From Stenotrophomonas sp. 364 (GTDB taxonomy: Bacteria > Pseudomonadota > Gammaproteobacteria > Xanthomonadales > Xanthomonadaceae), in contig NZ_CP047135.1 in assembly GCF_009832905.1 (NCBI RefSeq), forward strand, positions 2,582,001 through 2,646,000: a DNA stretch of 64,000 nt, read 5' to 3'. Made by a program: the position numbers and the translations under genes. The notes beneath the pieces are model-generated. The model made no database searches. It was not told the DNA's origin and saw only the letters and a program-made list of their open reading frames with translations. This document shows, piece by piece, positions 1 through 64,000 of this stretch (positions within the stretch are counted from its first letter, which is position 1; the number at the start of each line of letters is the position of its first letter).

Positions 1-362
1 CCTTCTGGGCCTCGTGGTGCGGCCCGTGCCGCAAGGAACTGCCGATCCTGGGCCAACTGCAGAAGGTCATCGGGCATGACGCACTGCAGGTCTACGCGGT
101 GAACCTGAAGGAACCGCGCGCCGATTTCGTCGCCATCGCCCGCAGCCGCAACGCCCCGCCGCTGGATTACATCCACGATGCCAAGGGCGTGGTCAGCGAC
201 CAGTACGGCATCCAGACCATCCCGCACATGTTCATCATCGGCCACGACGGCAGCATCGCCCGCGTGCATCGCGGCTATTCCGAGCAGAGCCTGCCGAACA
301 TCGTCGACGACATCCTCGCCCTGCTGCCCGAAGATGTGCGCAACCGCCAGGCCGGCGGCTGA
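1..362 (+). CDS. Thioredoxin-like (TlpA/ResA type) protein, C-terminal part
   Basis: The gene runs in from outside the window; its reading frame is open from base 3 to the TGA at 360-362. The visible 119 residues begin with FWASWCGPCRKELP, which carries the WCGPC redox motif of thioredoxin-fold disulfide reductases. They continue through the usual strand and cis-proline region (GIQTIPHMFIIG, with TIP as the cis-Pro motif) to a C-terminal helix. This order fits a TlpA/ResA-type periplasmic or membrane-tethered thiol reductase. The signal sequence or anchor would lie upstream, so cell location and exact subfamily cannot be told. A GTAG palindrome follows directly. Confidence 0.85.
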   Translation, partial: FWASWCGPCRKELPILGQLQKVIGHDALQVYAVNLKEPRADFVAIARSRNAPPLDYIHDAKGVVSDQYGIQTIPHMFIIGHDGSIARVHRGYSEQSLPNIVDDILALLPEDVRNRQAGG

Positions 363-377
363 TTTCCCCCGGCCGCG

Positions 378-400
378 GTAGAGCCACGCCATGCGTGGCT
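378..400 (+). repeat. SMAG-type GTAG palindrome
   Basis: GTAG head followed by the inverted repeat AGCCACGC-ATGCGTGGCT. The same unit recurs near 12.8, 40.7 and 52.05 kb. It lies in the gap between two convergent genes and could fold in RNA from either strand. Confidence 0.8.
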
Positions 401-428
401 GGGACATGTGGCCCTCCCGTAATGCGAG

Positions 429-452
429 GAGCCGGCCAGCGGCCGGCACTAC
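429..452 (-). repeat. SMAG-type GTAG palindrome (GCCGGCC subtype)
   Basis: Read on the minus strand this is GTAGTGCCGGCC-GCTGGCCGGCTC. It faces the element at 378-400, and a further partial copy (TGCCGGCCGGTA) follows at about 460-473. The group separates the 3' ends of the thioredoxin-like gene and gpx. An identical unit is at 1061-1084. Confidence 0.8.
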
Positions 453-474
453 CGGGACGCAGTGCCGGCCGGTA

Positions 475-960
475 TCAGCCAGCCAGCGCGGCTTCGATAT
501 CGCCGCGCAGCGACGCGGGGGTGTCGGTCGGCGCATAGCGCTGCAGCACCTGGCCATTGCGGCCGATCAGGAACTTGCTGAAATTCCACTTGATCCCGCG
601 CGTGCCCAGCAGCCCGGACTTCTCCGCCTTCAGCCACTGCCACAGCGGGTGCGCGCCGTCGCCGTTGACCTCCACCTTGTCCGACAGCGGGAAATCCACC
701 GCGTAGGTCAGCGAACAGAAACTGCGGATCTCCTCGGCGTTGCCCGGCTCCTGGTGACCGAACTGGTCGCACGGGAACCCGATCACCACCAGCCCGCGCG
801 CGGCGTACTCCCGCCACAACGCCTCCAGCCCTTCGTACTGCGGGGTAAACCCACACTTGCTGGCCACGTTCACCACCAGCAACACCTTGCCCCGGTACTG
901 CTCCAGCGCCTGCGGCTGGCCGTTGAGGTCCACGAACGAGAAATCGAAGGCGGTGGTCAT
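475..960 (-). CDS. Glutathione peroxidase family protein (thiol peroxidase)
   Basis: This 161-residue protein has the length and motifs of bacterial Cys-type glutathione peroxidases (BtuE/BsaA-like). The peroxidatic Cys36 sits in NVASKCGFT. FPCDQFGHQEPG supplies the Gln and the possible resolving Cys. KWNFSKFL supplies the Trp and Asn of the catalytic tetrad. Such enzymes reduce hydrogen or lipid peroxides, often with thioredoxin as donor. The start chosen is MTTAF at 960, because homologues begin there; an upstream in-frame start at 978 adds only MRRSPA. No signal peptide is present, so it should be cytosolic. A G11 tract lies about 66-76 bases upstream of the start. Confidence 0.88.
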   Translation of the reverse strand: MTTAFDFSFVDLNGQPQALEQYRGKVLLVVNVASKCGFTPQYEGLEALWREYAARGLVVIGFPCDQFGHQEPGNAEEIRSFCSLTYAVDFPLSDKVEVNGDGAHPLWQWLKAEKSGLLGTRGIKWNFSKFLIGRNGQVLQRYAPTDTPASLRGDIEAALAG

Positions 961-1025
961 GGCCGGGCTCCTGCGCAAAAACCCATCTTAGCGCCGTGAT
1001 CAGGATGAACGTGGCAGCGGGCCGT

Positions 1026-1036
1026 GGGGGGGGGGG
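1026..1036. repeat. Homopolymeric G11 tract
   Basis: Eleven consecutive G on the plus strand (C on the strand of gpx), 66-76 bases before the gpx start. Tracts of this length are prone to slipped-strand length change. Whether it lies within a promoter cannot be judged from sequence alone. Confidence 0.6.
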
Positions 1037-1060
1037 TGCTGGCGCGGTGGGGTTGATGGG

Positions 1061-1084
1061 GAGCCGGCCAGCGGCCGGCACTAC
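1061..1084 (-). repeat. SMAG-type GTAG palindrome (GCCGGCC subtype)
   Basis: Same 24-base unit as 429-452, in the same orientation, in the 389-base gap between the divergent gpx and dcp genes. Confidence 0.8.
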
Positions 1085-1120
1085 CCTCTGATGCGGCACT
1101 CGGCGATGCGCCGACCAAGT

Positions 1121-1241
1121 GTCCCGCGCGGGGCGGGTGGGGGTTGGCGGGGCCGTTGGGCGCCATGGATGGCGCCCACGAGCCTACAGGGATGTACTTG
1201 CAGCGTGCCCCGCGAACCCCCACCCGCCCCGCGCACGTGGG
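1121..1241. repeat. Large inverted repeat with nested hairpin
   Basis: The arms 1126-1145 and 1215-1234 are perfect 20-base inverted copies. The match extends imperfectly outward (GTCCC/GGGAC) and inward (GGCGGGGC/GCCCCGCG). The centre holds a second palindrome, GGGCGCCAT-GGATGGCGCCC (1158-1177). The long arms and nested stem resemble a miniature mobile or structural element. No open frame within it looks real. Together with the G tract and the SMAG copy it fills most of the 961-1349 gap; the remaining 110 bases before dcp show no clear promoter. Confidence 0.6.
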
Positions 1242-1349
1242 ACTCCGACCGCCGCCTTCCGCTCCACGCGTTCAACATGCCTTTCGACACAAGCCCCACC
1301 CCGTCCCCCCGGGTTACCCTCGGGCACTTGTCTGACCGGAGAATTCCCC

Positions 1350-3521
1350 TTGACCACCCGTCTTGCCCTTGCCGTCGCCGTGACCCTCGGCCTTGCCCTG
1401 CCTGCCTATTCCGCCGTCGCCGCCACCCCCGCCGCCGCGAACGCCCAGCAGGCCAACCCGTTCTTCGCCGACAGCCCGCTGCCGCTGCATTACCCGCAGT
1501 TCGACAAGATCAAGGACAGCGACTTCGCCCCCGCCTTCGACGCCGGCATGGACCAGCAGCTCAAGGAAGTGGAGGCCATCGCCAACAACAAGGCCAAGCC
1601 CACCTTCGACAACACCCTCATCGCCCTGGAAAAGAGCGGTGACACCCTGGATCGCGCAACGACCGTCTTCTTCAGCCTGGTCGGCGCCGACACCAACGAC
1701 ACCCGCAAAAAGCTCCAGGCCGACTATTCCGCCAAATTTGCCGCCCACAGCGACGCCATCGCCCTCAACGGCAAGCTGTTCGCCCGCATCCAGACCCTGT
1801 ACGACACCCGCGCCCAGCTCGGCCTCGACGCCGAAGGCGTGCGCCTGGTCGAAAAGTATTACGAAAGCTACGTCCGCGCCGGCGCCAAGCTCAACGATGC
1901 CGACAAGACCAAGCTCAAGGCCATGAACGCCGAGCTGGCCAACCTCGGCACCACCTTCAGCCAGAACGTGCAGAACGAGGTGAATGCCTCGGCCGTCGTC
2001 GTCGACGACGTCAAGCAGCTCGACGGCCTGTCGCCCGAGCAGATCGCCGCCGCTGCCGAAGCCGCCAAGGCCCGCAAGCTCGACGGCAAGTACGTCATCG
2101 CCCTGCTCAACACCACCGGCCAGCCGCCGCTGACCAACCTGCGCAACCGCGACCTGCGCCAGAAAATCTACGAAGCCTCCATCACCCGTGGCAGCCGCGG
2201 CGGCCAGTACGACAACACCGCCCTGGTCTCGCGCATCATGCAGCTGCGCGCCGACAAGGCCAAGCTGATGGGCTTTGCGAACTTCGCCGCCTACAACCTC
2301 ACCAACCAGACCGCCAAGACCCCCGAAGCGGTCAACGCCATGCTCGGCCAGCTCGCCCCGGCCGCCGTCGCCAACGCCAAGCGCGAAGCGGCCGACCTGC
2401 AGGCCATGATCGACCAGGAACAGAAGGCCGCCGGCAAGCCCACCTTCAAGCTCGAAGCCTGGGACTGGGCGTTCTACAGCGAGAAGGTCCGCCAGGCCAA
2501 GTACAACTTCGACGAATCCCAGCTCAAGCCGTACTTCGAGCTGAAGAACGTGCTGGAAAACGGCGTGTTCTTCGCCGCCAACCAGGAATACGGCCTGACC
2601 TTCAAGCAGCGCACCGACCTGCCGGTCTACCACGACGACGTCACCGTCTATGACGTGTTCGATGCCGACGGCAGCCAGCTGGCGATCTTCATCTTCGACC
2701 CGTACGCACGCGCCTCCAAGCGCGGCGGCGCCTGGATGAATTCGTACGTGTCCCAGTCCGCGCTGACCGGCTTCAAGCCGGTGGTGGCCAACCACCTCAA
2801 CATTCCCAAGCCGCCGGCCGGCCAGCAGACCCTGCTGACCTGGGATGAAGTGACCACCACCTTCCACGAGTTCGGCCACGCCCTGCACGGCATGTTCTCC
2901 AACGTGAAGTATCCGTACTTCTCCGGGACCGCCGTGCCGCGCGACTTCGTCGAGTTCCCCTCGCAGGTCAACGAAATGTGGTCGGACAACCCGGCCATCC
3001 TGAAGAACTACGCCAAGCACTACCAGAACGGCTCGGCGATGCCGCAGGCGCTGCTGGACAAGGTGATTGCCGCAGCCAAGTTCAACCAGGGCTTTGCCAC
3101 CACCGAATACCTGGGCGCGGCCATGCTTGACCAGCGCTGGCACCAGATCGGTCCGGACCAGGTGCCGGCTGCCAAGGACGTAATGGCCTTCGAGCGCGCC
3201 GCGCTGGAGAAGGACGGCATCTACTACGCGCCGGTTCCGCCGCGCTACAAGACCCCGTACTTCAGCCACATCATGGGCGGCTACTCGGCCGGCTACTACG
3301 CCTACATCTGGTCCGAAGTGCTCGACGCCAACACCCAGAAGTGGTTCCGCGAGAACGGCGGCCTGAGCCGCAAGAATGGCGACCACTTCCGCAAGGCGCT
3401 GCTGTCCAAGGGCGGCAGCGTGGACGCGATGCAGCTGTTCCAGGACTTCGCCGGGCACGCCCCGCAGATCGAGCCGCTGCTGGAAAAGCGTGGCCTGACC
3501 TCCGGTGACAGCAAAAAGTAA
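1350..3521 (+). CDS. dcp: M3-family peptidyl-dipeptidase, secreted
   Basis: This 723-residue zinc metallopeptidase of family M3A removes dipeptides from peptide C-termini (Dcp). The zinc site is TFHEFGHALHG, with HEFGH at residues 506-510, followed by VEFPSQVNEMWSD, which supplies the third (Glu) ligand. The TTG start at 1350 is preferred. GGAGAA lies 7 bases before it, and it gives a clean signal peptide (TTRLALAVAVTLGLALPAYSAVAA), so the enzyme should be periplasmic. A longer reading from a GTG at 1119 adds 77 residues of low-complexity sequence across the inverted repeat and is unlikely. A strong terminator follows. Confidence 0.9.
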   Translation: MTTRLALAVAVTLGLALPAYSAVAATPAAANAQQANPFFADSPLPLHYPQFDKIKDSDFAPAFDAGMDQQLKEVEAIANNKAKPTFDNTLIALEKSGDTLDRATTVFFSLVGADTNDTRKKLQADYSAKFAAHSDAIALNGKLFARIQTLYDTRAQLGLDAEGVRLVEKYYESYVRAGAKLNDADKTKLKAMNAELANLGTTFSQNVQNEVNASAVVVDDVKQLDGLSPEQIAAAAEAAKARKLDGKYVIALLNTTGQPPLTNLRNRDLRQKIYEASITRGSRGGQYDNTALVSRIMQLRADKAKLMGFANFAAYNLTNQTAKTPEAVNAMLGQLAPAAVANAKREAADLQAMIDQEQKAAGKPTFKLEAWDWAFYSEKVRQAKYNFDESQLKPYFELKNVLENGVFFAANQEYGLTFKQRTDLPVYHDDVTVYDVFDADGSQLAIFIFDPYARASKRGGAWMNSYVSQSALTGFKPVVANHLNIPKPPAGQQTLLTWDEVTTTFHEFGHALHGMFSNVKYPYFSGTAVPRDFVEFPSQVNEMWSDNPAILKNYAKHYQNGSAMPQALLDKVIAAAKFNQGFATTEYLGAAMLDQRWHQIGPDQVPAAKDVMAFERAALEKDGIYYAPVPPRYKTPYFSHIMGGYSAGYYAYIWSEVLDANTQKWFRENGGLSRKNGDHFRKALLSKGGSVDAMQLFQDFAGHAPQIEPLLEKRGLTSGDSKK

Positions 3522-3547
3522 GCGTCCGCTCCATCGACGCGCACCAG

Positions 3548-3580
3548 AAGAACGCCCGGCCACGCCGGGCGTTCTTTTTT
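3548..3580 (+). terminator. Rho-independent terminator of dcp
   Basis: A 12-13 bp perfect GC-rich stem (AGAACGCCCGGC / GCCGGGCGTTCT) with a CAC loop is followed by T5, 25 bases after the dcp stop. Confidence 0.92.
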
Positions 3581-3595
3581 GGTCTTCCTGCCGCG

Positions 3596-3620
3596 GTAGA
3601 TACCCACCCTCGGTGGGTAC
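3596..3620 (+). repeat. SMAG-type GTAG palindrome (ACCCACC subtype)
   Basis: GTAGATACCCACC-CTCGGTGGGTAC, between the dcp terminator and the end of the convergent TPR gene. A variant is at 22589-22609. Confidence 0.75.
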
Positions 3621-3625
3621 GGCCG

Positions 3626-4045
3626 TCAATGCGCCTGCGGATCGAACCACGCTTCCCAGGTGTGCGCCGAGGCGGTCATCGTGGCAGCAGTGTTGAACGC
3701 TGTCCGTGCCTGGGAGCTACGGCCCAGATTGAGCAACGCCACACCCAGGTTGAACGCAGCGTGGCGGTCGTCGCTGCCCATGGCCAGCGCGCGGCGCAGC
3801 AGCGCACTGGCCTGTGCGTACTGCCCGCGGTCGCAGTAAACGGTACCCAATGCGGTCAGCAGACGCGTGTCATCGGCGTGTACGCCCAACGCATCGTCCA
3901 GAACCGCACACGCCGCCTGCAGTGCAGCGTCCGCGTCGTGCGTGCCGGCGAAGGCCGCATGGACATGCTGCCGCGCGGTTCGCAGGGCGTCGTTGACAGT
4001 GGCAGGCAGAAGCGGCATCGGTACATGGTAGACCGCGCGCCCCAT
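3626..4045 (-). CDS. Small TPR-repeat protein
   Basis: About 139 residues. The centre shows tandem helix-turn-helix pairs typical of tetratricopeptide repeats: DTRLLTALGTVYCDRGQYAQASALLRRALAM, then DRHAAFNLGVALLNLGRSSQARTAFNTA. Such modules bind other proteins; no catalytic domain or signal peptide is present. The start is uncertain. The ATG at 4045 is used, and an ATG at 4018 (MPLLPATV) is equally possible; neither has a strong ribosome site. The gene begins 23 bases after the secreted protein gene at 4069-4557, so the two may be cotranscribed. Partner unknown. Confidence 0.65.
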   Translation of the reverse strand: MGRAVYHVPMPLLPATVNDALRTARQHVHAAFAGTHDADAALQAACAVLDDALGVHADDTRLLTALGTVYCDRGQYAQASALLRRALAMGSDDRHAAFNLGVALLNLGRSSQARTAFNTAATMTASAHTWEAWFDPQAH

Positions 4046-4068
4046 AAGCGACGTCGATGCCCGCAGGC

Positions 4069-4557
4069 TCAGCCCGGGAACGCGTATACGTGGATGCGCG
4101 CAGGCATGCTGCCCGTCTCCACGCGATAGTGGACATCCTGGCCGTGTCCACGCGGCATGCTGCACATCTGGCCACTGGCTGCGTCGATACGGCAATCGAA
4201 GTCCGTACGGGTCGGCGCGGCACCCACCTTGACGTACAGGGTCCCCGCCTGCGCATACCCATCGGCGTCATGGGCCATCAGCACCAGATTGCCCGCCGCA
4301 CCGGTCACATCGGTAATCACACCGGCCATCGCCGCGTGGTGACCGAGCATTTTCTGGGACTCGATGACGCCGACGTCAGCGGGAAGCTTGCCGAGGTTCC
4401 ACTTGTAGCAGGCCGTCAGGTCGGAGGACATGCACGGCACTTCGCCGCCCCACGGGTCGTGCGGAAAGCAGGCTTGCTGGGCAACGGCCGAGGCGCTGGC
4501 TGCCATACCCAGGACCAGGCCTGCGGTGATCAGACGAACAGAACGAGATTGACGCAT
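4069..4557 (-). CDS. Secreted protein of unknown function
   Basis: 162 residues. The N-terminus MRQSRSVRLITAGLVLGMAA...AVAQQA is a clear type I signal peptide with cleavage near residue 26. The mature part has five cysteines (CFPHDPWGGEVPC, TACYKW, FDCRID, QMCSM), which suggests disulfide-stabilised folding in the periplasm or outside the cell. I do not recognise the family. The ATG at 4557 fits the signal peptide. The TPR gene follows after 23 bases. The 213 bases upstream (4558-4770) show no feature I can name. Confidence 0.7.
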   Translation of the reverse strand: MRQSRSVRLITAGLVLGMAASASAVAQQACFPHDPWGGEVPCMSSDLTACYKWNLGKLPADVGVIESQKMLGHHAAMAGVITDVTGAAGNLVLMAHDADGYAQAGTLYVKVGAAPTRTDFDCRIDAASGQMCSMPRGHGQDVHYRVETGSMPARIHVYAFPG

Positions 4558-4770
4558 ACGAGGACTCTCAGGATCGACATGACATCAGTGTCGTAGAGAG
4601 GGTCGGTTCGCCGCGGGACGCGGACAATAGGCAAACACGTCATTGCGGGATGTCGGGGCGTACGCGTCACCCAATGGCGCAGACACAGCGTTACAGCGTC
4701 ACGGCTGCCACAGCGCCGAGGGCGTGGCGGGTCGCGAAACGACACCCGTGCGCGGTCTGTGTGCTACCCC

Positions 4771-5889
4771 TCAGCGCGGCGCGACATACCCACCCGGCAC
4801 ACCATGGGGGGACAGCACCAGCTGCCAGAGCTGCGCATGCCGGCAGCGGAAACTGGCCATCGACGCCGCCAGGTAAAAACGCCACATGCGCTTGAAGCGT
4901 TCATCGTAGCGCTGCGGGTCCAGCTGCGGCCACGCGTTTTCCACGTTCAACCGCCAGGCCTGCAGCGTGCGATCGTAGTCGGTGCCGAAGTTGTGCCAGT
5001 CCTCCAGCACGAACAGCCCCTCGAACGCGGCGGTGACCTGGGCCGCCGAGGGCAGCATCGAATTGGGGAAGATGTAGCGCGCGATCCACGGGTCGGTGCG
5101 GTGGCGCGACAGGTTGCCGCCGATGGTGTGCAGCAGGAACAGCCCGTGTGGATGCAGGCAACGCCGCGCCATCTCCATATACCCGCGATAGTTCTTGTCG
5201 CCCACGTGTTCGAACATGCCCACCGAGAAGATCGCGTCGAAGGTCTCCTCGACGTCGTGGTAGTCCTGCAGGCGGATCTCGATCGGCAGCCCGGCGCACA
5301 GCTGGCGTGCGTAGTCGGCCTGCTCCTGCGAGATGGTGATGCCCACCCCGGACACGCCATAGCGCTCGGCGGCAAACTTCAATGCCTCGCCCCAGCCACA
5401 ACCAATATCCAGCACGTGCTGGCCGGGGCGCAGCCCGAGCTTGCGGCAGATCAGGTCGAGCTTGGCTTCCTGGGCGGCATCCAGGTCCTGGGCATCGCGC
5501 CAGTAGCCGCAGCTGTAGACCAGGCGCTGGCCGAGCATGGCCTCGTACAGATCGTTGCCCAGGTCATAGTGGCGCCTGCCAACTTCGAAGCTGCCACTGC
5601 CCGCCTGCAGGTTGAACAGGCGCGCCTTGAGCGCATCGGCCACTTCGCGCCAGCCGTGCACGCGTTCGTCCAGGTGGGCCTGCATCAGGTGACACAGGAA
5701 CCCGTCCAGCGAGGCGGCGTCCCACTGGCCGTCCATGTAACTCTCGCCCAGGCCGAGCGAGCCCTGGGCCATGACCCGCGTATGGAACTGCGGGTCATGC
5801 ACGTGGATGTCGTGCGGCTGGTCACCGCCAACGGTAACCCCCGCCTCGTGCAGCAACAGCGTCACTCGTCGTTGCAGTCCCGCGTCCAC
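4771..5889 (-). CDS. cfa: Cyclopropane-fatty-acyl-phospholipid synthase
   Basis: This 372-residue SAM-dependent enzyme adds a methylene bridge to unsaturated acyl chains of membrane phospholipids. An N-terminal lipid-binding region (ESYMDGQWD) is followed by the methyltransferase fold with SAM motif HVLDIGCGWGEAL and the family blocks SVGMFEHVGDKNY, HTIGGN and RYIFPNSMLPS. The length matches the family. The start is GTG at 5889, with GGAGG four bases before it. It begins 14 bases after the stop of the DUF3298-type lipoprotein gene, so the two probably form an operon. Confidence 0.93.
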   Translation of the reverse strand: MDAGLQRRVTLLLHEAGVTVGGDQPHDIHVHDPQFHTRVMAQGSLGLGESYMDGQWDAASLDGFLCHLMQAHLDERVHGWREVADALKARLFNLQAGSGSFEVGRRHYDLGNDLYEAMLGQRLVYSCGYWRDAQDLDAAQEAKLDLICRKLGLRPGQHVLDIGCGWGEALKFAAERYGVSGVGITISQEQADYARQLCAGLPIEIRLQDYHDVEETFDAIFSVGMFEHVGDKNYRGYMEMARRCLHPHGLFLLHTIGGNLSRHRTDPWIARYIFPNSMLPSAAQVTAAFEGLFVLEDWHNFGTDYDRTLQAWRLNVENAWPQLDPQRYDERFKRMWRFYLAASMASFRCRHAQLWQLVLSPHGVPGGYVAPR

Positions 5890-5903
5890 ATTGCCTCCGT
5901 CGG

Positions 5904-6767
5904 TCAGCCCCGGGCAAACAGCCCCGCGTAGGCGGTGCCGACGTGCGGCGCCAGCACGCTGGCCGGAACATCCACGGTCTGGGTGCCATCCGAGTACGGC
6001 CCCACCTGGTACGGCGGGAACACAAAGCGGACCGCACTGATCTTGCCATCGGTCCCGGTGAGCGGCTGGAACTGACTGAAGTTCTCCGCGCTCGGCTCGG
6101 TGCCGTCAGCGATCATCCGGCTGGCGCTGCGCAGCGACTCCTGCAACTGGCCCGGGTCCATGTCTTCGCTGCTCAGGCGGGTGGCCACGCGCTCGCGCAG
6201 CTGGTCGCCGATGTAATCACTGACCGCCTTCCAGCCCTTGGCGTCGGCCACCAGCTTGTCAGCGGTGAGCATCTGCTGCTGCTCGGGCAGCCACACAAAG
6301 CGCGCCACCAGCGGCTCGCCATGCGCACCGCCGGTGTAGCGGCTGCCATCGGCGCTGACCACCACCAGCTGCGGGGTTTCCAGTACCTTCTCGAAACTCA
6401 GCGACAGCTCGTAGGGCATGGTCGGCTTGTCGTTGCCGAGGCCGTCCACCGCCTGCTGCAGCTCGCCGCGCGCCGCGCTGGCATAGTCGGACAACGCCTT
6501 GGCCAGGCCCGGGTACCGCGCGATGTCGGTCGGGTAACTGATACCCACCACGGCCTGCGGTGTGTTCTCGATCACGTCGCGCAGTTCCACCGACGCCGCC
6601 ACATCGTTCGGCGTCTCGATGTTGGCCGGCTGCGCCGCCGTGCTGCCATCGGCCGGCGGTGCCGCGGTATCGGCGGCGTCACGCTTGCAGCCGGCCACCA
6701 GCACCAGACCCACGGCCAGGGCCAACGCGCTGGCGCGCAGCGCGCGACGGTTTACTACGATGTTCAT
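5904..6767 (-). CDS. DUF3298/DUF4163-type lipoprotein
   Basis: 287 residues with a lipoprotein signal (RRALRASALALAVGLVLVAGCKR; lipobox LVAGC). After an Ala/Pro linker comes a domain resembling RsiV/DUF3298 proteins: ISYP near the start, SRYTGGAHGEPLVARFVWLPEQQQ in the middle, and VRFVFPPYQVGPYSDGTQTVDVP near the end. In this family the domain faces the periplasm; RsiV uses it to bind lysozyme. The start at 6767 has AGGGGA upstream; the longer reading from 6794 does not. It lies upstream of cfa with a 14-base gap. The role is inferred from family only. Confidence 0.8.
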   Translation of the reverse strand: MNIVVNRRALRASALALAVGLVLVAGCKRDAADTAAPPADGSTAAQPANIETPNDVAASVELRDVIENTPQAVVGISYPTDIARYPGLAKALSDYASAARGELQQAVDGLGNDKPTMPYELSLSFEKVLETPQLVVVSADGSRYTGGAHGEPLVARFVWLPEQQQMLTADKLVADAKGWKAVSDYIGDQLRERVATRLSSEDMDPGQLQESLRSASRMIADGTEPSAENFSQFQPLTGTDGKISAVRFVFPPYQVGPYSDGTQTVDVPASVLAPHVGTAYAGLFARG

Positions 6768-6830
6768 TGCAATCCCCTTGTTGAAACCCAGCATGATGAT
6801 CGGTCGTCCCTGCGAAACCCCCTGCCGCCG

Positions 6831-7145
6831 TCAGCCGGCCAGCAGGTCGTCGTATTCCTCATGGCGTTGCATGAAGGCTTCGGCATAGGCACACGCCGGC
6901 ACCACCTTGTATTTGTGTTCGCGCGCATAGCGGAGCGCCACCTTGGTCAACTCCCCTGCGATGCCACGCCCCTCGATCGGCTCGGGCACCTCGGTATGGG
7001 TGATGACCATGCGCTTCTGTCGTTTCAGCGACTTGATCTGGTAGTCCAGCAGTGCCAGATGCCCTTGCACCCGGGCCTGGAACCGGTGGTGGGCCAGATC
7101 GTGCTCCACCTCGTATGCCAATCCGGGCGGGGTGACCGAAGCCAT
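6831..7145 (-). CDS. YjdJ/NATD1-type GNAT N-acetyltransferase domain protein
   Basis: 104 residues, the size of the minimal GNAT proteins of COG2388. The core motif EPIEGRGIAGELTKVALRYAREHKYKVVPACAYAEAFMQRH has the Q/RxxGxG/A-type acetyl-CoA loop (GRGIAG). The C-terminal Cys-Ala-Tyr segment is typical of the family. The substrate is unknown. The start at 7145 is set by CAGGAGAC nine bases upstream; the in-frame extension to 7358 would run into the promoters of the divergent gene and is rejected. Confidence 0.85.
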   Translation of the reverse strand: MASVTPPGLAYEVEHDLAHHRFQARVQGHLALLDYQIKSLKRQKRMVITHTEVPEPIEGRGIAGELTKVALRYAREHKYKVVPACAYAEAFMQRHEEYDDLLAG

Positions 7146-7252
7146 GGGCGGTGTCTCCTGCGGCAACTGACGCGATAGTGCGCAGCGTAGCGCCATGATC
7201 GCGTGAAGTCTGAACAGGGGCAAGCAACGACGCGGAGCGTCACAAACCGTCC

Positions 7253-7279
7253 TAAAGCTCTGCCGATTCAAGCCGATAT
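7253..7279 (+). promoter_or_regulatory. FliA (sigma-28) type promoter
   Basis: TAAAGCTC (7253-7260), exactly 11 bases, then GCCGATAT (7272-7279). The consensus is TAAAGTTT-N11-GCCGATAA, so the match is strong in both boxes and in spacing. It lies 79 bases before the ATG at 7359 and points at that gene. Confidence 0.8.
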
Positions 7280-7303
7280 CGATAACGGACAGGGCGTGAA
7301 AGC

Positions 7304-7318
7304 TGGCACGAGTTTTGC
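7304..7318 (+). promoter_or_regulatory. RpoN (sigma-54) type -24/-12 promoter
   Basis: TGGCACG (7304-7310), four bases, TTGC (7315-7318). This matches the invariant GG and GC and the spacing of sigma-54 promoters. Transcription would begin near 7330, about 29 bases before the ATG at 7359. Confidence 0.8.
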
Positions 7319-7358
7319 GACACCTGCCTACCCGATCGTGCTTCACAAGGAGGTCCAC

Positions 7359-7535
7359 ATGGACAACGCACCTACCTCCCCCGCACCTGGCGATGCCGAC
7401 AGCTCGCTGCTGGAGGGCTTGTTCCAGCTGGCCGTGAATGGCCAGACCCAGAGCTGGGAATTCGACCAGATCGACAACGAGGTGTATGCCCGCCTGCTCA
7501 GCGCCTACGGTGCGGAAGGCAAGAAGGCCGCGTAA
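7359..7535 (+). CDS. 58-residue protein under FliA/RpoN promoters
   Basis: A small acidic protein, MDNAPTSPAPGDADSSLLEG..., with a central segment NGQTQSWEFDQIDNEVYARLLSAYGAEGKKAA that predicts as two short helices. It has no signal peptide, membrane segment or motif I recognise. The start is secure: AAGGAGG lies five to eleven bases upstream. Two tandem promoters in front of it, one sigma-28 and one sigma-54, are those of flagellar or other motility genes. No flagellar gene lies nearby, so it would be an outlying member of the regulon. Its function is not known to me. Confidence 0.8.
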   Translation: MDNAPTSPAPGDADSSLLEGLFQLAVNGQTQSWEFDQIDNEVYARLLSAYGAEGKKAA

Positions 7536-7544
7536 GCGGCCTGT

Positions 7545-7565
7545 GTCACGACCAGCGGTCGTGAC
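7545..7565. repeat. SMAG-like palindrome (GTCACGACC subtype)
   Basis: GTCACGACC-AGC-GGTCGTGAC, ten bases after the 58-codon gene. Two further copies flank and enter the end of lacI near 34.8 kb. Confidence 0.7.
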
Positions 7566-7691
7566 CTGCCCCGGTGACGGCGCGCCGCCCGGGTCTTCGC
7601 GTTTCGATCCACGGCCGTGACCTGCCGCCGGCTGCCGGTGACCCCGGTCCCGGCAGGTACCGGACCGTGGGTCGGCACCCCAGGCGCAGGC

Positions 7692-8315
7692 TCAGCCCAG
7701 CGGACGGAAGCTGGGGTTGCTGAGCTCGCGCAGGAAGTGCTCGAAGATCGCCGGGCGCATCGCCAGCAGGAAGATCACCCCGAACGCGGCACCGGCCAGG
7801 TGTGCGCTGTGGTTGATGCGATCACCGCCGCGCTTGTCCATCCAGATGCTGTAGCCCACGTAGAACACCGCGTAGAGGATCGCCGGGGCCGGGATGAAGA
7901 ACACGAAGATCACGCTCCACGGGCTGAGCAGGATGAAGGCGAACAGCACCGCCGACACCGCGCCCGACGCGCCCAGGCTGAGGTAGTTCGGGTTCTTCTG
8001 GTTCTTCAGGTAGCTCGGCAGGATCGACACTACCAGCGCCCCCAGATAGAACGCCGGGTAGGTCAGGTAGCTGCCGGTCAGGTTGATCATCAACGACTCG
8101 ATCTGGCCGCCGAAGAAGAACAGCGTGATCATGTTGAACGCCAGGTGCGCCAGGTCCGCATGGATGAACCCGTAGGTCACCAGACGGTCGTACTGGCGAT
8201 GGCGGTCCACCGCCGGCGGCCACAGGATCAGGCGGTCGCCGAGCTTTCGGTTCTTGAAGGCCATCCACGACACGATGACGGTGATGGCGATCAACAGCAG
8301 ATTGACGGGGGTCAT
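7692..8315 (-). CDS. Rhomboid-family intramembrane serine protease
   Basis: 207 residues with about six hydrophobic segments. The catalytic dyad is visible: Ser117 in LGASGAVSA and His172 in HSAHLAGA. The HxxxN-type segment HADLAHLAFNMITL and the following GG are also conserved. Rhomboids cut transmembrane helices of other membrane proteins. The start MTPVNLLL at 8315 gives a normal first membrane helix; the upstream reading from 8372 would overlap the preceding gene. It starts 8 bases after the stop of the POT transporter gene, so the two are probably cotranscribed. Confidence 0.9.
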   Translation of the reverse strand: MTPVNLLLIAITVIVSWMAFKNRKLGDRLILWPPAVDRHRQYDRLVTYGFIHADLAHLAFNMITLFFFGGQIESLMINLTGSYLTYPAFYLGALVVSILPSYLKNQKNPNYLSLGASGAVSAVLFAFILLSPWSVIFVFFIPAPAILYAVFYVGYSIWMDKRGGDRINHSAHLAGAAFGVIFLLAMRPAIFEHFLRELSNPSFRPLG

Positions 8316-8323
8316 GTCAGGGC

Positions 8324-9880
8324 TCAGGCCGTACGGTAGTTGTCGACCATACGATAGCGCCTCGCATACCAACCGAAGGCCAACGCCGCCAGGAACGCGA
8401 AACCGGCGAAGAAGAACATCAGGAAGGCCGCCTCGCTCAAGCCGGTACTGGCGATCTGATGGGTGACCGTGTCATTGCGCACCGCGGCGTTGGACAGCAG
8501 TACCCACAGGTTGCCGATGGTGGTGGTGAGGTTCCAGAAGCTCATCACCACGCCCTTCATCGCCTGCGGGGCCTGGCTGTAGGCAAACTCCAGGCCGGTG
8601 GCCGAGACCAGCACTTCGCCGAAGGTCAGCAGGGCGTAGGGCAGCATCTGCCAGAAGATGGACATGACGTTGCCGCCGTCCATCATCACCTGGATGCCAC
8701 CGACCACGATCCAGGCCAGGCCGCTGAAGGCGATACCGGCGGTCATGCGGCGCAGCGCGGTCGGCTCGAAACCGAAGCGGCGCAGTGTCGGGTAGAGCAC
8801 GAGGTTGTTGAACGGAATCAGGATCATCACCAGCAGCGGGTTCAGCGCCTGCATCTGCGAGGCGGTGAACCACGACGGCATGGCCATCTGCTGGCCCTGC
8901 AGCACCCAGGTGGAGGCCTTCTGGTCGAACAGCGAGAAGAACGGCGTGGTCAGGGCGAAGATCACCAGCACGCGCAGCACCGAGCGCACGCCCTCCACGG
9001 CCTCGGCCGGGTGCACCGCGCGGGCGCGGTCCAGCTGGAGCCAGGTGCCACCGCCAATGCCGGCCAGCAGCAGGACCAGCGCGATGCACAGGCAGATCAC
9101 GATGCCCAGGCTGCCAACGAGGCCCATCGAGGCCACCGCCAGCACCGCGCCCAGGATGGCCAGGGTGAGGCCCGGGCGTGCCTTGCCCGGCACCTGCGCG
9201 GTCAGCGCAGTACGGACCACGTTGCCGAACGAATGCGGGTCCTTCGGCGGCAGCGGCACCAGCACATAGCGCTTGCGGCCCAGCCAGAACACGAAGGTGG
9301 CCACGAACATCAGGATGCCGGGAATGCCGAACGCCCACTGCGGGCCCAGATTCTTCAGCGCCAGCGGAATCAGCAGCGAGGCGAACAGCGAGCCGAAGTT
9401 GATGATCCAGTAGAAGGCATCGAACACGATCTTGGCCAGGTGCTTGTTGCTCTGGTCGAACTGGTCGCCCATGAACGAGGCCACCAGCGGCTTGATCCCG
9501 CCAGCACCCAGCGCAATCAGCCCCAGGCCGACGAAGAAGCCCTGCCGGCTGTCTTCAAACACCGCCAGGCAGGCGTGGCCGGCGCAGTAGATCAGGCTGA
9601 ACCAGAGGATGGTGTGGTATTTGCCGAAGAACTTGTCGGCCAGCCAGCCACCGAGCAGCGGGAAGAAATACACGCCGATCATGAAGCTGTGCATGATGTC
9701 CTTGGCCTCACCCGCGCGGCCTTCGGCGGTGATCTCCTGCAGCAGCAGCGAGGTGATCAGGAACTGCACCAGGATGTTGCGCATCCCGTAGAAACTGAAC
9801 CGTTCGCAGGCCTCGTTGCCAATGATGTACGGAATCTGGCGCGGCATTCTTCCCTTGCCTGCGCTGGCGGCTGCGATCAT
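8324..9880 (-). CDS. POT/PTR2-family proton-coupled oligopeptide transporter
   Basis: 518 residues, about 14 membrane helices, inner membrane. The family motif ExxERFxYYG appears as EACERFSFYGMRNILVQF near the N-terminus. The second signature, GAGGIKPLVASFMGDQFDQ, is also present. Members import di- and tripeptides with protons (DtpA/YjdL-like). The start at 9880 is preferred because AGGATGA lies six bases upstream; an ATG two codons earlier (9886) lacks this. The rhomboid gene follows. A secreted dipeptidyl carboxypeptidase (dcp) elsewhere in the window could provide substrate, but that link is only inference. Confidence 0.9.
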   Translation of the reverse strand: MIAAASAGKGRMPRQIPYIIGNEACERFSFYGMRNILVQFLITSLLLQEITAEGRAGEAKDIMHSFMIGVYFFPLLGGWLADKFFGKYHTILWFSLIYCAGHACLAVFEDSRQGFFVGLGLIALGAGGIKPLVASFMGDQFDQSNKHLAKIVFDAFYWIINFGSLFASLLIPLALKNLGPQWAFGIPGILMFVATFVFWLGRKRYVLVPLPPKDPHSFGNVVRTALTAQVPGKARPGLTLAILGAVLAVASMGLVGSLGIVICLCIALVLLLAGIGGGTWLQLDRARAVHPAEAVEGVRSVLRVLVIFALTTPFFSLFDQKASTWVLQGQQMAMPSWFTASQMQALNPLLVMILIPFNNLVLYPTLRRFGFEPTALRRMTAGIAFSGLAWIVVGGIQVMMDGGNVMSIFWQMLPYALLTFGEVLVSATGLEFAYSQAPQAMKGVVMSFWNLTTTIGNLWVLLSNAAVRNDTVTHQIASTGLSEAAFLMFFFAGFAFLAALAFGWYARRYRMVDNYRTA

Positions 9881-10053
9881 GCTCATCCTATGGGGCTGTC
9901 CTGCGAATACGAAAGGGCGCGAGCTTACCGGAACCCCTACCCCCACGCACGCTGCGCCCCTACATGACAGCGCGCCACGGACATGGCAGGCGTGCGCTCC
10001 AGAACGCGGCGAAGGTCACGAAGCGTCGACGGACAAAGCGTAAACTTATCGTT

Positions 10054-10911
10054 ATGCGCATGATCTCCACTGCTGTCACGGGACGTTGGCCGGGCTGGTT
10101 GTTGCTGATGCTCTGGGTCGCCTCGGCGGCGCCGGTGCAGGCGCGCCAGGCCGCCCCCGGCCCGCGCCTGCTCAAGGTGGCCACGCTGGAGCTACCCACC
10201 CTGGACGAGGGGCAATGGGAACAACGCCGCGACCAGGTGCTGCAGATGCTGGAAACGCTGCAGCCGGACGTGATCGCGGTCCAGCGCGTCGTGCAGGCGC
10301 AGGGCCGCAACCCGGCCTGCTGGCTGGCCACCCGGCTGCGCTACAGCTGCGACTTCGTCACCGCCGACCCGCCCAGCCAGGCCTTGCGCCACGGCAGCGC
10401 CATGCTGACACGGCTGCCGGTCAGCGAAGACGGCGTCACCCTGCTGCACCCCCCGGGCCAGTTCAGCGCTGCCGGCATGTTGCGGGTGAAGCTGCAGGAA
10501 GAGCTGATCAACATCTATGTGGCACGCCTGCGCCCGGACCCGGATGAACCGGAGGTGCGCCGTCACCAGAGCAGCGACCTGATGACCTGGATCGGCGCCA
10601 CCGCCGAAGGGCTGCCGTCGTTGGTTGCTGGCGACTTCTCGGCCGACACCGCCGAACTGGTGCGCAGCGCCCCCGGTTTCCAGCCTGCGCGGCGCAACCC
10701 CGGCGAGCGGGTCGATCCACCGTCGGTGGCCGGCAGCGCGCGCGGCCATGGGCTGGACGTGCTGTTCCAGGTCAAGCATTTCGAGGGCATCGGGCAACAG
10801 GCCCTGAAGCTGCCGGCCGCCGATGGCGCCGTTCCCGACAAGGGCGCGCTGCGGCTGGGGGTTATGGCCACGTTGCGGCTGCAGTCGCCGGTGCCCGCCA
10901 GCGCACCGTGA
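10054..10911 (+). CDS. Secreted EEP-fold protein with lost catalytic residues
   Basis: 285 residues with an N-terminal signal sequence (WPGWLLLMLWVASAAPVQARQ). The fold follows endonuclease/exonuclease/phosphatase proteins and aligns along its length with the intact paralogue at 22645-23565: for example DPPSQALRHGSAMLTRLPV here and DPPGRFKRYGNALLTRRPV there. The active-site residues do not survive. The metal-binding Glu of QE is Arg (IAVQRVV), GDFN is GDFS, the DH of RIDHIFF is DV (LDVLFQ), and the final SDH is absent. It is therefore likely a pseudoenzyme. The start could also be the ATG at 10060; no clear ribosome site separates them. It ends facing the sodA terminator. Confidence 0.75.
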   Translation: MRMISTAVTGRWPGWLLLMLWVASAAPVQARQAAPGPRLLKVATLELPTLDEGQWEQRRDQVLQMLETLQPDVIAVQRVVQAQGRNPACWLATRLRYSCDFVTADPPSQALRHGSAMLTRLPVSEDGVTLLHPPGQFSAAGMLRVKLQEELINIYVARLRPDPDEPEVRRHQSSDLMTWIGATAEGLPSLVAGDFSADTAELVRSAPGFQPARRNPGERVDPPSVAGSARGHGLDVLFQVKHFEGIGQQALKLPAADGAVPDKGALRLGVMATLRLQSPVPASAP

Positions 10912-10930
10912 TTCGACAGACAGGGCGACC

Positions 10931-10966
10931 CAAACGAAAACGGCCAGGCATCGCTGCCTGGCCGTT
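10931..10966 (-). terminator. Rho-independent terminator of sodA
   Basis: A 12-bp stem (AACGGCCAGGCA / TGCCTGGCCGTT) with a TCGC loop. On the minus strand it is followed by the T-rich TTCGTTTG, 23 bases after the sodA stop. It also lies downstream of the convergent EEP-like gene. Confidence 0.85.
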
Positions 10967-10989
10967 CCGTCATGCTACCGGGGCATCGC

Positions 10990-11601
10990 TCAGGCAATTG
11001 CGGCCTGGTAACGACGCTCGACTTCGTTCCAGTCGACCACGTTGAAGAACGCGCCGATGTATTCCGGGCGACGGTTCTGGTACTTCAGGTAGTAGGCGTG
11101 TTCCCAGACGTCCAGCGCCAGGATCGGCGTGTTGCCGTCCATCAACGGGCTGTCCTGGTTGGCGCTGCTTTCCACCACCACCTTCTTGTCGGGGGTGACG
11201 CTCAGCCATGCCCAACCGCTGCCGAAGCGGGTCAGCGCGGCCTTGGTGAAGGCTTCCTTGAACTTCTCGAAGCCACCCAGCTGCGATTCGATCGCCTTGC
11301 CCACGTCGCCCACCGGTGCGCCGCCGCCGTTGGGCGACATCACGGTCCAGAACAGGCTGTGGTTGGCGTGGCCGCCACCGTTGTTACGCACCGGACCCTG
11401 CAGGTTTTCCGGCAGCGACTTGGTCTTCTTGACCAGCTCTTCGATCGGCAGGTCGGCGAACTCGGTGCCTTCCAGTGCCGCGTTGACGTTGTTGATGTAG
11501 GTCTGGTGGTGCTTGGTGTGATGGATTTCCATCGTGGCCGCGTCGATATTCGGCTCAAGTGCGTCGTAGGCGTAGGACAGCTTGGGGAGGGTATAGGCCA
11601 T
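10990..11601 (-). CDS. sodA: Superoxide dismutase, Mn type
   Basis: This 203-residue enzyme dismutates superoxide to peroxide and oxygen in the cytoplasm. The metal ligands are His27 ([15 protein letters not shown]), the His of [12 protein letters not shown], and Asp and His of [16 protein letters not shown] and the later ANQDSPL favour manganese over iron. The start at 11601 has AGGAGAACC upstream; an in-frame start seven codons earlier is less likely. It stands alone with its own terminator. Confidence 0.95.
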
Positions 11602-11848
11602 GTGGTTCTCCTGGTAGCTCACTCACCCGGCGAAGACCGGGCGTTGCGCTGACGATGATGGGGATGGCCGACGAGCTTACCAAGGTCCATGTAAAGGAAA
11701 CTTGGTCCTGCGCATGCCGCTTCTACACACGGTGTTACGCACCGGTGACGCCAGCGCGCGGCGCGGCGGCGCTGTTCGGCTGCGCCTCATCGCCGGATGC
11801 GCGCTTGGCGGTACAGTAGCGGCTGTCTTCCCTGGCCCGCCCTGCCCC

Positions 11849-12307
11849 ATGCGCAAGCCCCTTCTGTTGCTGGTTGCCATCGTGCTGCTGATCGGCGGCC
11901 TGGTTGCGGTCAAATTGATGCAGCGCCCGCCGCCGCCGCAGTTTGCCCCCTCGTTGTCGCAACCGATCGAGGCCGCGCCGGCGGCTGCGGCGGCGCGCAC
12001 GCCTGCGGGCAACCCGCTGCCCCCGTTCCTGCCGGCCGAGGCACGCGCCACCATCGCGCTGATCCAGCGCGGCGGGCCGTTCCCGCACCGCCAGGACGGC
12101 AGCGTGTTCGGCAACCGCGAGCAACGCCTGCCGCAACGCCCACGTGGCTACTACCACGAGTACACCGTCGACACCCCCGGTGCCGGCAATCGCGGTGCGC
12201 GCCGCATCGTCACCGGCGGCACCCCGCCTACCGGCTGGTTCTACACCGACGACCACTACGAGACATTCCGCAGTTTTGATGTACCACCGGCCGGGAGCTG
12301 GCAATGA
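11849..12307 (+). CDS. Barnase-type ribonuclease, membrane-anchored or secreted
   Basis: 152 residues. The N-terminal segment RKPLLLLVAIVLLIGGLVAVKLM is a signal or signal-anchor, followed by an Ala/Pro linker. The C-terminal domain is a microbial guanyl ribonuclease. VFGNREQRLP matches the barnase block FGNREGRLP. The catalytic set is present: Glu104 (YYHEYTV), Arg118/119 (GARRIVTG) and His136 (TDDHYETF). It would cleave single-stranded RNA after G. The ATGA overlap with the barstar gene (12304) couples translation of enzyme and inhibitor. Upstream in-frame codons from 11702 look non-coding. Confidence 0.9.
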   Translation: MRKPLLLLVAIVLLIGGLVAVKLMQRPPPPQFAPSLSQPIEAAPAAAAARTPAGNPLPPFLPAEARATIALIQRGGPFPHRQDGSVFGNREQRLPQRPRGYYHEYTVDTPGAGNRGARRIVTGGTPPTGWFYTDDHYETFRSFDVPPAGSWQ

Positions 12308-12753
12308 ACCATGACGCATTCGAGTTGGGCCTGCACGACATCAACAACGCCGGCGTTTACGCCATCGGCAACGGCGACCTGGGCCCGCTGTCGGCGGCGA
12401 TGCGCGATGCCGGCCTGCGCGTGGTCCAGATCGACCTGGACGGCTGCCAGGACAAGCGCACGCTGCTGATGCGGCTGGCCGCGCGACTGGATTTCCCGAC
12501 CGGCTTCGGCGGCAACTGGGATGCGCTGACCGACAACCTGCGCGACCTGGCCTGGCTGCCGGCCAACGGCTATGCGCTGTTCTTCAATGATGCCGACGCC
12601 CTGCGCGCGCAGGCCGGCGCCGACTTCGACACGCTGCTGGAGGTGCTCGACGAAGCCAGCCGCTTCTGGAGCGAAAGCAACGTACCGTTCTGGGCCTTCG
12701 TGGCACTGCAGGATGCAGACGTGGAACTGGACGAGGACGCCGCGACGCCGTAA
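12304..12753 (+). CDS. Barstar-family ribonuclease inhibitor
   Basis: 149 residues, cytoplasmic. The barstar core is LRVVQIDLDGCQDKRTLLMRLAARLDFPTGFGGNWDALTDNLRDLAWLP, with the FG-NWDAL-D-L motif that binds and blocks the barnase active site. The acidic surface typical of the family continues to the end (QDADVELDEDAA). The gene overlaps its ribonuclease by four bases, the normal arrangement for making inhibitor with enzyme. It would protect the producer from ribonuclease that stays in, or re-enters, the cell. Confidence 0.93.
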   Translation: MNHDAFELGLHDINNAGVYAIGNGDLGPLSAAMRDAGLRVVQIDLDGCQDKRTLLMRLAARLDFPTGFGGNWDALTDNLRDLAWLPANGYALFFNDADALRAQAGADFDTLLEVLDEASRFWSESNVPFWAFVALQDADVELDEDAATP

Positions 12754-12768
12754 CCCCCATCGGGACAG

Positions 12769-12787
12769 GGCCACGCCATGCGTGGCC
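12769..12787 (+). repeat. SMAG-type palindrome, head degenerate
   Basis: GGCCACGCC-ATGCGTGGCC, 15 bases after the barstar stop. It faces the minus-strand copy at 12818-12840, so the pair could form one larger fold. Confidence 0.7.
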
Positions 12788-12817
12788 GTGACGCGCCGCC
12801 ACGCCGGACCCTGGGGC

Positions 12818-12840
12818 AGCCACCCATGGGGTGGCTCTAC
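12818..12840 (-). repeat. SMAG-type GTAG palindrome
   Basis: On the minus strand GTAGAGCCACC-CCATGGGTGGCT, 20 bases beyond the stop of the proline-rich membrane protein. It may act as its transcript end. The identical unit is at 40749-40771. Confidence 0.8.
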
Positions 12841-12859
12841 CCGCCGATGAGGCGGGGCC

Positions 12860-14608
12860 TCATCGGCTGCCGTTGTCGTCCTGCAGCTCTTTCTTGAACG
12901 GAATATCCGGCGGCGGGCGCGCCACGGCCGGCTGGTCCTGCATGTTCGGATCGCTCAGGCCACAGCCGCCGCCGAACTGGAGGATGGACACCACGCACGA
13001 GATCGATGAACTGGTGCCCGGGATCGGGATCTCCACCGACTTGATGCCCTTGCGCACCCACTCGGCCAGCAACGATTCGTTGGGTGCCCAGTACTTCTCG
13101 AACGAGGTCGGCGTGTAGTCGTACGGCGGCCGCTTGAGCCACGTGCCGGACTGGGCGATGCGCTCCTTCGTCCAGCCGTCCTTGTCGCCCCCGGGCGCGC
13201 CACGTTCGGCCGTGCCCTTGCCGTCCTGGCCGGCTACGCGCACGCTGCCGTCGGCGTTGAACAGGCTGCCGCCAGTGGTGCCGGTCGCGCTCACCGCGCG
13301 GCCGTTGAGGTCACGGTCCTGCGGGTGATTGGCCGCCGCCCAGTCGTCGCCGCGCCGCGACGCGGCCCAGTCGCCCGGGTCCGCAGCCGGTTTGGCCGGC
13401 GACGGGCTTGGCGTGGCCGGTGCCGTGCGCGCGGCGCTGTTGGCGCTGGGCGCGGTGCTGGAACGCGGCGCGGTCGCCGTGGATGCGCTGGCCGGGGCGG
13501 TCGTGGGGGTCGGCGGTGCCGGGCGCGGGGTGGCATTGGGCACCGCCCGCTCGCGCACCGCCACCTGGGCAGGTGATGGTGCCGGGACCCTCAGCTCGCG
13601 CTGCGGCACGCGCGCCACCGCCACCGACGGCGTCTGCAATGGCTGCACCTGACGCTCGCGCACCTGCACCTCACGCTGGGGCAGCGGCACGTCCACGCGC
13701 GGGCCGGGCACCACCACCGGCGGCGTCGGTGCCTCGACCACGCCGATCTCACGCTCGCGCACCGTCAGCTCGGGGGTGCGCACCTGTGGTTCGGCGGGGC
13801 GCGGCATCGCCACGTCCGCACGCGGCGAAGGGGCCTCCACCGTGGCCACCGTGCGCTCGCGCACCGCGATGTCCTGCGGGTCGCGCGGCACCACGCGCAC
13901 CTCGGTGCGCACCGCGCTGGGCGGTGGCACCACGAAATCGGTGGTGGCCTGCGCCACGTCGGTGGCCTGAAGCGGCTGCTCCGGGGTGGGCGCGGCGGGG
14001 CTGGGCGGCGCCGGCCGCGGCTCGCTGGCCGGCGGCGGATTGGCACGCGCCGGCGCGGATGCCGTGGCCGCCGCCGTGGGTTCGACCTGCGGCGTCGGCG
14101 GCTGTGGCTGCGCGGTGTCCGGCGTCGCCTCGACCGGTGTCGGCGCGGCGGCCTGGCCACCATCGTCCTGCTGTGGCGTGCCGCGACCCACCAGCGACAC
14201 CTGCACGCGGCCACTTTCGCCGCCCTGCTCCGGCACCACCGGCGGTCGAATCAGGGCCACCCACAGCAGCAGCGCGGCAAACAGCACATGCAACAGCAGG
14301 CTGATCGTGGCCGACGACCAGCGCATCCAGCGCTGGTCGCGCGGGGCCGGTTCCCAGCCCTGCCACAGCAGGCGCCGCAACGATTGCACGAACCCCAGCT
14401 GCGGCAGCCGCCCGGCGGACACCGGCAACGGGCGCCCGATCAGGGCGGCGATGACCTCGCTGGAACGAAACGGACGCGGCAACGGGCTGAGCGCGCGCAG
14501 CCACAGGCCCCACCCGTAAGGAAGGCCCGTGGTTTTCTCAAGGATGCGGTTGTCCGGCTGGCGTGCCAGCAGCCAATCGAGGATCTCGTCAGCCCGGCGC
14601 AGTGGCAC
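12860..14608 (-). CDS. Proline-rich 'transmembrane repetitive' protein
   Basis: 582 residues. A basic N-terminal region of about 95 residues precedes one membrane helix ([23 protein letters not shown]). Then comes a long, disordered Pro/Ala stretch with repeated short blocks such as [28 protein letters not shown] and [12 protein letters not shown]. The C-terminal domain ([44 protein letters not shown]...[13 protein letters not shown]) has two Cys. One membrane anchor plus a long extended stretch recalls TonB, reaching through the periplasm. Xanthomonads carry such proteins next to nfuA. The start is GTG at 14608, nine bases after nfuA, without a strong ribosome site. Function unknown. Confidence 0.75.
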
Positions 14609-14617
14609 GCAGCGCGA

Positions 14618-15217
14618 TCAGGCGGCCGTGCCGCGCGGGATGTACGGCGCGTCGCCACTGTCGTGGTCGGTCGCGTCGCGTACCGCGGTGATCCCGGGCA
14701 CCCGGCCCATCAGGGTTTTTTCGATGCCCTGCTTGAGGGTCACATCGGCCATGCCGCAGCCCTGGCAGCCACCACCGAAGCGCAGCAGCACCACGCCGTC
14801 GGCCGACACTTCCTGCACGGCCACTTTGCCGCCGTGGGAAGCCAGCTGCGGGTTCACTTCGTTCTCCACCACCCAGCGCACGCGTTCGACCAGCGAATTC
14901 GCCTCGCCCGGCGCTTCGCCCTTGATCTTGGGGGCCTTGATGGTCAGCTGCTGGCTGCCGGTGGCATTGCTGACGATGTCGATCTCGGCACCGTCGAGCC
15001 AGCCCACGCTGGGCGCATCCACGAACAGGGTGAAGCCATCGCAGTCCACCGCCCACTCGTCGCCGAGCAGTTGGGCCGGCTCGGCAAACTCGAGCCGGGC
15101 ATCGGCGCGGGGGGTTCCCGCATCGACGGCGCTCAGGCGCACGCCCATGCCGGGCACGGCCTCACGCTCGATCAGCTTGCGGAAATAGGTTTGGGCGGTG
15201 TCGGATATCTGGATCAT
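14618..15217 (-). CDS. nfuA: Fe-S cluster carrier NfuA
   Basis: 199 residues in two domains. The first is an A-type-like N-terminal domain that has lost its cysteines ([17 protein letters not shown]). The second is a C-terminal Nfu domain with the cluster-binding motif [19 protein letters not shown], in which CxxC binds a 4Fe-4S cluster shared between two subunits. It delivers clusters to client enzymes under iron or oxidative stress. The ATG at 15217 fits homologues. It is the first gene of a pair with the membrane repeat protein and is divergent from phhB. Confidence 0.93.
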
Positions 15218-15319
15218 CGGGCTATTCTAGCGGCTTACATGTTATGCGCTCATTCGGTTTATACATTGGCCGGCGCATCGTTCAGTCATCTTGCTAGAAC
15301 ACTGGGAGTGGAGGATTTC

Positions 15320-15661
15320 ATGGCCGACCTGATTCCGCTGGCGCGGGCGCACTGCGTGCCGCGCAAGGGCAGCGACCACAAGCTGGGCGAGGCCCGCGTG
15401 GCCGAACTGCTGGCCCAGGTGCCCGGCTGGGAGCTGGCCGAACACGGCCAGGCGCTGACCCGCACCTTCCGCTTCGACGACTACCACCGGACCATGGCCT
15501 TCGTGAACGCACTGGCCTGGGTGGCCCACCGCGAAGACCACCACCCCGACCTGGGCGTGCATTACGACCGGGCGGTGGTGCGCTTTTCCACCCACGACGT
15601 GGGTGGCCTGAGCGAAAACGACTTCATCTGCGCAGCGAAGGCTTCGGCCCTGACGGAGTGA
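15320..15661 (+). CDS. phhB: Pterin-4a-carbinolamine dehydratase
   Basis: This 113-residue, cytosolic enzyme removes water from 4a-hydroxytetrahydropterin to recycle the cofactor of phenylalanine hydroxylase. The active-site block is [35 protein letters not shown], with the paired HH and the second His of the family. The start ATG at 15320 has GTGGAGGA upstream. Phenylalanine hydroxylase itself is not in the window. It is followed after four bases by a TonB-C lipoprotein gene, so they may be cotranscribed. Confidence 0.93.
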
Positions 15662-15665
15662 CCCC

Positions 15666-16082
15666 ATGAAACTGCAGTCCCTCGTGTTGTCCAGCATTGC
15701 CCTTACCGCCCTGGCCGGCTGCAACAAGCCGGCCGAGCCGACCGCCCCGGTGGCCGCGCCGACCGAAGTGGCCGCCGTGAAGACCCCGCCGCCGCAGTAC
15801 CCGATCGAACTGGCCTGCCAGGGCATCGGCGGCACCAGCACCTTCAAGGTGGTGATTGCCGCCAACGGCAAGCCCAGCCAGGTGGCGCAGGTGACCAGCA
15901 GCGGCAACGCCCAGCTCGACGCACAGGCCAAGACCGCGGTGGAAGGCTGGGAGTTCAAGGCGGCCACCCGCGCCGGCCAGACGGTGTCCACCACCATCCA
16001 GGTGCCGGTGAGCTTCAACCCGCCGCAACCCAAGCCGGACGAGTGCTTCGCGGTGGAAGAGCGGCTGCGCCGGGGCGGTTGA
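15666..16082 (+). CDS. Lipoprotein with TonB C-terminal-like domain
   Basis: 138 residues. The signal peptide ends in the lipobox ALAGC (residue 19). After a Pro/Ala linker, a single domain (PPPQYPIELACQGIGGTSTFKVVIAANGKPSQVAQVTSSGNAQLDAQAKTAVEGWEF) resembles the TonB C-terminal/energy-transducer fold, with the typical G-TS-F-V-I-NGKP and AVxGWxF blocks. No membrane anchor or ExbBD partner is nearby, so it is not a full TonB. It follows phhB by four bases. Role unknown. Confidence 0.8.
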   Translation: MKLQSLVLSSIALTALAGCNKPAEPTAPVAAPTEVAAVKTPPPQYPIELACQGIGGTSTFKVVIAANGKPSQVAQVTSSGNAQLDAQAKTAVEGWEFKAATRAGQTVSTTIQVPVSFNPPQPKPDECFAVEERLRRGG

Positions 16083-16183
16083 GGTTTCCCTGATCTGAGG
16101 TCAGCCCGCGCCAGCCTCCCCTTACCGCGCCCCCGGGGAACCCCATCGGGGCGCGTTGCACTTCCCCAAGGATGCTGTGGCGC

Positions 16184-16993
16184 ATGCTCGAAATTTCGTC
16201 TGAAAACGTCTGGGTCGCGCTTGGCGTGACCCTGGCTGCCGGCCTGGCAACCGGCCTGGGCAGCCTGATGGTGCTGTTCTCGCGTCGCCCCAACCCGCGG
16301 CTGCTGGCCTTCGGGCTGGCCTTTGCCGGTGGCGCGATGGTGTTCGTGTCGCTCACCGAGATCCTGAACAAGGCGATCGATTCGTTCACCCAGGCCTACG
16401 ATGCCCGGCTGGGCTTCGCCTACGGCACGGCTGCGTTCCTGGCCGGGGTGCTGCTGATCGTGGTGATCGATCACCTGATCCCGAACCCGCACGAGAGCCT
16501 GGACAAGCAGGATCCGGTATTCCGCGACAACAACAAGGCCTACATCAAGCGGGTGGGCCTGCTGACCGCGATCGCGATCACCGCGCACAACTTTCCCGAA
16601 GGCCTGGCCACGTTCTTTGCCACGCTGGAGAGCCCTTCGGTGGGCATGCCGCTGGCCTTCGCCATCGCCATCCACAACATCCCCGAAGGCATCGCCATTG
16701 CGGTGCCGGTGTATTTCGCCACCCAGAACAAGTGGTACGCCTTCGGCGCCAGCCTGCTCTCGGGCCTGGCCGAGCCGGTCGGCGCGGCGATCGGCTACTT
16801 CGCGCTCTCGGGCATGCTCAACCACGCCACTTTCGGCTGGGTGTTCGGCCTGATTTCCGGGGTGATGGTGTTCCTCGCCTTGGACGAACTGCTGCCGGCG
16901 GCAAAGCGCTACGCCAAGGGCCACGAAACCGTGTACGGCCTGGTGGCCGGCATGGGAAGCCTGGCGGTCAGCCTGGTGCTGTTCAAGTGGTGA
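16184..16993 (+). CDS. zupT: ZIP-family zinc transporter ZupT
   Basis: 269 residues, eight membrane helices, inner membrane. The two metal-binding helices carry HNFPEGLATF and HNIPEGIAIAVPVY, the ZupT signatures. It imports zinc and other divalent metals. The start MLEISSENVW at 16184 matches homologues. An ATG four codons earlier (16172) lies too close to AAGGA to use it well, but cannot be excluded. Two palindromic repeats follow the stop rather than a classical terminator. Confidence 0.92.
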   Translation: MLEISSENVWVALGVTLAAGLATGLGSLMVLFSRRPNPRLLAFGLAFAGGAMVFVSLTEILNKAIDSFTQAYDARLGFAYGTAAFLAGVLLIVVIDHLIPNPHESLDKQDPVFRDNNKAYIKRVGLLTAIAITAHNFPEGLATFFATLESPSVGMPLAFAIAIHNIPEGIAIAVPVYFATQNKWYAFGASLLSGLAEPVGAAIGYFALSGMLNHATFGWVFGLISGVMVFLALDELLPAAKRYAKGHETVYGLVAGMGSLAVSLVLFKW

Positions 16994-17027
16994 GGCCGAC
17001 GGCAGGGCCGTATCCGCCCCTGTTGCC

Positions 17028-17048
17028 GTATCCACCGACGGTGGATAC
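17028..17048. repeat. SMAG-like palindrome (TATCCACC subtype)
   Basis: GTATCCACC-GAC-GGTGGATAC, 34 bases after zupT. Confidence 0.7.
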
Positions 17049-17077
17049 CTGCCGCGGCGGCGCGCGGGCATGAACCG

Positions 17078-17103
17078 GTAGGCCATGACCGTCGGTCATG
17101 GCC
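17078..17103 (+). repeat. SMAG-type GTAG palindrome (CCATGACC subtype)
   Basis: GTAGGCCATGACC-GTCGGTCATGGCC, 30 bases before the end of the convergent rluC gene. With the previous unit it fills the gap between two gene ends. Confidence 0.75.
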
Positions 17104-17133
17104 CCCGGAGGACCTGCCGGGAGGTGCGCCGGT

Positions 17134-18111
17134 TTACTTCAACCGGTTCAGCACCTCGGTCAGCTCCTCGGCCAGCGGCGCGTTGAGCAGGTACGGGGTC
17201 TTGCCGGCATCCAGGGCGAACTCCAGCGAGGCGGCGTGCAGGAACAGGCGCTTGAGCCCGATCTGCTCACGAAGCCGCTTGTTGACGTCCGGATCGCCGT
17301 ACTTGTCGTCACCGGCGACCGGATGACCCAGGTGCTGTGCATGCACGCGGATCTGGTGGGTGCGTCCGGTTTCGATGCGGACCTCGCAGTACGAATGCCC
17401 GCCCTTGCGTTCCAGCACCCTGAAGTGACTGATCGACTCCTTGCCGATCGGGTTGACCTGCACATGCCGCTCCCCGCCCTGGCGCAGCCCCACATGCAGC
17501 GGCGCATCCACGGTCATGGTGCCGTCGGGCATGCGCCCGACCAGCAGCGTCAGGTAGTGCTTGCGGATGCCCGAGCCGTGGTCTTCGCGCAGCAGCGCCT
17601 GCAGCTCGCTCAGCGCCGAACGCTTCTTGGCCACGATCAGCAGGCCCGACGTGTCGCGGTCCAGCCGGTGCACCAGTTCCAGGGTCTTGCCTGGGCGCAG
17701 CGCCCGCAGCGTCTCGATCGCGCCGAAGCTGATCCCACTGCCGCCGTGGCTGGCCACGCCCGACGGCTTGTTCAGCGCCAGCAACCGATCGTCTTCGAAC
17801 ACGATGGCATCTTCCAGCCGTTTCATGAACGCGGCGGGCGGGCCTGCCTTGTCGCCCTCCTCGGTGAGACGGACCGGCGGCACCCGGACCTCATCGCCCG
17901 GCTCCAGCTTGCGCTCGGCCTTGGCGCGGCCGCCGTTGATCCGGACCTGGCCACTGCGCACCAGCTTGTAGATCAGGCTGCGGGGCGCACCCTTGAGCTG
18001 GCCGAGCAGGAAGTTGTCCAGGCGCTGCCCGGCGCGGTCGGCCGGGACGGTGATGATACGTACGCTGGTCATGGCTTCAGCGGCTTTGGGGGTGGGCTCG
18101 GTAACGGTCAT
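17134..18111 (-). CDS. rluC: 23S rRNA pseudouridine synthase RluC
   Basis: 325 residues. An N-terminal S4 RNA-binding domain (GQRLDNFLLGQLKGAPRSLIYKLVRSGQVRING) is followed by the RluA-type catalytic domain with HRLDRDTSGLLIVAKK, whose Asp is the catalytic residue, and RTHQIRVHAQHLGHPVAGDDKYG. The E. coli enzyme modifies 23S positions 955, 2504 and 2580. It is divergent from rne, as in E. coli, which supports RluC over its paralogues. AAAAGGCC precedes the ATG at 18111; a second Met 13 codons in is less likely. Confidence 0.92.
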   Translation of the reverse strand: MTVTEPTPKAAEAMTSVRIITVPADRAGQRLDNFLLGQLKGAPRSLIYKLVRSGQVRINGGRAKAERKLEPGDEVRVPPVRLTEEGDKAGPPAAFMKRLEDAIVFEDDRLLALNKPSGVASHGGSGISFGAIETLRALRPGKTLELVHRLDRDTSGLLIVAKKRSALSELQALLREDHGSGIRKHYLTLLVGRMPDGTMTVDAPLHVGLRQGGERHVQVNPIGKESISHFRVLERKGGHSYCEVRIETGRTHQIRVHAQHLGHPVAGDDKYGDPDVNKRLREQIGLKRLFLHAASLEFALDAGKTPYLLNAPLAEELTEVLNRLK

Positions 18112-18516
18112 TGGCCTTTTATTCTGTTACACTCGGCATGCGAGATAAGGGATTGATTTCGTTGGAAGTTGCTCTGGGCCAGAAGCCCGACTTCCCGCGA
18201 TTCCGGCACAGTGCGCAGCCACCGCCCCCGGGGCGGCCATGTTAGCGGCTCACCGGCGGTCCCGGCCATCGCCGGATGCCTGACAAGCGTCTGTGCTGAA
18301 AAACATGTCCCTGTGGCGCTCCAGCCTGGCTGACAGCTGCCTCCGGCCCGTAACACCCAAACCAAAACAAATGAAGCGCTCCCGCGGGCTGCCGTGGTGT
18401 TGTAGCGCTGGAAACCCAAGCCGCCCTCCCCGCGCCTGCGCGATGGGCGTCGAAGCGTGACCAGAAGCGAAACCCCATGGTGTTCCGCGCGGTAGCAGCG
18501 CGCGAGGAACCCAACA
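18112..18516 (+). promoter_or_regulatory. rluC-rne intergenic region and probable rne leader
   Basis: 405 bases without a coding gene between divergent rluC and rne. In E. coli rne has a 361-base 5' leader through which RNase E controls its own mRNA; the comparable length here suggests the same. GC-rich potential stems occur around 18240-18290. GAGGAA at 18504-18509 is the ribosome site of rne. I could not place the promoters with confidence. Confidence 0.55.
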
Positions 18517-21500
18517 ATGAAGCGAATGCTGATCAATGCCACGCAGGCTGAAGAGCTGCGGGTAGCCATCGTGGATGGCCAGACGCTGTACGACATCGAC
18601 ATCGAACAGCCGTCCAAGGAACAGAAGAAGTCGAACATCTACAAGGGTCGCATCACGCGCCTTGAACCGTCGCTGGAAGCGGCCTTCGTCGAATACGGCG
18701 GTGAACGCCACGGCTTCCTGCCGCTGAAGGAAATCTCGCGCGATTACTTCGCTGCGGGCGTGGACCACAACAAGGCCGGCATCCGCGAACTGCTGCGTGA
18801 AGGCCAGGAAGTGGTTGTCCAGGTCGACAAGGAAGAGCGTGGCAACAAGGGCGCCGCCCTGACCACGTTCATCTCCCTGGCGGGCCGCTACATGGTCCTG
18901 ATGCCGAACTCGCCCACCGCCGGCGGCGTGTCGCGTCGCATCGAGGGCGAAGACCGTGCCGCGCTGAAGGAAGCGCTGGACAAGCTGAACATCCCCGACG
19001 ACATGGGCGTGATCATCCGCACCGCCGGCGTCGGCCGCGATGCCGAAGAGCTGCAGTGGGATCTGGATTACCTGCTGCAGGTGTGGAAGTCGATCGCCGA
19101 AGCGGCGCTGACCAAGCCGGCCTCCTTCCTGATCTACCAGGAGTCGCGCCTGATCGTGCGCGCCCTGCGTGACTACCTGCGCGCCGACGTCGGCGAGATC
19201 CTGGTGGACACCCAGGAACTGTACGAGACCGCCCGCGAGTTCATGCAGCAGGTGATGCCGCAGACCCTGCGCAAGCTCAAGCACTACACCGACGACATCC
19301 CGCTGTTCAACCGCTTCCAGATCGAATCGCAGATCGAAGGCGCGTATGAGCGCAACGTGCGCCTGCCCTCCGGCGGCTCGATCGTGGTCGACCAGACCGA
19401 AGCGCTGACCGCCATCGACGTCAACTCCTCGCGCGCCACCAAGGGCAGCGATATCGAGGACACCGCGTTCCAGACCAACCTGGAAGCGGCCGAAGAAGTG
19501 GCCCGCCAGCTGCGCCTGCGCGACCTGGGCGGCCTGGTGGTCATCGATTTCATCGACATGGCCTCCAACAAGCACCAGCGCGAAGTTGAAAACCGCCTGC
19601 AGAACGCGCTCAAGTACGACCGTGCGCGCGTGCAGCTGGGCCGCATCTCGCGCTTTGGCCTGATGGAAATGAGCCGCCAGCGCCTGCGCCCGAGCCTGGG
19701 CGAATCCAGCCAGATCGTGTGCCCGCGTTGCGACGGCCATGGCCGCATGCGCAGCGTCGAGTCGCTGTCGCTGTCGATCATCCGCGTGGCTGAAGAGCAT
19801 GCGATGAAGGAGAACACCGGGCAGGTGCTGGTCCAGGCCCCGGTCGAGATCGCCAACTACCTGCTCAATGAAAAGCGCAGCGCCCTGCGCGAAATCGAAC
19901 AGCGCCATGACGCGCCGATCGTGATCGTCGCCGACGAACAGCTGCACACCCCGCATTACGAAGTGACCCGCCTGCGCGACAACGAGCTGGGCGAAGAAAG
20001 CGGCAAGCCGAGCTACCAGCGCGGCACCCCGCGCAAGCTGCCGGTGCATGCGCTGACCAAGGCCCAGCTGAACATTCCGGTGGCCCCGGCGGTGACCCAG
20101 GTCAAGCACAGCCAGCCGGCGCCGATCCGCGAAGCCCCGGAACCGGAAGCCGCACCCGCACCGGTCGCTGCCCCGGCCCCGGTGGCCGCACCGGCCGCCA
20201 CTGGCGTGGTGGGCTGGCTCAAGCGCATCTTCGGTGGCGAGCCGGCCCCGGCCACTGCCCCGCCGGCGAACGCACGCCCGGCCCAGGACGGCAACCGCAC
20301 CAACCGCAACAAGGATCGCAACAAGGACCGCACTGGCGGCCGCCGCGATGAACGCGGTGGCGAGCGCAACGGCAATGGCGGCGCACAGGCGCAGGGCCAG
20401 GGTCGTGGCAAGGACCGCGGTGAACGTGGCGAGCGTGGCGAACGCGGTGGCAAGAACGAGCGTCGTGACGAGCGCCGCCAGGACGTCGCCGCACCGGTGG
20501 CCGGCAATGCCGCACAGGTGCAGGCACCGGGCCAGGCCAAGCCGCGCAACGAACAGCAGCCCAAGCAGCCGCGCAATGAGCAGCAGCCGAAGCTGAAGCA
20601 GAAGCAGAACCCGCAGCAGCCCAAGCCGCAGCAGGGCGATGCCGACAAGGCCGGGGCCAGCGACAAGCCGGCACGCCAGCCGCAGGCCGATGCGCCGAAG
20701 CCGGGCAACACGACCGCGCCGGTTGCCGATGCCGCACTGGTGGCCGCCGCTGCCGTGGGCGTGGCCGACGCCGCCGCCCCGTACGCCGCCGCGCAGGACA
20801 GCGCACACACCGCGGCCGCCGTGGACGAGGCGCAGGTTGCCACCGGCGAGAACGGTGAACAGGCCGATGCCCCGGGCACCGGCGATGACGCCAATGGCGA
20901 AGGCGGCTCGCGCCGTCGTCGCGGCCGTCGCGGTGGCCGTCGTCGTCGTCGTGGCAATGGCGAGCAGGCTGCCGGCAGCGATGGCCTGAACGATGACGCC
21001 GGTCTGGATGATGACGGCGACAGCGATGACCAGGAGGGCGACCAGGAGGGTGGCGACACCGCCCAGGCCCCGCGTCCGGCGGCCGGCAATGGCCAGCCGC
21101 AGCCGGAGTTCGAGTTCGACGACGAAACCGCTGCTGCGCCCGCCGCGGCACCGGTCCGTGCGCCGCGCCCGGCACCCGTCGCTGCGCCGGTGGCCGCTGT
21201 GGCCGCCGCCGAACCGGTGGCCGTGGTCAGCAGCCCGGTCGTGACCGCCGGTCACAGCGAGGCCGCCCCGGTGGCCCCGCAGGTGCCGGCCGAGAAGCCT
21301 GCCCCGTCCTACACCGACCGCGTGCCGTTCGTGGAATCGCCGATGCCGGCACCGCCGGTGGTCGACGTTGCCAAGCCGACCCAGGTTGCGCCGGTGGTCG
21401 AGGCACCGAAGGCAGTTGAAGCGGCTCCGGTGGTTGAAGCACCGAAGGCTGTGGAAGCCGCTCCGGTCGCAGCAGCACCGAAGGCTGTTGAAGCTGCCCC

Positions 21501-22059
21501 GGTGGTCGAAGCACCGAAGGCCGTTGAAGCCGCTCCGGTCGCCGCAGCGCCGAAGGCTGCTGAAGCTGCCCCGGTGGTTGAAGCACCGAAGGCCGTTGAA
21601 GCCGCTCCGGTCGCCGCAGCGCCGAAGGCTGTTGAAGCTGCCCCGGTGGTTGAAGCACCGAAGGCCGTTGAGGCCGCCCCGGTTGCCGCGGCACCGAAGG
21701 CGGTTGAAGCTGCCCCGGTGGTCGAAGCACCGAAGCCGGTGGACACCGCTCCGGCCGCCGTGACCGCCGATGAACGCCAGGACGCGCGTCCGGTGCAGTC
21801 CAGCATGCTGGAGGTCGACCCGACCCAGCCGGCACCGGAGAAGGCCGCACCGGCCCCGGTCGCCCGCGTCGAGGCCGCCCCGGCGGCCCCGGTCGTGCAT
21901 AACGGCCAGCTGTTCGGCAATGCGGGCAGCGACACCCCCGCCAGCACCGACGCTGCCGCACAGGCTGCCCAGGCCGAAGCCCGCGAGGACATCCCCACCG
22001 ATGTCGCGCAGGCCGAAGAAGCCGGCACGCCGGATCAGGACAAGCACGACAAGGCCTGA
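18517..22059 (+). CDS. rne: Ribonuclease E
   Basis: 1180 residues; the core endoribonuclease of RNA decay and rRNA/tRNA processing. The N-terminal half has the S1 domain (about 35-120), the DNase I-like subdomain with metal-binding Asp301 (TAIDVNSS) and Asp344 (VVIDFIDM), and the zinc-link CPRCDGHG at residues 402-409. At about 562-572, [12 protein letters not shown] is a likely membrane-binding amphipathic helix. The rest is a disordered scaffold: Arg-rich RNA-binding blocks ([14 protein letters not shown]), acidic blocks, and ten 12-residue Ala/Pro repeats. This half would hold degradosome partners. The start has GAGGAA seven bases upstream. An inverted repeat with a TTCG loop follows. Confidence 0.97.
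21388..21747 (+). repeat. Ten tandem 36-base repeats inside rne
   Basis: Residues 958-1077 of RNase E are ten units of 12 residues, alternating mainly between [12 protein letters not shown] and [12 protein letters not shown] and ending in a variant, [15 protein letters not shown] copies differ at third positions but keep long identities, so copy number could change by recombination without shifting the frame. Confidence 0.9.
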
Positions 22060-22085
22060 TCCCGCGCCAGTGGGACCGTAGTAAA

Positions 22086-22119
22086 CAGACAGCGGCCTTC
22101 GGGCCGCTGTCTGCATTTG
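22086..22119 (+). terminator. Probable terminator of rne
   Basis: A 12-bp stem CAGACAGCGGCC / GGCCGCTGTCTG with a TTCG loop, 27 bases after the rne stop. It is followed only by CATTTGG, so the U tract is weak. Confidence 0.75.
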
Positions 22120-22150
22120 GGCCCTCGGTGGGCTGTGGCATGCTCGGCGC

Positions 22151-22582
22151 ATGAATCGACGCCCTCGCCTCACACCCTGCGCCGCGCTGCTGGTGCTGCT
22201 GGTGCTGCTGTCGGCCTGCCAGCCCGCCCCGCCTGCTCCGCTCAGCAAGGCCGCCATCGCGGTCCGCGATGCCGCGCCGGAGGACCTGTTCGTGGGCCGG
22301 CTGCAGGGCGTGGACATCGAACTGCTGGTGCAGGACTGCAAGGTCTTCCAGGTCACGCGTGGGCCCGAACAGGCCGTCGCCCTCACCGAAGTGCTGGCAC
22401 CGCCGCCCTACCCGTTCTTCACCGACTGCCAGCGGCAATCACTGCGCCACGAAGAGGACGCGGTGATTGCGGTGCTGGGGCGCATGGCGTTGGGTGCCGG
22501 CGGGTGCTGCGCCACCGGCGGCACCTGGCGCACGCGCGACGGCCAGACGTGGGAGAAGATCAGCGAGCAGGCCATTCCGTAG
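22151..22582 (+). CDS. Small lipoprotein of unknown function
   Basis: 143 residues. The signal peptide ends in the lipobox VLLSACQP (Cys at residue 23). The mature part has several Cys (QDCKVF, TDCQRQ, GGCCATGG) and a C-terminal motif GTWRTRDGQTWEKISEQAIP. I do not recognise the family. The ATG at 22151 is the only start that gives the signal peptide. It stands alone between the rne terminator and two palindromic repeats. Confidence 0.7.
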   Translation: MNRRPRLTPCAALLVLLVLLSACQPAPPAPLSKAAIAVRDAAPEDLFVGRLQGVDIELLVQDCKVFQVTRGPEQAVALTEVLAPPPYPFFTDCQRQSLRHEEDAVIAVLGRMALGAGGCCATGGTWRTRDGQTWEKISEQAIP

Positions 22583-22588
22583 CGGCAG

Positions 22589-22609
22589 GTACCCACCGTT
22601 GGTGGGTAT
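22589..22609 (+). repeat. SMAG-like palindrome (ACCCACC subtype)
   Basis: GTACCCACC-GTT-GGTGGGTAT, six bases after the lipoprotein stop; relative of 3596-3620. Confidence 0.7.
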
Positions 22610-22612
22610 GGG

Positions 22613-22637
22613 GCAGCCACGCATGGCGTGGCTCCAC
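22613..22637 (-). repeat. SMAG-type palindrome (head GTGG)
   Basis: On the minus strand GTGGAGCCACGCC-ATGCGTGGCTGC, seven bases from the stop of the EEP hydrolase operon; the GTAG head has changed to GTGG. Confidence 0.7.
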
Positions 22638-22644
22638 CTTCCGC

Positions 22645-23565
22645 TCAGGGCGTGGTGGCGGCCGGGCTGCCCGGGCTGGGCGCGAACTGCAGGCGCGTCC
22701 ATACGCCGTAATGGTCCGAGGCCCAGCGCCCTTCGGCGTACGGCTGGTCGAACAGGATCCGCGCCTCACGCGCGAGCAGGCGGTCCTGCTGGAAGAAGAT
22801 ATGGTCGATGCGCAGCGGCGCGTCGAAGTAGTGCCGGTTGAGGGTACTGACCTGCGCCAGTTCGTTGTTGACGTGCACGCTGCCGAAGCTGTCACCGTAG
22901 TGATTGCGCAATGCACTGAGGTCGCCCGCATCCACCAGTGCGTTGAAGTCGCCGGCGATCACCACCGGGGCGTCGCCAGCGGTGTCGGCGATGAACTTCA
23001 GCAGGTCGGCCACCTGCTCGCCACGGATGCGACTGCCACTCTCGTCCGCGCGCTCGTTCAGGTGCGTGGCATAGACGTTCACCGGCTGGCCGTCCACATC
23101 GATGCGCAGGTGCGCCACCGTGCGGTAGTCGCCCAACGGCGCCAGCAGGTGGTCATTGCGCGCCAGCACCGGGCGCCGGGTCAACAGTGCGTTGCCATAG
23201 CGCTTGAAGCGACCGGGCGGGTCGGTGGAGACGAACTGGTAGTCGTAGCCGAGCTTGCGCGCCAGCCACGCGGCCTGGTTGCGCACGTGCGGCTTCTGGA
23301 TCACTTCCTGCAGCGCGATCGCATCGGGGTGCAGCGACCGCAGCTCGCGCAGGATCACCTTGCGCCGCGCCGGCCAGTCTTCGCGGTCGTGGTGCAGGTT
23401 GAAGGTGACCATGCTCATGCCCGGCGCGGCGCTGGCCGAGGACACGGGTATTGGGGCGACGGCAACGGGTTCGGCGGCGAGGGCGACGCCGGCCAGCAAC
23501 GCCGCCGATGCCAGCAGCCCGGCCATGCCACGGCGAAGCCACGCGCGATACCGATGCCTGCCCAT
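22645..23565 (-). CDS. Secreted endonuclease/exonuclease/phosphatase-family hydrolase
   Basis: 306 residues with a signal peptide (MAGLLASAALLAGVALA). All EEP metal and catalytic residues are present: Asn in TFNLHH, Glu in IALQEVIQK, His in YATHLNER, GDFNAL, DHIFF and the closing SDHYG. Members hydrolyse phosphodiester or phosphomonoester bonds in nucleic acids, phospholipids or inositol phosphates; the substrate here cannot be told. Its ATG overlaps the stop of the glycosidase gene by one base (TGATG), so it is the last gene of the sugar operon. A degenerate paralogue lies at 10054-10911. Confidence 0.85.
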   Translation of the reverse strand: MGRHRYRAWLRRGMAGLLASAALLAGVALAAEPVAVAPIPVSSASAAPGMSMVTFNLHHDREDWPARRKVILRELRSLHPDAIALQEVIQKPHVRNQAAWLARKLGYDYQFVSTDPPGRFKRYGNALLTRRPVLARNDHLLAPLGDYRTVAHLRIDVDGQPVNVYATHLNERADESGSRIRGEQVADLLKFIADTAGDAPVVIAGDFNALVDAGDLSALRNHYGDSFGSVHVNNELAQVSTLNRHYFDAPLRIDHIFFQQDRLLAREARILFDQPYAEGRWASDHYGVWTRLQFAPSPGSPAATTP

Positions 23566-26500
23566 CACTGTGCCTTGCGCTCGGCGCGGCGCACCGACGA
23601 CGGCACGTCGATCTCGACCCGCGCCGGTACCTGGGTAATGCGCAGCTCGCCGTTCAGCCACTGCGCCGGTTCGCCGTTGACGGTGGTGCCGCCGGGTTCG
23701 CCACTGTAGGGCCACGGCAGGATCACCCCGCCATGTGGCGGCACCAGCCCGGCCGACAGGTCCAGCACCAGCTGCTTGTCGCTGCGGCTGAGCGCGTAGC
23801 TCAGCTGGCCGTTCGGGGTGCGCAGGCCGTTGATCGCCACGCCCTTGCCTTCCAGCCATCGGGTCGGCACGCCGGCCGCCAGCACCAGGCTGTCGTCGAC
23901 GTCGCGGCTGTAGGCAAACATGTCCAGTGCCGAGCGCACGAAGTCCGAGGCCACCCACGCATGCGGCAGGTCACCGACGAAGAACGGCTTGCGCGGCGTG
24001 TGCGAGACCACCTCGGCCCATTGGTTCCAGGCCTGCGGGGCACGGTCCTTGAAGAAGAACTCGGTGGCCTGCCAGGCGCGGTCGCGCCAGCCCAGGCGCA
24101 CGAACGCGGCCACGTTGCGCCACTCATACGGGGTGTAGTCCTTCCACTCACGCTTGCCGTCGCGGCGTTCCTCGAACTGCTTCCAGTAGCGCTCGAAGGT
24201 GTTGTCCAGGTACGGCTGCGGCAGCCTGCCCTGCTCGCCGCCCGGGGCCAGCGCGATGGTGGTGGAGGTGGCGTCGAAGTCGCCCAGCTCGGCCGCGCCG
24301 GGCAGGTAGTCGATCTTGTGCAGGGCCACCGCAGCCAGCAGCGAGGCCTGCAGGTCGTCACGGAACTGGTCGCGCGACTCGCTGATCTGCAGGGCGTCCA
24401 TCTTGCCCAGCGTGGTGGCGATGGTGGCCGCGTCCTTGTAGCCGCGCAGCGCCCAGAAGTTGTCCCAGTACGAATGCATCGGCTTGGCCGAATAGCCTTC
24501 GTGGCTGATCGACACCGGCATCATCCCGTAGAAGGCCGGGTTGCGCGCGCGGTTCTCCTCGGTGCGCTCGCTCAGGCGCAGCTGCTCCATGTAGGTATAG
24601 GCGCCCTGCACGTGCGGCCACATCACCTCCAGGAAGGTGCTGTCGCCGGTGTAGCGCCAGTACTCGGCGATATTGAAGATCAACTCGCCGTGGCTGTCGT
24701 TTTCCGGCACCGGGTCGCTGCCGCGCGGATCGACGCAGCACGGCACCTTGCCGTTGTCGAACTGGTGCGGGGCATACCAGGTAACGTACTCGCGCACCGC
24801 GTCGCTGCGGCCCATGCGCAGCAGGCCTTCGGAAATCATCGCGCCGTCCCGGATCCAGCTGCGCGAGTACGAGCGCGTGCCCGGCTGGATGCTCGGCCCG
24901 ATCCGCGAGATCAGCATGTGGGCCAGGGCGGTGCGCAGGGTATCGGCCAGCGGCTTGCCCGCGGCGGGCACCTGCAGGGTCACCTGGTCCAGCTTGGTCC
25001 GCCACATCGAGGCCACGGCCTGCTGGGCCTTGGCCGCATCGAAGTCCTTGGGCATCGTCCAGCTGCCGGTCTGCGGCAGCACGATGGCCACCTCGCGGCT
25101 CTGGCCCGGCTCCAGCCGCCAGCGGTACAGCAGCGCACCGCTGGCCAGTCCGGTCGGGTCGCGCACTTCGGTGGTGCCCGGCAGCTTGCCGCTGGCCAGG
25201 TGGACCACGTCCAGCTTGCCGTCGAAGGTGGTGGCGAACGTGCTGTCGGGAGCCTGCGCCGGGTACAGGCGCGGGCTGCCGTTGACCTCCACGTCGGTGG
25301 CCTCCACCGACAGGTTGTCGATCCGGCTGACGCCGCCGACGGTATTGAGGAACTGGGTGGGCGGGTTCACCTGCCACGGGCGTACGGCCAGCGCCAGGGT
25401 GTAGTCGTGGGCCACCTTGTCGGGGTTGTGCAGGGTGTAGCGCCCCACCAGCTGCGCCTTGTCCGGAGTGCCCTGCACGAACCCGGTGACCTTCAGCGCG
25501 GCCGTGTCGTGGCGCCAGTCGACGCTGGCGATGGGCAGGTAGTCGTCCTGCAGCGACTGGGTGCTGGCCACGTCGGCCCAGCTCAGCAGCTTCTTGCCAT
25601 CCACCTGCACGAACGGCTCCACGCTGAAGCTGGCCTTGGCCACTTCCAGCGCGCCGTCTTCGCCGATCAACGCCTGCTCGCGGCCGCCGTCCAGACCCAA
25701 CAGGGTCCAGTACGGCTGCTCGCCACTGAATCCGCGTGGTACCGAACCGCGCGGCAGATCGGCACCTACCGAACGGACGAAATCGTTGGGAGTCGCCGCA
25801 AAATCCAGCGGTTTCAGGCTGATGTCACGGATACCGTAGCGCCAGCTGGGGCCGCCCTTGAGATCGAAGCGCAGGTAGCGCGCTTCGGTGTCGGGCAGCG
25901 CCAGCCAGTCGCGGTCGCCGCCGCCGCCGACCACTTCGCGCACTTCCTTCCAGCTGCGTCCGTCCTGCGAAGTGCGCACCACGTAGCGGGTGGCCTCCAG
26001 GCCAGGCAACCACTGGATCACCGCACCGCCGAACTCGCGCACCTTGTGCAGGTCCAGGCTGATGGTCTGGTCGGCCACGCCGCCGCTGATCCACACCGTG
26101 TCCGGCTTGCCGTCGGCAATGCGGCTCTGCAGCGCGGTGGCGGTATCGGCGATCACCGACGGGGTCAGCGCCGAGGTATCCATTGGCGGCAGGCCCTGCA
26201 GTGTGAGGCGGTCAAAACAGACCGTGCCCTTGCCGCCGACCTTGCTGTAGAGGGTGAACTCGACCGCGGCGCTGCGGGTCAGCGTTGTTTCCTTGCCCGG
26301 GCCCCAGGCCTTGTCGATCTGGCGGGCACGGTACTGCACCGTGCTCCACGCCTTGGGGAAGGCGTAGCCGGGCCGGTTGACCCACCACACGTTGTCGCCG
26401 CTGGCGTCGATCAGCTTGAACTGCAGGTCGTTGGCCGGCGAGTCGCCGCGCAGCTGCACGCCGAACCGGTAGTTGGCCGGGTACTCGATGCCCAGCTCGC

Positions 26501-26750
26501 GGCGGATGCCCACGTAGCCCGACACGTCGTGGAAGTCGTAGTCCACGCACAGCGCACGCCCGCCGCCACTGCCGACCACGCTGCGCAGCGAGCCGCTGAC
26601 CTGGTCGGACACCACCAGCTTCCAGGGCGTCATGTCGTCGAAGCTGTCCAGCACCTTCGGTGCCGGCAACGGGGCCGGCGCGGCGGCCGGGGCCGCCAGC
26701 GACCACAACAGCCCAAGACCCAGACCCACCGCGACGACGGCATGTTTCAC
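23565..26750 (-). CDS. Large secreted glycosidase with discoidin-like module
   Basis: 1061 residues. After a signal peptide come, in order, a carbohydrate-binding-like beta-sandwich (about 35-185), an F5/8 discoidin-type region (about 205-310; YVVRTSQDGRSWKEVREV, ARYLRFDLKG), a beta-rich middle and an (alpha/alpha)6-barrel-like part (about 640-1000). The last carries SRSWIRDGAMISEGLLRMG and NDSHGELIFNIAEYWRYTGD, motifs like those of inverting clan-GH-L-type enzymes, with Asp/Glu candidates for catalysis. I cannot assign a GH family. The GTG at 26750 overlaps the permease stop (GTGA), so the 70-residue upstream extension is rejected. It probably trims oligosaccharides in the periplasm before or beside ABC uptake. 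Confidence 0.75.
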   Translation of the reverse strand: MKHAVVAVGLGLGLLWSLAAPAAAPAPLPAPKVLDSFDDMTPWKLVVSDQVSGSLRSVVGSGGGRALCVDYDFHDVSGYVGIRRELGIEYPANYRFGVQLRGDSPANDLQFKLIDASGDNVWWVNRPGYAFPKAWSTVQYRARQIDKAWGPGKETTLTRSAAVEFTLYSKVGGKGTVCFDRLTLQGLPPMDTSALTPSVIADTATALQSRIADGKPDTVWISGGVADQTISLDLHKVREFGGAVIQWLPGLEATRYVVRTSQDGRSWKEVREVVGGGGDRDWLALPDTEARYLRFDLKGGPSWRYGIRDISLKPLDFAATPNDFVRSVGADLPRGSVPRGFSGEQPYWTLLGLDGGREQALIGEDGALEVAKASFSVEPFVQVDGKKLLSWADVASTQSLQDDYLPIASVDWRHDTAALKVTGFVQGTPDKAQLVGRYTLHNPDKVAHDYTLALAVRPWQVNPPTQFLNTVGGVSRIDNLSVEATDVEVNGSPRLYPAQAPDSTFATTFDGKLDVVHLASGKLPGTTEVRDPTGLASGALLYRWRLEPGQSREVAIVLPQTGSWTMPKDFDAAKAQQAVASMWRTKLDQVTLQVPAAGKPLADTLRTALAHMLISRIGPSIQPGTRSYSRSWIRDGAMISEGLLRMGRSDAVREYVTWYAPHQFDNGKVPCCVDPRGSDPVPENDSHGELIFNIAEYWRYTGDSTFLEVMWPHVQGAYTYMEQLRLSERTEENRARNPAFYGMMPVSISHEGYSAKPMHSYWDNFWALRGYKDAATIATTLGKMDALQISESRDQFRDDLQASLLAAVALHKIDYLPGAAELGDFDATSTTIALAPGGEQGRLPQPYLDNTFERYWKQFEERRDGKREWKDYTPYEWRNVAAFVRLGWRDRAWQATEFFFKDRAPQAWNQWAEVVSHTPRKPFFVGDLPHAWVASDFVRSALDMFAYSRDVDDSLVLAAGVPTRWLEGKGVAINGLRTPNGQLSYALSRSDKQLVLDLSAGLVPPHGGVILPWPYSGEPGGTTVNGEPAQWLNGELRITQVPARVEIDVPSSVRRAERKAQ

Positions 26751-27583
26751 CCTTTGACACTCCCCAGCAGCAGACCTTGGATGTAGTAACGCTGCAATGC
26801 CAGGAACAGCAGCAGCACCGGAACCACCGTGACCACCGCGCCGGCCATCATCATTTCCACGTCCATGATGTGTTCGCGCGACAGGGTGGCCAGGGCGACC
26901 GGCAAAGTGTAGTGCTCCTGGTCGGTCAACACGATCAACGGCCACATGAAATCGTTCCACGCGCCCATGAAGGTGAAGATCGACAGGGTCACCAGCACCG
27001 GCTTGAGCATCGGCAGCACGATCTGGAAGAAGATCCGCATCTCCCCTGCCCCGTCGATGCGCGCCGCTTCCAGCAGCTCATCGGGAATCGAGCGCGCGTA
27101 CTGGCGCACCAGGAAGATGCCGAACACGCTGGCCAGCGCCGGCACGATCACCCCGCCGAAGCTGTTGACCAGGCCCAGCTGCTTCATCAGCAGGAACAGC
27201 GGCAGCATCGCCACCTGCGCCGGGATCACCAGCGCGGCCAGCAGCAACTGGAAGATGCGCTCGCGGCCGGCGAAACGCAGCTTGGCGAACGCATAGCCGG
27301 CCATGGTGTTGAGCAGCAGCGAGCCCAGCGTGATGGCCAGCGACACGCCCAGGCTGTTGACGAAGTTGTTGCCCATGCCGGTGCGCGCGAACAACTCGTG
27401 ATAGTTCGCAGTGGTCACCGAGGACGGCAGCAGCGGCGGCGGGAAATGTGCCGCCTCGCCGGTGGGCATGAACGACACCGACAGCATCCACAGCAGCGGC
27501 GCCAGGCTGACCAGCGCCAGTACCGTCAAGCCACCGTTGACCCACCATGCATGCCAGCGCGACTGGCCGATTTCACGACTCAT
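26747..27583 (-). CDS. CUT1 carbohydrate ABC transporter permease (MalG type)
   Basis: 278 residues, six membrane helices. The EAA loop that docks the ATPase is PDELLEAARIDGAGEMRIFFQIVLPMLKP. It is the second permease subunit of a sugar importer. Its ATG overlaps the stop of the MalF-type gene (ATGA), and its own stop overlaps the glycosidase GTG, so translation is coupled throughout. The upstream in-frame extension to 27688 lies in the preceding gene and is rejected. Confidence 0.92.
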   Translation of the reverse strand: MSREIGQSRWHAWWVNGGLTVLALVSLAPLLWMLSVSFMPTGEAAHFPPPLLPSSVTTANYHELFARTGMGNNFVNSLGVSLAITLGSLLLNTMAGYAFAKLRFAGRERIFQLLLAALVIPAQVAMLPLFLLMKQLGLVNSFGGVIVPALASVFGIFLVRQYARSIPDELLEAARIDGAGEMRIFFQIVLPMLKPVLVTLSIFTFMGAWNDFMWPLIVLTDQEHYTLPVALATLSREHIMDVEMMMAGAVVTVVPVLLLFLALQRYYIQGLLLGSVKG

Positions 27584-28461
27584 ACCAACTGCCTCTTGCG
27601 GCCGAAACGCAGCATGACGCTGGTTACCGCCAGGATGATCAGGAACAGCAGGAACGCCACCGCGGAGGCACGGCCCAGGTTCCACCACTTGAAGCCTTCC
27701 TCAAACATGAAGTACAGCACGCTGACGGTGCTCTGCAGTGGGTCGCCGCGGGTCATCACGTAGGGTTCGGCGAACAGCTGGAAGTAGCCGGACACGGTAA
27801 TCACGCCCACCACCAGCAGCACCGGGCCGAGCATCGGCAGGGTGATGTGCAGGAACTGCTTCCAGCGCGACGCGCCGTCGATGCGCGCCGCCTCGTACAG
27901 GTCATGCGGGATCGCCTGCAGGCCGGCCAGGAAGATCACCATGTTGTAGCCGAAGTTCTTCCACACCGCGAACAGCATGATGGTCGGCATGGCCCAGTTG
28001 GGATCGCCCAGCCAGTCGATCGGGTTGATCCCGATGTGGCCCAGCCCGTAGTTCACCAGGCCGTAGCTGGTGTGGAACAGGTAGCGCCAGATCACCGCCA
28101 CCGCCACCAGGGTGGTCACCACCGGGGCGAACAAGGCGGTGCGGAACAGCGCCTTGAAGCGCGCCGCCGGGGCGTTGAGCAGGATCGCCGCGCCCAGCGA
28201 TACGCCGATCGACATCGGCACGCCGACGATCACGAAGTAGGTGGTGTTCCACAGCGACTTCCAGAACATCGGGGTCTGCAACAGGTCGATGTAGTTGCCC
28301 AGCCCGACAAAGCGCAGGTTGCCACCGTCGGCCAGGGCATACAGGTCGAAGTCGGTGATGCTCAGGGCCAGCGCCGAGAACACCGGCAGGCCGAAGAACA
28401 CGCCGATCACCAGGATGGCCGGGCCGGCGAACAGCCACCCGGCAAGCGAACGCTGCTTCAT
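27580..28461 (-). CDS. CUT1 carbohydrate ABC transporter permease (MalF/UgpA type)
   Basis: 293 residues, six membrane helices. The EAA loop is PHDLYEAARIDGASRWKQFLHITLPMLGP. It pairs with the MalG-type protein to form the channel for the sugar bound by the lipoprotein at 28458-29801. The ATG overlaps the stop of that lipoprotein gene by four bases. No ATP-binding subunit is encoded in the cluster, so a shared MsmK/UgpC-type ATPase from elsewhere is presumably used. Confidence 0.92.
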   Translation of the reverse strand: MKQRSLAGWLFAGPAILVIGVFFGLPVFSALALSITDFDLYALADGGNLRFVGLGNYIDLLQTPMFWKSLWNTTYFVIVGVPMSIGVSLGAAILLNAPAARFKALFRTALFAPVVTTLVAVAVIWRYLFHTSYGLVNYGLGHIGINPIDWLGDPNWAMPTIMLFAVWKNFGYNMVIFLAGLQAIPHDLYEAARIDGASRWKQFLHITLPMLGPVLLVVGVITVSGYFQLFAEPYVMTRGDPLQSTVSVLYFMFEEGFKWWNLGRASAVAFLLFLIILAVTSVMLRFGRKRQLV

Positions 28462-29801
28462 TGCGCCGCTCCCGTGGCCACTGCGCTGGAATGCACGCCC
28501 GAACCGGCGGCCTTCTCCTGTGCATTGCGCTCATGCATCCAACGGCGCTTGGCGAGGACCTTGTCCACGCGCTTGTCCAGTTCCTTCACTGCCACATCCT
28601 GATCAAGGCCACCACGCACCACCTGTTCGGTGATGATCCGCATTTCCTGCACGATACGTTCCCACTCCAGCACCTTGGGCGTGGGCTTCACGCGTTCCAG
28701 CTGGTCGCGGAACGGCTGCGCCAGCGGGTCGTTGGCCAGCGAGGGATACTCCCAGGTGCTGCGCCGCGGCGGCAGGTCACCGATGATGGAATGGAAACGC
28801 TCCTGGATCGCCGGGCGCGACAGGAACTCGATCAGCTTCCACGACGCCTCCTTCTGCTGCGAGGAGCGGAAGATCACCAGGCTGGTGCCGCCGGCGATAC
28901 CGGCACCCGGGCCGTCCGGGCCCGGCAGTGCGGCGGTGCCCCACTTGCCTTCCAGTTCCTTGGGCTGCAGCTTCTTGAACTCGCGGATGTTCCACGGGCC
29001 GGACAGATAGAACACGTTGAAGCCGCGGAAGAACTCGTCCCAGACGTTGGAGATCTGGGTTTCGGACATGCGCGGCGCCCAGCCCTGGGCGAACATGTTT
29101 TCGTAGAAGCCCAGGGTCCTGCGGAAGCCGGGGCTGCTGAAATTGCCACGGGTATCGGCATCGCGCAGCAGGGGGTCGGGCTGCTGCAAGGCGAAGGACA
29201 ACTGCTGCTCGAACTCGTTGATCGGCATCAGCACCGCGTAGCGCTTGGGCCCCTGCATCTTCTTGATGGCGGCCATCATCTCGTTCCACTCCGCCCAGGT
29301 ACGCGGGGGGTGGTCGTAGCCGGCCTGGGCCAACAGGTCCTTGCGGTAGTACAGCAGGCGGGTGTCCACGTACCACGGCACGCCGACCAGCTCGTCATGC
29401 ACCACGTTGGTGTCCCAGATGCCCTGGAAGTAGTCGGCCGGATCCACCACCTTGGACTGCGCCACGTAGGGCTGCAGCGGCACCAGGGTGTTGAGCTCGG
29501 CGAACTCGGGGATCCAGGTGTTGCCCAGCTGGCACACATCGGGCAGGCCGTCGGCGGCGAACGCGGTGAGCAGCTTCTCGTGCGCGGCCGTCCACGGGAT
29601 GTTCTGCACATCAACGTGGATGCCCGGGTTTTCCGCCTCGAACTCCTTGATCAGGCCGGTGACCACTTCGGCCTCGCGACCCATCGCCCAGAAACGCACG
29701 GTGACGCCTTCCGGCTCCTTGCGACATCCCGACAACAACACGCTGCCGACCAGCAGCAGCAACAGACTCAAACCCAGTTTGGGGCGCGACGACAATGGCA
29801 C
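28458..29801 (-). CDS. Sugar-binding lipoprotein of CUT1 ABC transporter
   Basis: 447 residues. The lipobox VLLSGCRK anchors it to the inner membrane. The extracytoplasmic solute-binding family 1 fold is seen in VTVRFWAMGREAEVVTGLIKEFEAENPGIHVDVQNIPW, GLPDVCQLGNTWIPEF, and the closing GGTSLVIFRSSQQKEASWKLIEFLSRP. It captures oligosaccharide in the periplasm for the two permeases downstream. The GTG start at 29801 is supported by AGGGGAAG seven bases before it. The GH144-like gene ends three bases upstream. Confidence 0.92.
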   Translation of the reverse strand: MPLSSRPKLGLSLLLLLVGSVLLSGCRKEPEGVTVRFWAMGREAEVVTGLIKEFEAENPGIHVDVQNIPWTAAHEKLLTAFAADGLPDVCQLGNTWIPEFAELNTLVPLQPYVAQSKVVDPADYFQGIWDTNVVHDELVGVPWYVDTRLLYYRKDLLAQAGYDHPPRTWAEWNEMMAAIKKMQGPKRYAVLMPINEFEQQLSFALQQPDPLLRDADTRGNFSSPGFRRTLGFYENMFAQGWAPRMSETQISNVWDEFFRGFNVFYLSGPWNIREFKKLQPKELEGKWGTAALPGPDGPGAGIAGGTSLVIFRSSQQKEASWKLIEFLSRPAIQERFHSIIGDLPPRRSTWEYPSLANDPLAQPFRDQLERVKPTPKVLEWERIVQEMRIITEQVVRGGLDQDVAVKELDKRVDKVLAKRRWMHERNAQEKAAGSGVHSSAVATGAAQ

Positions 29802-29804
29802 TGC

Positions 29805-31418
29805 TTACTTCCCCTGCTGCTGGTTGCGGTTCGTATTGGAATTGTTCTTCTGTTCCTGGGCGGCTGCCGCGCGCGATTCGGCGATGCCGACCGAGCGCGC
29901 CGAAGCGGCCTTTTCATCTTTCTGCAGTTCCATCGGCTGGTCCTGGCCTTCGGGCGTCAACCAGCCACCGCTGAAACCGGCGCGCTCCAGACCCTTGCGG
30001 ATGTGCGCGTTCTTCTTCATCACGTCCCAGACGAAATCGTTCCGGTAGTTGGCGATCATGGTCAGGATCGGGCCCTGGTCGATGCCGATGTAGTCGCTGG
30101 CCACCCAGCCACGATCAGGCACCAGCCGGCCGGTCTTGATCGGGATGTCGTAGTTGAAGCTGGGGTTGAACGAATCCAGGAACCCGTAGCTGGAATAGAT
30201 GTAGTCGCCGTAGCGCTTGTGCATCTCTTCGGTGGCCGGGATCACTTCTTCCGGGGCGAACACCACCGAGGCGATGGCCGCGGTCGGGGCGATGGTGCCG
30301 TCGTCGAAGTTCTCGCGCAGACCGGCGCCGCGCGAGGAGTAATGGCGGAACTGGCGCTGCTCGCCGCGGTATTCCTGGGTGGTGTTCTGCGGGCCATCGC
30401 TGGCGGTCAGGCCCCACACGTTCTCGCCGTAGTCCTTCCAGTTCATCGGGTTGGCGATGGCGTATTCGCGCTGCGCCAGGGCAGCCGAACGGCTGTTGAG
30501 GAAGTAGGTGCTGCCACGCTCGCGCATGTAGGCATCCTGGATGTCGCGGAAGTCCACCCACACATGCGTGTACTGGTGCCCGAACAGCGGGCCGAAGGAC
30601 AGGTATTCCTGGCCCTGGTACACGCCCCAGTCGTTGTCGTAGGTACGCGTCCAGACCGTCCATGCGTCCGGGCTGACCGGGTGGGTCGGCGAGCCGAGCG
30701 CGAGGATGTAGACCATCATCGCCTCGTTGTAGCCCATCCAGTCGTGGTCGATGAAGCCGCTTTCGGGGAACCAGCCCATCGAGATCAGCGGCGCACGCTG
30801 CTGCAGCCACGGCCAGTCCACGCGCTTGTAGAGCGTGTCGGCAATCTCGCGGATCTCTTTTTCGCGGGCATCGTCCCCGCTGTAGTACGACTGGGCAAAC
30901 AGCACGCCCATCATCAGCAGCGCGGTATCCACGCTGGACAGTTCCACCCAGCTGTCGTAACGACGGCCCTGCTGCATGTCCAGGAAGTGGTAGTAGAAGC
31001 CCTTGTAGCCGCCCTTGCCGGTGCGCTGCGGGCCCATCGGCAGGTCGCGGAAGAACTTCAGCGTGAGCAGGGTGCGGTCCACGGCCTGGGTACGGCTGAC
31101 CCAGCCGTTTTCCACGCCGATCGGATAGGCGGTGAGCGCGTAGCCGACCGAAGCAATGCTGGCAAACGGGCGCGACGGGTAGCGGTCGGGGCTGAGGCCG
31201 TTGACCTCGTTGGTGGTATCCCAGAAGAACTGGAAGGTGCGGCGTTCGATATCGTCAAACAGCGGCGGCAGCTCCGGCTTCATCGGGCGCGGCGGCGCAT
31301 CGGCCTCGACCAGGATCACCGGCGGCTTCGGCTTTGCCGGTTTGTCCGGCGCCTGCTGCTGGCAACCGGCGATGGCCACGGACAGCAACGCCAGCGACAC
31401 CATCCGAGATGCATTCAT
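29805..31418 (-). CDS. GH144-like (glycoamylase-fold) glucanase lipoprotein
   Basis: 537 residues. The N-terminal lipobox is SVAIAGCQQ. The body has the Pfam glycoamylase-type (alpha/alpha)6 fold, with RRTFQFFWDTTNEVNGLSPDRYP near the start, GFIDHDWMGYNEAMMVYILALGSPTHP in the middle, LFGHQYTHVWVDFRDIQDAYM, and the end block YDIPIKTGRLVPDRGWVASDYIGIDQGPILTMIANYRN. This family includes endo-beta-1,2-glucanases (GH144) and sophorose-releasing enzymes. The start MNASRMVSL has AAGGTGG upstream. It is the first gene of the operon and has a LacI-type operator at 31472-31485. The beta-1,2-glucan substrate is inferred from family. Confidence 0.8.
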   Translation of the reverse strand: MNASRMVSLALLSVAIAGCQQQAPDKPAKPKPPVILVEADAPPRPMKPELPPLFDDIERRTFQFFWDTTNEVNGLSPDRYPSRPFASIASVGYALTAYPIGVENGWVSRTQAVDRTLLTLKFFRDLPMGPQRTGKGGYKGFYYHFLDMQQGRRYDSWVELSSVDTALLMMGVLFAQSYYSGDDAREKEIREIADTLYKRVDWPWLQQRAPLISMGWFPESGFIDHDWMGYNEAMMVYILALGSPTHPVSPDAWTVWTRTYDNDWGVYQGQEYLSFGPLFGHQYTHVWVDFRDIQDAYMRERGSTYFLNSRSAALAQREYAIANPMNWKDYGENVWGLTASDGPQNTTQEYRGEQRQFRHYSSRGAGLRENFDDGTIAPTAAIASVVFAPEEVIPATEEMHKRYGDYIYSSYGFLDSFNPSFNYDIPIKTGRLVPDRGWVASDYIGIDQGPILTMIANYRNDFVWDVMKKNAHIRKGLERAGFSGGWLTPEGQDQPMELQKDEKAASARSVGIAESRAAAAQEQKNNSNTNRNQQQGK

Positions 31419-31471
31419 CGACCACCACCTTTTGCGCATGTTCGTGCTGGAGAGCATAGCCTCAACCAAGC

Positions 31472-31485
31472 TGAAATCGTTTACA
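31472..31485 (-). promoter_or_regulatory. LacI-type operator of the glucanase/ABC operon
   Basis: TGAAATCGTTTACA on the plus strand, a near-palindrome with central CG. It fits TGWAANCGNTTWCA and so matches the site in front of lacI (TGTAAGCGTTTTCA). It lies 54-67 bases before the GH144-like start. A possible -10 (TATGCT, 31458-31453 on the minus strand) would place it over the -35 region. Confidence 0.75.
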
Positions 31486-31496
31486 GATCACGATCC

Positions 31497-31519
31497 AAAA
31501 AAATCCGCCGGGGCGGACC
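31497..31519 (-). terminator. Rho-independent terminator after the TonB receptor
   Basis: On the minus strand a short GC stem (TCCGCC/GGCGGA) is followed by T7. It lies between the receptor gene and the glucanase operon, upstream of that operon's operator, so it would separate the two transcripts. Confidence 0.65.
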
Positions 31520-31525
31520 GTCTGC

Positions 31526-31546
31526 GTACCGACCAACGGTCGATAC
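31526..31546. repeat. SMAG-like palindrome (GTACCGACC subtype)
   Basis: GTACCGACC-AAC-GGTCGATAC in the gap between the receptor and glucanase genes. Confidence 0.6.
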
Positions 31547-31634
31547 CTACCACCGCACACGCGCTTGCCCATCCTTGGACGGCAAGCGCCTGTACAGTCC
31601 CGCCGGCGGACCCAAGCCGACCGGCGGTGCTGCC

Positions 31635-31661
31635 CCGACACCGCCCAGAGGGCGGTGTCGG
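31635..31661 (-). terminator. Stem-loop directly after the TonB receptor
   Basis: A perfect 12-bp stem (CCGACACCGCCC / GGGCGGTGTCGG) with a three-base loop, 13 bases past the receptor stop. There is no U tract, so it may serve as a 3' stabiliser in front of the true terminator at 31497-31519. Confidence 0.55.
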
Positions 31662-31673
31662 GTAACGCGGTCA

Positions 31674-34600
31674 TCAGAAGCGGAAACCGACTTCCGCCTT
31701 GACCTGGCGCGGCGTACCGACGATATCGCCGGTCTCGTTGTAGCTGGCCAGCAACTTGCCGTTGGACTTGGTGTAGTTGTAGTTGGAGAAGTTGTCGAAG
31801 TTGAAGACGTTGATGATGTCGATACGCGCATACAGCTCGGTATCGCCCGGCATCTTGAACGTCTTGGTGGCCTGCAGGTCGACCGAACGGTAGCCGAAGA
31901 TCTTGCCACCGACCAGGAACTTGCCGTTGCCGTTGGGCACCGCGGCGCCCGGGGTCGGCAGGTCGTAGCCGGTCGACTGGGTGACCGGGTACCAGTCATT
32001 CACCGCGGTCGGGGTGGCCAGGGTGATCTTGCCGCCGAAGGTGATGTCCCAGAAGCCCGCATAGGAACCGGTCAGCACCAGGCGGTGACGCGGGGCACCG
32101 TTGGAGCGGATGGTCGGGTAGTCCTCGATCAGGCCGCGGTCAAAGGCGTACTTCTCGTTGATGTCGCGGTTGTGGCGCGCGGTGGTCCAGGTGTAGGCGA
32201 TCGAGGTGCCCCAGCCGCTTTCCTTGGTGAACGGCTTCTGCGCCGACAGCAGCACCTGCGTGGCACGGGTCTTGATGCCCTGCTGGCCGATGATCAGGCT
32301 GCCGAAGCCCGGCACGTTGCAGCTCCAGGCCTGGCTCAGGCCCGGGTCGGTGCCACCGCACAGACGCGGGTCATCGAAGAACTGGCCGGTCGGGTAACGG
32401 TTGCCCAGGGTGAAGGCGAAGCCGTCGTAGCTCAGGGTGCGGGCGATGGTGGCATCGGTCAGCCAGTCACCGACCTGGTTGCTCATGCCCAGGCTGAACT
32501 GATCCGAGTACGGCGCCTTCAGGTTGTTGTTCAACAGGTCCACTTCCAGACCGGAATTGCTGGTCGAGCCGACCAGCGCCTGCAGGTTGCCGATGCCGTT
32601 GAGCAGGTTCGGATCCCAGTTGTAGCAGGCGGCCTGGCCGTTGATGCAGGTGCCGGTGGCCGGGTTGCGGAAGTAGATGGTCGGCTGCGGCAGGGCCAGC
32701 TTGGTGGTTTCCAGCTGCAGGTTGTCGAACAGGTCGCGGTCATACGAACGGCCGGCACCACCGTGGATCACGTGCTGCTCGTCGGCGTTGATGTCATACG
32801 AGAAGCCCAGACGCGGCTGCCAGGCATCCTTGAACGCCTTGCGGTTGTGGCCGTTGCTGATGTAGTTGCTGATGTCCAGCCCACCCAGCGCCAGCGTATC
32901 GGCGAAGGTCTGGCCAGCGGCAGCGCGCGGGTCCTGCGAGTAGATCGCATCGACCACGGCCTGCGGGGTCACGAAGTCCAGGTAGGCCGGGGTCTTTTCG
33001 TAGTCCCAGCGCAGGCCGATGTTCAGCTGCAGGTGGTCGTTGACCTGCCAGTCGTCCTGGATGAACAGGCCGATCTGCTTGGACTTCGAACGCACTTCGC
33101 CGGACACGCCCGACACACCGTTCACCGGCTTGACGAACTGCGCCTTGTACGGGATGTCCGACGGGAAGTCCGCGTCACCCAGGGTATAGGTGAAGGTCGG
33201 GTTGATCTGCGCCGCATCGGAGGCGTACAGATCGATTTCCTTGTACTTGGCACCCATCTTGATGGTGTGGTCGCCCATCCACTGGATGCCGTCCAGGGTC
33301 AGGTTGTCTTCGATCGCCCAGCCCTTCTGGCCCTTCACCTGCGAATCCAGTGCCGAGGCGCCACCGATCTTCACCAGGGTGCGGTCGTCGGTGCCGTCCG
33401 GTGCGGTGTAGGTGATGCCGTTGGCCAGGGTCAGCGGGGTCGGGTTGTTGAACGAATCTTCATGGGTGACCATCAATTCGTTGTAGTAACGCTCGCCGCT
33501 GTGGTTCCAGCGCAGCGCGTAACGACGGTCGGTGTTGACCACTTCGCGGCCGGCTTCCGGCGCGGTCTGGCCACTGAACTGCTGCTGGGTCTCGTCGCGG
33601 TCCTGGAAGGTCAGCTCGATGCGATCGTTGTCGGTCGGTTCGAAGTCGATCTTGGCGAAGATCAGGTCCTGCTCGAACGGCTGGCTGGCCGGGCCGAGGC
33701 CGGCAGCGGCGTCGCCCGGCAGCAGGCCGATGCGGTTGGTGACCGAACCTTCCGGCGCGATGGTGACCGGCAGATCGAAGCGCTTGGCTTCGTAGGTCAC
33801 GAAGAAGTGGGCCTTGTCCTGGATGATCGGGCCACCCAACGCGAAGCCGTATTCCTTCTCGGCCGAGGCTTCCTTGGTCTGGCCGTACTGACGCTCGGCC
33901 GGGGTCTTGGCGCGCATGTCTTCGTTGGTGTAACGGTAGAAGGTTTCACCCTTGAACTCGTTGGTACCGGACTTGGTGGCCGCGGTCACGGCCGCGCTCG
34001 ACACCTGGCCGTACTCGGCCTTGTAGTTGCCGCTGATGACCTTGTATTCGCCAATGGCCAGCTGCGGGAACGGGTTGCCGGCGCTGCCGGACTGGCCGGC
34101 CACGCCGCCGCCCTTGACGTAGCTCTTCTGGCCCACGCCGTCGATGTAGACGTTGGTGCCGTCGGCATTGGTGGCACCGCCGCGCAGCGAGGTGTTGCCC
34201 TTGGCATCGCGGGTGAAGATCATGCCCGGCACCGCGTCGGCGAACTCCAGGAAGTTGCGCGACACCTGCGGGGTGGTCTGGATCTGCTGCAGGCTCACCG
34301 TCTTGCCCACTTCGGACGTACGCACTTCCTGCAGCAGGGTCGGGGCCACGACGTTGACGGTGTCAAGGTTGGTGGCGTTGGCAGTGCCGCCGTTGGCCGG
34401 CGCGCCGCTGAAGTTCAGCGTCGCGGTCGAAGCCACGGTCACCGTCACTTTCTGCGTCTGGCCATTGGCCACCACGTCATAGGTGCCCGGGTCCAGGCCC
34501 ATCAGCGAGTAGCTGCCGTCGGCGCGGGTGGTGGCACGGCGCACGGTGCCGCTGGCCAGGTTGGTGGCGGTCACTTCGGTGCCGGCCTCGGCCTGGGCCA

Positions 34601-34733
34601 CCTGGCCGCGCAGCGAGGAGGTGGCCGACTGCGCCATCAGGGACGGTGCAGCGCCCAGCATCAGGCAGGTAACCAGTGCACTGGTCAGCAGGCTGCGCGC
34701 CGGTGCACGGTTGCGGTGATTGGAATACGTCAT
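31674..34733 (-). CDS. TonB-dependent outer-membrane receptor, Oar-like
   Basis: 1019 residues. A signal peptide ending in APSLMAQS is followed by a carboxypeptidase-regulatory-like domain (SSLRGQVAQAEAGTEVTATNLASGTVRRATTRADGSYSLMGLDPGTYDV). Then come a plug (NVVAPTLLQEVRTSEVGKTVSLQQI...SLRGGATNADGTNVYIDGVGQ) and a beta-barrel ending in the C-terminal Phe (VKAEVGFRF). It would bring large or scarce oligosaccharides across the outer membrane. It lies between lacI and the glucanase/ABC operon, which suggests it serves that pathway. CCGGAGA precedes the ATG at 34733. Its upstream region holds only a weak half-operator (TGTAAA). Confidence 0.9.
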   Translation of the reverse strand: MTYSNHRNRAPARSLLTSALVTCLMLGAAPSLMAQSATSSLRGQVAQAEAGTEVTATNLASGTVRRATTRADGSYSLMGLDPGTYDVVANGQTQKVTVTVASTATLNFSGAPANGGTANATNLDTVNVVAPTLLQEVRTSEVGKTVSLQQIQTTPQVSRNFLEFADAVPGMIFTRDAKGNTSLRGGATNADGTNVYIDGVGQKSYVKGGGVAGQSGSAGNPFPQLAIGEYKVISGNYKAEYGQVSSAAVTAATKSGTNEFKGETFYRYTNEDMRAKTPAERQYGQTKEASAEKEYGFALGGPIIQDKAHFFVTYEAKRFDLPVTIAPEGSVTNRIGLLPGDAAAGLGPASQPFEQDLIFAKIDFEPTDNDRIELTFQDRDETQQQFSGQTAPEAGREVVNTDRRYALRWNHSGERYYNELMVTHEDSFNNPTPLTLANGITYTAPDGTDDRTLVKIGGASALDSQVKGQKGWAIEDNLTLDGIQWMGDHTIKMGAKYKEIDLYASDAAQINPTFTYTLGDADFPSDIPYKAQFVKPVNGVSGVSGEVRSKSKQIGLFIQDDWQVNDHLQLNIGLRWDYEKTPAYLDFVTPQAVVDAIYSQDPRAAAGQTFADTLALGGLDISNYISNGHNRKAFKDAWQPRLGFSYDINADEQHVIHGGAGRSYDRDLFDNLQLETTKLALPQPTIYFRNPATGTCINGQAACYNWDPNLLNGIGNLQALVGSTSNSGLEVDLLNNNLKAPYSDQFSLGMSNQVGDWLTDATIARTLSYDGFAFTLGNRYPTGQFFDDPRLCGGTDPGLSQAWSCNVPGFGSLIIGQQGIKTRATQVLLSAQKPFTKESGWGTSIAYTWTTARHNRDINEKYAFDRGLIEDYPTIRSNGAPRHRLVLTGSYAGFWDITFGGKITLATPTAVNDWYPVTQSTGYDLPTPGAAVPNGNGKFLVGGKIFGYRSVDLQATKTFKMPGDTELYARIDIINVFNFDNFSNYNYTKSNGKLLASYNETGDIVGTPRQVKAEVGFRF

Positions 34734-34802
34734 GTAAATCTCCGGGTGGTGGTGGCCGTCTTTGCGGCCCCTGTCGTTTTTTTTACAGCGTGGTTTGAAT
34801 GC

Positions 34803-34823
34803 GTCACGACCAACGGTCGTGAT
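34803..34823. repeat. SMAG-like palindrome (GTCACGACC subtype)
   Basis: GTCACGACC-AAC-GGTCGTGAT, ending one base before the lacI stop codon. Confidence 0.7.
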
Positions 34824-35861
34824 TTACAGCAAAGGCGTCACGACCATCGGTCGTGACCTACACGAATCACGCACGATCAGGCGCGGCACAAGCGTCTGCT
34901 TGTCACCGGCCGCTTCCGTGTTGTTGCCGTCCATCAACTGCAACAGACGCGTCATCGCCTTATCGCCGAGGTCGGCGATACTCACCTGCATCGTCGTCAA
35001 GGAGGGGTGAACGAAACGCGCCAGCGGAATGTCATCGAAGCCCGCCAGGGCGACATCGGCCGGCACCCGCACGCCTGCCTGCGCGAACGCATACAGGCAG
35101 CCCAGCGCCATCATGTCGTTGGCGGCGAACACCGCATCGGGCAGCGCGCCGGCTGCCAGCAACTCCTGTCCAGCGCGATGGCCGGAGGCTTCGTCAAAGT
35201 CACCGGGCAACTCGATGCCCACCGCGTCGGTACCGGACGCGGCCAGCGCATCGCGGAAACCGCGCAGGCGCTCACGCGCGTCGAAGTTGAGGTCCGGACC
35301 GGAAATGAAGGCAATGCGGCGGTGGCCGACATCGAGCAGATGGCGGGTCATCGCCATCGCGCCGGCATGGTCATCGATGCTGAGCACCGGATGATCCTGC
35401 TCGGGCAGGTAGGTATTGATCAGGACCGTAGGCAGCGCCTGCGGCAGGTTGTCGGTGAGGAAGCCGGGGCTTTCCGCATACGGCGACAACACCAGCAGCC
35501 CGTCCACACGACCGCGCATGGCACGCAGTGCCGCGCCCTGCTGCTCCTGGTCGCCGTGGTAGCTGGACACCAGCAGATGCTGGCGGCGCTCGCGGGCGAC
35601 CCCGTCGATGCCACGCATCAGCTCGGAGAAGAATTCGCCGTACAGGTCAGGCAGCACCACACCGATGGTGTTGGTGCGCCGGCTGCTCAGGCTCCGCGCG
35701 GCGGCATGCGGGGTGTAGCGCAGGCGCGCAGCGACCTCCAGCACCAGCTTGCGGACCGGTTCGGCGACATTTTCATGTCCATTGAGCGCACGCGACACCG
35801 TGGCCACGGAGACCCGGGCTTCGCGGGCTACATCTTTGATTGTGATGGCTGCCTTGTTCAC
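34824..35861 (-). CDS. LacI-family transcriptional regulator of the glucan locus
   Basis: 345 residues. The N-terminal helix-turn-helix is TIKDVAREARVSVATVSRALNGHENVAEPVRKLVLEVAARLRYTPHAAARSL. It is followed by the periplasmic-binding-protein-like sugar-sensing domain (TIGVVLPDLYGEFFSELMRGI ... AANDMMALGCLYAFAQAGVRVPADVALAGFDDIPLARFVHPSLTTMQ). The GTG start at 35861 has GGAGGG seven bases upstream; the ATG five codons earlier has none. The last residues (CRSRPMVVT) are encoded by a palindromic repeat. Operators upstream of its own promoter and of the glucanase operon suggest it represses both until sugar binds. Confidence 0.88.
   Translation of the reverse strand: MNKAAITIKDVAREARVSVATVSRALNGHENVAEPVRKLVLEVAARLRYTPHAAARSLSSRRTNTIGVVLPDLYGEFFSELMRGIDGVARERRQHLLVSSYHGDQEQQGAALRAMRGRVDGLLVLSPYAESPGFLTDNLPQALPTVLINTYLPEQDHPVLSIDDHAGAMAMTRHLLDVGHRRIAFISGPDLNFDARERLRGFRDALAASGTDAVGIELPGDFDEASGHRAGQELLAAGALPDAVFAANDMMALGCLYAFAQAGVRVPADVALAGFDDIPLARFVHPSLTTMQVSIADLGDKAMTRLLQLMDGNNTEAAGDKQTLVPRLIVRDSCRSRPMVVTPLL
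34837..34861 (-). repeat. SMAG-type GTAG palindrome inside the 3' end of lacI
   Basis: On the minus strand GTAGGTCACGACC-GATGGTCGTGAC. It lies wholly within the lacI reading frame and encodes nine of the last residues of the regulator. Confidence 0.75.
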
Positions 35862-35904
35862 TTCGCCGCCCTCCACGGCTTAGAGATCTGGGGCTTGGCG
35901 CGGA

Positions 35905-35933
35905 ATGTAAGCGTTTTCAATCCTGAATGTAAA
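35905..35933 (-). promoter_or_regulatory. lacI promoter with overlapping LacI operator
   Basis: On the minus strand TTTACA (35933-35928), 17 bases, TTACAT (35910-35905). The operator TGTAAGCGTTTTCA (plus strand, 35906-35919) covers the -10 and part of the spacer, which indicates autorepression. It shares TGWAANCGNTTWCA with the site at 31472-31485. Confidence 0.75.
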
Positions 35934-36025
35934 CACTACGTTAGGCCAATGTCGTCCGCCGGTAACATGAGCGTGTCTTCAGGGGCCCTGTCCTGGACTG
36001 ACCAGGACAAGGCAGGACAAGGCTT

Positions 36026-36295
36026 TCAGCCGTTTTTGGCCGGTGCCTCGGCGCGGATGGACAGCGCGTGGATATCGGTGTCCATCAGGGTGCCCAAGGC
36101 GGCATAGACCGCCCGGTGGCGCGCAAGTGGCAGCTTGCCTTCGAAGGCGGCGCTGACAATGTGCACATTGAAATGGCCGCGGCCATCGCGCGCGCCCTCA
36201 TGGCCGGCGTGGCGGTGGCTGTCGTCCTCCACCTCCAGCAGCTGCGGGTCCAGGGCCTGCTGCAGGGCCGCGCGGATCTGCTCGACCCGGGTCAC
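36026..36295 (-). CDS. BolA/IbaG-family protein
   Basis: 89 residues. The family fold is seen in [26 protein letters not shown] and [32 protein letters not shown]. BolA-type proteins bind monothiol glutaredoxins and Fe-S clusters through the conserved His and take part in iron-sulfur trafficking or stress response. The GTG start at 36295 overlaps the stop of the YciI gene (GTGA), so the two are translationally coupled. The long upstream extension is another frame of the YciI gene. Confidence 0.9.
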
Positions 36296-36591
36296 GGCAG
36301 GACCTTGCGGAACGGGCGCACCTGCACGCGGGTGTAGACCCCGGCGTCCACGTAGGGGTCGGCGTCGGCCCAGGCCTGGGCCTGCGCCAGCGAATCGAAC
36401 TGGGCGATCACCACGCTGCCGCTGAACCCGGCCGGGCCCGGGTCTTCGCTGTCGATCGCCGGGCACGGCCCGGCCAGCAGCAGCCGGCCCTCATCGCGCA
36501 GGGCGGTCAAACGGGCCAGATGCGCGCCGCGCACCGCCATCCGGGCTGCCAACACGTCGGCACCGTCATAGCCTTCAATCACATACCACAC
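36292..36591 (-). CDS. YciI-family protein
   Basis: 99 residues of the dimeric alpha-beta (ferredoxin-like) YciI fold: [42 protein letters not shown]...[41 protein letters not shown]. It keeps the conserved His (RGAHLARL) and Asp (WADADPY) of the putative active site. The biochemical role of the family is unsettled. The start is GTG at 36591 with GGGAG six bases before it; a TTG two codons earlier touches the same sequence and is less likely. Confidence 0.85.
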
Positions 36592-36936
36592 AGGCAACTC
36601 CCAAGGCTCAGCTAAACGAACCGGACGATTCTAGCCCGGCTCGCTGGACACTGCCGGGCTGAACCCGTACTCTTGACTCCATTGCACGTGGCTGGACGCA
36701 GCAGCCCCGCCGGTAGACGGCTTCACCGCCACCCGACGATCGACCCGCTGCCCCACACCAGTACACGTAGACGACCTCCCCGTAGTTCTGTCGCTGCCCG
36801 TCGCGGCGCGCCTTGCTGTTTGAAGTGTGGAACCGCGCCGACCCAGGCGTGTCATGGCTTGCCATCCTGCCGCCGGGCGTTCCGGAACGGCTGAGGGTGC
36901 GGCGACCGGTCCGTTGCAATACTGACATCACTCTTG
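36592..36936. other. Non-coding gap between yciI and scpA
   Basis: 345 bases between divergent genes. Open frames exist on both strands, but none has a recognisable domain or a ribosome site. It presumably carries the promoters of both transcripts; I could not place them, and I see no repeat. Confidence 0.5.
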
Positions 36937-37842
36937 ATGACCTCCGAACTCGCGCTCGACGCGAACCCGCAAATCCGGCCGACCGCCCCACAGCAGCAGG
37001 AAATGCCGCTGGCCGTGGTGCATGGTCAACCGGTCCTGCAGATTCCGCAGGACCTGTACATTCCGCCGGACGCGCTGGAAGTCATCCTCGATGCCTTCGA
37101 AGGCCCGCTGGACCTGCTGCTGTACCTGATCCGCCGGCAGAACCTGGACATTCTGGACATCCCGGTGGCCGAGATCACCCGCCAGTACGTCGAGTACATC
37201 AACGTCATGCAGGAGCTGCGCTTCGAACTGGCGGCCGAGTACCTGGTGATGGCGGCGATCCTGGCCGAAGTGAAGTCGCGGATGCTGCTGCCGCGACCGC
37301 CCAGCGTCGAGGGCGAGGAAGCCGACCCGCGCGCCGAGCTGGTGCGCCGGCTGCAGGAGTACGAACGCTTCAAACAGGCTGCCGAAGATATCGACGCCCT
37401 GCCCCGGCAGGACCGCGACACCACCCCGGTACATGCCTTCGTGCCCGACCGCGCCGCAGTGAAGCTGCCGCCGCCGGTGGACCTGAAGGAAATGCTGATG
37501 GCGCTGCACGACGTGCTCAAGCGCGCCGAGCTGTTCACCGGCCACGCGATCAAGCGCGAGGCCCTGAGCGTGCGCCAGCGCATGGGCGACGTGCTGGGGC
37601 GGCTGGAAGATGGCCAGTTTTACCGGTTTGAATCGCTGTTCACCGCCGAAGAAGGCAAGCTGGGCGTCCTGGTGACCTTCCTGGCCCTGCTGGAACTGGC
37701 CAAGGAGCAGCTGCTGGACATCGTCCAGGAAGCGCCGCTGGCGCCGATCTACGTCAAATCCCTGGCTGCCGGCAACACCAACGAACCGCTGCAGTTCAAC
37801 AGCGAATTCGATGACGCCGACGCCGCCAACGCATCCGACTGA
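36937..37842 (+). CDS. scpA: Segregation and condensation protein A
   Basis: 301 residues; the kleisin subunit of the Smc-ScpAB condensin that organises and separates chromosomes. After a variable head comes the family block LDAFEGPLDLLLYLIRRQNLDILDIPVAEITRQYVEYI, which binds the Smc neck and ScpB. The C-terminal winged-helix region is FYRFESLFTAEEGKLGVLVTFLALLELAKEQLLDIVQE. The start is the ATG at 36937. scpB follows after 15 bases. Confidence 0.94.
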   Translation: MTSELALDANPQIRPTAPQQQEMPLAVVHGQPVLQIPQDLYIPPDALEVILDAFEGPLDLLLYLIRRQNLDILDIPVAEITRQYVEYINVMQELRFELAAEYLVMAAILAEVKSRMLLPRPPSVEGEEADPRAELVRRLQEYERFKQAAEDIDALPRQDRDTTPVHAFVPDRAAVKLPPPVDLKEMLMALHDVLKRAELFTGHAIKREALSVRQRMGDVLGRLEDGQFYRFESLFTAEEGKLGVLVTFLALLELAKEQLLDIVQEAPLAPIYVKSLAAGNTNEPLQFNSEFDDADAANASD

Positions 37843-37857
37843 GCACCCGACCCACGC

Positions 37858-38793
37858 ATGGATCAATCGCTGATCAACCGTATTGTCGAAGGGGCGCTGC
37901 TGGCCTCCAGCCAGCCGCTGACCCTGGCGCAGCTGCAGGGCCTGTTCCCGGAAGAGGAACCGGCGCCGCCGGGCAGCATCGAGCGCGCACTGGAACTGCT
38001 GCGCGACGGCTGCGCCGAGCGCGGCGTGGAACTGGTGGAGGTGGCCTCCGGCTTCCGCTTCCAGGTCACCAATGAAGTGCACGGCTACATCGCCCGGCTG
38101 TGGACAGAACGCAAGACCCGCTACACCCGCGCCACCCTGGAAACCCTGGCGTTGATCGCCTACCGCCAGCCGATCACCCGCGGCGAAATTGAGCAGGTGC
38201 GTGGCGTGGCGGTCAGCAGCAACATCATCCAGGCGCTGGAAGAGCGCGAGTGGATCCGCGTGATCGGCCACCGCGACGTACCCGGCAAGCCGGCCCTGTT
38301 CGGCACCACCAAGGGCTTCCTGGACTACTTCGGGCTCAAGCGCCTGGACGAACTGCCGCCGCTGTCCGAGCTGCGCGACCTGGGCGAGCTGGAACCGCAG
38401 CTGCCGCTGGACCGCGATGGCCAGCCGGCCGGTCGCCTGGCCGCTGGCGCCGCCACCCCCGACGCCGAGCTGGACGGGGACGCAGCAAACGACGACACCC
38501 CGCCACTGGCAGGTGAAGACGAATCGCAGGACAATTCACCCGATGGCGGGCGCGCGCCCACCACCGATACCGCTGCAGACACCGAATCCAAAGCGCCGTT
38601 GCCGCCCCGCGACGACGACGCTGGAATGACCGCCCCTGATGGCGAACCCGATACCGCGCCGGGCGAGCGCGCGGCGCCCCAGAACGAAACCGAAAACAAC
38701 GCCGTCGCGAAGACGACCGTGGCTGTTGACGAAGCCGATCCCGAACCAGAGGCCGACGCACCCGTTGCCGGCCGGAGCCAAGTAAATGAGTGA
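37858..38793 (+). CDS. scpB: Segregation and condensation protein B
   Basis: 311 residues. The first 180 form the two winged-helix domains of ScpB (IVEGALLASSQPLTLAQLQGLF ... RATLETLALIAYRQPITRGEIEQVRGVAVSSNIIQALEEREWI, then PALFGTTKGFLDYFGLKRLDELPPL). The remaining ~130 residues are an acidic, disordered Pro/Ala/Asp tail, longer than in most homologues. ScpB dimers stabilise ScpA on Smc. It overlaps rluB by eight bases, a common coupling in gamma-proteobacteria. Confidence 0.93.
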   Translation: MDQSLINRIVEGALLASSQPLTLAQLQGLFPEEEPAPPGSIERALELLRDGCAERGVELVEVASGFRFQVTNEVHGYIARLWTERKTRYTRATLETLALIAYRQPITRGEIEQVRGVAVSSNIIQALEEREWIRVIGHRDVPGKPALFGTTKGFLDYFGLKRLDELPPLSELRDLGELEPQLPLDRDGQPAGRLAAGAATPDAELDGDAANDDTPPLAGEDESQDNSPDGGRAPTTDTAADTESKAPLPPRDDDAGMTAPDGEPDTAPGERAAPQNETENNAVAKTTVAVDEADPEPEADAPVAGRSQVNE

Positions 38794-40615
38794 CACCCCC
38801 CGCAAGCCGTCTTTGAACAAGCTTTCGCTCAAGCGCGAAACCGCCACCGACCAGCCCAAGCTGGAAGAACGCCTGCACAAGGTGCTGGCCCAGGCCGGGC
38901 TCGGTTCGCGCCGCGCGCTGGAGCAGCGCATCGCCGATGGCCTGGTCAAGGTCAACGGCGAAGTCGCGCAGACCGGCCAGTCGATCAAGAGCGGCGACAA
39001 GGTCGAGCTGGACGGCCGCGGCTTCGTGGCTACCGCGCTGACCGAAACCTCGCGCGTGCTGGCCTACAACAAGCCGGAAGGCGAAGTAACCACCCGCGAA
39101 GACCCCGAAGGTCGCCCGACCGTGTTCGAAGCGCTGCCTGCCCTCAAGGGCGCGCGCTGGATCGCGATCGGCCGCCTGGACATCAACACCACCGGCCTGC
39201 TGCTGGCAACCACCGACGGTGAGCTGGCCAACGCGATGATGCACCCCTCCTACGAGGTCGAGCGCGAGTACGTGGTGCGCGTGCGCGCCCCGGAAGGCGA
39301 AGAGAAGGTGCCCGACAACATCGTCGACCGCCTCGCCCGTGGCGTGGCGCTGGAAGACGGCCCGGCCAAGTTCGACGAGATCGAACGCATCGGCGGCACC
39401 GACTCGCACGACTGGTTCCGCGTGGTTGTCAAGGAAGGCCGCAACCGCGAAGTGCGCCGCCTGTGGGAATCGCAGGGCTGCCAGGTCAGCCGCCTGAAGC
39501 GCACCCGCTACGGCAAGGTCAGCCTGCCGCGCGAACTGCTGCGCGGCCAGTCGGTGGAACTGCCGGCCAAGCAGGTTGAAGCGCTGCGCGCAGAACTGAA
39601 GCTGGAAGAAGGCGCGCCGTCGGCACTGACCCTGCAGCCGGTGATCGGCCAGCGTCGCGCCGCCAAGACCACCGTGCGCGTGTCGCGCGAGGGTGGCCGT
39701 GGCAATGCCTACGTCAACGGCCACAACTCGGCCGACGAAGGCCGCGAGCTGCGTCGTTTCGACAACGTGCGCGAAGAGCGCGGCCGTGGTCGCGGCGGCA
39801 AGGGCGGCGGCTTCAAGGGTGGCCTGACGGTCAGCGGTGAAGCGGCGGCCAAGCAGTCGCAGCGTCCGTTCAAGGCGCGCCCGGACAAGGGCAACCGTGC
39901 CCTGCCCGAAGGCAACCCGGCCGCGTTCCGCAGCTGGTACGTGCCGGACGGTGTCAGCACCGGCCCGAGCAACCACCGCAATGCAGGCCCGGGCGCAGCC
40001 CGTGGTCCGGGTGCGCGGGGTCCGGGTGCCGGCGCAGGTGCCGGTGGCCAGGGCCGTCCGTACGGCAAGCCGAAGGGTCCGGGCGGCGCAGGCGGCCCGG
40101 GTCGCGGCAGCTACGGCGGCGGCGCTGAAGGCCGTGGCGGCTACGGCGGCGGTGGCGGTGGTTACGGCGGCGACAACCGCGGTGGCGAAAGCCGTGGCGG
40201 CTACGGTGGCCAGGGCCGTCCGGCCGGCGCCGGTGCCGGTGGCAACCGCGGTGGCCAGAGCGGCCAGGGCCCGTCGCGTCATCCGTACGGCCATCCGGGC
40301 AATGCCCCGAGCTTCCCGTCCGACCACGCCAATCCGGGCAGCAGCCCGTACGGCAGCGCGCGTCCGGCGGGTAACCGCAGTCCGGGTGGTCCAGGTGGCA
40401 ATCGTGGTCCGGGCGGTCCCGGTGCGCGTGGTCCCGGCGCCAATGCGCGCGGCCCCGGTGGTCCCGGCGGCAATCGCGGTCCGGGTGGCCCGGGCGGCAA
40501 CCGTGGCCCGGGCGGTCCCGGTGGTCGGGGTCCCGGCGGCCCGGGCGGTCGGCCCGGCGGCAGCCGCGGTCCGGGCGGCGGCGGTCACCGTGGCGGCGGC
40601 CCGCGCGGCGGCTGA
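38786..40615 (+). CDS. rluB: 23S rRNA pseudouridine synthase RluB with Gly-rich tail
   Basis: 609 residues. An S4 domain (LEERLHKVLAQAGLGSRRALEQRIADGLVKVNGEVA) is followed by the RsuA/RluB catalytic domain with GRLDINTTGLLLATTDGELA (catalytic Asp near residue 132) and the family block GRNREVRRLWESQGCQVSRLKRTRYG. E. coli RluB makes pseudouridine 2605 in 23S rRNA and has 291 residues. Here about 250 further residues are Gly/Arg/Pro repeats (GPGG, RGG, GGYGG), a likely disordered RNA-binding tail. A strong terminator follows. Confidence 0.93.
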   Translation: MSDTPRKPSLNKLSLKRETATDQPKLEERLHKVLAQAGLGSRRALEQRIADGLVKVNGEVAQTGQSIKSGDKVELDGRGFVATALTETSRVLAYNKPEGEVTTREDPEGRPTVFEALPALKGARWIAIGRLDINTTGLLLATTDGELANAMMHPSYEVEREYVVRVRAPEGEEKVPDNIVDRLARGVALEDGPAKFDEIERIGGTDSHDWFRVVVKEGRNREVRRLWESQGCQVSRLKRTRYGKVSLPRELLRGQSVELPAKQVEALRAELKLEEGAPSALTLQPVIGQRRAAKTTVRVSREGGRGNAYVNGHNSADEGRELRRFDNVREERGRGRGGKGGGFKGGLTVSGEAAAKQSQRPFKARPDKGNRALPEGNPAAFRSWYVPDGVSTGPSNHRNAGPGAARGPGARGPGAGAGAGGQGRPYGKPKGPGGAGGPGRGSYGGGAEGRGGYGGGGGGYGGDNRGGESRGGYGGQGRPAGAGAGGNRGGQSGQGPSRHPYGHPGNAPSFPSDHANPGSSPYGSARPAGNRSPGGPGGNRGPGGPGARGPGANARGPGGPGGNRGPGGPGGNRGPGGPGGRGPGGPGGRPGGSRGPGGGGHRGGGPRGG

Positions 40616-40634
40616 TCACTGACACCCTGAGATC

Positions 40635-40665
40635 AAAAAACCCCGGCTTCGGCCGGGGTTTTTTT
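40635..40665 (+). terminator. Rho-independent terminator of scpA-scpB-rluB
   Basis: Stem AAAAACCCCGGC / GCCGGGGTTTTT with a TTCG loop and T7, 19 bases after the rluB stop. Confidence 0.95.
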
Positions 40666-40701
40666 ATGGGGTCTGACCGCGCGTCATGCCGCTCGCCTCC
40701 G

Positions 40702-40729
40702 GTAGAGCCACCTCACCGGGGGCTGCACG
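40702..40729 (+). repeat. SMAG-type element, decayed
   Basis: GTAGAGCCACC head intact; the second arm is only partly complementary. It faces the intact copy at 40749-40771. Confidence 0.6.
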
Positions 40730-40748
40730 TAATGCCGAACAGTGATGC

Positions 40749-40771
40749 AGCCACCCATGGGGTGGCTCTAC
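40749..40771 (-). repeat. SMAG-type GTAG palindrome
   Basis: On the minus strand GTAGAGCCACC-CCATGGGTGGCT, three bases beyond the stop of the secreted protein gene; identical to 12818-12840. Confidence 0.8.
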
Positions 40772-40773
40772 CG

Positions 40774-41208
40774 TCAGCGGCGCTCGATAGTGAACTTGCC
40801 CAGGCCCACGCCCAGGTCCCAGCCCTTGCCGGTACCGGCCAGCGCGAGCGACACATCGCCCTTGGTCATGACCTGCGCATTGCTGGATTTGTCGGCGCCC
40901 GCATGGGCTTCCACCGAGGCGTAGGAGCCGATCAGGTCGTTGACCGAATACGCGCCGGAGAACTTGCCCTTGCCGTCGACGATCTTGGATTTGCCCACGG
41001 TCAGCCCGCCGCCCTTGACGGTGATCTTCACCGGAATGCGCGCGCCGTTGTCGCAGCTGATGGTGCCGGTGCCCGATGCGGTCTTGTACAGCACCGACCA
41101 GCCGGCCAGGTTGTAGTGCAGCTCGCAGTCGATGTTGCCGGCTGCCTGGGCGGCCGAGGCCGTCGAGAGGCCGGCCAGCGCGATCAAAACCAGGGAGAAC
41201 TTCTTCAT
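40774..41208 (-). CDS. Secreted protein of unknown function
   Basis: 144 residues with a textbook signal peptide (KKFSLVLIALAGLSTASAAQA). The mature part has two Cys (IDCELHYN, ISCDNG) and a beta-rich, Gly-rich sequence (VGKSKIVDGKGKFSGAYSVNDLIGSYASVEAHAG) ending in GLGKFTIERR. It may be a small periplasmic beta-sandwich or barrel. I do not recognise a family with confidence. The ATG at 41208 is fixed by the signal peptide. It is a single gene with a palindromic repeat at its end. Confidence 0.7.
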   Translation of the reverse strand: MKKFSLVLIALAGLSTASAAQAAGNIDCELHYNLAGWSVLYKTASGTGTISCDNGARIPVKITVKGGGLTVGKSKIVDGKGKFSGAYSVNDLIGSYASVEAHAGADKSSNAQVMTKGDVSLALAGTGKGWDLGVGLGKFTIERR

Positions 41209-41300
41209 GCGATCCGCTCGTACTCAGTGGGTGACGAGGCGAATCTAGCAGTGGCCGCGTGTGACCCGGATGAGGCCACACGCCGCCGTCAGGCCATCGT

Positions 41301-42134
41301 TCAGCCAGCGTCGACCGGGCCGTCCAGAGTGAACGCATCGGCATCGAGCATCGCCGGGAAGCGTGCGCGGTGCGCGGCCAATGCCGCCGCCGAGATGGTG
41401 GTGGTGACCACCTGCTGGACCTCGCGCACTTCCACCTGCGGCTGGCCGAGGAAGTCGATCACCGCACTGTCGCCGGCATAGTGCAGGTCGTTGCCATCCA
41501 CGCCCACCCGGTTGACCGCCGCCACGAAGCACAGGTTTTCGATCGCACGTGCACGCAGCAGCGTACGCCACGGATACGCGCGTGCCGACGGCCAGTTGGC
41601 CACGAAGATCTGCAGGTCGAAGTCCAGCTCGCCCGGGCGCTCCACATCGAAGCGGTTGCGGCAGAACACCGGGAAACGCAGGTCGTAGCAGACCTGCGGA
41701 TTGATCCGCCAGCCCTTCCATTCCACGCTCAGGCGCTCGTTGCCGGCCGCGTAGCGCAGGTGCTCGTTGCCGTAACGGAACAGATGGCGCTTGTCGTAAT
41801 GCTGCAGCTCGCCGTCGGGCGTGGCCCACAGCAAACGGTTGTACACGCCCTGCCCCACCCGCAGCTGCACGCTGCCGGTGACCGCCGCGCCCAGCAATAC
41901 CGCCTGCTCGCGGATCCAGGCCACGGTCGGGCCGTCCATGCCTTCGGCCTTGTCGATGGCCTCGTTGGAGAAGCCACTGGTAAAGGTCTCCGGCAGGATC
42001 ACCAGGTCGGTCTGCCCGGCCAGCGGGGCCAGCAGCGCGCCGTAGTACGCGCGGTTGCCAGCCGGGTCGTGCCAGCGGGTATCGCCCTGGACCAGGGAGA
42101 CGCGCAGGTCACCACGTTCGACGGGGGTAGCCAT
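41301..42134 (-). CDS. Nitrilase-family omega-amidase (YafV/Nit2 type)
   Basis: 277 residues. The nitrilase triad is Glu49 (VILPETFTSGF), Lys115 (HYDKRHLF) and Cys149 (QVCYDLRFPVFCRN). The family blocks match YafV/Nit2, which hydrolyse alpha-ketoglutaramate or alpha-ketosuccinamate. The ATG at 42134 overlaps the stop of the aminotransferase gene by one base (TGATG). A glutamine transaminase next to an omega-amidase is the known two-step glutamine transamination route used in methionine salvage, where the amidase makes the transamination irreversible. Confidence 0.88.
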   Translation of the reverse strand: MATPVERGDLRVSLVQGDTRWHDPAGNRAYYGALLAPLAGQTDLVILPETFTSGFSNEAIDKAEGMDGPTVAWIREQAVLLGAAVTGSVQLRVGQGVYNRLLWATPDGELQHYDKRHLFRYGNEHLRYAAGNERLSVEWKGWRINPQVCYDLRFPVFCRNRFDVERPGELDFDLQIFVANWPSARAYPWRTLLRARAIENLCFVAAVNRVGVDGNDLHYAGDSAVIDFLGQPQVEVREVQQVVTTTISAAALAAHRARFPAMLDADAFTLDGPVDAG

Positions 42135-43282
42135 CACAGCACCTGCAGGCGTTCGATCGCCGCATCCAGCGTGGCGTCGTTCTTGGCAAAGCACAGCCGC
42201 ACCAGGCGCTGCCCGACCGGTGCGGTTTCATAGAACGGCGACAACGGGATCGCGGCCACGCCTTTTTCGATCGTCAGCCACTTCACGAACTCGTGGTCGG
42301 GCAGATCGCTGATCGCCGAGTAATCCACCAGCTGGAAGTAACCGCCCGGCACCGGCAGCGGGGTCAGGCGGGTGGTCAGCAGCTGGTCGCGGAAGCGGTC
42401 GCGCTTGGCCTGGTAGAACGCGCCCAGTTCCAGATGGTGCTCGGGCTCGTCACGGATCATCGCGGCAAAGCCGTACTGGGCCGGACCGAAGCTGGTGAAG
42501 GTGTTGTACTGGTGGACCTTGCGGAACTCGGCGCTCATCGCCGGCGGTGCGATCGCATAGCCGATCTTCCAGCCGGTGCAGTGGTAGGTCTTGCCGAAGC
42601 TGGAGATCACGAACGCGCGTTCGCGCAGTTCCGGGTAGCGCAGTGCCGATTCGTGGCGGCGGCCGTCGTAGATGATGTGCTCGTACACCTCATCGGAAAT
42701 CAGGTAAATGCCGGTGCCGCGCAACACATCGGCCAGCGCCTGCATGTCGTCGGCACTCAGCATCGCACCGGACGGATTGTGCGGGGTGTTGACCATCAGC
42801 AGGCGGGTACGCGAGGTAATCGCCGCGCGCACGCGGTCCCAGTCCACCGCGAAGGTCTGCGGGTCCAGCGGCACGTGCACCGCGCGCGCGCCGGCCAGGT
42901 CGATGGCCGGCTCGTAGCAGTCGTACGCCGGGTCCAGCACGATCACTTCCTCGCCCGGGCGCACCACGGCGTGGATGGCGTTGAAGATCGCCTCGGTGGC
43001 GCCGCTGGTCACGGTGATTTCCGCGTCCGGGTCCACCTGCGCGCCGTACAGATCCAGCGACTTCTGCGCGATGGCCTGGCGCAGCGGCGCCACCCCGGTC
43101 ATCGGCGGGTACTGGTTCAAGCCGCCCTGCATGGCCTTGATGGTTTCATCCAGCAGGCGCTGCGGCGCGGAGAAATCCGGAAACCCCTGCCCCAGGTTCA
43201 CGGCGCCATGCTCGGCAGCCAGCTGGGACATCACGGTGAAAATGGTGGTGCCCACCTTGGGCAGCTTGGTTTGCGGTTGCAT
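42134..43282 (-). CDS. PLP-dependent aminotransferase, methionine/glutamine type (YbdL-like)
   Basis: 382 residues, fold type I aminotransferase subgroup I. The PLP lysine is Lys231 in [27 protein letters not shown] and [12 protein letters not shown] supply Asn and Asp/Tyr contacts. The sequence fits YbdL/kynurenine-glutamine transaminase K-like enzymes that transaminate 2-keto-4-methylthiobutyrate to methionine. Coupling by overlap with an omega-amidase supports glutamine as amino donor. The ATG at 43282 matches homologues. It is divergent from the ccm operon, with an 86-base gap. Confidence 0.88.
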
Positions 43283-43336
43283 CGGCCGGAAAGAAGAAAA
43301 GGGGGAAAGGCCAGTGTACGCAAAACCCCCGATACA

Positions 43337-43372
43337 ATGACCGCCCCTTCCGCCGCAAAGACCGCCCTTTGA
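43337..43372 (+). CDS. Possible 11-residue leader peptide of the ccm operon
   Basis: ATG...TGA encoding [11 protein letters not shown]. Its stop overlaps the TTG start of ccmA by three bases in another frame (TTTGA). Such overlap could let terminating ribosomes start ccmA, which otherwise has no clear ribosome site. No strong ribosome site precedes the leader either, so this is tentative. Confidence 0.3.
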
Positions 43373-44049
43373 ACGCTCCTCCGTTGCTGGCCGCCCAAGG
43401 CCTTGCCTTCAGTCGCAACGATGAGCCGGTGTTCGGCCCGCTCGATTTCCACATCGACGCCGGTGAAGCGCTGCTGGTGCAGGGCGACAACGGGTCCGGC
43501 AAGACCACCCTGCTGCGGGTGCTGGCCGGCCTGCTGCGCGCCGATGCCGGGCAGGTGCAGATCGACGGGCGGGCCGCCGGGCACAAGGAGCGCGCGCGGT
43601 TCGTGGCCTACCTGAGCCACCTGCCGGCGCTGAAGGCCGATCTGGACACGCTGGAGAACCTGCATTTCCTGTGCGGCCTGCACGGGCGGCGCACGCGCCA
43701 GATGCCGGGCAACGCGCTGGCCATCGTCGGACTGGCCGGCTATGAAGACACCTTGGTGCGCCAGCTCTCGGCCGGGCAGAAGCGGCGCCTGGCGCTGGCC
43801 CGGATCTGGCTGTCGCCGGCCCCGCTGTGGCTGCTCGACGAACCCTACGCCAACCTCGACCTGGACGGCATCAACCTGGTGAACCGGATGATTTCCGCGC
43901 ACCTGCGCAGCGGTGGTGCTGCCCTGGTGACCACCCACGGCGCCTACGCCGCGCCGCCGGTACAGACGCGGCTGCTGCGGCTGTCGCCTGCGGGGGAGGT
44001 TTCAGCGTCTGCCGGGCAGAGCCCGGCACCACAAGGGGGTGCCGCATGA
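43369..44049 (+). CDS. ccmA: Haem-export ABC ATPase CcmA
   Basis: 226 residues; the ATPase of the CcmABCD complex that releases holo-CcmE in cytochrome c maturation. Walker A is [11 protein letters not shown], signature [12 protein letters not shown], Walker B PLWLLDEP, switch His in TTHGA. The TTG start at 43369 gives the usual N-terminus ([17 protein letters not shown]); no in-frame ATG lies nearby. It is the first gene of a nine-gene ccm operon and overlaps ccmB by four bases. Confidence 0.92.
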
Positions 44050-44741
44050 TCGCGCCGGGTACCGAACCGGGCCTGTGGCAGACCGCGCGGGCGCTGGCCC
44101 GGCGCGACCTGCGCCTGCTGTGGCGGCGCCGCGGCGATGCCCTGCAGCCGCTGATGTTCGCCGTGCTGGTGGTGGTGCTGTTCGCCCTGGCGCTGGGCCG
44201 CGAGCCGCAGCTGATGGCGCAGGTGGGCGCGGCGGTGCTGTGGCTGGCGGTGCTGCTGGCCGGCCAGCTGGCGCTGGATTCCATGTTCCGCAGCGACGCC
44301 GAGGACGGCTCGCTGGAGCAGTGGCTTCTGGCGCCGGTGCCGCTGGCCTGGCTGGTGCTGGTGCGGGTGCTGCTGCATTGGGCCACCACCGCCCTGCCGC
44401 TGATCGTGGTCAGCCCGTTGCTGGCGGAAATGCTGCATCTGCCGCATGACCAACTGCCCATCCTGCTGGCATCGTTGCTGCTGGGAACACCGTTGCTCAG
44501 CCTGATCGGCGGCGTGGTTGCCGCGCTGACCGTGGGCATCCGGCGCTCTGGTATTCTCGTGGCGTTGCTGGCCTTGCCGCTGTACGTACCGGTGCTGGTG
44601 TTCGGTGCAGGCAGTGTCGGGGCCGCCGCACGCGGTCAGGATCCGGTGGGGGCGCTGCTGTTGCTGGGCGCCGGGCTGGTGGTGGCGCTGGTGCTTGCAC
44701 CGCTGGCCACCGCCGCGGCCATCCGGATATCGTTGAATTGA
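44046..44741 (+). CDS. ccmB: Haem exporter subunit CcmB
   Basis: 231 residues, six membrane helices. The family block [32 protein letters not shown] is present, with the polar SLEQ loop typical of CcmB. It forms the membrane part of the CcmAB ABC transporter. Starts in the ATGA overlap with ccmA. Confidence 0.93.
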
Positions 44742-44837
44742 GCAGTCGTCCACCGCCACACCGTTTACAGCGTCACCGTTCAACACGCCGCTCCACGTCC
44801 GTTGAATCGTCGCCCTAGGCTGGATAGCTACCGCTGC

Positions 44838-45614
44838 ATGCACACTCTCGTCCGCTGGTTCCACCACGTCGCATCGCCGCCCATCTTCGACCGCTTCGCC
44901 GCGCGCTGGTCGCGCGTGTTCTACGTGGCCGCCCTGCCGGTGCTGCTGATCGGACTGTGGCAGGGTCTGTTCGTCGTACCGCCGGAGCAGAGCCAGGGCG
45001 ACGCCTTCCGCATCATCTACATCCATGTGCCCAGCGCGTGGATGAGCCTGTTCGTGTTCGCCTTGATGGCACTGTATTCGGCCATCGCGCTGGTCTGGCG
45101 GATCAAGGTCTGCGAGATCCTGGCCATGGCCTGCGCGCCGATGGGCGCCGGTTTCACCCTGATCACCCTGCTCACCGGCAGCATCTGGGGCAAGTCCACC
45201 TGGGGCACCTGGTGGGACTGGGACCCGCGCATGACCAGTGAACTGATCCTGCTGTTCCTGTACCTGGGCGTGATCGGGCTGTACCACGCCATCGAAGACC
45301 GCCGCAGCGCCGCGCGTGCGGCCGGGCTGCTGGCGATCGTGGGGGTGGCACTGCTGCCGGTGATCCGCTATTCGGTGGACTGGTGGGGCGGCCTGCACCA
45401 GCGCCAGTCGATCAACGTGTTCGGTGACAACGCCGTCCGCGCCGAGCTGATTGCGCCGCTGTGGTGGATGGTGGTGGGCACCAAGCTGTGGTTCGCCGGC
45501 TCGCTGCTGGCCAAGGCGCGTGCCGACAACCTGGCCCGCGAGGCAGGCAAGGCGTGGGTGGGCGAGCGTTTCGCGCCGCTCGACGCCGGCACAGTACAGG
45601 AGCTTCCGCGATGA
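44838..45614 (+). CDS. ccmC: Haem-handling protein CcmC
   Basis: 258 residues, six membrane helices. The tryptophan-rich haem-binding motif is [22 protein letters not shown], flanked by conserved His in [11 protein letters not shown] and [12 protein letters not shown]. CcmC loads haem onto CcmE in the periplasm. The ATG at 44838 is preferred over a TTG 12 codons upstream. It lies 96 bases after ccmB and overlaps ccmD by four bases. Confidence 0.94.
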
Positions 45615-45796
45615 CCCACCTGCCCTTCATCATTGGCGCCTTCGCGGTGTTCGTGCTGGTCCTGGCCTGCGACGCGTTCGGGTCCTGGCTGCGCCTTCGC
45701 CTGGCCCGGCGCCAGGCCACGCGCCGCCAGCAACGGCTGCACGCACGCGCCAAGCCACAGCCCGACGCCCCGCTGGCCACGGAGCTCAGCCGATGA
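45611..45796 (+). CDS. ccmD: CcmD
   Basis: 61 residues: one membrane helix ([20 protein letters not shown]) followed by a basic cytoplasmic tail ([21 protein letters not shown]). It bridges CcmC, CcmE and CcmAB. Position and size identify it; starts and stops overlap ccmC and ccmE by four bases each. Confidence 0.88.
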
Positions 45797-46254
45797 CCCC
45801 GGCGCAGCGCCGCCGGATGGTGTGGGTGTTGCTGCTGTTGCTGGCCTCCGGCCTGGCCACCACGCTGGTGGCCTTCGCCCTGCAGCGCAATATCGCCTAC
45901 CTGTACACGCCGGCCGAAGTGCTGCGTGGCGACGTGGATCCGCAGTCGCGGTTCCGCCTGGGCGGGATGGTGGTCAAGGGGTCGTTCCAGCGCGCGGAAG
46001 GCTCGCTGGAAGCACACTTCGTGGTCACCGATGGCGATGCCACGCTGCCGGTGAGCACCTCGCGGATCCTGCCGGACATGTTCCGCGAAGGCACCTCGGT
46101 GGTGGCCAGCGGCCGCCTGCAGGACGGCCGCTTCATTGCCGATGAAGTGCTGGCCAAGCACGACGAAAACTACATTCCCAAGGAAGTAGCCGACAAGATG
46201 GGCCAGGCGCATACCAAGCACGATGTACCGGTGACCGCACCGGCGGTGCGCTGA
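45793..46254 (+). CDS. ccmE: Haem chaperone CcmE
   Basis: 153 residues. An N-terminal signal anchor ([24 protein letters not shown]) precedes a periplasmic OB-fold. The haem-binding motif is [13 protein letters not shown], with His123 forming the covalent bond to haem. It carries haem from CcmC to the CcmFH ligase. Confidence 0.95.
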
Positions 46255-48168
46255 GTGCTGCCCGAACTGGGGCAGATCCTGCTGGTAACGGCGCTGGTGG
46301 TGGCGGTGCTGCAGGCGGTGCTGCCGCTGTGGGGCGCCCAGCGTGGCTACGCGGCGTGGATGGCGGTGGCCCGGCCGGCCGCGTACGCGCAGCTGGCGCT
46401 GCTGCTGGGCGCGTTCGGCGTGCTCACCGCGGCGTTCGTCACCCAGGATTTCTCGGTGCGCTACGTCGCCGAAAACTCCAACTCGCTGCTGCCACTGGCC
46501 TACCGTTACTCCGCCGTGTGGGGCGCCCATGAAGGCTCGCTGCTGCTGTGGGCGCTGGTGCTGGCGCTGTGGAATGGCGCCGTTGCGCGGTGGTCGCGGC
46601 AATTGCCGGTGCAGGTGCTGGCGCGCGTCCTGGGCGTGCTGGGCATCATCAGCGTCGGCTTCCTGGCCTTCCTGATCTTCACCTCCAACCCGTTCGCGCG
46701 GCTGCTGCCGGCGCCCCTGGAAGGCCACGACCTCAATCCGTTGCTGCAGGACCCGGGCCTGATCATCCACCCGCCGATGCTGTACCTGGGCTACGTGGGC
46801 TTCGCAGTGCCGTTCGCCTTCGCCATCGCCGCGCTGCTGGAAGGCCGCGTGGATGCGCGCTGGCTGCGCTGGACCCGGCCGTGGACCAACGTGGCGTGGG
46901 GCTTCCTCACTCTCGGCATCGCGCTGGGCAGCTGGTGGGCGTACTACGAACTGGGCTGGGGCGGCTGGTGGTTCTGGGACCCGGTGGAAAACGCCAGCTT
47001 CCTGCCGTGGCTGGCCGGCGCGGCCTTGATCCACTCGCAGGCAGTCACGGAAAAGCGCGGCAGCTTCGCCAGCTGGACGCTGCTGTTGGCCATCGCCGCC
47101 TTCGCGCTGTCGCTGCTGGGCACCTTCCTGGTCCGCTCGGGCGTGCTTACCAGCGTGCATTCGTTTGCCGCCGATCCCACGCGCGGCACCTTCATCCTGA
47201 TTTTCCTGGCCCTGGTGATCGGCGGCGCACTGCTGCTGTACGCGCTGCGCGCCGGTGCGCTGGGCAACGACGACCCGCGCCGCGGCTTCATGGCCACCTC
47301 GCGCGAAACCCTGCTGCTGGCCAACAACCTGCTGCTGGCCGCGGCGTGCGCGATGGTGCTGCTGGGCACGCTGTACCCCCTGCTGGCCGATGCGCTGGGG
47401 CTGGGCAAGGTGTCGGTCGGCCCGCCCTACTTCGGCACCCTGTTCCTGCTGCTGATGGCGCCGCTGGTGGCGCTGCTGCCGTTCGGCCCGCTGGTGAACT
47501 GGCAACGCGACCAGGCTTCGCGCGCGCTGGCGATGCTGGCGCCGTGGGCGGCGCTGGCGCTGCTGCTGGGCGCCATCGCCTACTTCATGGCCCCGCAGGG
47601 CGCGCTGAAGACCGCGGCCGGTGTGACCGCCGCCGCCTGGGTCGCCTTCGGGACCGCGCGCTTTGTGTGGAGCCGGCTGCGTGGCAATGGCCGCTTCACC
47701 GCCGAAATGGTCGGCATGCTGCTGGCCCATGGCGGCGTGGCGGTGTTCCTGGCCGGTGCCCTGCTGGTGGAAGCGCTGAACGTGCAGCGCGAGGTAGCGC
47801 TGTCGCCGGGCCAATCGCTGCAGCTGTCCGGGTATGAAGTGCGCTTCGAGGGCGTGGACCATCAACAGGGCCCCAACTACACCGCCGACCGCGGCCATAT
47901 GCGCGTTCTGCGCAACGACCGCGAGCTGGCCCTGCTGCACCCGGAAAAACGCGCCTACGCCAGTGGCGGCCAGATGATGACCGAGGCCGGCATCCATGCA
48001 CGCCTCACTGGCGATGTGTACGTGGCGCTGGGCGAGCCGCTGGGCAACAATGCCTGGGCGGTGCGCGTGCACATCAAACCGTTCGTCCGCTGGATCTGGC
48101 TGGGCGCACTGCTGATGGCCCTGGGCGGTTTCGTCACAGCCGCCGACCGCCGTTTCCGCCGTCCCTGA
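46255..48168 (+). CDS. ccmF: Cytochrome c haem lyase subunit CcmF
   Basis: 637 residues, about 15 membrane helices. The WWD motif is LGWGGWWFWDPVENASFLPWL. Haem-ligand His lie in LLIIHPPMLYLGY-type and SVHSFAADPTRG loops. It reduces CcmE-haem and attaches haem to apocytochrome with CcmH/CcmI. The GTG start directly follows the ccmE stop. Confidence 0.95.
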   Translation: MLPELGQILLVTALVVAVLQAVLPLWGAQRGYAAWMAVARPAAYAQLALLLGAFGVLTAAFVTQDFSVRYVAENSNSLLPLAYRYSAVWGAHEGSLLLWALVLALWNGAVARWSRQLPVQVLARVLGVLGIISVGFLAFLIFTSNPFARLLPAPLEGHDLNPLLQDPGLIIHPPMLYLGYVGFAVPFAFAIAALLEGRVDARWLRWTRPWTNVAWGFLTLGIALGSWWAYYELGWGGWWFWDPVENASFLPWLAGAALIHSQAVTEKRGSFASWTLLLAIAAFALSLLGTFLVRSGVLTSVHSFAADPTRGTFILIFLALVIGGALLLYALRAGALGNDDPRRGFMATSRETLLLANNLLLAAACAMVLLGTLYPLLADALGLGKVSVGPPYFGTLFLLLMAPLVALLPFGPLVNWQRDQASRALAMLAPWAALALLLGAIAYFMAPQGALKTAAGVTAAAWVAFGTARFVWSRLRGNGRFTAEMVGMLLAHGGVAVFLAGALLVEALNVQREVALSPGQSLQLSGYEVRFEGVDHQQGPNYTADRGHMRVLRNDRELALLHPEKRAYASGGQMMTEAGIHARLTGDVYVALGEPLGNNAWAVRVHIKPFVRWIWLGALLMALGGFVTAADRRFRRP

Positions 48169-48184
48169 GTCCTGGAGTTCCCCC

Positions 48185-48796
48185 GTGTCCGATCCGCGTC
48201 CCGTTTCCCGCCCCCTGCCGCCCGTGGCCATCGTCATCGGCGTGCTGTTCTTCTTCGGGCTGTTGGGGCTGATGGTGTACGGGGTGATGAAGTCCGGCGC
48301 GCCCGACCGCGACGTGCTGCCGTCGGCCTTGATCGGCAAGCCCGCCCCGGCCTTCACCCTGCCGGTGCTGCACGACCCCACCATCAAGGTCAGCAGCAAT
48401 GAACTGCGCGGCGCGCCGTACGTACTGAATGTGTGGGGCAGCTGGTGCGCGGCCTGCCGGGAAGAACACCCGGTGCTGACCCGCTTTGCCGAAACCAAGC
48501 GCGTACGCGTGATCGGCTACAACTGGAAAGATGAACCGGCCGACGCCCTGCGCTGGCTGGAACAGCTGGGCAACCCGTTCGTGCTGGTGCTGGCCGACAT
48601 CGAAGGCCGCACCGCGATCGACTGGGGCGTCACCGCCGCGCCGGAAACCTTCCTGGTGGACGCCAGTGGCGTGGTGCGCTGGAAGTACAGCGGCGCCCTC
48701 ACCCAGCGGGTGGTGGACACCCAGCTGATTCCCGAACTGGACAAGGTGGAGCGCAGCCATGCCAATGCCCAGACCACGCTGCCTGCCGCGCCGTAA
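48185..48796 (+). CDS. ccmG: Thiol:disulfide interchange protein CcmG/DsbE
   Basis: 203 residues. One N-terminal membrane anchor precedes a thioredoxin fold with active site WGSWCAACREEHP. WCAAC replaces the commoner WCPTC/WCxPC. Later GVTAAPETFLVDASG has the cis-Pro and the CcmG-type loop. It keeps the apocytochrome CXXCH cysteines reduced. The start is GTG at 48185, 16 bases after ccmF; it overlaps ccmH by 38 bases. Confidence 0.92.
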   Translation: MSDPRPVSRPLPPVAIVIGVLFFFGLLGLMVYGVMKSGAPDRDVLPSALIGKPAPAFTLPVLHDPTIKVSSNELRGAPYVLNVWGSWCAACREEHPVLTRFAETKRVRVIGYNWKDEPADALRWLEQLGNPFVLVLADIEGRTAIDWGVTAAPETFLVDASGVVRWKYSGALTQRVVDTQLIPELDKVERSHANAQTTLPAAP

Positions 48797-49244
48797 GCTG
48801 CCCGCGCTGCTGCTCGGTGGCCTGCTGGCCGCTGCGGCACTGCTACCGGCCATAGCCAGCGCGCAGGCGGTGTCCGACCCGACGCCGCTGCACTACCGCG
48901 ACGCCGCCGAAGAGGCGCGCTTCCATGCACTGGCGGCCGAACTGCGCTGCGTGCAGTGCCAAAACCAGTCGCTGGCCGATTCCAACGCGCAGATCGCGCA
49001 CGACCTGCGCCGTGAAGTGCTCACCCTGATGCAGCAGGGCCGCGACGACGCGCAGATCAAGCAGTTCCTGGTCGACCGCTACGGCGCGTTCGTGCTGTAC
49101 CGCCCACCGATGGACGCCCGCAACAGCCTGTTGTGGTTCGGCCCGGCCGTGCTGCTGCTGGGCGGCGCTGGCGTACTGGTGTGGGTGGTGCGCCGACGCA
49201 GCCGCCAGCTGCAGCCGATGGACAACAGCGAGGAGCGCTGGTGA
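48759..49244 (+). CDS. ccmH: Cytochrome c maturation protein CcmH
   Basis: 161 residues. Signal peptide, then the redox motif ELRCVQCQNQSLADSNAQIAHDLR and a C-terminal membrane helix (LLWFGPAVLLLGGAGVLVWVV). It acts with CcmG on apocytochrome thiols. AAGGTGGAG precedes the ATG at 48759, inside the end of ccmG. Confidence 0.93.
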   Translation: MPMPRPRCLPRRKLPALLLGGLLAAAALLPAIASAQAVSDPTPLHYRDAAEEARFHALAAELRCVQCQNQSLADSNAQIAHDLRREVLTLMQQGRDDAQIKQFLVDRYGAFVLYRPPMDARNSLLWFGPAVLLLGGAGVLVWVVRRRSRQLQPMDNSEERW

Positions 49245-50257
49245 GCGGATCGTGGTTCCCGACAATCGCCGCCATGGTCGCCACGGCCGTCGGCCTGGTG
49301 ATGCTGTGGCCGCTGCGCGCCACGGGCCGGCGCGCGCCCTTCATCGTGATGGTGGTGGCCGTGGGCGTGGCCGGTTCGGCGCTGTATTACCTGGTCGGCA
49401 CGCCAGAGGCTGCCGCGCCGACCGCGCGCACGGGCGAACCAGCCAGCCTGCGCGAGGGCGTGGTGGAACTGCAGCGCGCGCTGGAGCGCGACCCGCAGCG
49501 CGCCGACGGCTGGGCCCTGCTGGGCCGCTCGCAACAGGCCCTGGGTAACCTGGCCGAGGCCAACCGCGCCTTCGCCCGCGCCGTGCAGTTGGCCCCGGAT
49601 GAGCCCGAGCTGCTGGTGGAGGCCGCACAGACCCGCGCACAGGCCGACCCGGCCAAGCAGTTCGACGACACCGCGCTGCAGTGGCTGCGCCATGCGCAGC
49701 GGTTGGCGCCGGGCAGCGAGCGTGCCGGCTGGCTGATCGGCATTGCGCAGCGCCAGCGCGGCCAGGACGCCGAGGCAGCGGCCACCTGGGAGGCACTGTT
49801 GCCGCGCCTGGATCCGGGCGCCGCTACCGCGCTGCGCGAACAGATCGCCATTGCCCGCGAGAAGGCCGGGCTGCCCGCCGCAGCGGCGCCGTCTGCGGCG
49901 GCCACCGCCGCACCCGCACTCACCGTCACCGTCGCGCTGGATCCCGCGTTCGCCGCCCGCGCACGCCTGCGTGACGATGCCAGTATCTTCGTGATCGCCC
50001 GTATTCCCGGCGGCCCGCCGATGCCGGTGGCCGTGGAAAAACACCGGCTGGCCGACCTGCCGCTGCGGGTCACGCTGGACGACGCCGACAGCCCGATGCC
50101 CACCCAGCCATTGTCGGCGCTCAAGGAGGTGGAGGTGTTCGCGCGGTTGTCTGCCTCCGGCCAGGCCAACCGCCAGGAGGGCGACATCGATTCGCCGGCG
50201 GTACGCGTGCCGCTGCCGCGTGCCGAACCGGTGCCCCTGCTGATCGCCGGACCATGA
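49241..50257 (+). CDS. ccmI: Apocytochrome chaperone CcmI
   Basis: 338 residues. Two N-terminal membrane helices precede TPR repeats (ELQRALERDPQRADGWALLGRSQQALGNLAEANRAFARAVQLAPDEPELL) that bind the C-terminus of apocytochromes. The final ~110 residues form a beta domain as in CcmH-CcmI fusions. The GTG start overlaps the ccmH stop (GTGA). It is the last gene of the ccm operon. Confidence 0.9.
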   Translation: MSGSWFPTIAAMVATAVGLVMLWPLRATGRRAPFIVMVVAVGVAGSALYYLVGTPEAAAPTARTGEPASLREGVVELQRALERDPQRADGWALLGRSQQALGNLAEANRAFARAVQLAPDEPELLVEAAQTRAQADPAKQFDDTALQWLRHAQRLAPGSERAGWLIGIAQRQRGQDAEAAATWEALLPRLDPGAATALREQIAIAREKAGLPAAAAPSAAATAAPALTVTVALDPAFAARARLRDDASIFVIARIPGGPPMPVAVEKHRLADLPLRVTLDDADSPMPTQPLSALKEVEVFARLSASGQANRQEGDIDSPAVRVPLPRAEPVPLLIAGP

Positions 50258-50327
50258 GCCGAGCCGGCGCGATGCTGCGTGCCGCCACTGGCACGGCACG
50301 TTGACCCGACCCGGCTAAAATGCGCGC

Positions 50328-51440
50328 ATGACTGAATTCATCCCGCCCGGTACGCGTTACCACGCCCTGCCCTCGCCCTTTCGGTTCAAGCGCGGTGGCC
50401 AGCTGCTGGACGCGCACGTGGCCTATGAAACCTGGGGCACCCTCGATGCGCAGGCCAGCAACGCGGTGCTCATCGTCACTGGTCTGTCGCCCGATGCGCA
50501 CGCCGCCGCCAACGCCGACAACCCGGCCGCTGGCTGGTGGGAAGGCATGCTCGGCCCGGGCAAGGCGATCGATACCGACCGCTGGTTCGTGATCTGCGTG
50601 AACTCGCTGGGCAGCTGCAAGGGCTCCACCGGCCCGGCCACGATCAACCCGGCCACTGGCGCACTGTACCGGCTGCAGTTCCCGGAGCTGTCCATCGAAG
50701 ACGGCGCCCGCGCGGCCGTCGAGGTGGTGCGCGCGCTGGGCGTGACGCAGCTGGCCTGCGTGATCGGCAACTCGATGGGCGGCATGACCGCGCTGGCGCT
50801 GCTGTTGCTGCACCCGGGCATCGCGCGCAGCCACATCAACATTTCCGGCAGCGCGCAGGCGTTGCCCTTCTCGATCGCCATCCGCTCGCTGCAGCGCGAA
50901 GCGATCCGCCTGGACCCGAAGTGGGACGCCGGCCAATACACCGAAGACAGCTATCCCGAATCGGGCATGCGCATGGCGCGCAAGCTGGGCGTGATCACCT
51001 ACCGCTCGGCGCTGGAATGGGACGGCCGGTTCGGCCGCGTGCGGCTGGATTCGGACCAGGCCGACGACGACCCGTTCGGCCTGGAGTTCCAGGTGGAAAG
51101 CTACCTGGAAGGCCACGCGCGCCGCTTCGTGCGCTTCTTCGACCCCAACTGCTACCTGTACCTGAGCCGGTCGATGGACTGGTTCGACCTGGCCGAATAC
51201 GCCGACGGCGACGTGCTGGCCGGGTTGGCCAAGATCCAGGTGGACAAGGCGCTGGCGATCGGCGCCAACACCGACATCCTGTTCCCGGTCCAGCAGCAAC
51301 AGCAGATCGCCGATGGCCTGCGGGCCGGTGGCGCCGACGCGCGCTTCATCGGGCTGGATTCGCCGCAGGGGCATGATGCGTTCCTAGTGGATTTCGCGCG
51401 GTTCGGGCCGGCCGTGGGCGAGTTCCTTTCCGCACTCTAA
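50328..51440 (+). CDS. metX: MetX-type acyltransferase, probably serine O-succinyltransferase
   Basis: 370 residues, alpha/beta hydrolase fold. The catalytic triad is Ser149 (IGNSMGGM), Asp316 (NTDILFP) and His349 (GHDAF). Databases often call this homoserine O-acetyltransferase. MetX-family proteins of Xanthomonadaceae have been reported to act instead on serine with succinyl-CoA for cysteine synthesis; the block NSLGSCKGSTGPATINP differs from the usual GTTGP and is consistent with that group. The specificity is inference. The ATG at 50328 lies 70 bases after ccmI. A cold-shock/DUF1294 gene follows after 8 bases. Confidence 0.82.
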   Translation: MTEFIPPGTRYHALPSPFRFKRGGQLLDAHVAYETWGTLDAQASNAVLIVTGLSPDAHAAANADNPAAGWWEGMLGPGKAIDTDRWFVICVNSLGSCKGSTGPATINPATGALYRLQFPELSIEDGARAAVEVVRALGVTQLACVIGNSMGGMTALALLLLHPGIARSHINISGSAQALPFSIAIRSLQREAIRLDPKWDAGQYTEDSYPESGMRMARKLGVITYRSALEWDGRFGRVRLDSDQADDDPFGLEFQVESYLEGHARRFVRFFDPNCYLYLSRSMDWFDLAEYADGDVLAGLAKIQVDKALAIGANTDILFPVQQQQQIADGLRAGGADARFIGLDSPQGHDAFLVDFARFGPAVGEFLSAL

Positions 51441-51448
51441 GGACAGAC

Positions 51449-52051
51449 ATGCGACTGCAGGGAAAGCTCAGCGAATGGGACGACGCGCGCGGCTTCGGCT
51501 TCGTGCAGCCCAATGGTGGGGGCGAACGTTGCTTCGTGCATATCCGTGCGTTTGCGGCGCGTGACCGGCGGCCGGCACTTGGCGACGTGGTTACCTATGC
51601 GGTTGAACGCGATGCCCAGGGACGCCGCAACGCCGTGCAGGTGCGCTTTGCGCTGCAGCGGGGCGGCGCGCGCAACACGCCTGCCACCGAGCGGAAGGGC
51701 CGCGACGTTTTCCCTCGCAAGACCATCGCACTGCTGTTCCTCGCCGGACTAGCCGGGCTGACCGCGTGGATGCACTGGCCGATGTGGCTGCCAGCGGCGT
51801 ATCTGGGTGCGAGCGCCGTGACCTTCCTGTTCTACTGGTTCGACAAGAGCGCTGCGCAGAACGACCAGCAACGCACGCCCGAAAAAATCCTGCAACTGCT
51901 TGCGTTGTTCGGCGGTTGGCCCGGCGCCCTGGTCGCGCAATCTGTGCTGCGCCACAAGAATCGCAAAGCCTCCTTCCAGCAGGTGTTCTGGGTAGTGGTC
52001 GTGATCAACCTAGGCGCCCTCGCCTGGTTGCTGCACCAGATTCCCCGGTAG
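51449..52051 (+). CDS. Cold-shock domain fused to DUF1294 membrane domain
   Basis: 200 residues. Residues 1-65 form a cold-shock/OB RNA-binding domain (GKLSEWDDARGFGFVQPNGGGERCFVHIRAF, with RNP-like GFGFV and FVHI). After a basic linker come two to four membrane helices of the DUF1294 family (YWFDKSAAQNDQQRTPEKILQLLALFGGWPGALVAQSVLRHKNRKASFQQVFWV). This fusion is widespread but its role is unknown. AAGGACA precedes the ATG. Its stop overlaps the GTAG head of a palindromic repeat. Confidence 0.88.
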   Translation: MRLQGKLSEWDDARGFGFVQPNGGGERCFVHIRAFAARDRRPALGDVVTYAVERDAQGRRNAVQVRFALQRGGARNTPATERKGRDVFPRKTIALLFLAGLAGLTAWMHWPMWLPAAYLGASAVTFLFYWFDKSAAQNDQQRTPEKILQLLALFGGWPGALVAQSVLRHKNRKASFQQVFWVVVVINLGALAWLLHQIPR

Positions 52052-52064
52052 AGCCACGCCATGC
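52048..52064 (+). repeat. Truncated SMAG-type repeat at the edge of the accessory patch
   Basis: GTAGAGCCACGCCATGC matches the first 17 bases of the 378-400 unit and then stops. The sequence beyond is less GC-rich and unlike the core genes, so the break may mark an insertion joint. Confidence 0.6.
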
Positions 52065-52237
52065 CGTTCACCAGCTTTTTCCAAGGCTGGTTAGCCAACA
52101 ATGGCGTGGTTCTTGCTGACCTAGGAATTCCGCAAACAATGATCAACTGGTTCGCGCCAGTGAATTCCCTCACGGTGAAATACGAGAAGATCACAGCCCA
52201 CGCGCAGTGCAACGTGTGGTTCAGCGAGGTGAGAACA

Positions 52238-52969
52238 ATGACTGCTAATTCAAAATGGGTAGTGGCAGGAGCTGCGGCGGTCGTAATGCTCGGGGCATCT
52301 TTCTGGTACTTGGGCTCATCGCACCAGGAAGAAGCGCATGATCAAACCTCAGCATCATCGCCATCCGATGGGCAACCTCCGCCCAGCTTGGGGAGTGCAA
52401 CCAAAACCGGTGTAGCCCAAGCCCCTAGCGATCTTGGCGACCTGCGTGAGAATGCTCTTCTGCAGCACTACTCTTGCAAGGGAGACTCATCGACGTGCGC
52501 CAACGACCCGCTTGTCGCCTCTACGGAAGAAGAGGCAGTTTGGCTTCAGGCGCGCGGGTATCCGACGCCTGACCAGGTCCAGAACGCCCGCAGCTTCAGC
52601 GCGGATCAACTGAAGGCCGCTGCCGAGAAGAGCGGGTCAGCCGTTGACGCAAGTCTGTATGCTCAAGGTCTATTGCGCGAACAACGGCACCGTGAGGCAC
52701 TGGGTGTTGCACTTGAAGGCGCCAAGCAAGGAAACCTCTACGGCCTCTATCTCGCTTCAGACATCTACTTGAGCTCAGATGCCCTAAAGAACTTGCCGCT
52801 CTCCATGTCGTATTTGCGGCTTGCATATCTTGCTGGTGACTCAAAGGCCGGTCCGACCTTTGCAGCAAGATTCCCCAGTGTGGCTGCGCCGGAGCTAGCT
52901 AGTGCGGACAAGCGTGCGGCTGAGCTCAAGAGTGAGTTAATTTCGCTGGGGAATTGGCCGCGACCATAA
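52238..52969 (+). CDS. Membrane-anchored Sel1/TPR-like protein
   Basis: 243 residues. An N-terminal signal anchor (WVVAGAAAVVMLGASFWYL) is followed by a Ser/Pro linker, a short Cys-containing region (YSCKGDSSTCAND) and helical repeats (DASLYAQGLLREQRHREALGVALEGAKQGNLYGLYLASDIYLS) like Sel1/TPR units. It probably sits on the periplasmic side of the inner membrane. The ATG at 52238 has GAGGTGAG upstream; a reading from 52061 adds sequence containing the truncated repeat and is rejected. Codon use is less GC-biased than in metX or ccm. Function unknown. Confidence 0.7.
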   Translation: MTANSKWVVAGAAAVVMLGASFWYLGSSHQEEAHDQTSASSPSDGQPPPSLGSATKTGVAQAPSDLGDLRENALLQHYSCKGDSSTCANDPLVASTEEEAVWLQARGYPTPDQVQNARSFSADQLKAAAEKSGSAVDASLYAQGLLREQRHREALGVALEGAKQGNLYGLYLASDIYLSSDALKNLPLSMSYLRLAYLAGDSKAGPTFAARFPSVAAPELASADKRAAELKSELISLGNWPRP

Positions 52970-52989
52970 TCCCGGAAGCTAAACCTGGC

Positions 52990-53199
52990 CATGCACTCAG
53001 AGATAGCGGCGTAACTTCGTTTGACGGTGACGGCATCTACCTGATCCACATGGGAAACGCCCAGCAAATAAAGCGCTTGATCGACAGGGAGATTATTCAC
53101 GTTGCCAGCGACAATAAAAGCTACGGCGAACCCTTAACCATCCCAGAGGGGATCGTGATTGGGGGAAAGGTCCTTCTCCGCAATCGGATCGAACGATTT
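52990..53199 (+). pseudogene. Remnant of an S24/CI-like phage repressor, C-terminal end
   Basis: In one frame the sequence reads GDGIYLIHMGNAQQIKRLI, then IHVASDNKSYGEPLTIPE and GIVIGGKVLLR. This is the order of the LexA/CI peptidase end, including the catalytic Lys (QIKRL) and the SDN-Y and VIG-V blocks. The DNA-binding domain, the catalytic Ser half and a proper stop are missing. There is no start codon with a ribosome site. It suggests a lost prophage or integrated element at this place. Confidence 0.6.
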
Positions 53200-53221
53200 A
53201 ACTATCGCGCCGGTACCCAAC

Positions 53222-53249
53222 AAAAAGCCCTGCCAATGCAGGGCTTTTT
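53222..53249. terminator. Bidirectional Rho-independent terminator
   Basis: Perfect 12-bp stem AAAAAGCCCTGC / GCAGGGCTTTTT with a CAAT loop; A5 and T5 flanks make it work both ways. It lies between the repressor remnant and the end of the convergent protease gene. Confidence 0.92.
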
Positions 53250-53322
53250 CGTGCCAGTCTTCATCAGCTGGCGGCCGCCTTCGGCCAGTAGCGGCCTCGC
53301 GATGGGCTTGGCGCGACACTCT

Positions 53323-54171
53323 CTAATGGTCAGGGCGCTGGATGGCCTCTATGCACGCACTGCCATCCGCAGCGCATATCACGCTGTCGATCCAAGCGAC
53401 ATACCGCGAAATGCGAACGTTGTAGACCATCTGTCCATAGAAGCCCGCCTCCAAGGCGTGCTCCGGAACCGCGGTGATCCACGATCCCAGCCCAATGAGT
53501 TGCCACGCACCCTGCTTACGCACAACGAGGGGGCCGCCGCTGTCCCCGCTTCCCAACGCCCCCTCAAGCGGCAGGCCTTCTGCGGGCGGATCGAATCGAT
53601 ACCAGACATAGCGATCATTGGCGCCCGTGATGGAGTTGTAGGCCCGCCTCAGCACGCCACGATGCGGGGCGCTGGCGCTTTGCCCGTCAACGCCGTTGCC
53701 GGTTGCCCCTTTCCCCACAAACATGGCGACTTCGGTAACTTCATCGCTGCCTTGGTAAAGAGCTACCGGTGCAACGTGCTCCACCGGCGCATCCAGCTCG
53801 ATCAACGCTATGTCATCCGACCCGGCCAGAAACGCGTGAATCCTGGATGGATCGCCCGTCTTCAACGCTTCCTGACCCAGCGCGTCGGGCATGCGCTTGA
53901 AGCCAGGGTGGACGATAACCCTGGCAACCCTATATCCCTCGCCGTTGATCATCACCTCGGCGTCCATGCCTTCCATCGGAGCGGCGTGTGCGGCGGTGAC
54001 GACCCACTTCGGCGCAATGAGAACGCCGTGTCCCTCGCCGGGCATATCTGCCAGCGAAGGAGACTCCGATCGGTCTATCCGGTAATTCGAATCGTCAACA
54101 TCGCCACGGATGACAATGGCGTTCGCTGCGAACGGCAGGATGGAGAGAGCAAGTAGAAGCCGGAACTTCAT
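53323..54171 (-). CDS. Secreted trypsin-like serine protease
   Basis: 282 residues. A signal peptide (KFRLLLALSILPFAANA) is followed by an S1 protease domain with His62 (VVTAAHAAP), Asp120 (GSDDIALIEL) and Ser211 (GSGDSGGPLVV). The mature chain has only two Cys, both near the C-terminus (ICAADGSACIE). There is no long propeptide or PDZ domain. Only one Cys pair is unusual for extracellular trypsins but common in bacterial ones. The substrate is unknown. The ATG at 54171 is set by the signal peptide, with AAAGGACG upstream. It lies in the accessory patch, in its own transcript. Confidence 0.88.
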   Translation of the reverse strand: MKFRLLLALSILPFAANAIVIRGDVDDSNYRIDRSESPSLADMPGEGHGVLIAPKWVVTAAHAAPMEGMDAEVMINGEGYRVARVIVHPGFKRMPDALGQEALKTGDPSRIHAFLAGSDDIALIELDAPVEHVAPVALYQGSDEVTEVAMFVGKGATGNGVDGQSASAPHRGVLRRAYNSITGANDRYVWYRFDPPAEGLPLEGALGSGDSGGPLVVRKQGAWQLIGLGSWITAVPEHALEAGFYGQMVYNVRISRYVAWIDSVICAADGSACIEAIQRPDH

Positions 54172-54660
54172 ATGTCGAAACGTCCTTTCAGGCAGTGGTC
54201 TGAGGTTCACCCGTGGCGTTCGTGCGCGCCTCGCCCCAGTATGGCGGGGCAATCTCAATGCCGGGCAAGATTTCCGACAAGACGACGTCAGGTACGACGA
54301 ACGCCGGGAAATGAGGCTTGTGTCCGGGAGGATCCATACCCGCGCGGCCCATCCCACGCCTCACTGGGACAAATCACCGGTCCGAGCGGCGTTTCCGCTC
54401 AGGCTCACGTTTGGGCTAGCATCACTTAGGCTGGCTCGGCGACGGGCGTCTGCTTCCGACCAGAAGCGGACGTTGGCCTGCTAGCTGTCGGACGGCGGCT
54501 TAGCCGCCCCATCAAGTTCTCGAAGCCCGGCTCGGACTTTCTCCGCGACCCGCTTGGCCGATTCTGGCCAACCAAGCTCCATGCCCCCCCACGCAGCCCC
54601 GGCAATCTCCGCCGCAATCGGCTTCCTGGCCTATTGCACTTCCCGACGCCAAGCTGACCG
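54172..54660. other. Gap with gene debris between protease and ABM protein
   Basis: 489 bases without a convincing gene. On the minus strand an open stretch at about 54484-54625 reads ...EIAGAAWGGMELGWPESAKRV and AEKVRAGLRELDGAAKPPSDS then stop, which looks like the end of a real protein but has no start. Around 54450-54475 lies a CGCTTCTGG...CAGAAGCG inverted repeat. I see no promoter that I can place. Confidence 0.45.
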
Positions 54661-55038
54661 CTACTTGATCTTCAGTTCCGGCAAGAGAGGATCAACATCA
54701 ACCAACTCCAGCGACTTGACCATGTGCAGGGTCCCGTTCTTGTACTTCAGGAAATGCGAACTCTTCACATGCTGTTCGTAAGCCTGCCGGCTCGCATAGA
54801 TCTCAAGGATTGTCAGCCGCGTGGGTTCTTCTTTGTCAAACACCGCATACAACGACAGCACGCCTGGCTCAAGCGCCATGGAGGCGCGAACTTCTTCAGC
54901 CAGAGCAGCTCGATACGCGGGGAGATGGTCTGCATCGACGGTGATCTTTGAGAGCCTCGTCATCTGTGCCTCCTCAGCGCCAGCACTGAAGGCGCATGTC
55001 AGCATGCTGATGAAAGTGCCGATGAGCATCTTGTTCAC
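54661..55038 (-). CDS. Secreted ABM-domain (antibiotic biosynthesis monooxygenase-like) protein
   Basis: 125 residues. A signal peptide (LIGTFISMLTCAFSAGA) precedes a dimeric ferredoxin-like ABM/YgiN domain: SKITVDADHLPAYRAALAEEVRASMALEPGVLSLYAVFDKEEPTRLTILEIYASRQAYEQHVKSSHFLKY, with the conserved HxxxxHF-type end. Related cytoplasmic proteins act as quinol monooxygenases; export is unusual. The GTG start at 55038 has GGAGGG five bases upstream. It lies 50 bases after the CMD-family gene, which is also exported, so the two probably form an operon. Confidence 0.82.
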   Translation of the reverse strand: MNKMLIGTFISMLTCAFSAGAEEAQMTRLSKITVDADHLPAYRAALAEEVRASMALEPGVLSLYAVFDKEEPTRLTILEIYASRQAYEQHVKSSHFLKYKNGTLHMVKSLELVDVDPLLPELKIK

Positions 55039-55088
55039 TTAACCCTCCAGTTGATGCATGCCACTCGAGGAAACCCCTCGCCTGAATA

Positions 55089-55847
55089 TCATTCGCGCCC
55101 GGCTTCCCGGTGACGTTGAATGGCGAGACGGACGCGCTCCGCGGCCTCCAGGCCGAAGCGCGCTTCGAGAACATCCGCCAGCCCATACAGCTGCTCTGGG
55201 CGCAGCCCTATGTTCATGCTGATACCGATGTGCGACTGCAACTGGGGCCCTACCCCGGACATGGCCGCCAGCATGCTGACCGTCGCCAACTCACGGCTTT
55301 GCCAATCGAGGTTGTCGCGCTCGAAGATGTCGCCAAACAGGTGCGTACGCAAATACTCATTTGCCTGCGGTGCGAAATCGAACAATGGCCCGGAGACCGG
55401 TCGCCCAGCCAGCTTGGTCTGATTGGCCGTGCCTGCAGCGAGCAACGCGTCGCCTTTGGGGATCGGCCGGCCCGGCTCGCGGCCGATTTCATCCTGAAGG
55501 CCGCGCTGCCTCCGGGCCTCTGCCACCTTCATCAGTTCGCTCAACGCATTGAGACTGCGCGGAAATCCCGCATAGGCGTAGACCTGCACGAGGATCTCTC
55601 GCGCTTCGGCCACGCTCAATCCCGCGTCCAACGCCTGATTCACGGCATCCCGGAGGCGTGCCATGTCGCCGGCCGCCGCGGAGGCGCTCATCGGGACGAT
55701 GGCTTGCTGACGGAGATCCAATACGGTGGCAGACACCACGTGCAACTCAGTATTCATGGCGCTTCCTTCCTGAGCATGGCCCCTCTGTACCGGCACGCCG
55801 ACAAGTATCGCCGCGACCATCAGACAAGCAGGACGGTTCGGTTTCAT
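55089..55847 (-). CDS. Secreted carboxymuconolactone decarboxylase-family protein, two CMD units
   Basis: 252 residues. A signal peptide (CLMVAAILVGVPVQRGHAQEGS) precedes two CMD-type helical units. The first is VNQALDAGLSVAEAREILVQVYAYAGFPRSLNALSELM; the second is RELATVSMLAAMSGVGPQLQSHIGISMNIGLRPEQLYGLADVLEARFG. The mature protein lacks the CxxC of alkylhydroperoxidase AhpD, so peroxidase action is unlikely. The start at 55847 is fixed by the signal peptide; further upstream frame is antisense to the LysR gene. It is divergent from that LysR gene, which probably controls it. Confidence 0.8.
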   Translation of the reverse strand: MKPNRPACLMVAAILVGVPVQRGHAQEGSAMNTELHVVSATVLDLRQQAIVPMSASAAAGDMARLRDAVNQALDAGLSVAEAREILVQVYAYAGFPRSLNALSELMKVAEARRQRGLQDEIGREPGRPIPKGDALLAAGTANQTKLAGRPVSGPLFDFAPQANEYLRTHLFGDIFERDNLDWQSRELATVSMLAAMSGVGPQLQSHIGISMNIGLRPEQLYGLADVLEARFGLEAAERVRLAIQRHREAGRE

Positions 55848-55930
55848 GCGCCGGAGGCCTCGGGGGACTAAGGTCACCACGATAGTCGCCGGCCGCCACC
55901 TCGATAAGCGGGCTGAAAGTTGATGCATTA

Positions 55931-55940
55931 CTGAATTCAG
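55931..55940. promoter_or_regulatory. Possible LysR operator between CMD and lysR genes
   Basis: CTGAATTCAG, a perfect 10-base palindrome 14 bases before the LysR start, in the 106-base divergent gap. LysR regulators usually bind dyads here and control both directions. Confidence 0.4.
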
Positions 55941-55953
55941 CTCACAATTGGCC

Positions 55954-56844
55954 ATGAGCGCTGTGAAGACCAACGACCTCCAGGCCTTTCTGGCAGTGGC
56001 ACAGGAGCAGAGCTTCACCAAGGCGGCCGTTCGCCTGGGAGTGACTCCCTCTGCGCTCAGCCACTCGATGCGGTTACTCGAAGAACGCCTGGGCATCCGA
56101 CTGCTGGCACGCACTACACGCAACGTCTCCCCTACCGAGGCGGGCGAGCGGCTGATGCACTCCATCGCACCGCACTTCGAGGCCATCGGCGCCAGCGTCG
56201 AGGCACTGGGGGATTTGCGCGACCGTCCGGCCGGAACCCTACGGATCTCCTGCACGGACGACTCCATGGAGACCATCATCCGTCCGCGGCTAGCCGGGTT
56301 CCTCGCCGAGTACCCGGATATCACGCTTGAGTTCTACGTGGACTACGGGTTCACCAACGTGGTGGAACAACGATTCGACGCCGGCATCCGGCTGGGCGAG
56401 GCGCTCAGCAAGGACATGATCGCGGTCAGGGTTGGGCCGGATTGGCGTTTGGTCGTGGTTGCATCTCCCGATTACTTCAAGAAGCATCCGAAGCCGCGGA
56501 AGCCCGCCGACATCATGCAACACAGATGCGTGCACATCCGGCATCGTCCAAACGGTGCCATCTACGCCTGGGAGTTCGAGGAGGGCGGCAAAGAGTTCAC
56601 CGTACGCGGCGAAGGCCAACTGGTGTTCAACAGCATGACCCACGTCGTCAACGCCGCCGTGGACGGACTAGGCTTGGCCTATGCGCCCGAACCGATGCTC
56701 ACCGAGCATATCGCGGCGGGCAGGCTGGTTCCCGTATTGGATAAATGGTGCTTACCTTTCCCAGGCTACCACCTCTACTATCCCAACCGCCGGCAGCCCT
56801 CGCCTGCATTTACGGCGCTGGTCGCTTGGCTGAAGCGGGATTAG
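55954..56844 (+). CDS. LysR-family transcriptional regulator
   Basis: 296 residues. The N-terminal winged helix is NDLQAFLAVAQEQSFTKAAVRLGVTPSALSHSMRLLEERLGIRLLARTTRNVSPTEAGERL. The effector domain has the group features of the CrgA/PecT-type subfamily (RPAGTLRISCTDDS ... FDAGIRLGEALSKDMIAVRVGPDWRLVVVASPDYF ... GLGLAYAPEPM). The ATG at 55954 is used; a TTG two codons earlier is possible. By position it regulates the divergent CMD-ABM genes. The effector is unknown. Confidence 0.88.
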   Translation: MSAVKTNDLQAFLAVAQEQSFTKAAVRLGVTPSALSHSMRLLEERLGIRLLARTTRNVSPTEAGERLMHSIAPHFEAIGASVEALGDLRDRPAGTLRISCTDDSMETIIRPRLAGFLAEYPDITLEFYVDYGFTNVVEQRFDAGIRLGEALSKDMIAVRVGPDWRLVVVASPDYFKKHPKPRKPADIMQHRCVHIRHRPNGAIYAWEFEEGGKEFTVRGEGQLVFNSMTHVVNAAVDGLGLAYAPEPMLTEHIAAGRLVPVLDKWCLPFPGYHLYYPNRRQPSPAFTALVAWLKRD

Positions 56845-57001
56845 CAAAAATGGAAGGAGCGCGTGAGAGATTACGACGATCTCTTTCGAGGAACTGGCCA
56901 GATTTTGAGACTTACCGCCCTAGGAATAGCGCATTTATCACTGCCACAGCCTTCTCTCATTGGTCCCCTGACCGCTACCGGCCAAGAAGCGGAGGCTCGA
57001 G

Positions 57002-57259
57002 TTACACCTTCCAGACTTTGCTGCCCATCGGTACGTAAGCCGTATCGATTCCAGGGAGATAGATGATCAGTGTGTCGCCGCCACGTCGAACGTGGTGAAG
57101 ACGGAGCTCCGCCTCTACGGGCAACCTAGTACCGTACGGATGCTCGACGCTGACGGAAAACGGGGTTGTGCTCTCCATGCGGGATCGGAAAATCAGACGC
57201 CAGGGCCAACCCTCGACCGGTGAGCGTGAAGCGGTCCTCAACACTCAGCAGAAGCTCGA
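57002..57259 (-). pseudogene. Frameshifted small gene
   Basis: Two overlapping minus-strand frames together give one plausible protein. The upstream frame reads VELLLSVEDRFTLTGRGLAL and then ASDFPIPHGE before a stop. The other frame continues SVSVEHPYGTRLPVEAELRL, HHVRRGGDTLIIYLPGIDTA, YVPMGSKVWKV and stop. The joined sequence resembles small EF-Tu-barrel-like hypothetical proteins (LLL-VED-F-L-GRGL...). The shift lies near 57150-57175. No ATG/GTG start was found for the first part. It follows the 158-residue gene directly, so both may once have formed one operon. Confidence 0.5.
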
Positions 57260-57736
57260 CTAGTGCTCCACTTCGAGAGATCGCGCCAGTTCATCCAGGG
57301 CCAGACCAACACAGGATTGATCAACTAGAAAGCTGGACGTTATTGCCATGGCCAAGCCGGACACGTATTGGATGGTGAAGACTCGCTTCCCCGCGCTTTG
57401 AATGAATCGAGGATTGTCTTCAATCGATAAGCGCAGCATTTGACCTCCAGAGCCTGCAGCCTGGAGATCTCGGGAAAAAAGCTCGCCCATCTCCCTCCAT
57501 CGGAAAAGATCCATATAGAGGCCACGCAATGATTGCCTGCTCAGAAGAGTCTGCGGAAGCGATACCTTAAAGTCAGGAACGACGAGGTCCCCATTTGACT
57601 CGGGTTGTGACCGGTCCAGGTATTCGCCATTCAGAGTAAGGCGGCAGAGCAAATCGTCGCCGTGGTCATTCAAAAGCTCACACTCGAATGACTCCCAGCC
57701 ACGATTCGACGAGATCGACCAACTTCGCTCCGTCAT
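57260..57736 (-). CDS. Hypothetical protein, possibly immunity-like
   Basis: 158 residues, soluble, acidic, without signal peptide or membrane segment. It has a central LYMDLFRWREMGELFSRDLQ and ends in SSFLVDQSCVGLALDELARSLEVEH. The alternation of beta-like and helical parts with a C-terminal amphipathic helix recalls single-domain immunity proteins such as the WapI type. This is a weak resemblance and I make no assignment. ATG at 57736. The codon use is less GC-biased than in core genes. The frameshifted small gene follows without a gap. Confidence 0.55.
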   Translation of the reverse strand: MTERSWSISSNRGWESFECELLNDHGDDLLCRLTLNGEYLDRSQPESNGDLVVPDFKVSLPQTLLSRQSLRGLYMDLFRWREMGELFSRDLQAAGSGGQMLRLSIEDNPRFIQSAGKRVFTIQYVSGLAMAITSSFLVDQSCVGLALDELARSLEVEH

Positions 57737-57886
57737 CGCGACCTCGCTGTTGGATTGCCCTTAGGACGCCTGGAGTGGTCTTCATCTCCATTCACATTTT
57801 TCTCTCCGGTTTCATGAGGCGTTTTTCCACGGGCGGCATGCCCGCCTTTGATCCTTGGCCGGCCATCGATCAGGAATCGGATCGTG

Positions 57887-58261
57887 ATGAGGGCAACCTC
57901 TCCCTCCTCCGGGACGGCGTTTCCGGCGGCACGTGAGTACCTGCTTCCGATGTTCATTGCCATCGTGCTGGTGGCACCGGTGCTGGAAGAGTTGCTTCAC
58001 CGTGGCCTTATTTTCGACCTGCTCAGCCGACGCGTAGGTGCAATTGCAGCGTCAGGCATCGGAACGGTGCTGTTTGTGGGCATGCATTTCGTGGGCGCGT
58101 CCGGACAGGTGGAGCCCATCCGCCTGGTGTCGCTCGTGACCTTTTCGCTGGCGATGTACGTGGTCCGGGTGCGCTGGAACTCACTGATCCTCTGTGTGTT
58201 GGCGCACATGGTGCTCAACCTCATCGGGTTTGCGGCGATTGCGTTCGCTGCTTCGGCGTGA
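57887..58261 (+). CDS. CPBP-family intramembrane metalloprotease, N-terminally truncated
   Basis: About 124 residues from the ATG at 57887; the ATG at 57950 and the TTG at 57848 are other options. Motif 1 of the CPBP (CAAX protease/bacteriocin-processing) family is APVLEELLHRGLIFDLL (EExxxR). Motif 2 is LFVGMHFVGA and motif 3 LAHMVLNLIGFAAI. Members normally have 200 or more residues with several helices before motif 1; here those are missing. The product may be inactive or a decayed gene, although all catalytic motifs are intact. Confidence 0.6.
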   Translation: MRATSPSSGTAFPAAREYLLPMFIAIVLVAPVLEELLHRGLIFDLLSRRVGAIAASGIGTVLFVGMHFVGASGQVEPIRLVSLVTFSLAMYVVRVRWNSLILCVLAHMVLNLIGFAAIAFAASA

Positions 58262-58311
58262 GCGGCCGACGGGCCAAGGCGACCCAACCTGATCACGGTG
58301 GCGCTACCCAC

Positions 58312-59982
58312 CTACTGCAACTGCCCATCCCGCAACCGGTAGCTCCGATGCACGATGCCCTCCGGCAACACATCATGCGTAATCATCACCAGACTCCGGT
58401 TGCCCAGCGCCCCTACCATGTCATGCAACAGCGCATGCGCGGTGTCCACGTCCAGCCCTTCCGTAGGCTCGTCCAACAACAGAATCGGTGAACCGCGCAG
58501 CAGCGCCCGCGCCAGCGCCAGTCGCCGCGCCTGCCCGGCCGACATGGTGGCACCGTTCTCGCCCACCCACGCCTGCAACCCGCCAATCTGTTCGGCCCAG
58601 GCCCGCAGGCGCACATCCGCCAGCACCTGCCACAGCTGCGCATCCGTCGCCTGCGGATCACCCAGCCGCAGATTGTCGGCCACGCTGCCCGCAAACACCG
58701 GCGCGTTCTGCGGCAGCCATGCCACCTGCCGGTGCCAGTCGGCCTGGGCGAACTGGCGGATGTCGACGCCGCCGTAGCGCACGTACCCCGCGTCGGGGTC
58801 CCACAGGCGCAGCAGCAGTGACGACAACGTGGTTTTGCCACAGCCGCTGTCGCCCTGGATGGCGATGCGATCACCCGGGCGCAGCTGCAACTGCAGCCCG
58901 TCCAGCAATGCCCGCTCCTGCCCCGGCCAGCGGAACGCCACGTGCTCCACACTGAGCGTGGCCGGTTCGGCGGGCACCGGCACCGGGTTCACCGGCTCGG
59001 CGACACCGGCGGGCTGATCGACGATCTGCTCCAGCCGCACCGCCGCCACCCGTCCGGACAACCACGACTGCCACGCCAGCCCGATGGCCGCCCACAGTTC
59101 CAGCAGCGCCACGGTGAGGAACACCAGGCCCGCAGCCAAGGCGGCATCGATGGCGCCGCGCTCGAAGCCGCGCAACGCCAGCCACAGCATGGCCACCAGT
59201 CCAGCGGCCGCGCACACGCCATGCAGCGCATTGCCGCCGATCAACCGCACGCGGCGCCGGCGGTCGCGCGACTTCAGCTGTTTGGCCGCCACCAGCACGC
59301 GCAGGTTCCAGTGCTCACGCGCCTGCAGGGCGGTCAGGTCGGCCGCGCCTTCCAGGCCTTCGAAGGACTGCGCACGCAGCTGTGCGCGATGCAGCGCGCG
59401 GTCGCGCTCCTGGTCACCGGCACCGCGCACGGTGAGCCACGGCACGCCTACGCCGATCACCAGTGCCAGCACGCCCAGCAGCACCGCTGCAGGCGGATGG
59501 ATGATGCCGGCGGCGATCACGCCCACCAGCGAGATGCCGCCCAGCGCCAGCAGCGGGCCGATGGCGCGCACCAGCAGGCCATCCACTTCGCCGATGTCCG
59601 ACATCAGACGCGCCAGCAGCTCGCCAGTGCGCACGCCGGCCAGTCGCGCCGGCGCCAACGGCAGCGCGCGGCGGAAGAACCACACGCGCAGGTCGCGGGC
59701 GATGCGCAGGGTGACGTCGTGGCCCACCAGCTTTTCAAAATAGCGCGAGGCGATCCGCGCCATGGTCAGCCCGCGGATGCCCGCCGAGGGTGAGAAGAAG
59801 TTGAAGCCGCTGCCCAGCCCGGCCGCTCCGGCCAGCGCGGCCGCTGTCAGGAAGCCACCGGACAGCCCAAGCAATGCGGTGCCGGCCAGCATGGTGGTCC
59901 ACAGCAGCAGTACGGTCAGTACCAGGCGACCGCGATGGCGGGTAAATACCTGCTTCAACGAGTCGATGCGCGGCGCACTCAT
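58312..59982 (-). CDS. cydC: Cysteine/glutathione ABC exporter subunit CydC
   Basis: 556 residues: six-helix ABC membrane domain, then an ATPase domain with Walker A GDSGCGKTTLSSLLL, signature MSAGQARRLALARALL and Walker B PILLLDEPTEGLD. CydDC exports cysteine and glutathione to the periplasm, needed to assemble cytochrome bd. The ATG overlaps the cydD stop (ATGA). Some 50 bases separate it from the convergent CPBP gene. Confidence 0.93.
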   Translation of the reverse strand: MSAPRIDSLKQVFTRHRGRLVLTVLLLWTTMLAGTALLGLSGGFLTAAALAGAAGLGSGFNFFSPSAGIRGLTMARIASRYFEKLVGHDVTLRIARDLRVWFFRRALPLAPARLAGVRTGELLARLMSDIGEVDGLLVRAIGPLLALGGISLVGVIAAGIIHPPAAVLLGVLALVIGVGVPWLTVRGAGDQERDRALHRAQLRAQSFEGLEGAADLTALQAREHWNLRVLVAAKQLKSRDRRRRVRLIGGNALHGVCAAAGLVAMLWLALRGFERGAIDAALAAGLVFLTVALLELWAAIGLAWQSWLSGRVAAVRLEQIVDQPAGVAEPVNPVPVPAEPATLSVEHVAFRWPGQERALLDGLQLQLRPGDRIAIQGDSGCGKTTLSSLLLRLWDPDAGYVRYGGVDIRQFAQADWHRQVAWLPQNAPVFAGSVADNLRLGDPQATDAQLWQVLADVRLRAWAEQIGGLQAWVGENGATMSAGQARRLALARALLRGSPILLLDEPTEGLDVDTAHALLHDMVGALGNRSLVMITHDVLPEGIVHRSYRLRDGQLQ

Positions 59983-61709
59983 GCCGACACCTCCCGCGTG
60001 TTGCCGGTGCCGCTGGCGGTAAGCGTGAGGCGTGTATCGGCCCAGGCCATGGCGGTCTCGCTGTGGGTGGCGATGATGACGCTGCGGCCGCGCGCGAACG
60101 CGGCCAGCGTGCGCAGCAGGTCGGCCTCGGTGTCCGGATCGAGGAAGGCGGTGGGTTCATCGAGCAGCAGCAGCTGCGGGTCGCGCAGCAACAGTCGCGC
60201 CAGGCCGATGCGGCGTGCTTCTCCGCCGGACAGACCAAAGCCACGCTCGCCGATCACCGTATCCAGGCCGTCCGGCAGGGCGGACGCGAAGCGCATCACC
60301 TGCGCCGCCTCGGCAACCGCGCGCAGGTGCGCGTCGGTGGCGCCCGGGTCGGCCAGGCGCAGGTTGTCGGCGATGCTGCCGTGGAACAGGTAGGGGCGTT
60401 GCCCGGCATAACCGATTTCCAGCCCGGGGCGCAGCACGATGCTGCCCGACTGCGGCGGCAGCCAGCCGGCCAGCGCTTCCAGCAGGGTGCTCTTGCCACT
60501 GCCGCTGGGGCCGACCAGCGCCAGGCGCTGACCGGGCTCGATCTGGAACGACAGCCCCTGGATCACGTCGTGCTGCGCGCCCAGCGGGCGCAACACCAGG
60601 TCGCGCACCTGCACCGGCGGGGCATGTTGTTCCAGCAGTTCGGGCGCACGCGCAACGGCGGCAGGGGCGTCGCCGCCCGCCTCCGCATCCGGCAGCTCAC
60701 CGAGCAGGCGCTCCACCTCGGCGGCGGCGGCCAGCGCGTTGGCACGGTCGTGGTAATGCGCGGCCAGGCGCCGCAGCGGCGCGTAGAACTCCGGCGCCAG
60801 CAACAGGCAGAACATGCCCACGCCCAGTGTGGGCACCTGCGCGTGCAACGACATCAGGCCCAGGTAGCTCAGCCCGAAATACAGCGCGACCATGGCCACG
60901 CTGACCGAGGCGAAGAATTCCAGCACGGTGGACGACAGGAAGGCGATGCGCAGCACCTTCATGGTGCGCTCGCGCACGCCTTCGGCGGCGGCGGCCACGC
61001 CCTCCAGTTCGGCCTCGCCCCGCCCGTACAGGCGCAGCAGGCCCAGGCCCTTGATGCGGTCGGCGAAATGCCCGCTCATGCGGGCCAGCTCGCCCAGCTG
61101 CGCGCGCCCGGCCGCTTCTGCGCCCCAGCCCACCAGCATCATGAAGAACGGCACCAGCGGCGCGGTGAACACCAGGATCAGCGCGACCACCCAGTCGGTC
61201 CACGCCACCGCCAGCGCGATCAGCAGCGGCACCACCACCACTTCGATACGGACCGGCTGATACCCGGCGTAATAGTTCTCGATTGCATCTGCATGGGCCA
61301 GCATCAGCTCGCCGAGCTCGCCGGTACGCTGCTGGCGCAGCCACAAGGGCCCGCGCCCCAGCAGGCGCCGGTAGACCCGCTCACGCAGGGCCAGCCGCGC
61401 GGCATCGGCCACATCGCCGGCGGCAGCCTGGGTGGCGCTGCCCAGCAGCGCGCGCGCCACCAGCACCACCAGCAGGCCCAGCAGCACCGGGGTGGCGTCG
61501 GCCAGCGGCCGGTGCTGCACCAGCACGGCCTGGATCAACCAGGCAATGGCCGCGGCCTGGCCGATCAACAGCGCCCCGGACACGCAGATGCACAGCGCGG
61601 CCATGCGCTGGCGCCCCCGCGCAGCCATGCCCAGCCCGCCCAGCCAGTGCAGGCGGCGACGGCGCAGGGCCGTGGTTTCAACAACAGTGGCGTCGGGGGG
61701 TATGCTCAA
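59979..61709 (-). CDS. cydD: Cysteine/glutathione ABC exporter subunit CydD
   Basis: 576 residues: six-helix membrane domain (LLIGQAAAIAWLIQAVLV ... YYAGYQPVRIEVVVVPLLIALAVAW) and ATPase domain with Walker A GPSGSGKSTLL, signature LSGGEARRIGLARLLL and Walker B LLLLDEPTAFLD. It forms a heterodimer with CydC. The start used is TTG at 61709, which gives a normal N-terminal length; no good ribosome site is visible, so the start is uncertain. It is divergent from cydAB. Confidence 0.92.
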   Translation of the reverse strand: MSIPPDATVVETTALRRRRLHWLGGLGMAARGRQRMAALCICVSGALLIGQAAAIAWLIQAVLVQHRPLADATPVLLGLLVVLVARALLGSATQAAAGDVADAARLALRERVYRRLLGRGPLWLRQQRTGELGELMLAHADAIENYYAGYQPVRIEVVVVPLLIALAVAWTDWVVALILVFTAPLVPFFMMLVGWGAEAAGRAQLGELARMSGHFADRIKGLGLLRLYGRGEAELEGVAAAAEGVRERTMKVLRIAFLSSTVLEFFASVSVAMVALYFGLSYLGLMSLHAQVPTLGVGMFCLLLAPEFYAPLRRLAAHYHDRANALAAAAEVERLLGELPDAEAGGDAPAAVARAPELLEQHAPPVQVRDLVLRPLGAQHDVIQGLSFQIEPGQRLALVGPSGSGKSTLLEALAGWLPPQSGSIVLRPGLEIGYAGQRPYLFHGSIADNLRLADPGATDAHLRAVAEAAQVMRFASALPDGLDTVIGERGFGLSGGEARRIGLARLLLRDPQLLLLDEPTAFLDPDTEADLLRTLAAFARGRSVIIATHSETAMAWADTRLTLTASGTGNTREVSA

Positions 61710-61835
61710 GGCAGATCACGCAGGGACACAGGGAGGTTTCCGTCGATTGTAGTGGGTGCCTGCATGGCCCCCGTGCGGCAAGCGGTCGCAGGTTGCCAGG
61801 AACGCATACGATTCCTTGCAAAGACCGCTCGTACA

Positions 61836-61849
61836 TTGATCTGAATCAA
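61836..61849. promoter_or_regulatory. FNR/Anr-type box between cydDC and cydAB
   Basis: TTGAT-CTGA-ATCAA, a perfect match to the FNR consensus TTGATNNNNATCAA. It lies 90 bases before cydA and 127 before cydD. It would allow an FNR-like regulator to raise cytochrome bd expression at low oxygen. Confidence 0.88.
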
Positions 61850-61938
61850 GGCTATTTGAAGTTGCAGGTCACAGAATTCATCCCGTAGACCCCCCTTCCC
61901 GCCACCTGAAACGCTAAACCCAACGAGGTAGCCAGGCC

Positions 61939-63522
61939 ATGATTGATCAGACAGTCGTAGAACTGTCGCGGCTGCAATTCGCTCTGACCGCGATGTACCA
62001 CTTCCTATTCGTCCCCCTCACGCTCGGGCTGTCCTTCATGGTGGCCATCATGGAGAGCGTGTACGTCATGACCCGCAAACAGGTCTGGCGGCAGATGACC
62101 CTGTTCTGGGGCACGCTGTTCGGCATCAACTTCGCCATCGGCGTGGCCACCGGCCTGGTGATGGAATTCCAGTTCGGTATGAACTGGTCGTACTACAGCC
62201 ATTACGTGGGTGACATCTTCGGCGCACCGCTGGCCATCGAAGGGCTGATGGCGTTCTTCCTGGAAGCCACCTTCATCGGCCTGTTCTTCTTTGGCTGGAA
62301 GCGGCTGAGCGCGGTCAAGCACCTTACCGTGACCTGGCTGATGGCGCTGGGCACCAACCTGTCGGCGGTATGGATCCTGATCGCCAACGGCTGGATGCAG
62401 AACCCGACCGGTGCGGTGTTCAACCCCGAAACGATGCGCATGGAAGTGGTGGATTTCGCCGCGGTGCTGTTCAACCCGGTGGCCCAGGCCAAGTTCGTGC
62501 ACACCGTCAGTGCCGGCTACGTGACCGGCGCGGTCTTCGTGATGTCCATCAGTGCGCTGTACCTGCTGCGGGGCAAGTACAAGGACATGGCCCGTCGTTC
62601 GTTCGCGGTGGCGGCGGCCTTCGGCCTGCTGTCGTCGCTGTCGGTGGTGGTGCTGGGTGACGAAAGCGGGTATGCCGCCAGCGAACACCAGAAGATGAAG
62701 CTGGCTGCGATTGAAGCGATGTGGGAAACCGAGCGTGCCCCGGCCGACTTCACCGCCTTCGGCATTCCCAACCAGACCACCCACACCAACGACTACGCGA
62801 TCAAGATTCCGTACCTGATGGGCCTGATCGCCACCCGTTCGCTGGACCAGCCGATCCCGGGCATCCTGGAACTGGTGGGCCGCGCCGAGAACCGCATCCG
62901 CGGCGGCCAGCTGGCGTACGGTGCGCTGGAACGGGTGCGCAAGGACAAGAACGACGTCGAAGCGCGCGAGATGTTCGACCGTCATTGGCAGGATCTGGGC
63001 CACGGTCTGCTGCTGAAGCGTTACCGCGAGGACATCCTCAACGCCACCCCGGAAGAAATTTCCAAGGCGGCGATGGACACGGTACCGCGCGTGGCACCGC
63101 TGTTCTGGACCTTCCGCATCATGGCCGGCCTGGGCTTCTACCTGATCGCCTTCTTCGCCCTGGCGTTCTACTTCTCGTGCCGCAACAGCTTCCAGGACAA
63201 GCGCTGGTTCCTGCGCCTGGCCGTGTGGTCGCTGCCGGCCCCGTGGATCGCGATCGAATGCGGTTGGTTCGTGGCCGAATACGGTCGCCAGCCGTGGGCG
63301 GTGGATGGCGTGCTGCCCACCTTCTACGCCGCGTCGGGCCTGGCCCTGCATGAAATCCTGACCACGCTGGCGGTGTTCACCGGGTTGTACACGGTGCTGC
63401 TGGTGATCGAGGTCAAGCTGATGCTGAAGGCGATCCGCAAGGGTCCGGAAGAGATCCTGCCCACGCTGCAGGCCGACATCCGCCCCGTTTCCCCCGTTGC
63501 CGCCGCCCCCGGCCAAGCCTGA
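61939..63522 (+). CDS. cydA: Cytochrome bd ubiquinol oxidase subunit I
   Basis: 527 residues, nine membrane helices. The haem ligands are visible: His21 (haem b595/d site, AMYHFLFVPLTLG), His188 and Met395 (haem b558). The quinol-binding Q loop between helices 6 and 7 is long (about residues 250-380), as in E. coli-type (CydA long-loop) enzymes. It oxidises quinol and reduces oxygen with high affinity. CGAGGTAG precedes the ATG. cydB follows after 15 bases. Confidence 0.96.
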   Translation: MIDQTVVELSRLQFALTAMYHFLFVPLTLGLSFMVAIMESVYVMTRKQVWRQMTLFWGTLFGINFAIGVATGLVMEFQFGMNWSYYSHYVGDIFGAPLAIEGLMAFFLEATFIGLFFFGWKRLSAVKHLTVTWLMALGTNLSAVWILIANGWMQNPTGAVFNPETMRMEVVDFAAVLFNPVAQAKFVHTVSAGYVTGAVFVMSISALYLLRGKYKDMARRSFAVAAAFGLLSSLSVVVLGDESGYAASEHQKMKLAAIEAMWETERAPADFTAFGIPNQTTHTNDYAIKIPYLMGLIATRSLDQPIPGILELVGRAENRIRGGQLAYGALERVRKDKNDVEAREMFDRHWQDLGHGLLLKRYREDILNATPEEISKAAMDTVPRVAPLFWTFRIMAGLGFYLIAFFALAFYFSCRNSFQDKRWFLRLAVWSLPAPWIAIECGWFVAEYGRQPWAVDGVLPTFYAASGLALHEILTTLAVFTGLYTVLLVIEVKLMLKAIRKGPEEILPTLQADIRPVSPVAAAPGQA

Positions 63523-63537
63523 GGCAGGAGAATCCAG

Positions 63538-64000
63538 ATGGAATTCATTGCACTTGATTACACCACGCTCCGCGTGATCTGGTGGCTGCTGCTCGGCATC
63601 CTGCTGGTCGGCTGGGCCGTCATGGACGGGTTCGACCTGGGCGTTGGCACCCTGCTGCCGTTCGTGGCCCGCACCGATGACGAACGCCGGCTGGTGATCA
63701 ACACCGTCGGCCCGGTCTGGGAAGGCAACCAGGTCTGGTTGGTGCTCGGCGGCGGCGCGATCTTCGCCGCGTGGCCGCCGCTGTACGCGGTGAGCTTCTC
63801 CGGCTTCTACCTGGCCGTGTTCCTGATGCTGTTCGGGCTGATCCTGCGCCCGGTCGCCTTCAAGTACCGCAGCAAGATGCCCGGCAAGCGCTGGCGCCAG
63901 AACTGGGACCGGGCATTGTTTGTCGGCGGCCTGTTGCCGGCACTGATCGCAGGCGTGGCGGTGGGCAACGTGCTGGTGGGCGTGCCGTTCCATTTCGATG
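63538..64000 (+). CDS. cydB: Cytochrome bd ubiquinol oxidase subunit II, N-terminal part
   Basis: The first 154 residues are visible; the gene runs off the window. The N-terminal block [74 protein letters not shown] is the CydB hallmark, with Asp/Glu of the proton path (MDGFDLG, WEGNQVW). GGCAGGAG lies upstream of the ATG. It is cotranscribed with cydA. Confidence 0.96.

Follow-up and report, generated by a model that had tools for sequence, protein, structure and literature searches.

A 58-codon gene behind sigma-54- and sigma-28-type promoters in Stenotrophomonas sp. 364, a candidate link between pilus and flagellar programmes

Layout of the locus

We analysed a window of 64,000 nucleotides (positions 2,582,001-2,646,000) from the 4.84-Mb single-contig genome of Stenotrophomonas sp. 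364. Between positions 7200 and 7540 of the window, direct reading of the + strand gives, in order, a palindrome, a sigma-28-type site, a sigma-54 site, a Shine-Dalgarno sequence and a 58-codon reading frame. The palindromic box (7229-7243; GACGC-N3-GCGTC(AC), with GGA as N3), absent from the description in an earlier note on this DNA, occurs in many genera, is common to pilA and is a candidate PilR site (UAS). Next comes a sigma-28 (FliA)-type promoter at 7253-7279, TAAAGCTC-N11-GCCGATAT, with elements at 7253-7260 and 7272-7279 that are conserved in relatives. The sigma-54 (RpoN) -24/-12 promoter at 7304-7318 reads TGGCACG-N4-TTGC (GG-N10-GC), its elements lying at 7304-7310 and 7315-7318. 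The ribosome-binding site AAGGAGG (7347-7353) is placed five bases upstream of the ATG at 7359, and the gene (7359-7535) ends with TAA at 7533-7535; its reading frame is kept across the family. All these features are on the + strand, and the reading agrees with the earlier note, which had placed both promoters and the ribosome site before the gene.

The left neighbour, encoded divergently on the - strand (6831-7145), is an open reading frame for a GCN5-related N-acetyltransferase (Pfam PF14542). To the right is a convergent rhomboid-domain gene (7692-8306, - strand, start codon uncertain; Pfam PF01694). On the 4.84-Mb chromosome the 58-codon gene lies 0.79 Mb from fliA (2.59 Mb vs 1.80 Mb), a distance that, as measured to fliA, fits the earlier statement that flagellar genes are far away. 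A perfect 9-pair hairpin without a T run is present at 7545-7565, just 3' of the stop codon. It is a possible terminator between the convergent genes, and the folding of the region is ordinary (z -1.0).

The gene and its family

We identified the gene in 113 of 297 genomes of the bacterial family by single-sequence search and in 156 of 297, from 24 of 54 genera, with a profile built on 30 relatives. Of the 156 genomes found by profile, 116 had their upstream regions analysed; these orthologues share ancestry and counts among them are not independent, and a second, named collection of 69 loci partly overlaps the 116-genome set. A rhomboid relative is found within the same ~3-kb locus in 115 of the 116 and an acetyltransferase relative in 111. 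Profile searches extend the family to Lysobacter, Luteimonas and Marilutibacter. The closest Stenotrophomonas-named relatives, including S. rhizophila, have 90-91% protein identity, and homologues can be aligned down to 26% identity. Most differences from four close relatives (L295-L298) are third-position changes, with pN/pS of 0.08-0.15; in comparisons with five relatives at greater distance, pN/pS is 0.42-0.55. This is a true gene under purifying selection.

The earlier note called the gene an orphan. The term holds insofar as no Pfam or NCBIfam family was assigned to the protein, which had no Pfam match at E values up to 1; it does not hold for distribution, given the orthologues counted above. 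A Pfam search with 30 family members gave four weak matches (best E 0.017), none of them FlgM, by a profile matching whose reach ends short of very distant FlgM kinship. Among the matches listed, named database relatives are "hypothetical" or "uncharacterized", except P0169, a "conjugal transfer/entry exclusion protein". No database relative among the matches listed (in one search, 120 of 385) has a Pfam domain, and one match labelled Burkholderiales among those 120 of 385 is a metagenome bin.

PilT and RpoN are near universal, each scoring above its cut-off in 293 of 297 genomes, so missing pili do not explain the absence of the gene from about half of the genomes. The four genomes without RpoN also lack the gene. 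Within the genus, G029 is the sole one of 17 Stenotrophomonas genomes without it in the profile search, and its rhomboid locus (L364) has no gene relative, no box and no sigma-54 site.

Several database entries deserve comment. A 93% identical copy with both promoters occurs in L295 (JAHREJ010000018.1), titled Bacillus subtilis SK7B5, an assembly that is probably mislabelled or contaminated. Two adjacent family matches in one genome (G172:C10:1186896-1187333) may be a tandem duplication. Versions of 98-110 residues (P0122, P0144, P0002) probably result from start codons called too early, with translation reading through the promoter region.

The sigma-54 site

A site was counted when it had invariant GG and GC, agreed with the consensus at 9 or more of 11 letters and lay 40-120 bases from the start codon. 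By this measure a sigma-54 site is present at 91 of the 116 orthologous loci, compared with 127 of 5800 shuffled upstream regions (2.2%), and is lacking at 25. Seven loci, including that of G155, have neither promoter. In the named collection the score reaches 9/11 or more at 67 of 69 loci; the remaining two (L338, L344) are short loci unsuited to the fixed window of the script. The pattern TGGCAYG-N4-YTGC occurs 29 times in the Stenotrophomonas sp. 364 genome, compared with six for the reversed control pattern. Genomes that carry the gene and lack FliA were picked by hand from best E-values, and some are incomplete; of these 27, 26 have the sigma-54 site and 22 the palindromic box. The 27th (G155) has a 9/11 site too near the chosen start. 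From this conservation, sigma-54 control of the 58-codon gene is almost certain.

The palindromic box, pilA and PilR

The palindromic box was derived from the gene's own orthologous upstream regions, where it precedes the sigma-54 site in many genera. Among the 29 sigma-54-like sites of the Stenotrophomonas sp. 364 genome, only two have a palindrome of at least 13/15 within the 220 bases upstream: that of the 58-codon gene (distance 62) and that of the pilin gene pilA (distance 101). The other 27 score at most 11. The pilA product starts MKKQQGFTLIELMIVV and is a type IV pilin by Pfam. The gene lies between PilB, with two more frames intervening, and a GspF/PilC-family gene; beyond PilB come genes for a sensor kinase and for a sigma-54 activator of the NtrC type. 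PilB scored above its NCBIfam cut-off, while the kinase, regulator and PilC scored above none shown. Named from their neighbourhood alone, kinase and regulator would be PilS and PilR.

We scanned 10 genomes for the palindrome GACGYNNNRCGTCAC and found it at 45 places, compared with 70 for the reversed control pattern. Since the control pattern is the more frequent of the two, the palindrome says little on its own; it gains weight when paired with a sigma-54 site. Among 30 of the scanned places, downstream sigma-54 sites of at least 10/11 belong to the 58-codon gene (G000, G044, G287, G099) and to pilA (G000, G250), and further such sites belong to a spore-coat-U-domain gene (G099) and to one place in G117; the remaining places score at most 8. 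At 12 further places the downstream score is at most 8/11. The last three are a repeat of the G250 pilA and the 58-codon gene in G117 and G250, in both of which the palindrome is followed by a sigma-54 site of at least 10/11. The spore-coat-U-domain gene (L205, G099:C1:102719) has this palindrome too, followed ~128 bases downstream by a sigma-54 site of 11/11, and is a possible further PilR target. The domain is presumably of the chaperone-usher pilin type.

Upstream of the best pilin locus (a fixed 340-base stretch), a palindrome of at least 11/14 is present in 16 of 21 genomes, compared with 65 of 2100 shuffles. By eye, a GTGAC-type palindrome can be seen upstream of pilins in 17 of the 21, and the pilin promoters of G287, G285, G251 and G211 have no clear box. 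A matrix trained on 18 pilin boxes exceeds the 99% shuffle level at 60 of 99 loci of the 58-codon gene outside genus g18, at none of the 17 loci of g18 and at 3 of 17 in g7. These training boxes were selected by inspection once the palindrome was known; thus, the comparison of 29 sigma-54-like sites in the Stenotrophomonas sp. 364 genome is the cleaner test.

Distances between box centre and promoter cluster at 38-41, 49-51, 58-60, 69-73 and 80-85 bases in 55 of the 59 loci with both elements; the outlying values are 91 (once), 130, 149 and 151. The phase is concentrated, with R of 0.65-0.68 over the 59 loci at periods of 10-11 bases and 0.55-0.67 when each of 12 genera contributes one value. 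In L295 and L296, both close relatives, the box sits farther upstream by 93 bases, about nine turns. Helical phase between box and promoter is mostly kept, the behaviour expected of an activator that faces the polymerase. The sharing of the palindromic box with pilA, near PilS- and PilR-like genes, suggests that the box is bound by PilR, which is probably the activator of the 58-codon gene.

The sigma-28-type site

A sigma-28-type site is present at 49 of 116 orthologous loci and in none of 5800 shuffled upstream regions, so that this promoter, like the sigma-54 site, is conserved beyond chance. The loose pattern AAG-N14-GCCGATA occurs 19 times in the Stenotrophomonas sp. 364 genome, compared with eight for the control. 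The loose pattern alone is weak, as counts from two Xanthomonas-type genomes indicate (29 vs 15 in G285; 15 vs 15 in G250). The T of TNAAG is present in 12 of the 19 sites. Five of these 12 precede genes with Pfam matches to CheW, MotA, a ParA/MinD type, CheW plus receiver (CheV) and the MCP signal domain. One more frame behind a TNAAG-type site (L284) has no Pfam match; the Pfam scan covered L284 and the five motility genes among the 12. Since the same motif stands before five motility genes, the sigma-28-type site represents the local late-flagellar promoter type.

The site is limited to genera g1, g2, g7, g18 and g44. It was identified in 49 of 89 orthologue genomes that bear FliA vs none of 27 that lack it, and genomes of g11 and g17 with FliA have no such site at the orthologous locus. 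Among relatives the spacer has diverged and both elements are kept. The distance to the sigma-54 site is nearly fixed, at 47-52 bases across orthologous loci. Very probably the FliA promoter at 7253-7279 is real in the Stenotrophomonas sp. 364 genome. A FliA-type site was also found before a gene for a small secreted-looking protein in two Xanthomonas-type genera (L188 in G285, L189 in G250), possibly a further late-flagellar gene.

Promoter history across the family

Genus g18 is Xanthomonas sensu stricto, as identified through L349 (X. populi). There the sigma-28-type site is present at 16 of 17 loci and the sigma-54 site at one, where it is weak: in Xanthomonas sensu stricto the FliA site has been retained, and the sigma-54 site is gone from most loci. 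Across the family, sigma-54 sites occur in nearly all deep branches and sigma-28 sites in the crown alone. The rhomboid tree, weakly resolved, is consistent with this distribution. We infer that control by PilR and RpoN, the type IV pilus system, is ancestral and that FliA control was added in the Stenotrophomonas-Xanthomonas crown.

The earlier note wrote of two flagellar-type sigma factors. This applies to FliA, the motif being that found before the cheW, motA, cheV, MCP and ParA/MinD genes. A flagellar nature is unlikely for the sigma-54 arm, because its site is kept in 26 of 27 FliA-less genomes and the box is common to pilA. Membership of a motility regulon, also proposed earlier, is supported by conservation and by the elements common to known motility genes; the earlier note had named disappearance of the two motifs from near relatives as evidence against it, and on inspection of such relatives we found the motifs kept. 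As judged by eye, FliA-bearing genomes mostly have two copies of RpoN and FliA-less genomes one, with exceptions. This pattern would fit one RpoN for pili and another for flagella.

The protein product

An AlphaFold2 model of the 58-residue protein has helices at residues 10-26 and 33-51 (mean pLDDT 79), and the protein is predicted to be a soluble helical hairpin, a fold too widespread to indicate function. The protein is acidic (9 D/E, 3 K/R), and no signal peptide or membrane helix was found when the sequence was read by eye. Its C-terminus is KKAA. An Ala-Ala end is present in 62 of 116 orthologues vs 2 of 40 control genes (long, unannotated frames picked by codon composition); it is rare in g11 and g17 (2 of 17 each). 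Of 70 more distant proteins, 64 end likewise. Some ClpXP substrates have a C-terminal Ala-Ala degron (PMC7652416, in excerpt). Instability of the 58-residue protein through this end is a tentative reading of its sequence. A soluble hairpin, two motility promoters and a frequent degron-like end are best read together as a transient regulator or adaptor. Thus, we infer a short-lived role of this kind; that the protein is a regulator or adaptor of motility at all has, in our judgement, slightly less than an even chance.

Alternative explanations

The gene could be purely flagellar, its sigma-54 promoter driven by FleQ or a FleR-type activator. Its FliA-type promoter does occur in five genera and in FliA-bearing genomes only, and flagellar genes of Xanthomonas oryzae need RpoN2, FleQ and FliA (PMC5550985, in excerpt). 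However, 26 of the 27 FliA-less orthologue genomes retain the sigma-54 site and 22 the box, which in the Stenotrophomonas sp. 364 genome is common to pilA, and we consider the explanation improbable. We give equally little credence to the idea that the sigma-54 promoter alone is real and the FliA-like motif is some other conserved site, such as one serving an activator or the divergent gene. The tight spacing of 47-52 bases from the sigma-54 promoter would suit such a site, as would the FliA-bearing g11 and g17 genomes that lack the motif and the unenriched loose pattern in G250 (15 vs 15). Against it, in g18 the motif is kept at 16 of 17 loci despite a sigma-54 site at only one and a box at none, both of its elements are kept across a diverged spacer, and the same motif precedes five motility genes.

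Other alternatives accept the promoters and concern the product. A protein built into the pilus or cell surface, or accessory to it, would be in keeping with the pilin-type co-regulation of the 58-codon gene, and pilin-responsive hypothetical genes of P. aeruginosa have been proposed as unrecognised contributors to pilus or motility (PMC6058289, in excerpt). Such a role is unlikely, though less so than the two explanations above, for an acidic protein (9 D/E, 3 K/R) modelled as a helical hairpin and, as read by eye, without signal peptide or membrane helix. That the functional product is the transcript, a small RNA or leader, is very improbable: the transcript is short and a 9-pair hairpin follows the stop, though with ordinary folding (z -1.0), but third-position changes dominate, pN/pS is 0.08-0.15 in four close relatives and homologues can be aligned down to 26% identity.

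Proposed role

On balance we favour, as the whole explanation, a small protein of the cytoplasm that belongs to the motility regulon, is controlled by PilR-RpoN plus FliA and tunes or couples pilus and flagellum. In Pseudomonas aeruginosa, PilS activates PilR when pilin runs low. In Stenotrophomonas sp. 364, PilS-activated PilR would bind the palindrome at 7229-7243 and contact RpoN-RNA polymerase at 7304-7318 over ~6-7 helical turns, with transcription starting ~12 bases past the -12 element. FliA-RNA polymerase would provide a second, later start from 7253-7279, so that the protein would also be made in late flagellar assembly. The helical hairpin probably binds a partner protein, and in many lineages the Ala-Ala end would hand the protein to ClpXP, so that it would be present only as a brief pulse. 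Acting as regulator or adaptor, the protein would tune or couple pilus and flagellum function.

Judging by its promoters, the protein appears to be co-expressed with the pili used for twitching and, in part of the genera, also with the flagellum used for swimming, and it may be a link between twitching and swimming. A doubtful, more ambitious joint reading is that of a family-wide, undescribed, short-lived linker, a helical hairpin pulsed by PilR and sigma-54, secondarily recruited by the flagellar system through sigma-28 and cleared by ClpXP, that couples twitching to swimming, at a locus where control would have passed from sigma-54 to sigma-28 via a two-promoter intermediate. The 58-codon gene is a concrete candidate for joining the pilus and flagellar programmes, and the palindrome is put forward as a PilR box that can be tested across a bacterial family, pilA included. 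The fixed locus also offers a natural series of sigma-class change, from sigma-54 only, through both, to sigma-28 only.

Comparison with known systems

Like the Ala-Ala substrates of ClpXP (PMC7652416, in excerpt), the protein has an Ala-Ala carboxyl end; unlike in ssrA-tagged substrates, these residues are encoded in the genome and form a candidate degron. With the late flagellar FliA genes cheW, motA and cheV the gene has in common the same promoter motif in the same genome. It differs from late flagellar genes in lying 0.79 Mb from fliA, in being present also in FliA-less genomes and in having a FliA-type site confined to few genera.

FliTX of Xanthomonas oryzae belongs to an operon with fliS and flgZ, lies upstream of rpoN2 and is controlled by RpoN2/FleQ and FliA, according to excerpts of PMC5550985. 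It is likewise a small protein with sigma-54 and sigma-28 control. Compared by gene position, FliTX lies beside fliS and rpoN2, whereas the 58-codon gene stands alone between acetyltransferase and rhomboid genes. By position, then, the gene does not fit the FliT/FliTX chaperones, for which a flagellar-cluster place beside fliS and rpoN2, as in that source, would be expected.

Further parallels are with pilus regulation. Twitching of Xylella requires pilR (PMC9956873, in excerpt). In P. aeruginosa, the targets of PilR include pilA as well as hypothetical genes, with a flagellar link through fleSR, as described in excerpts of PMC6058289. In common with that PilS-PilR/RpoN regulon are a sigma-54 promoter, an upstream site common to pilA, hypothetical genes co-regulated with pilin and a regulatory link between pilus and flagellum. 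The sites themselves differ: P. aeruginosa PilR sites have TGT-N11-AGA and GTCT elements in the excerpted account, and the box here is GTGACG-N5-CGTCAC. The P. aeruginosa link described there runs via fleSR, whereas in Stenotrophomonas sp. 364 both promoter classes stand before one gene.
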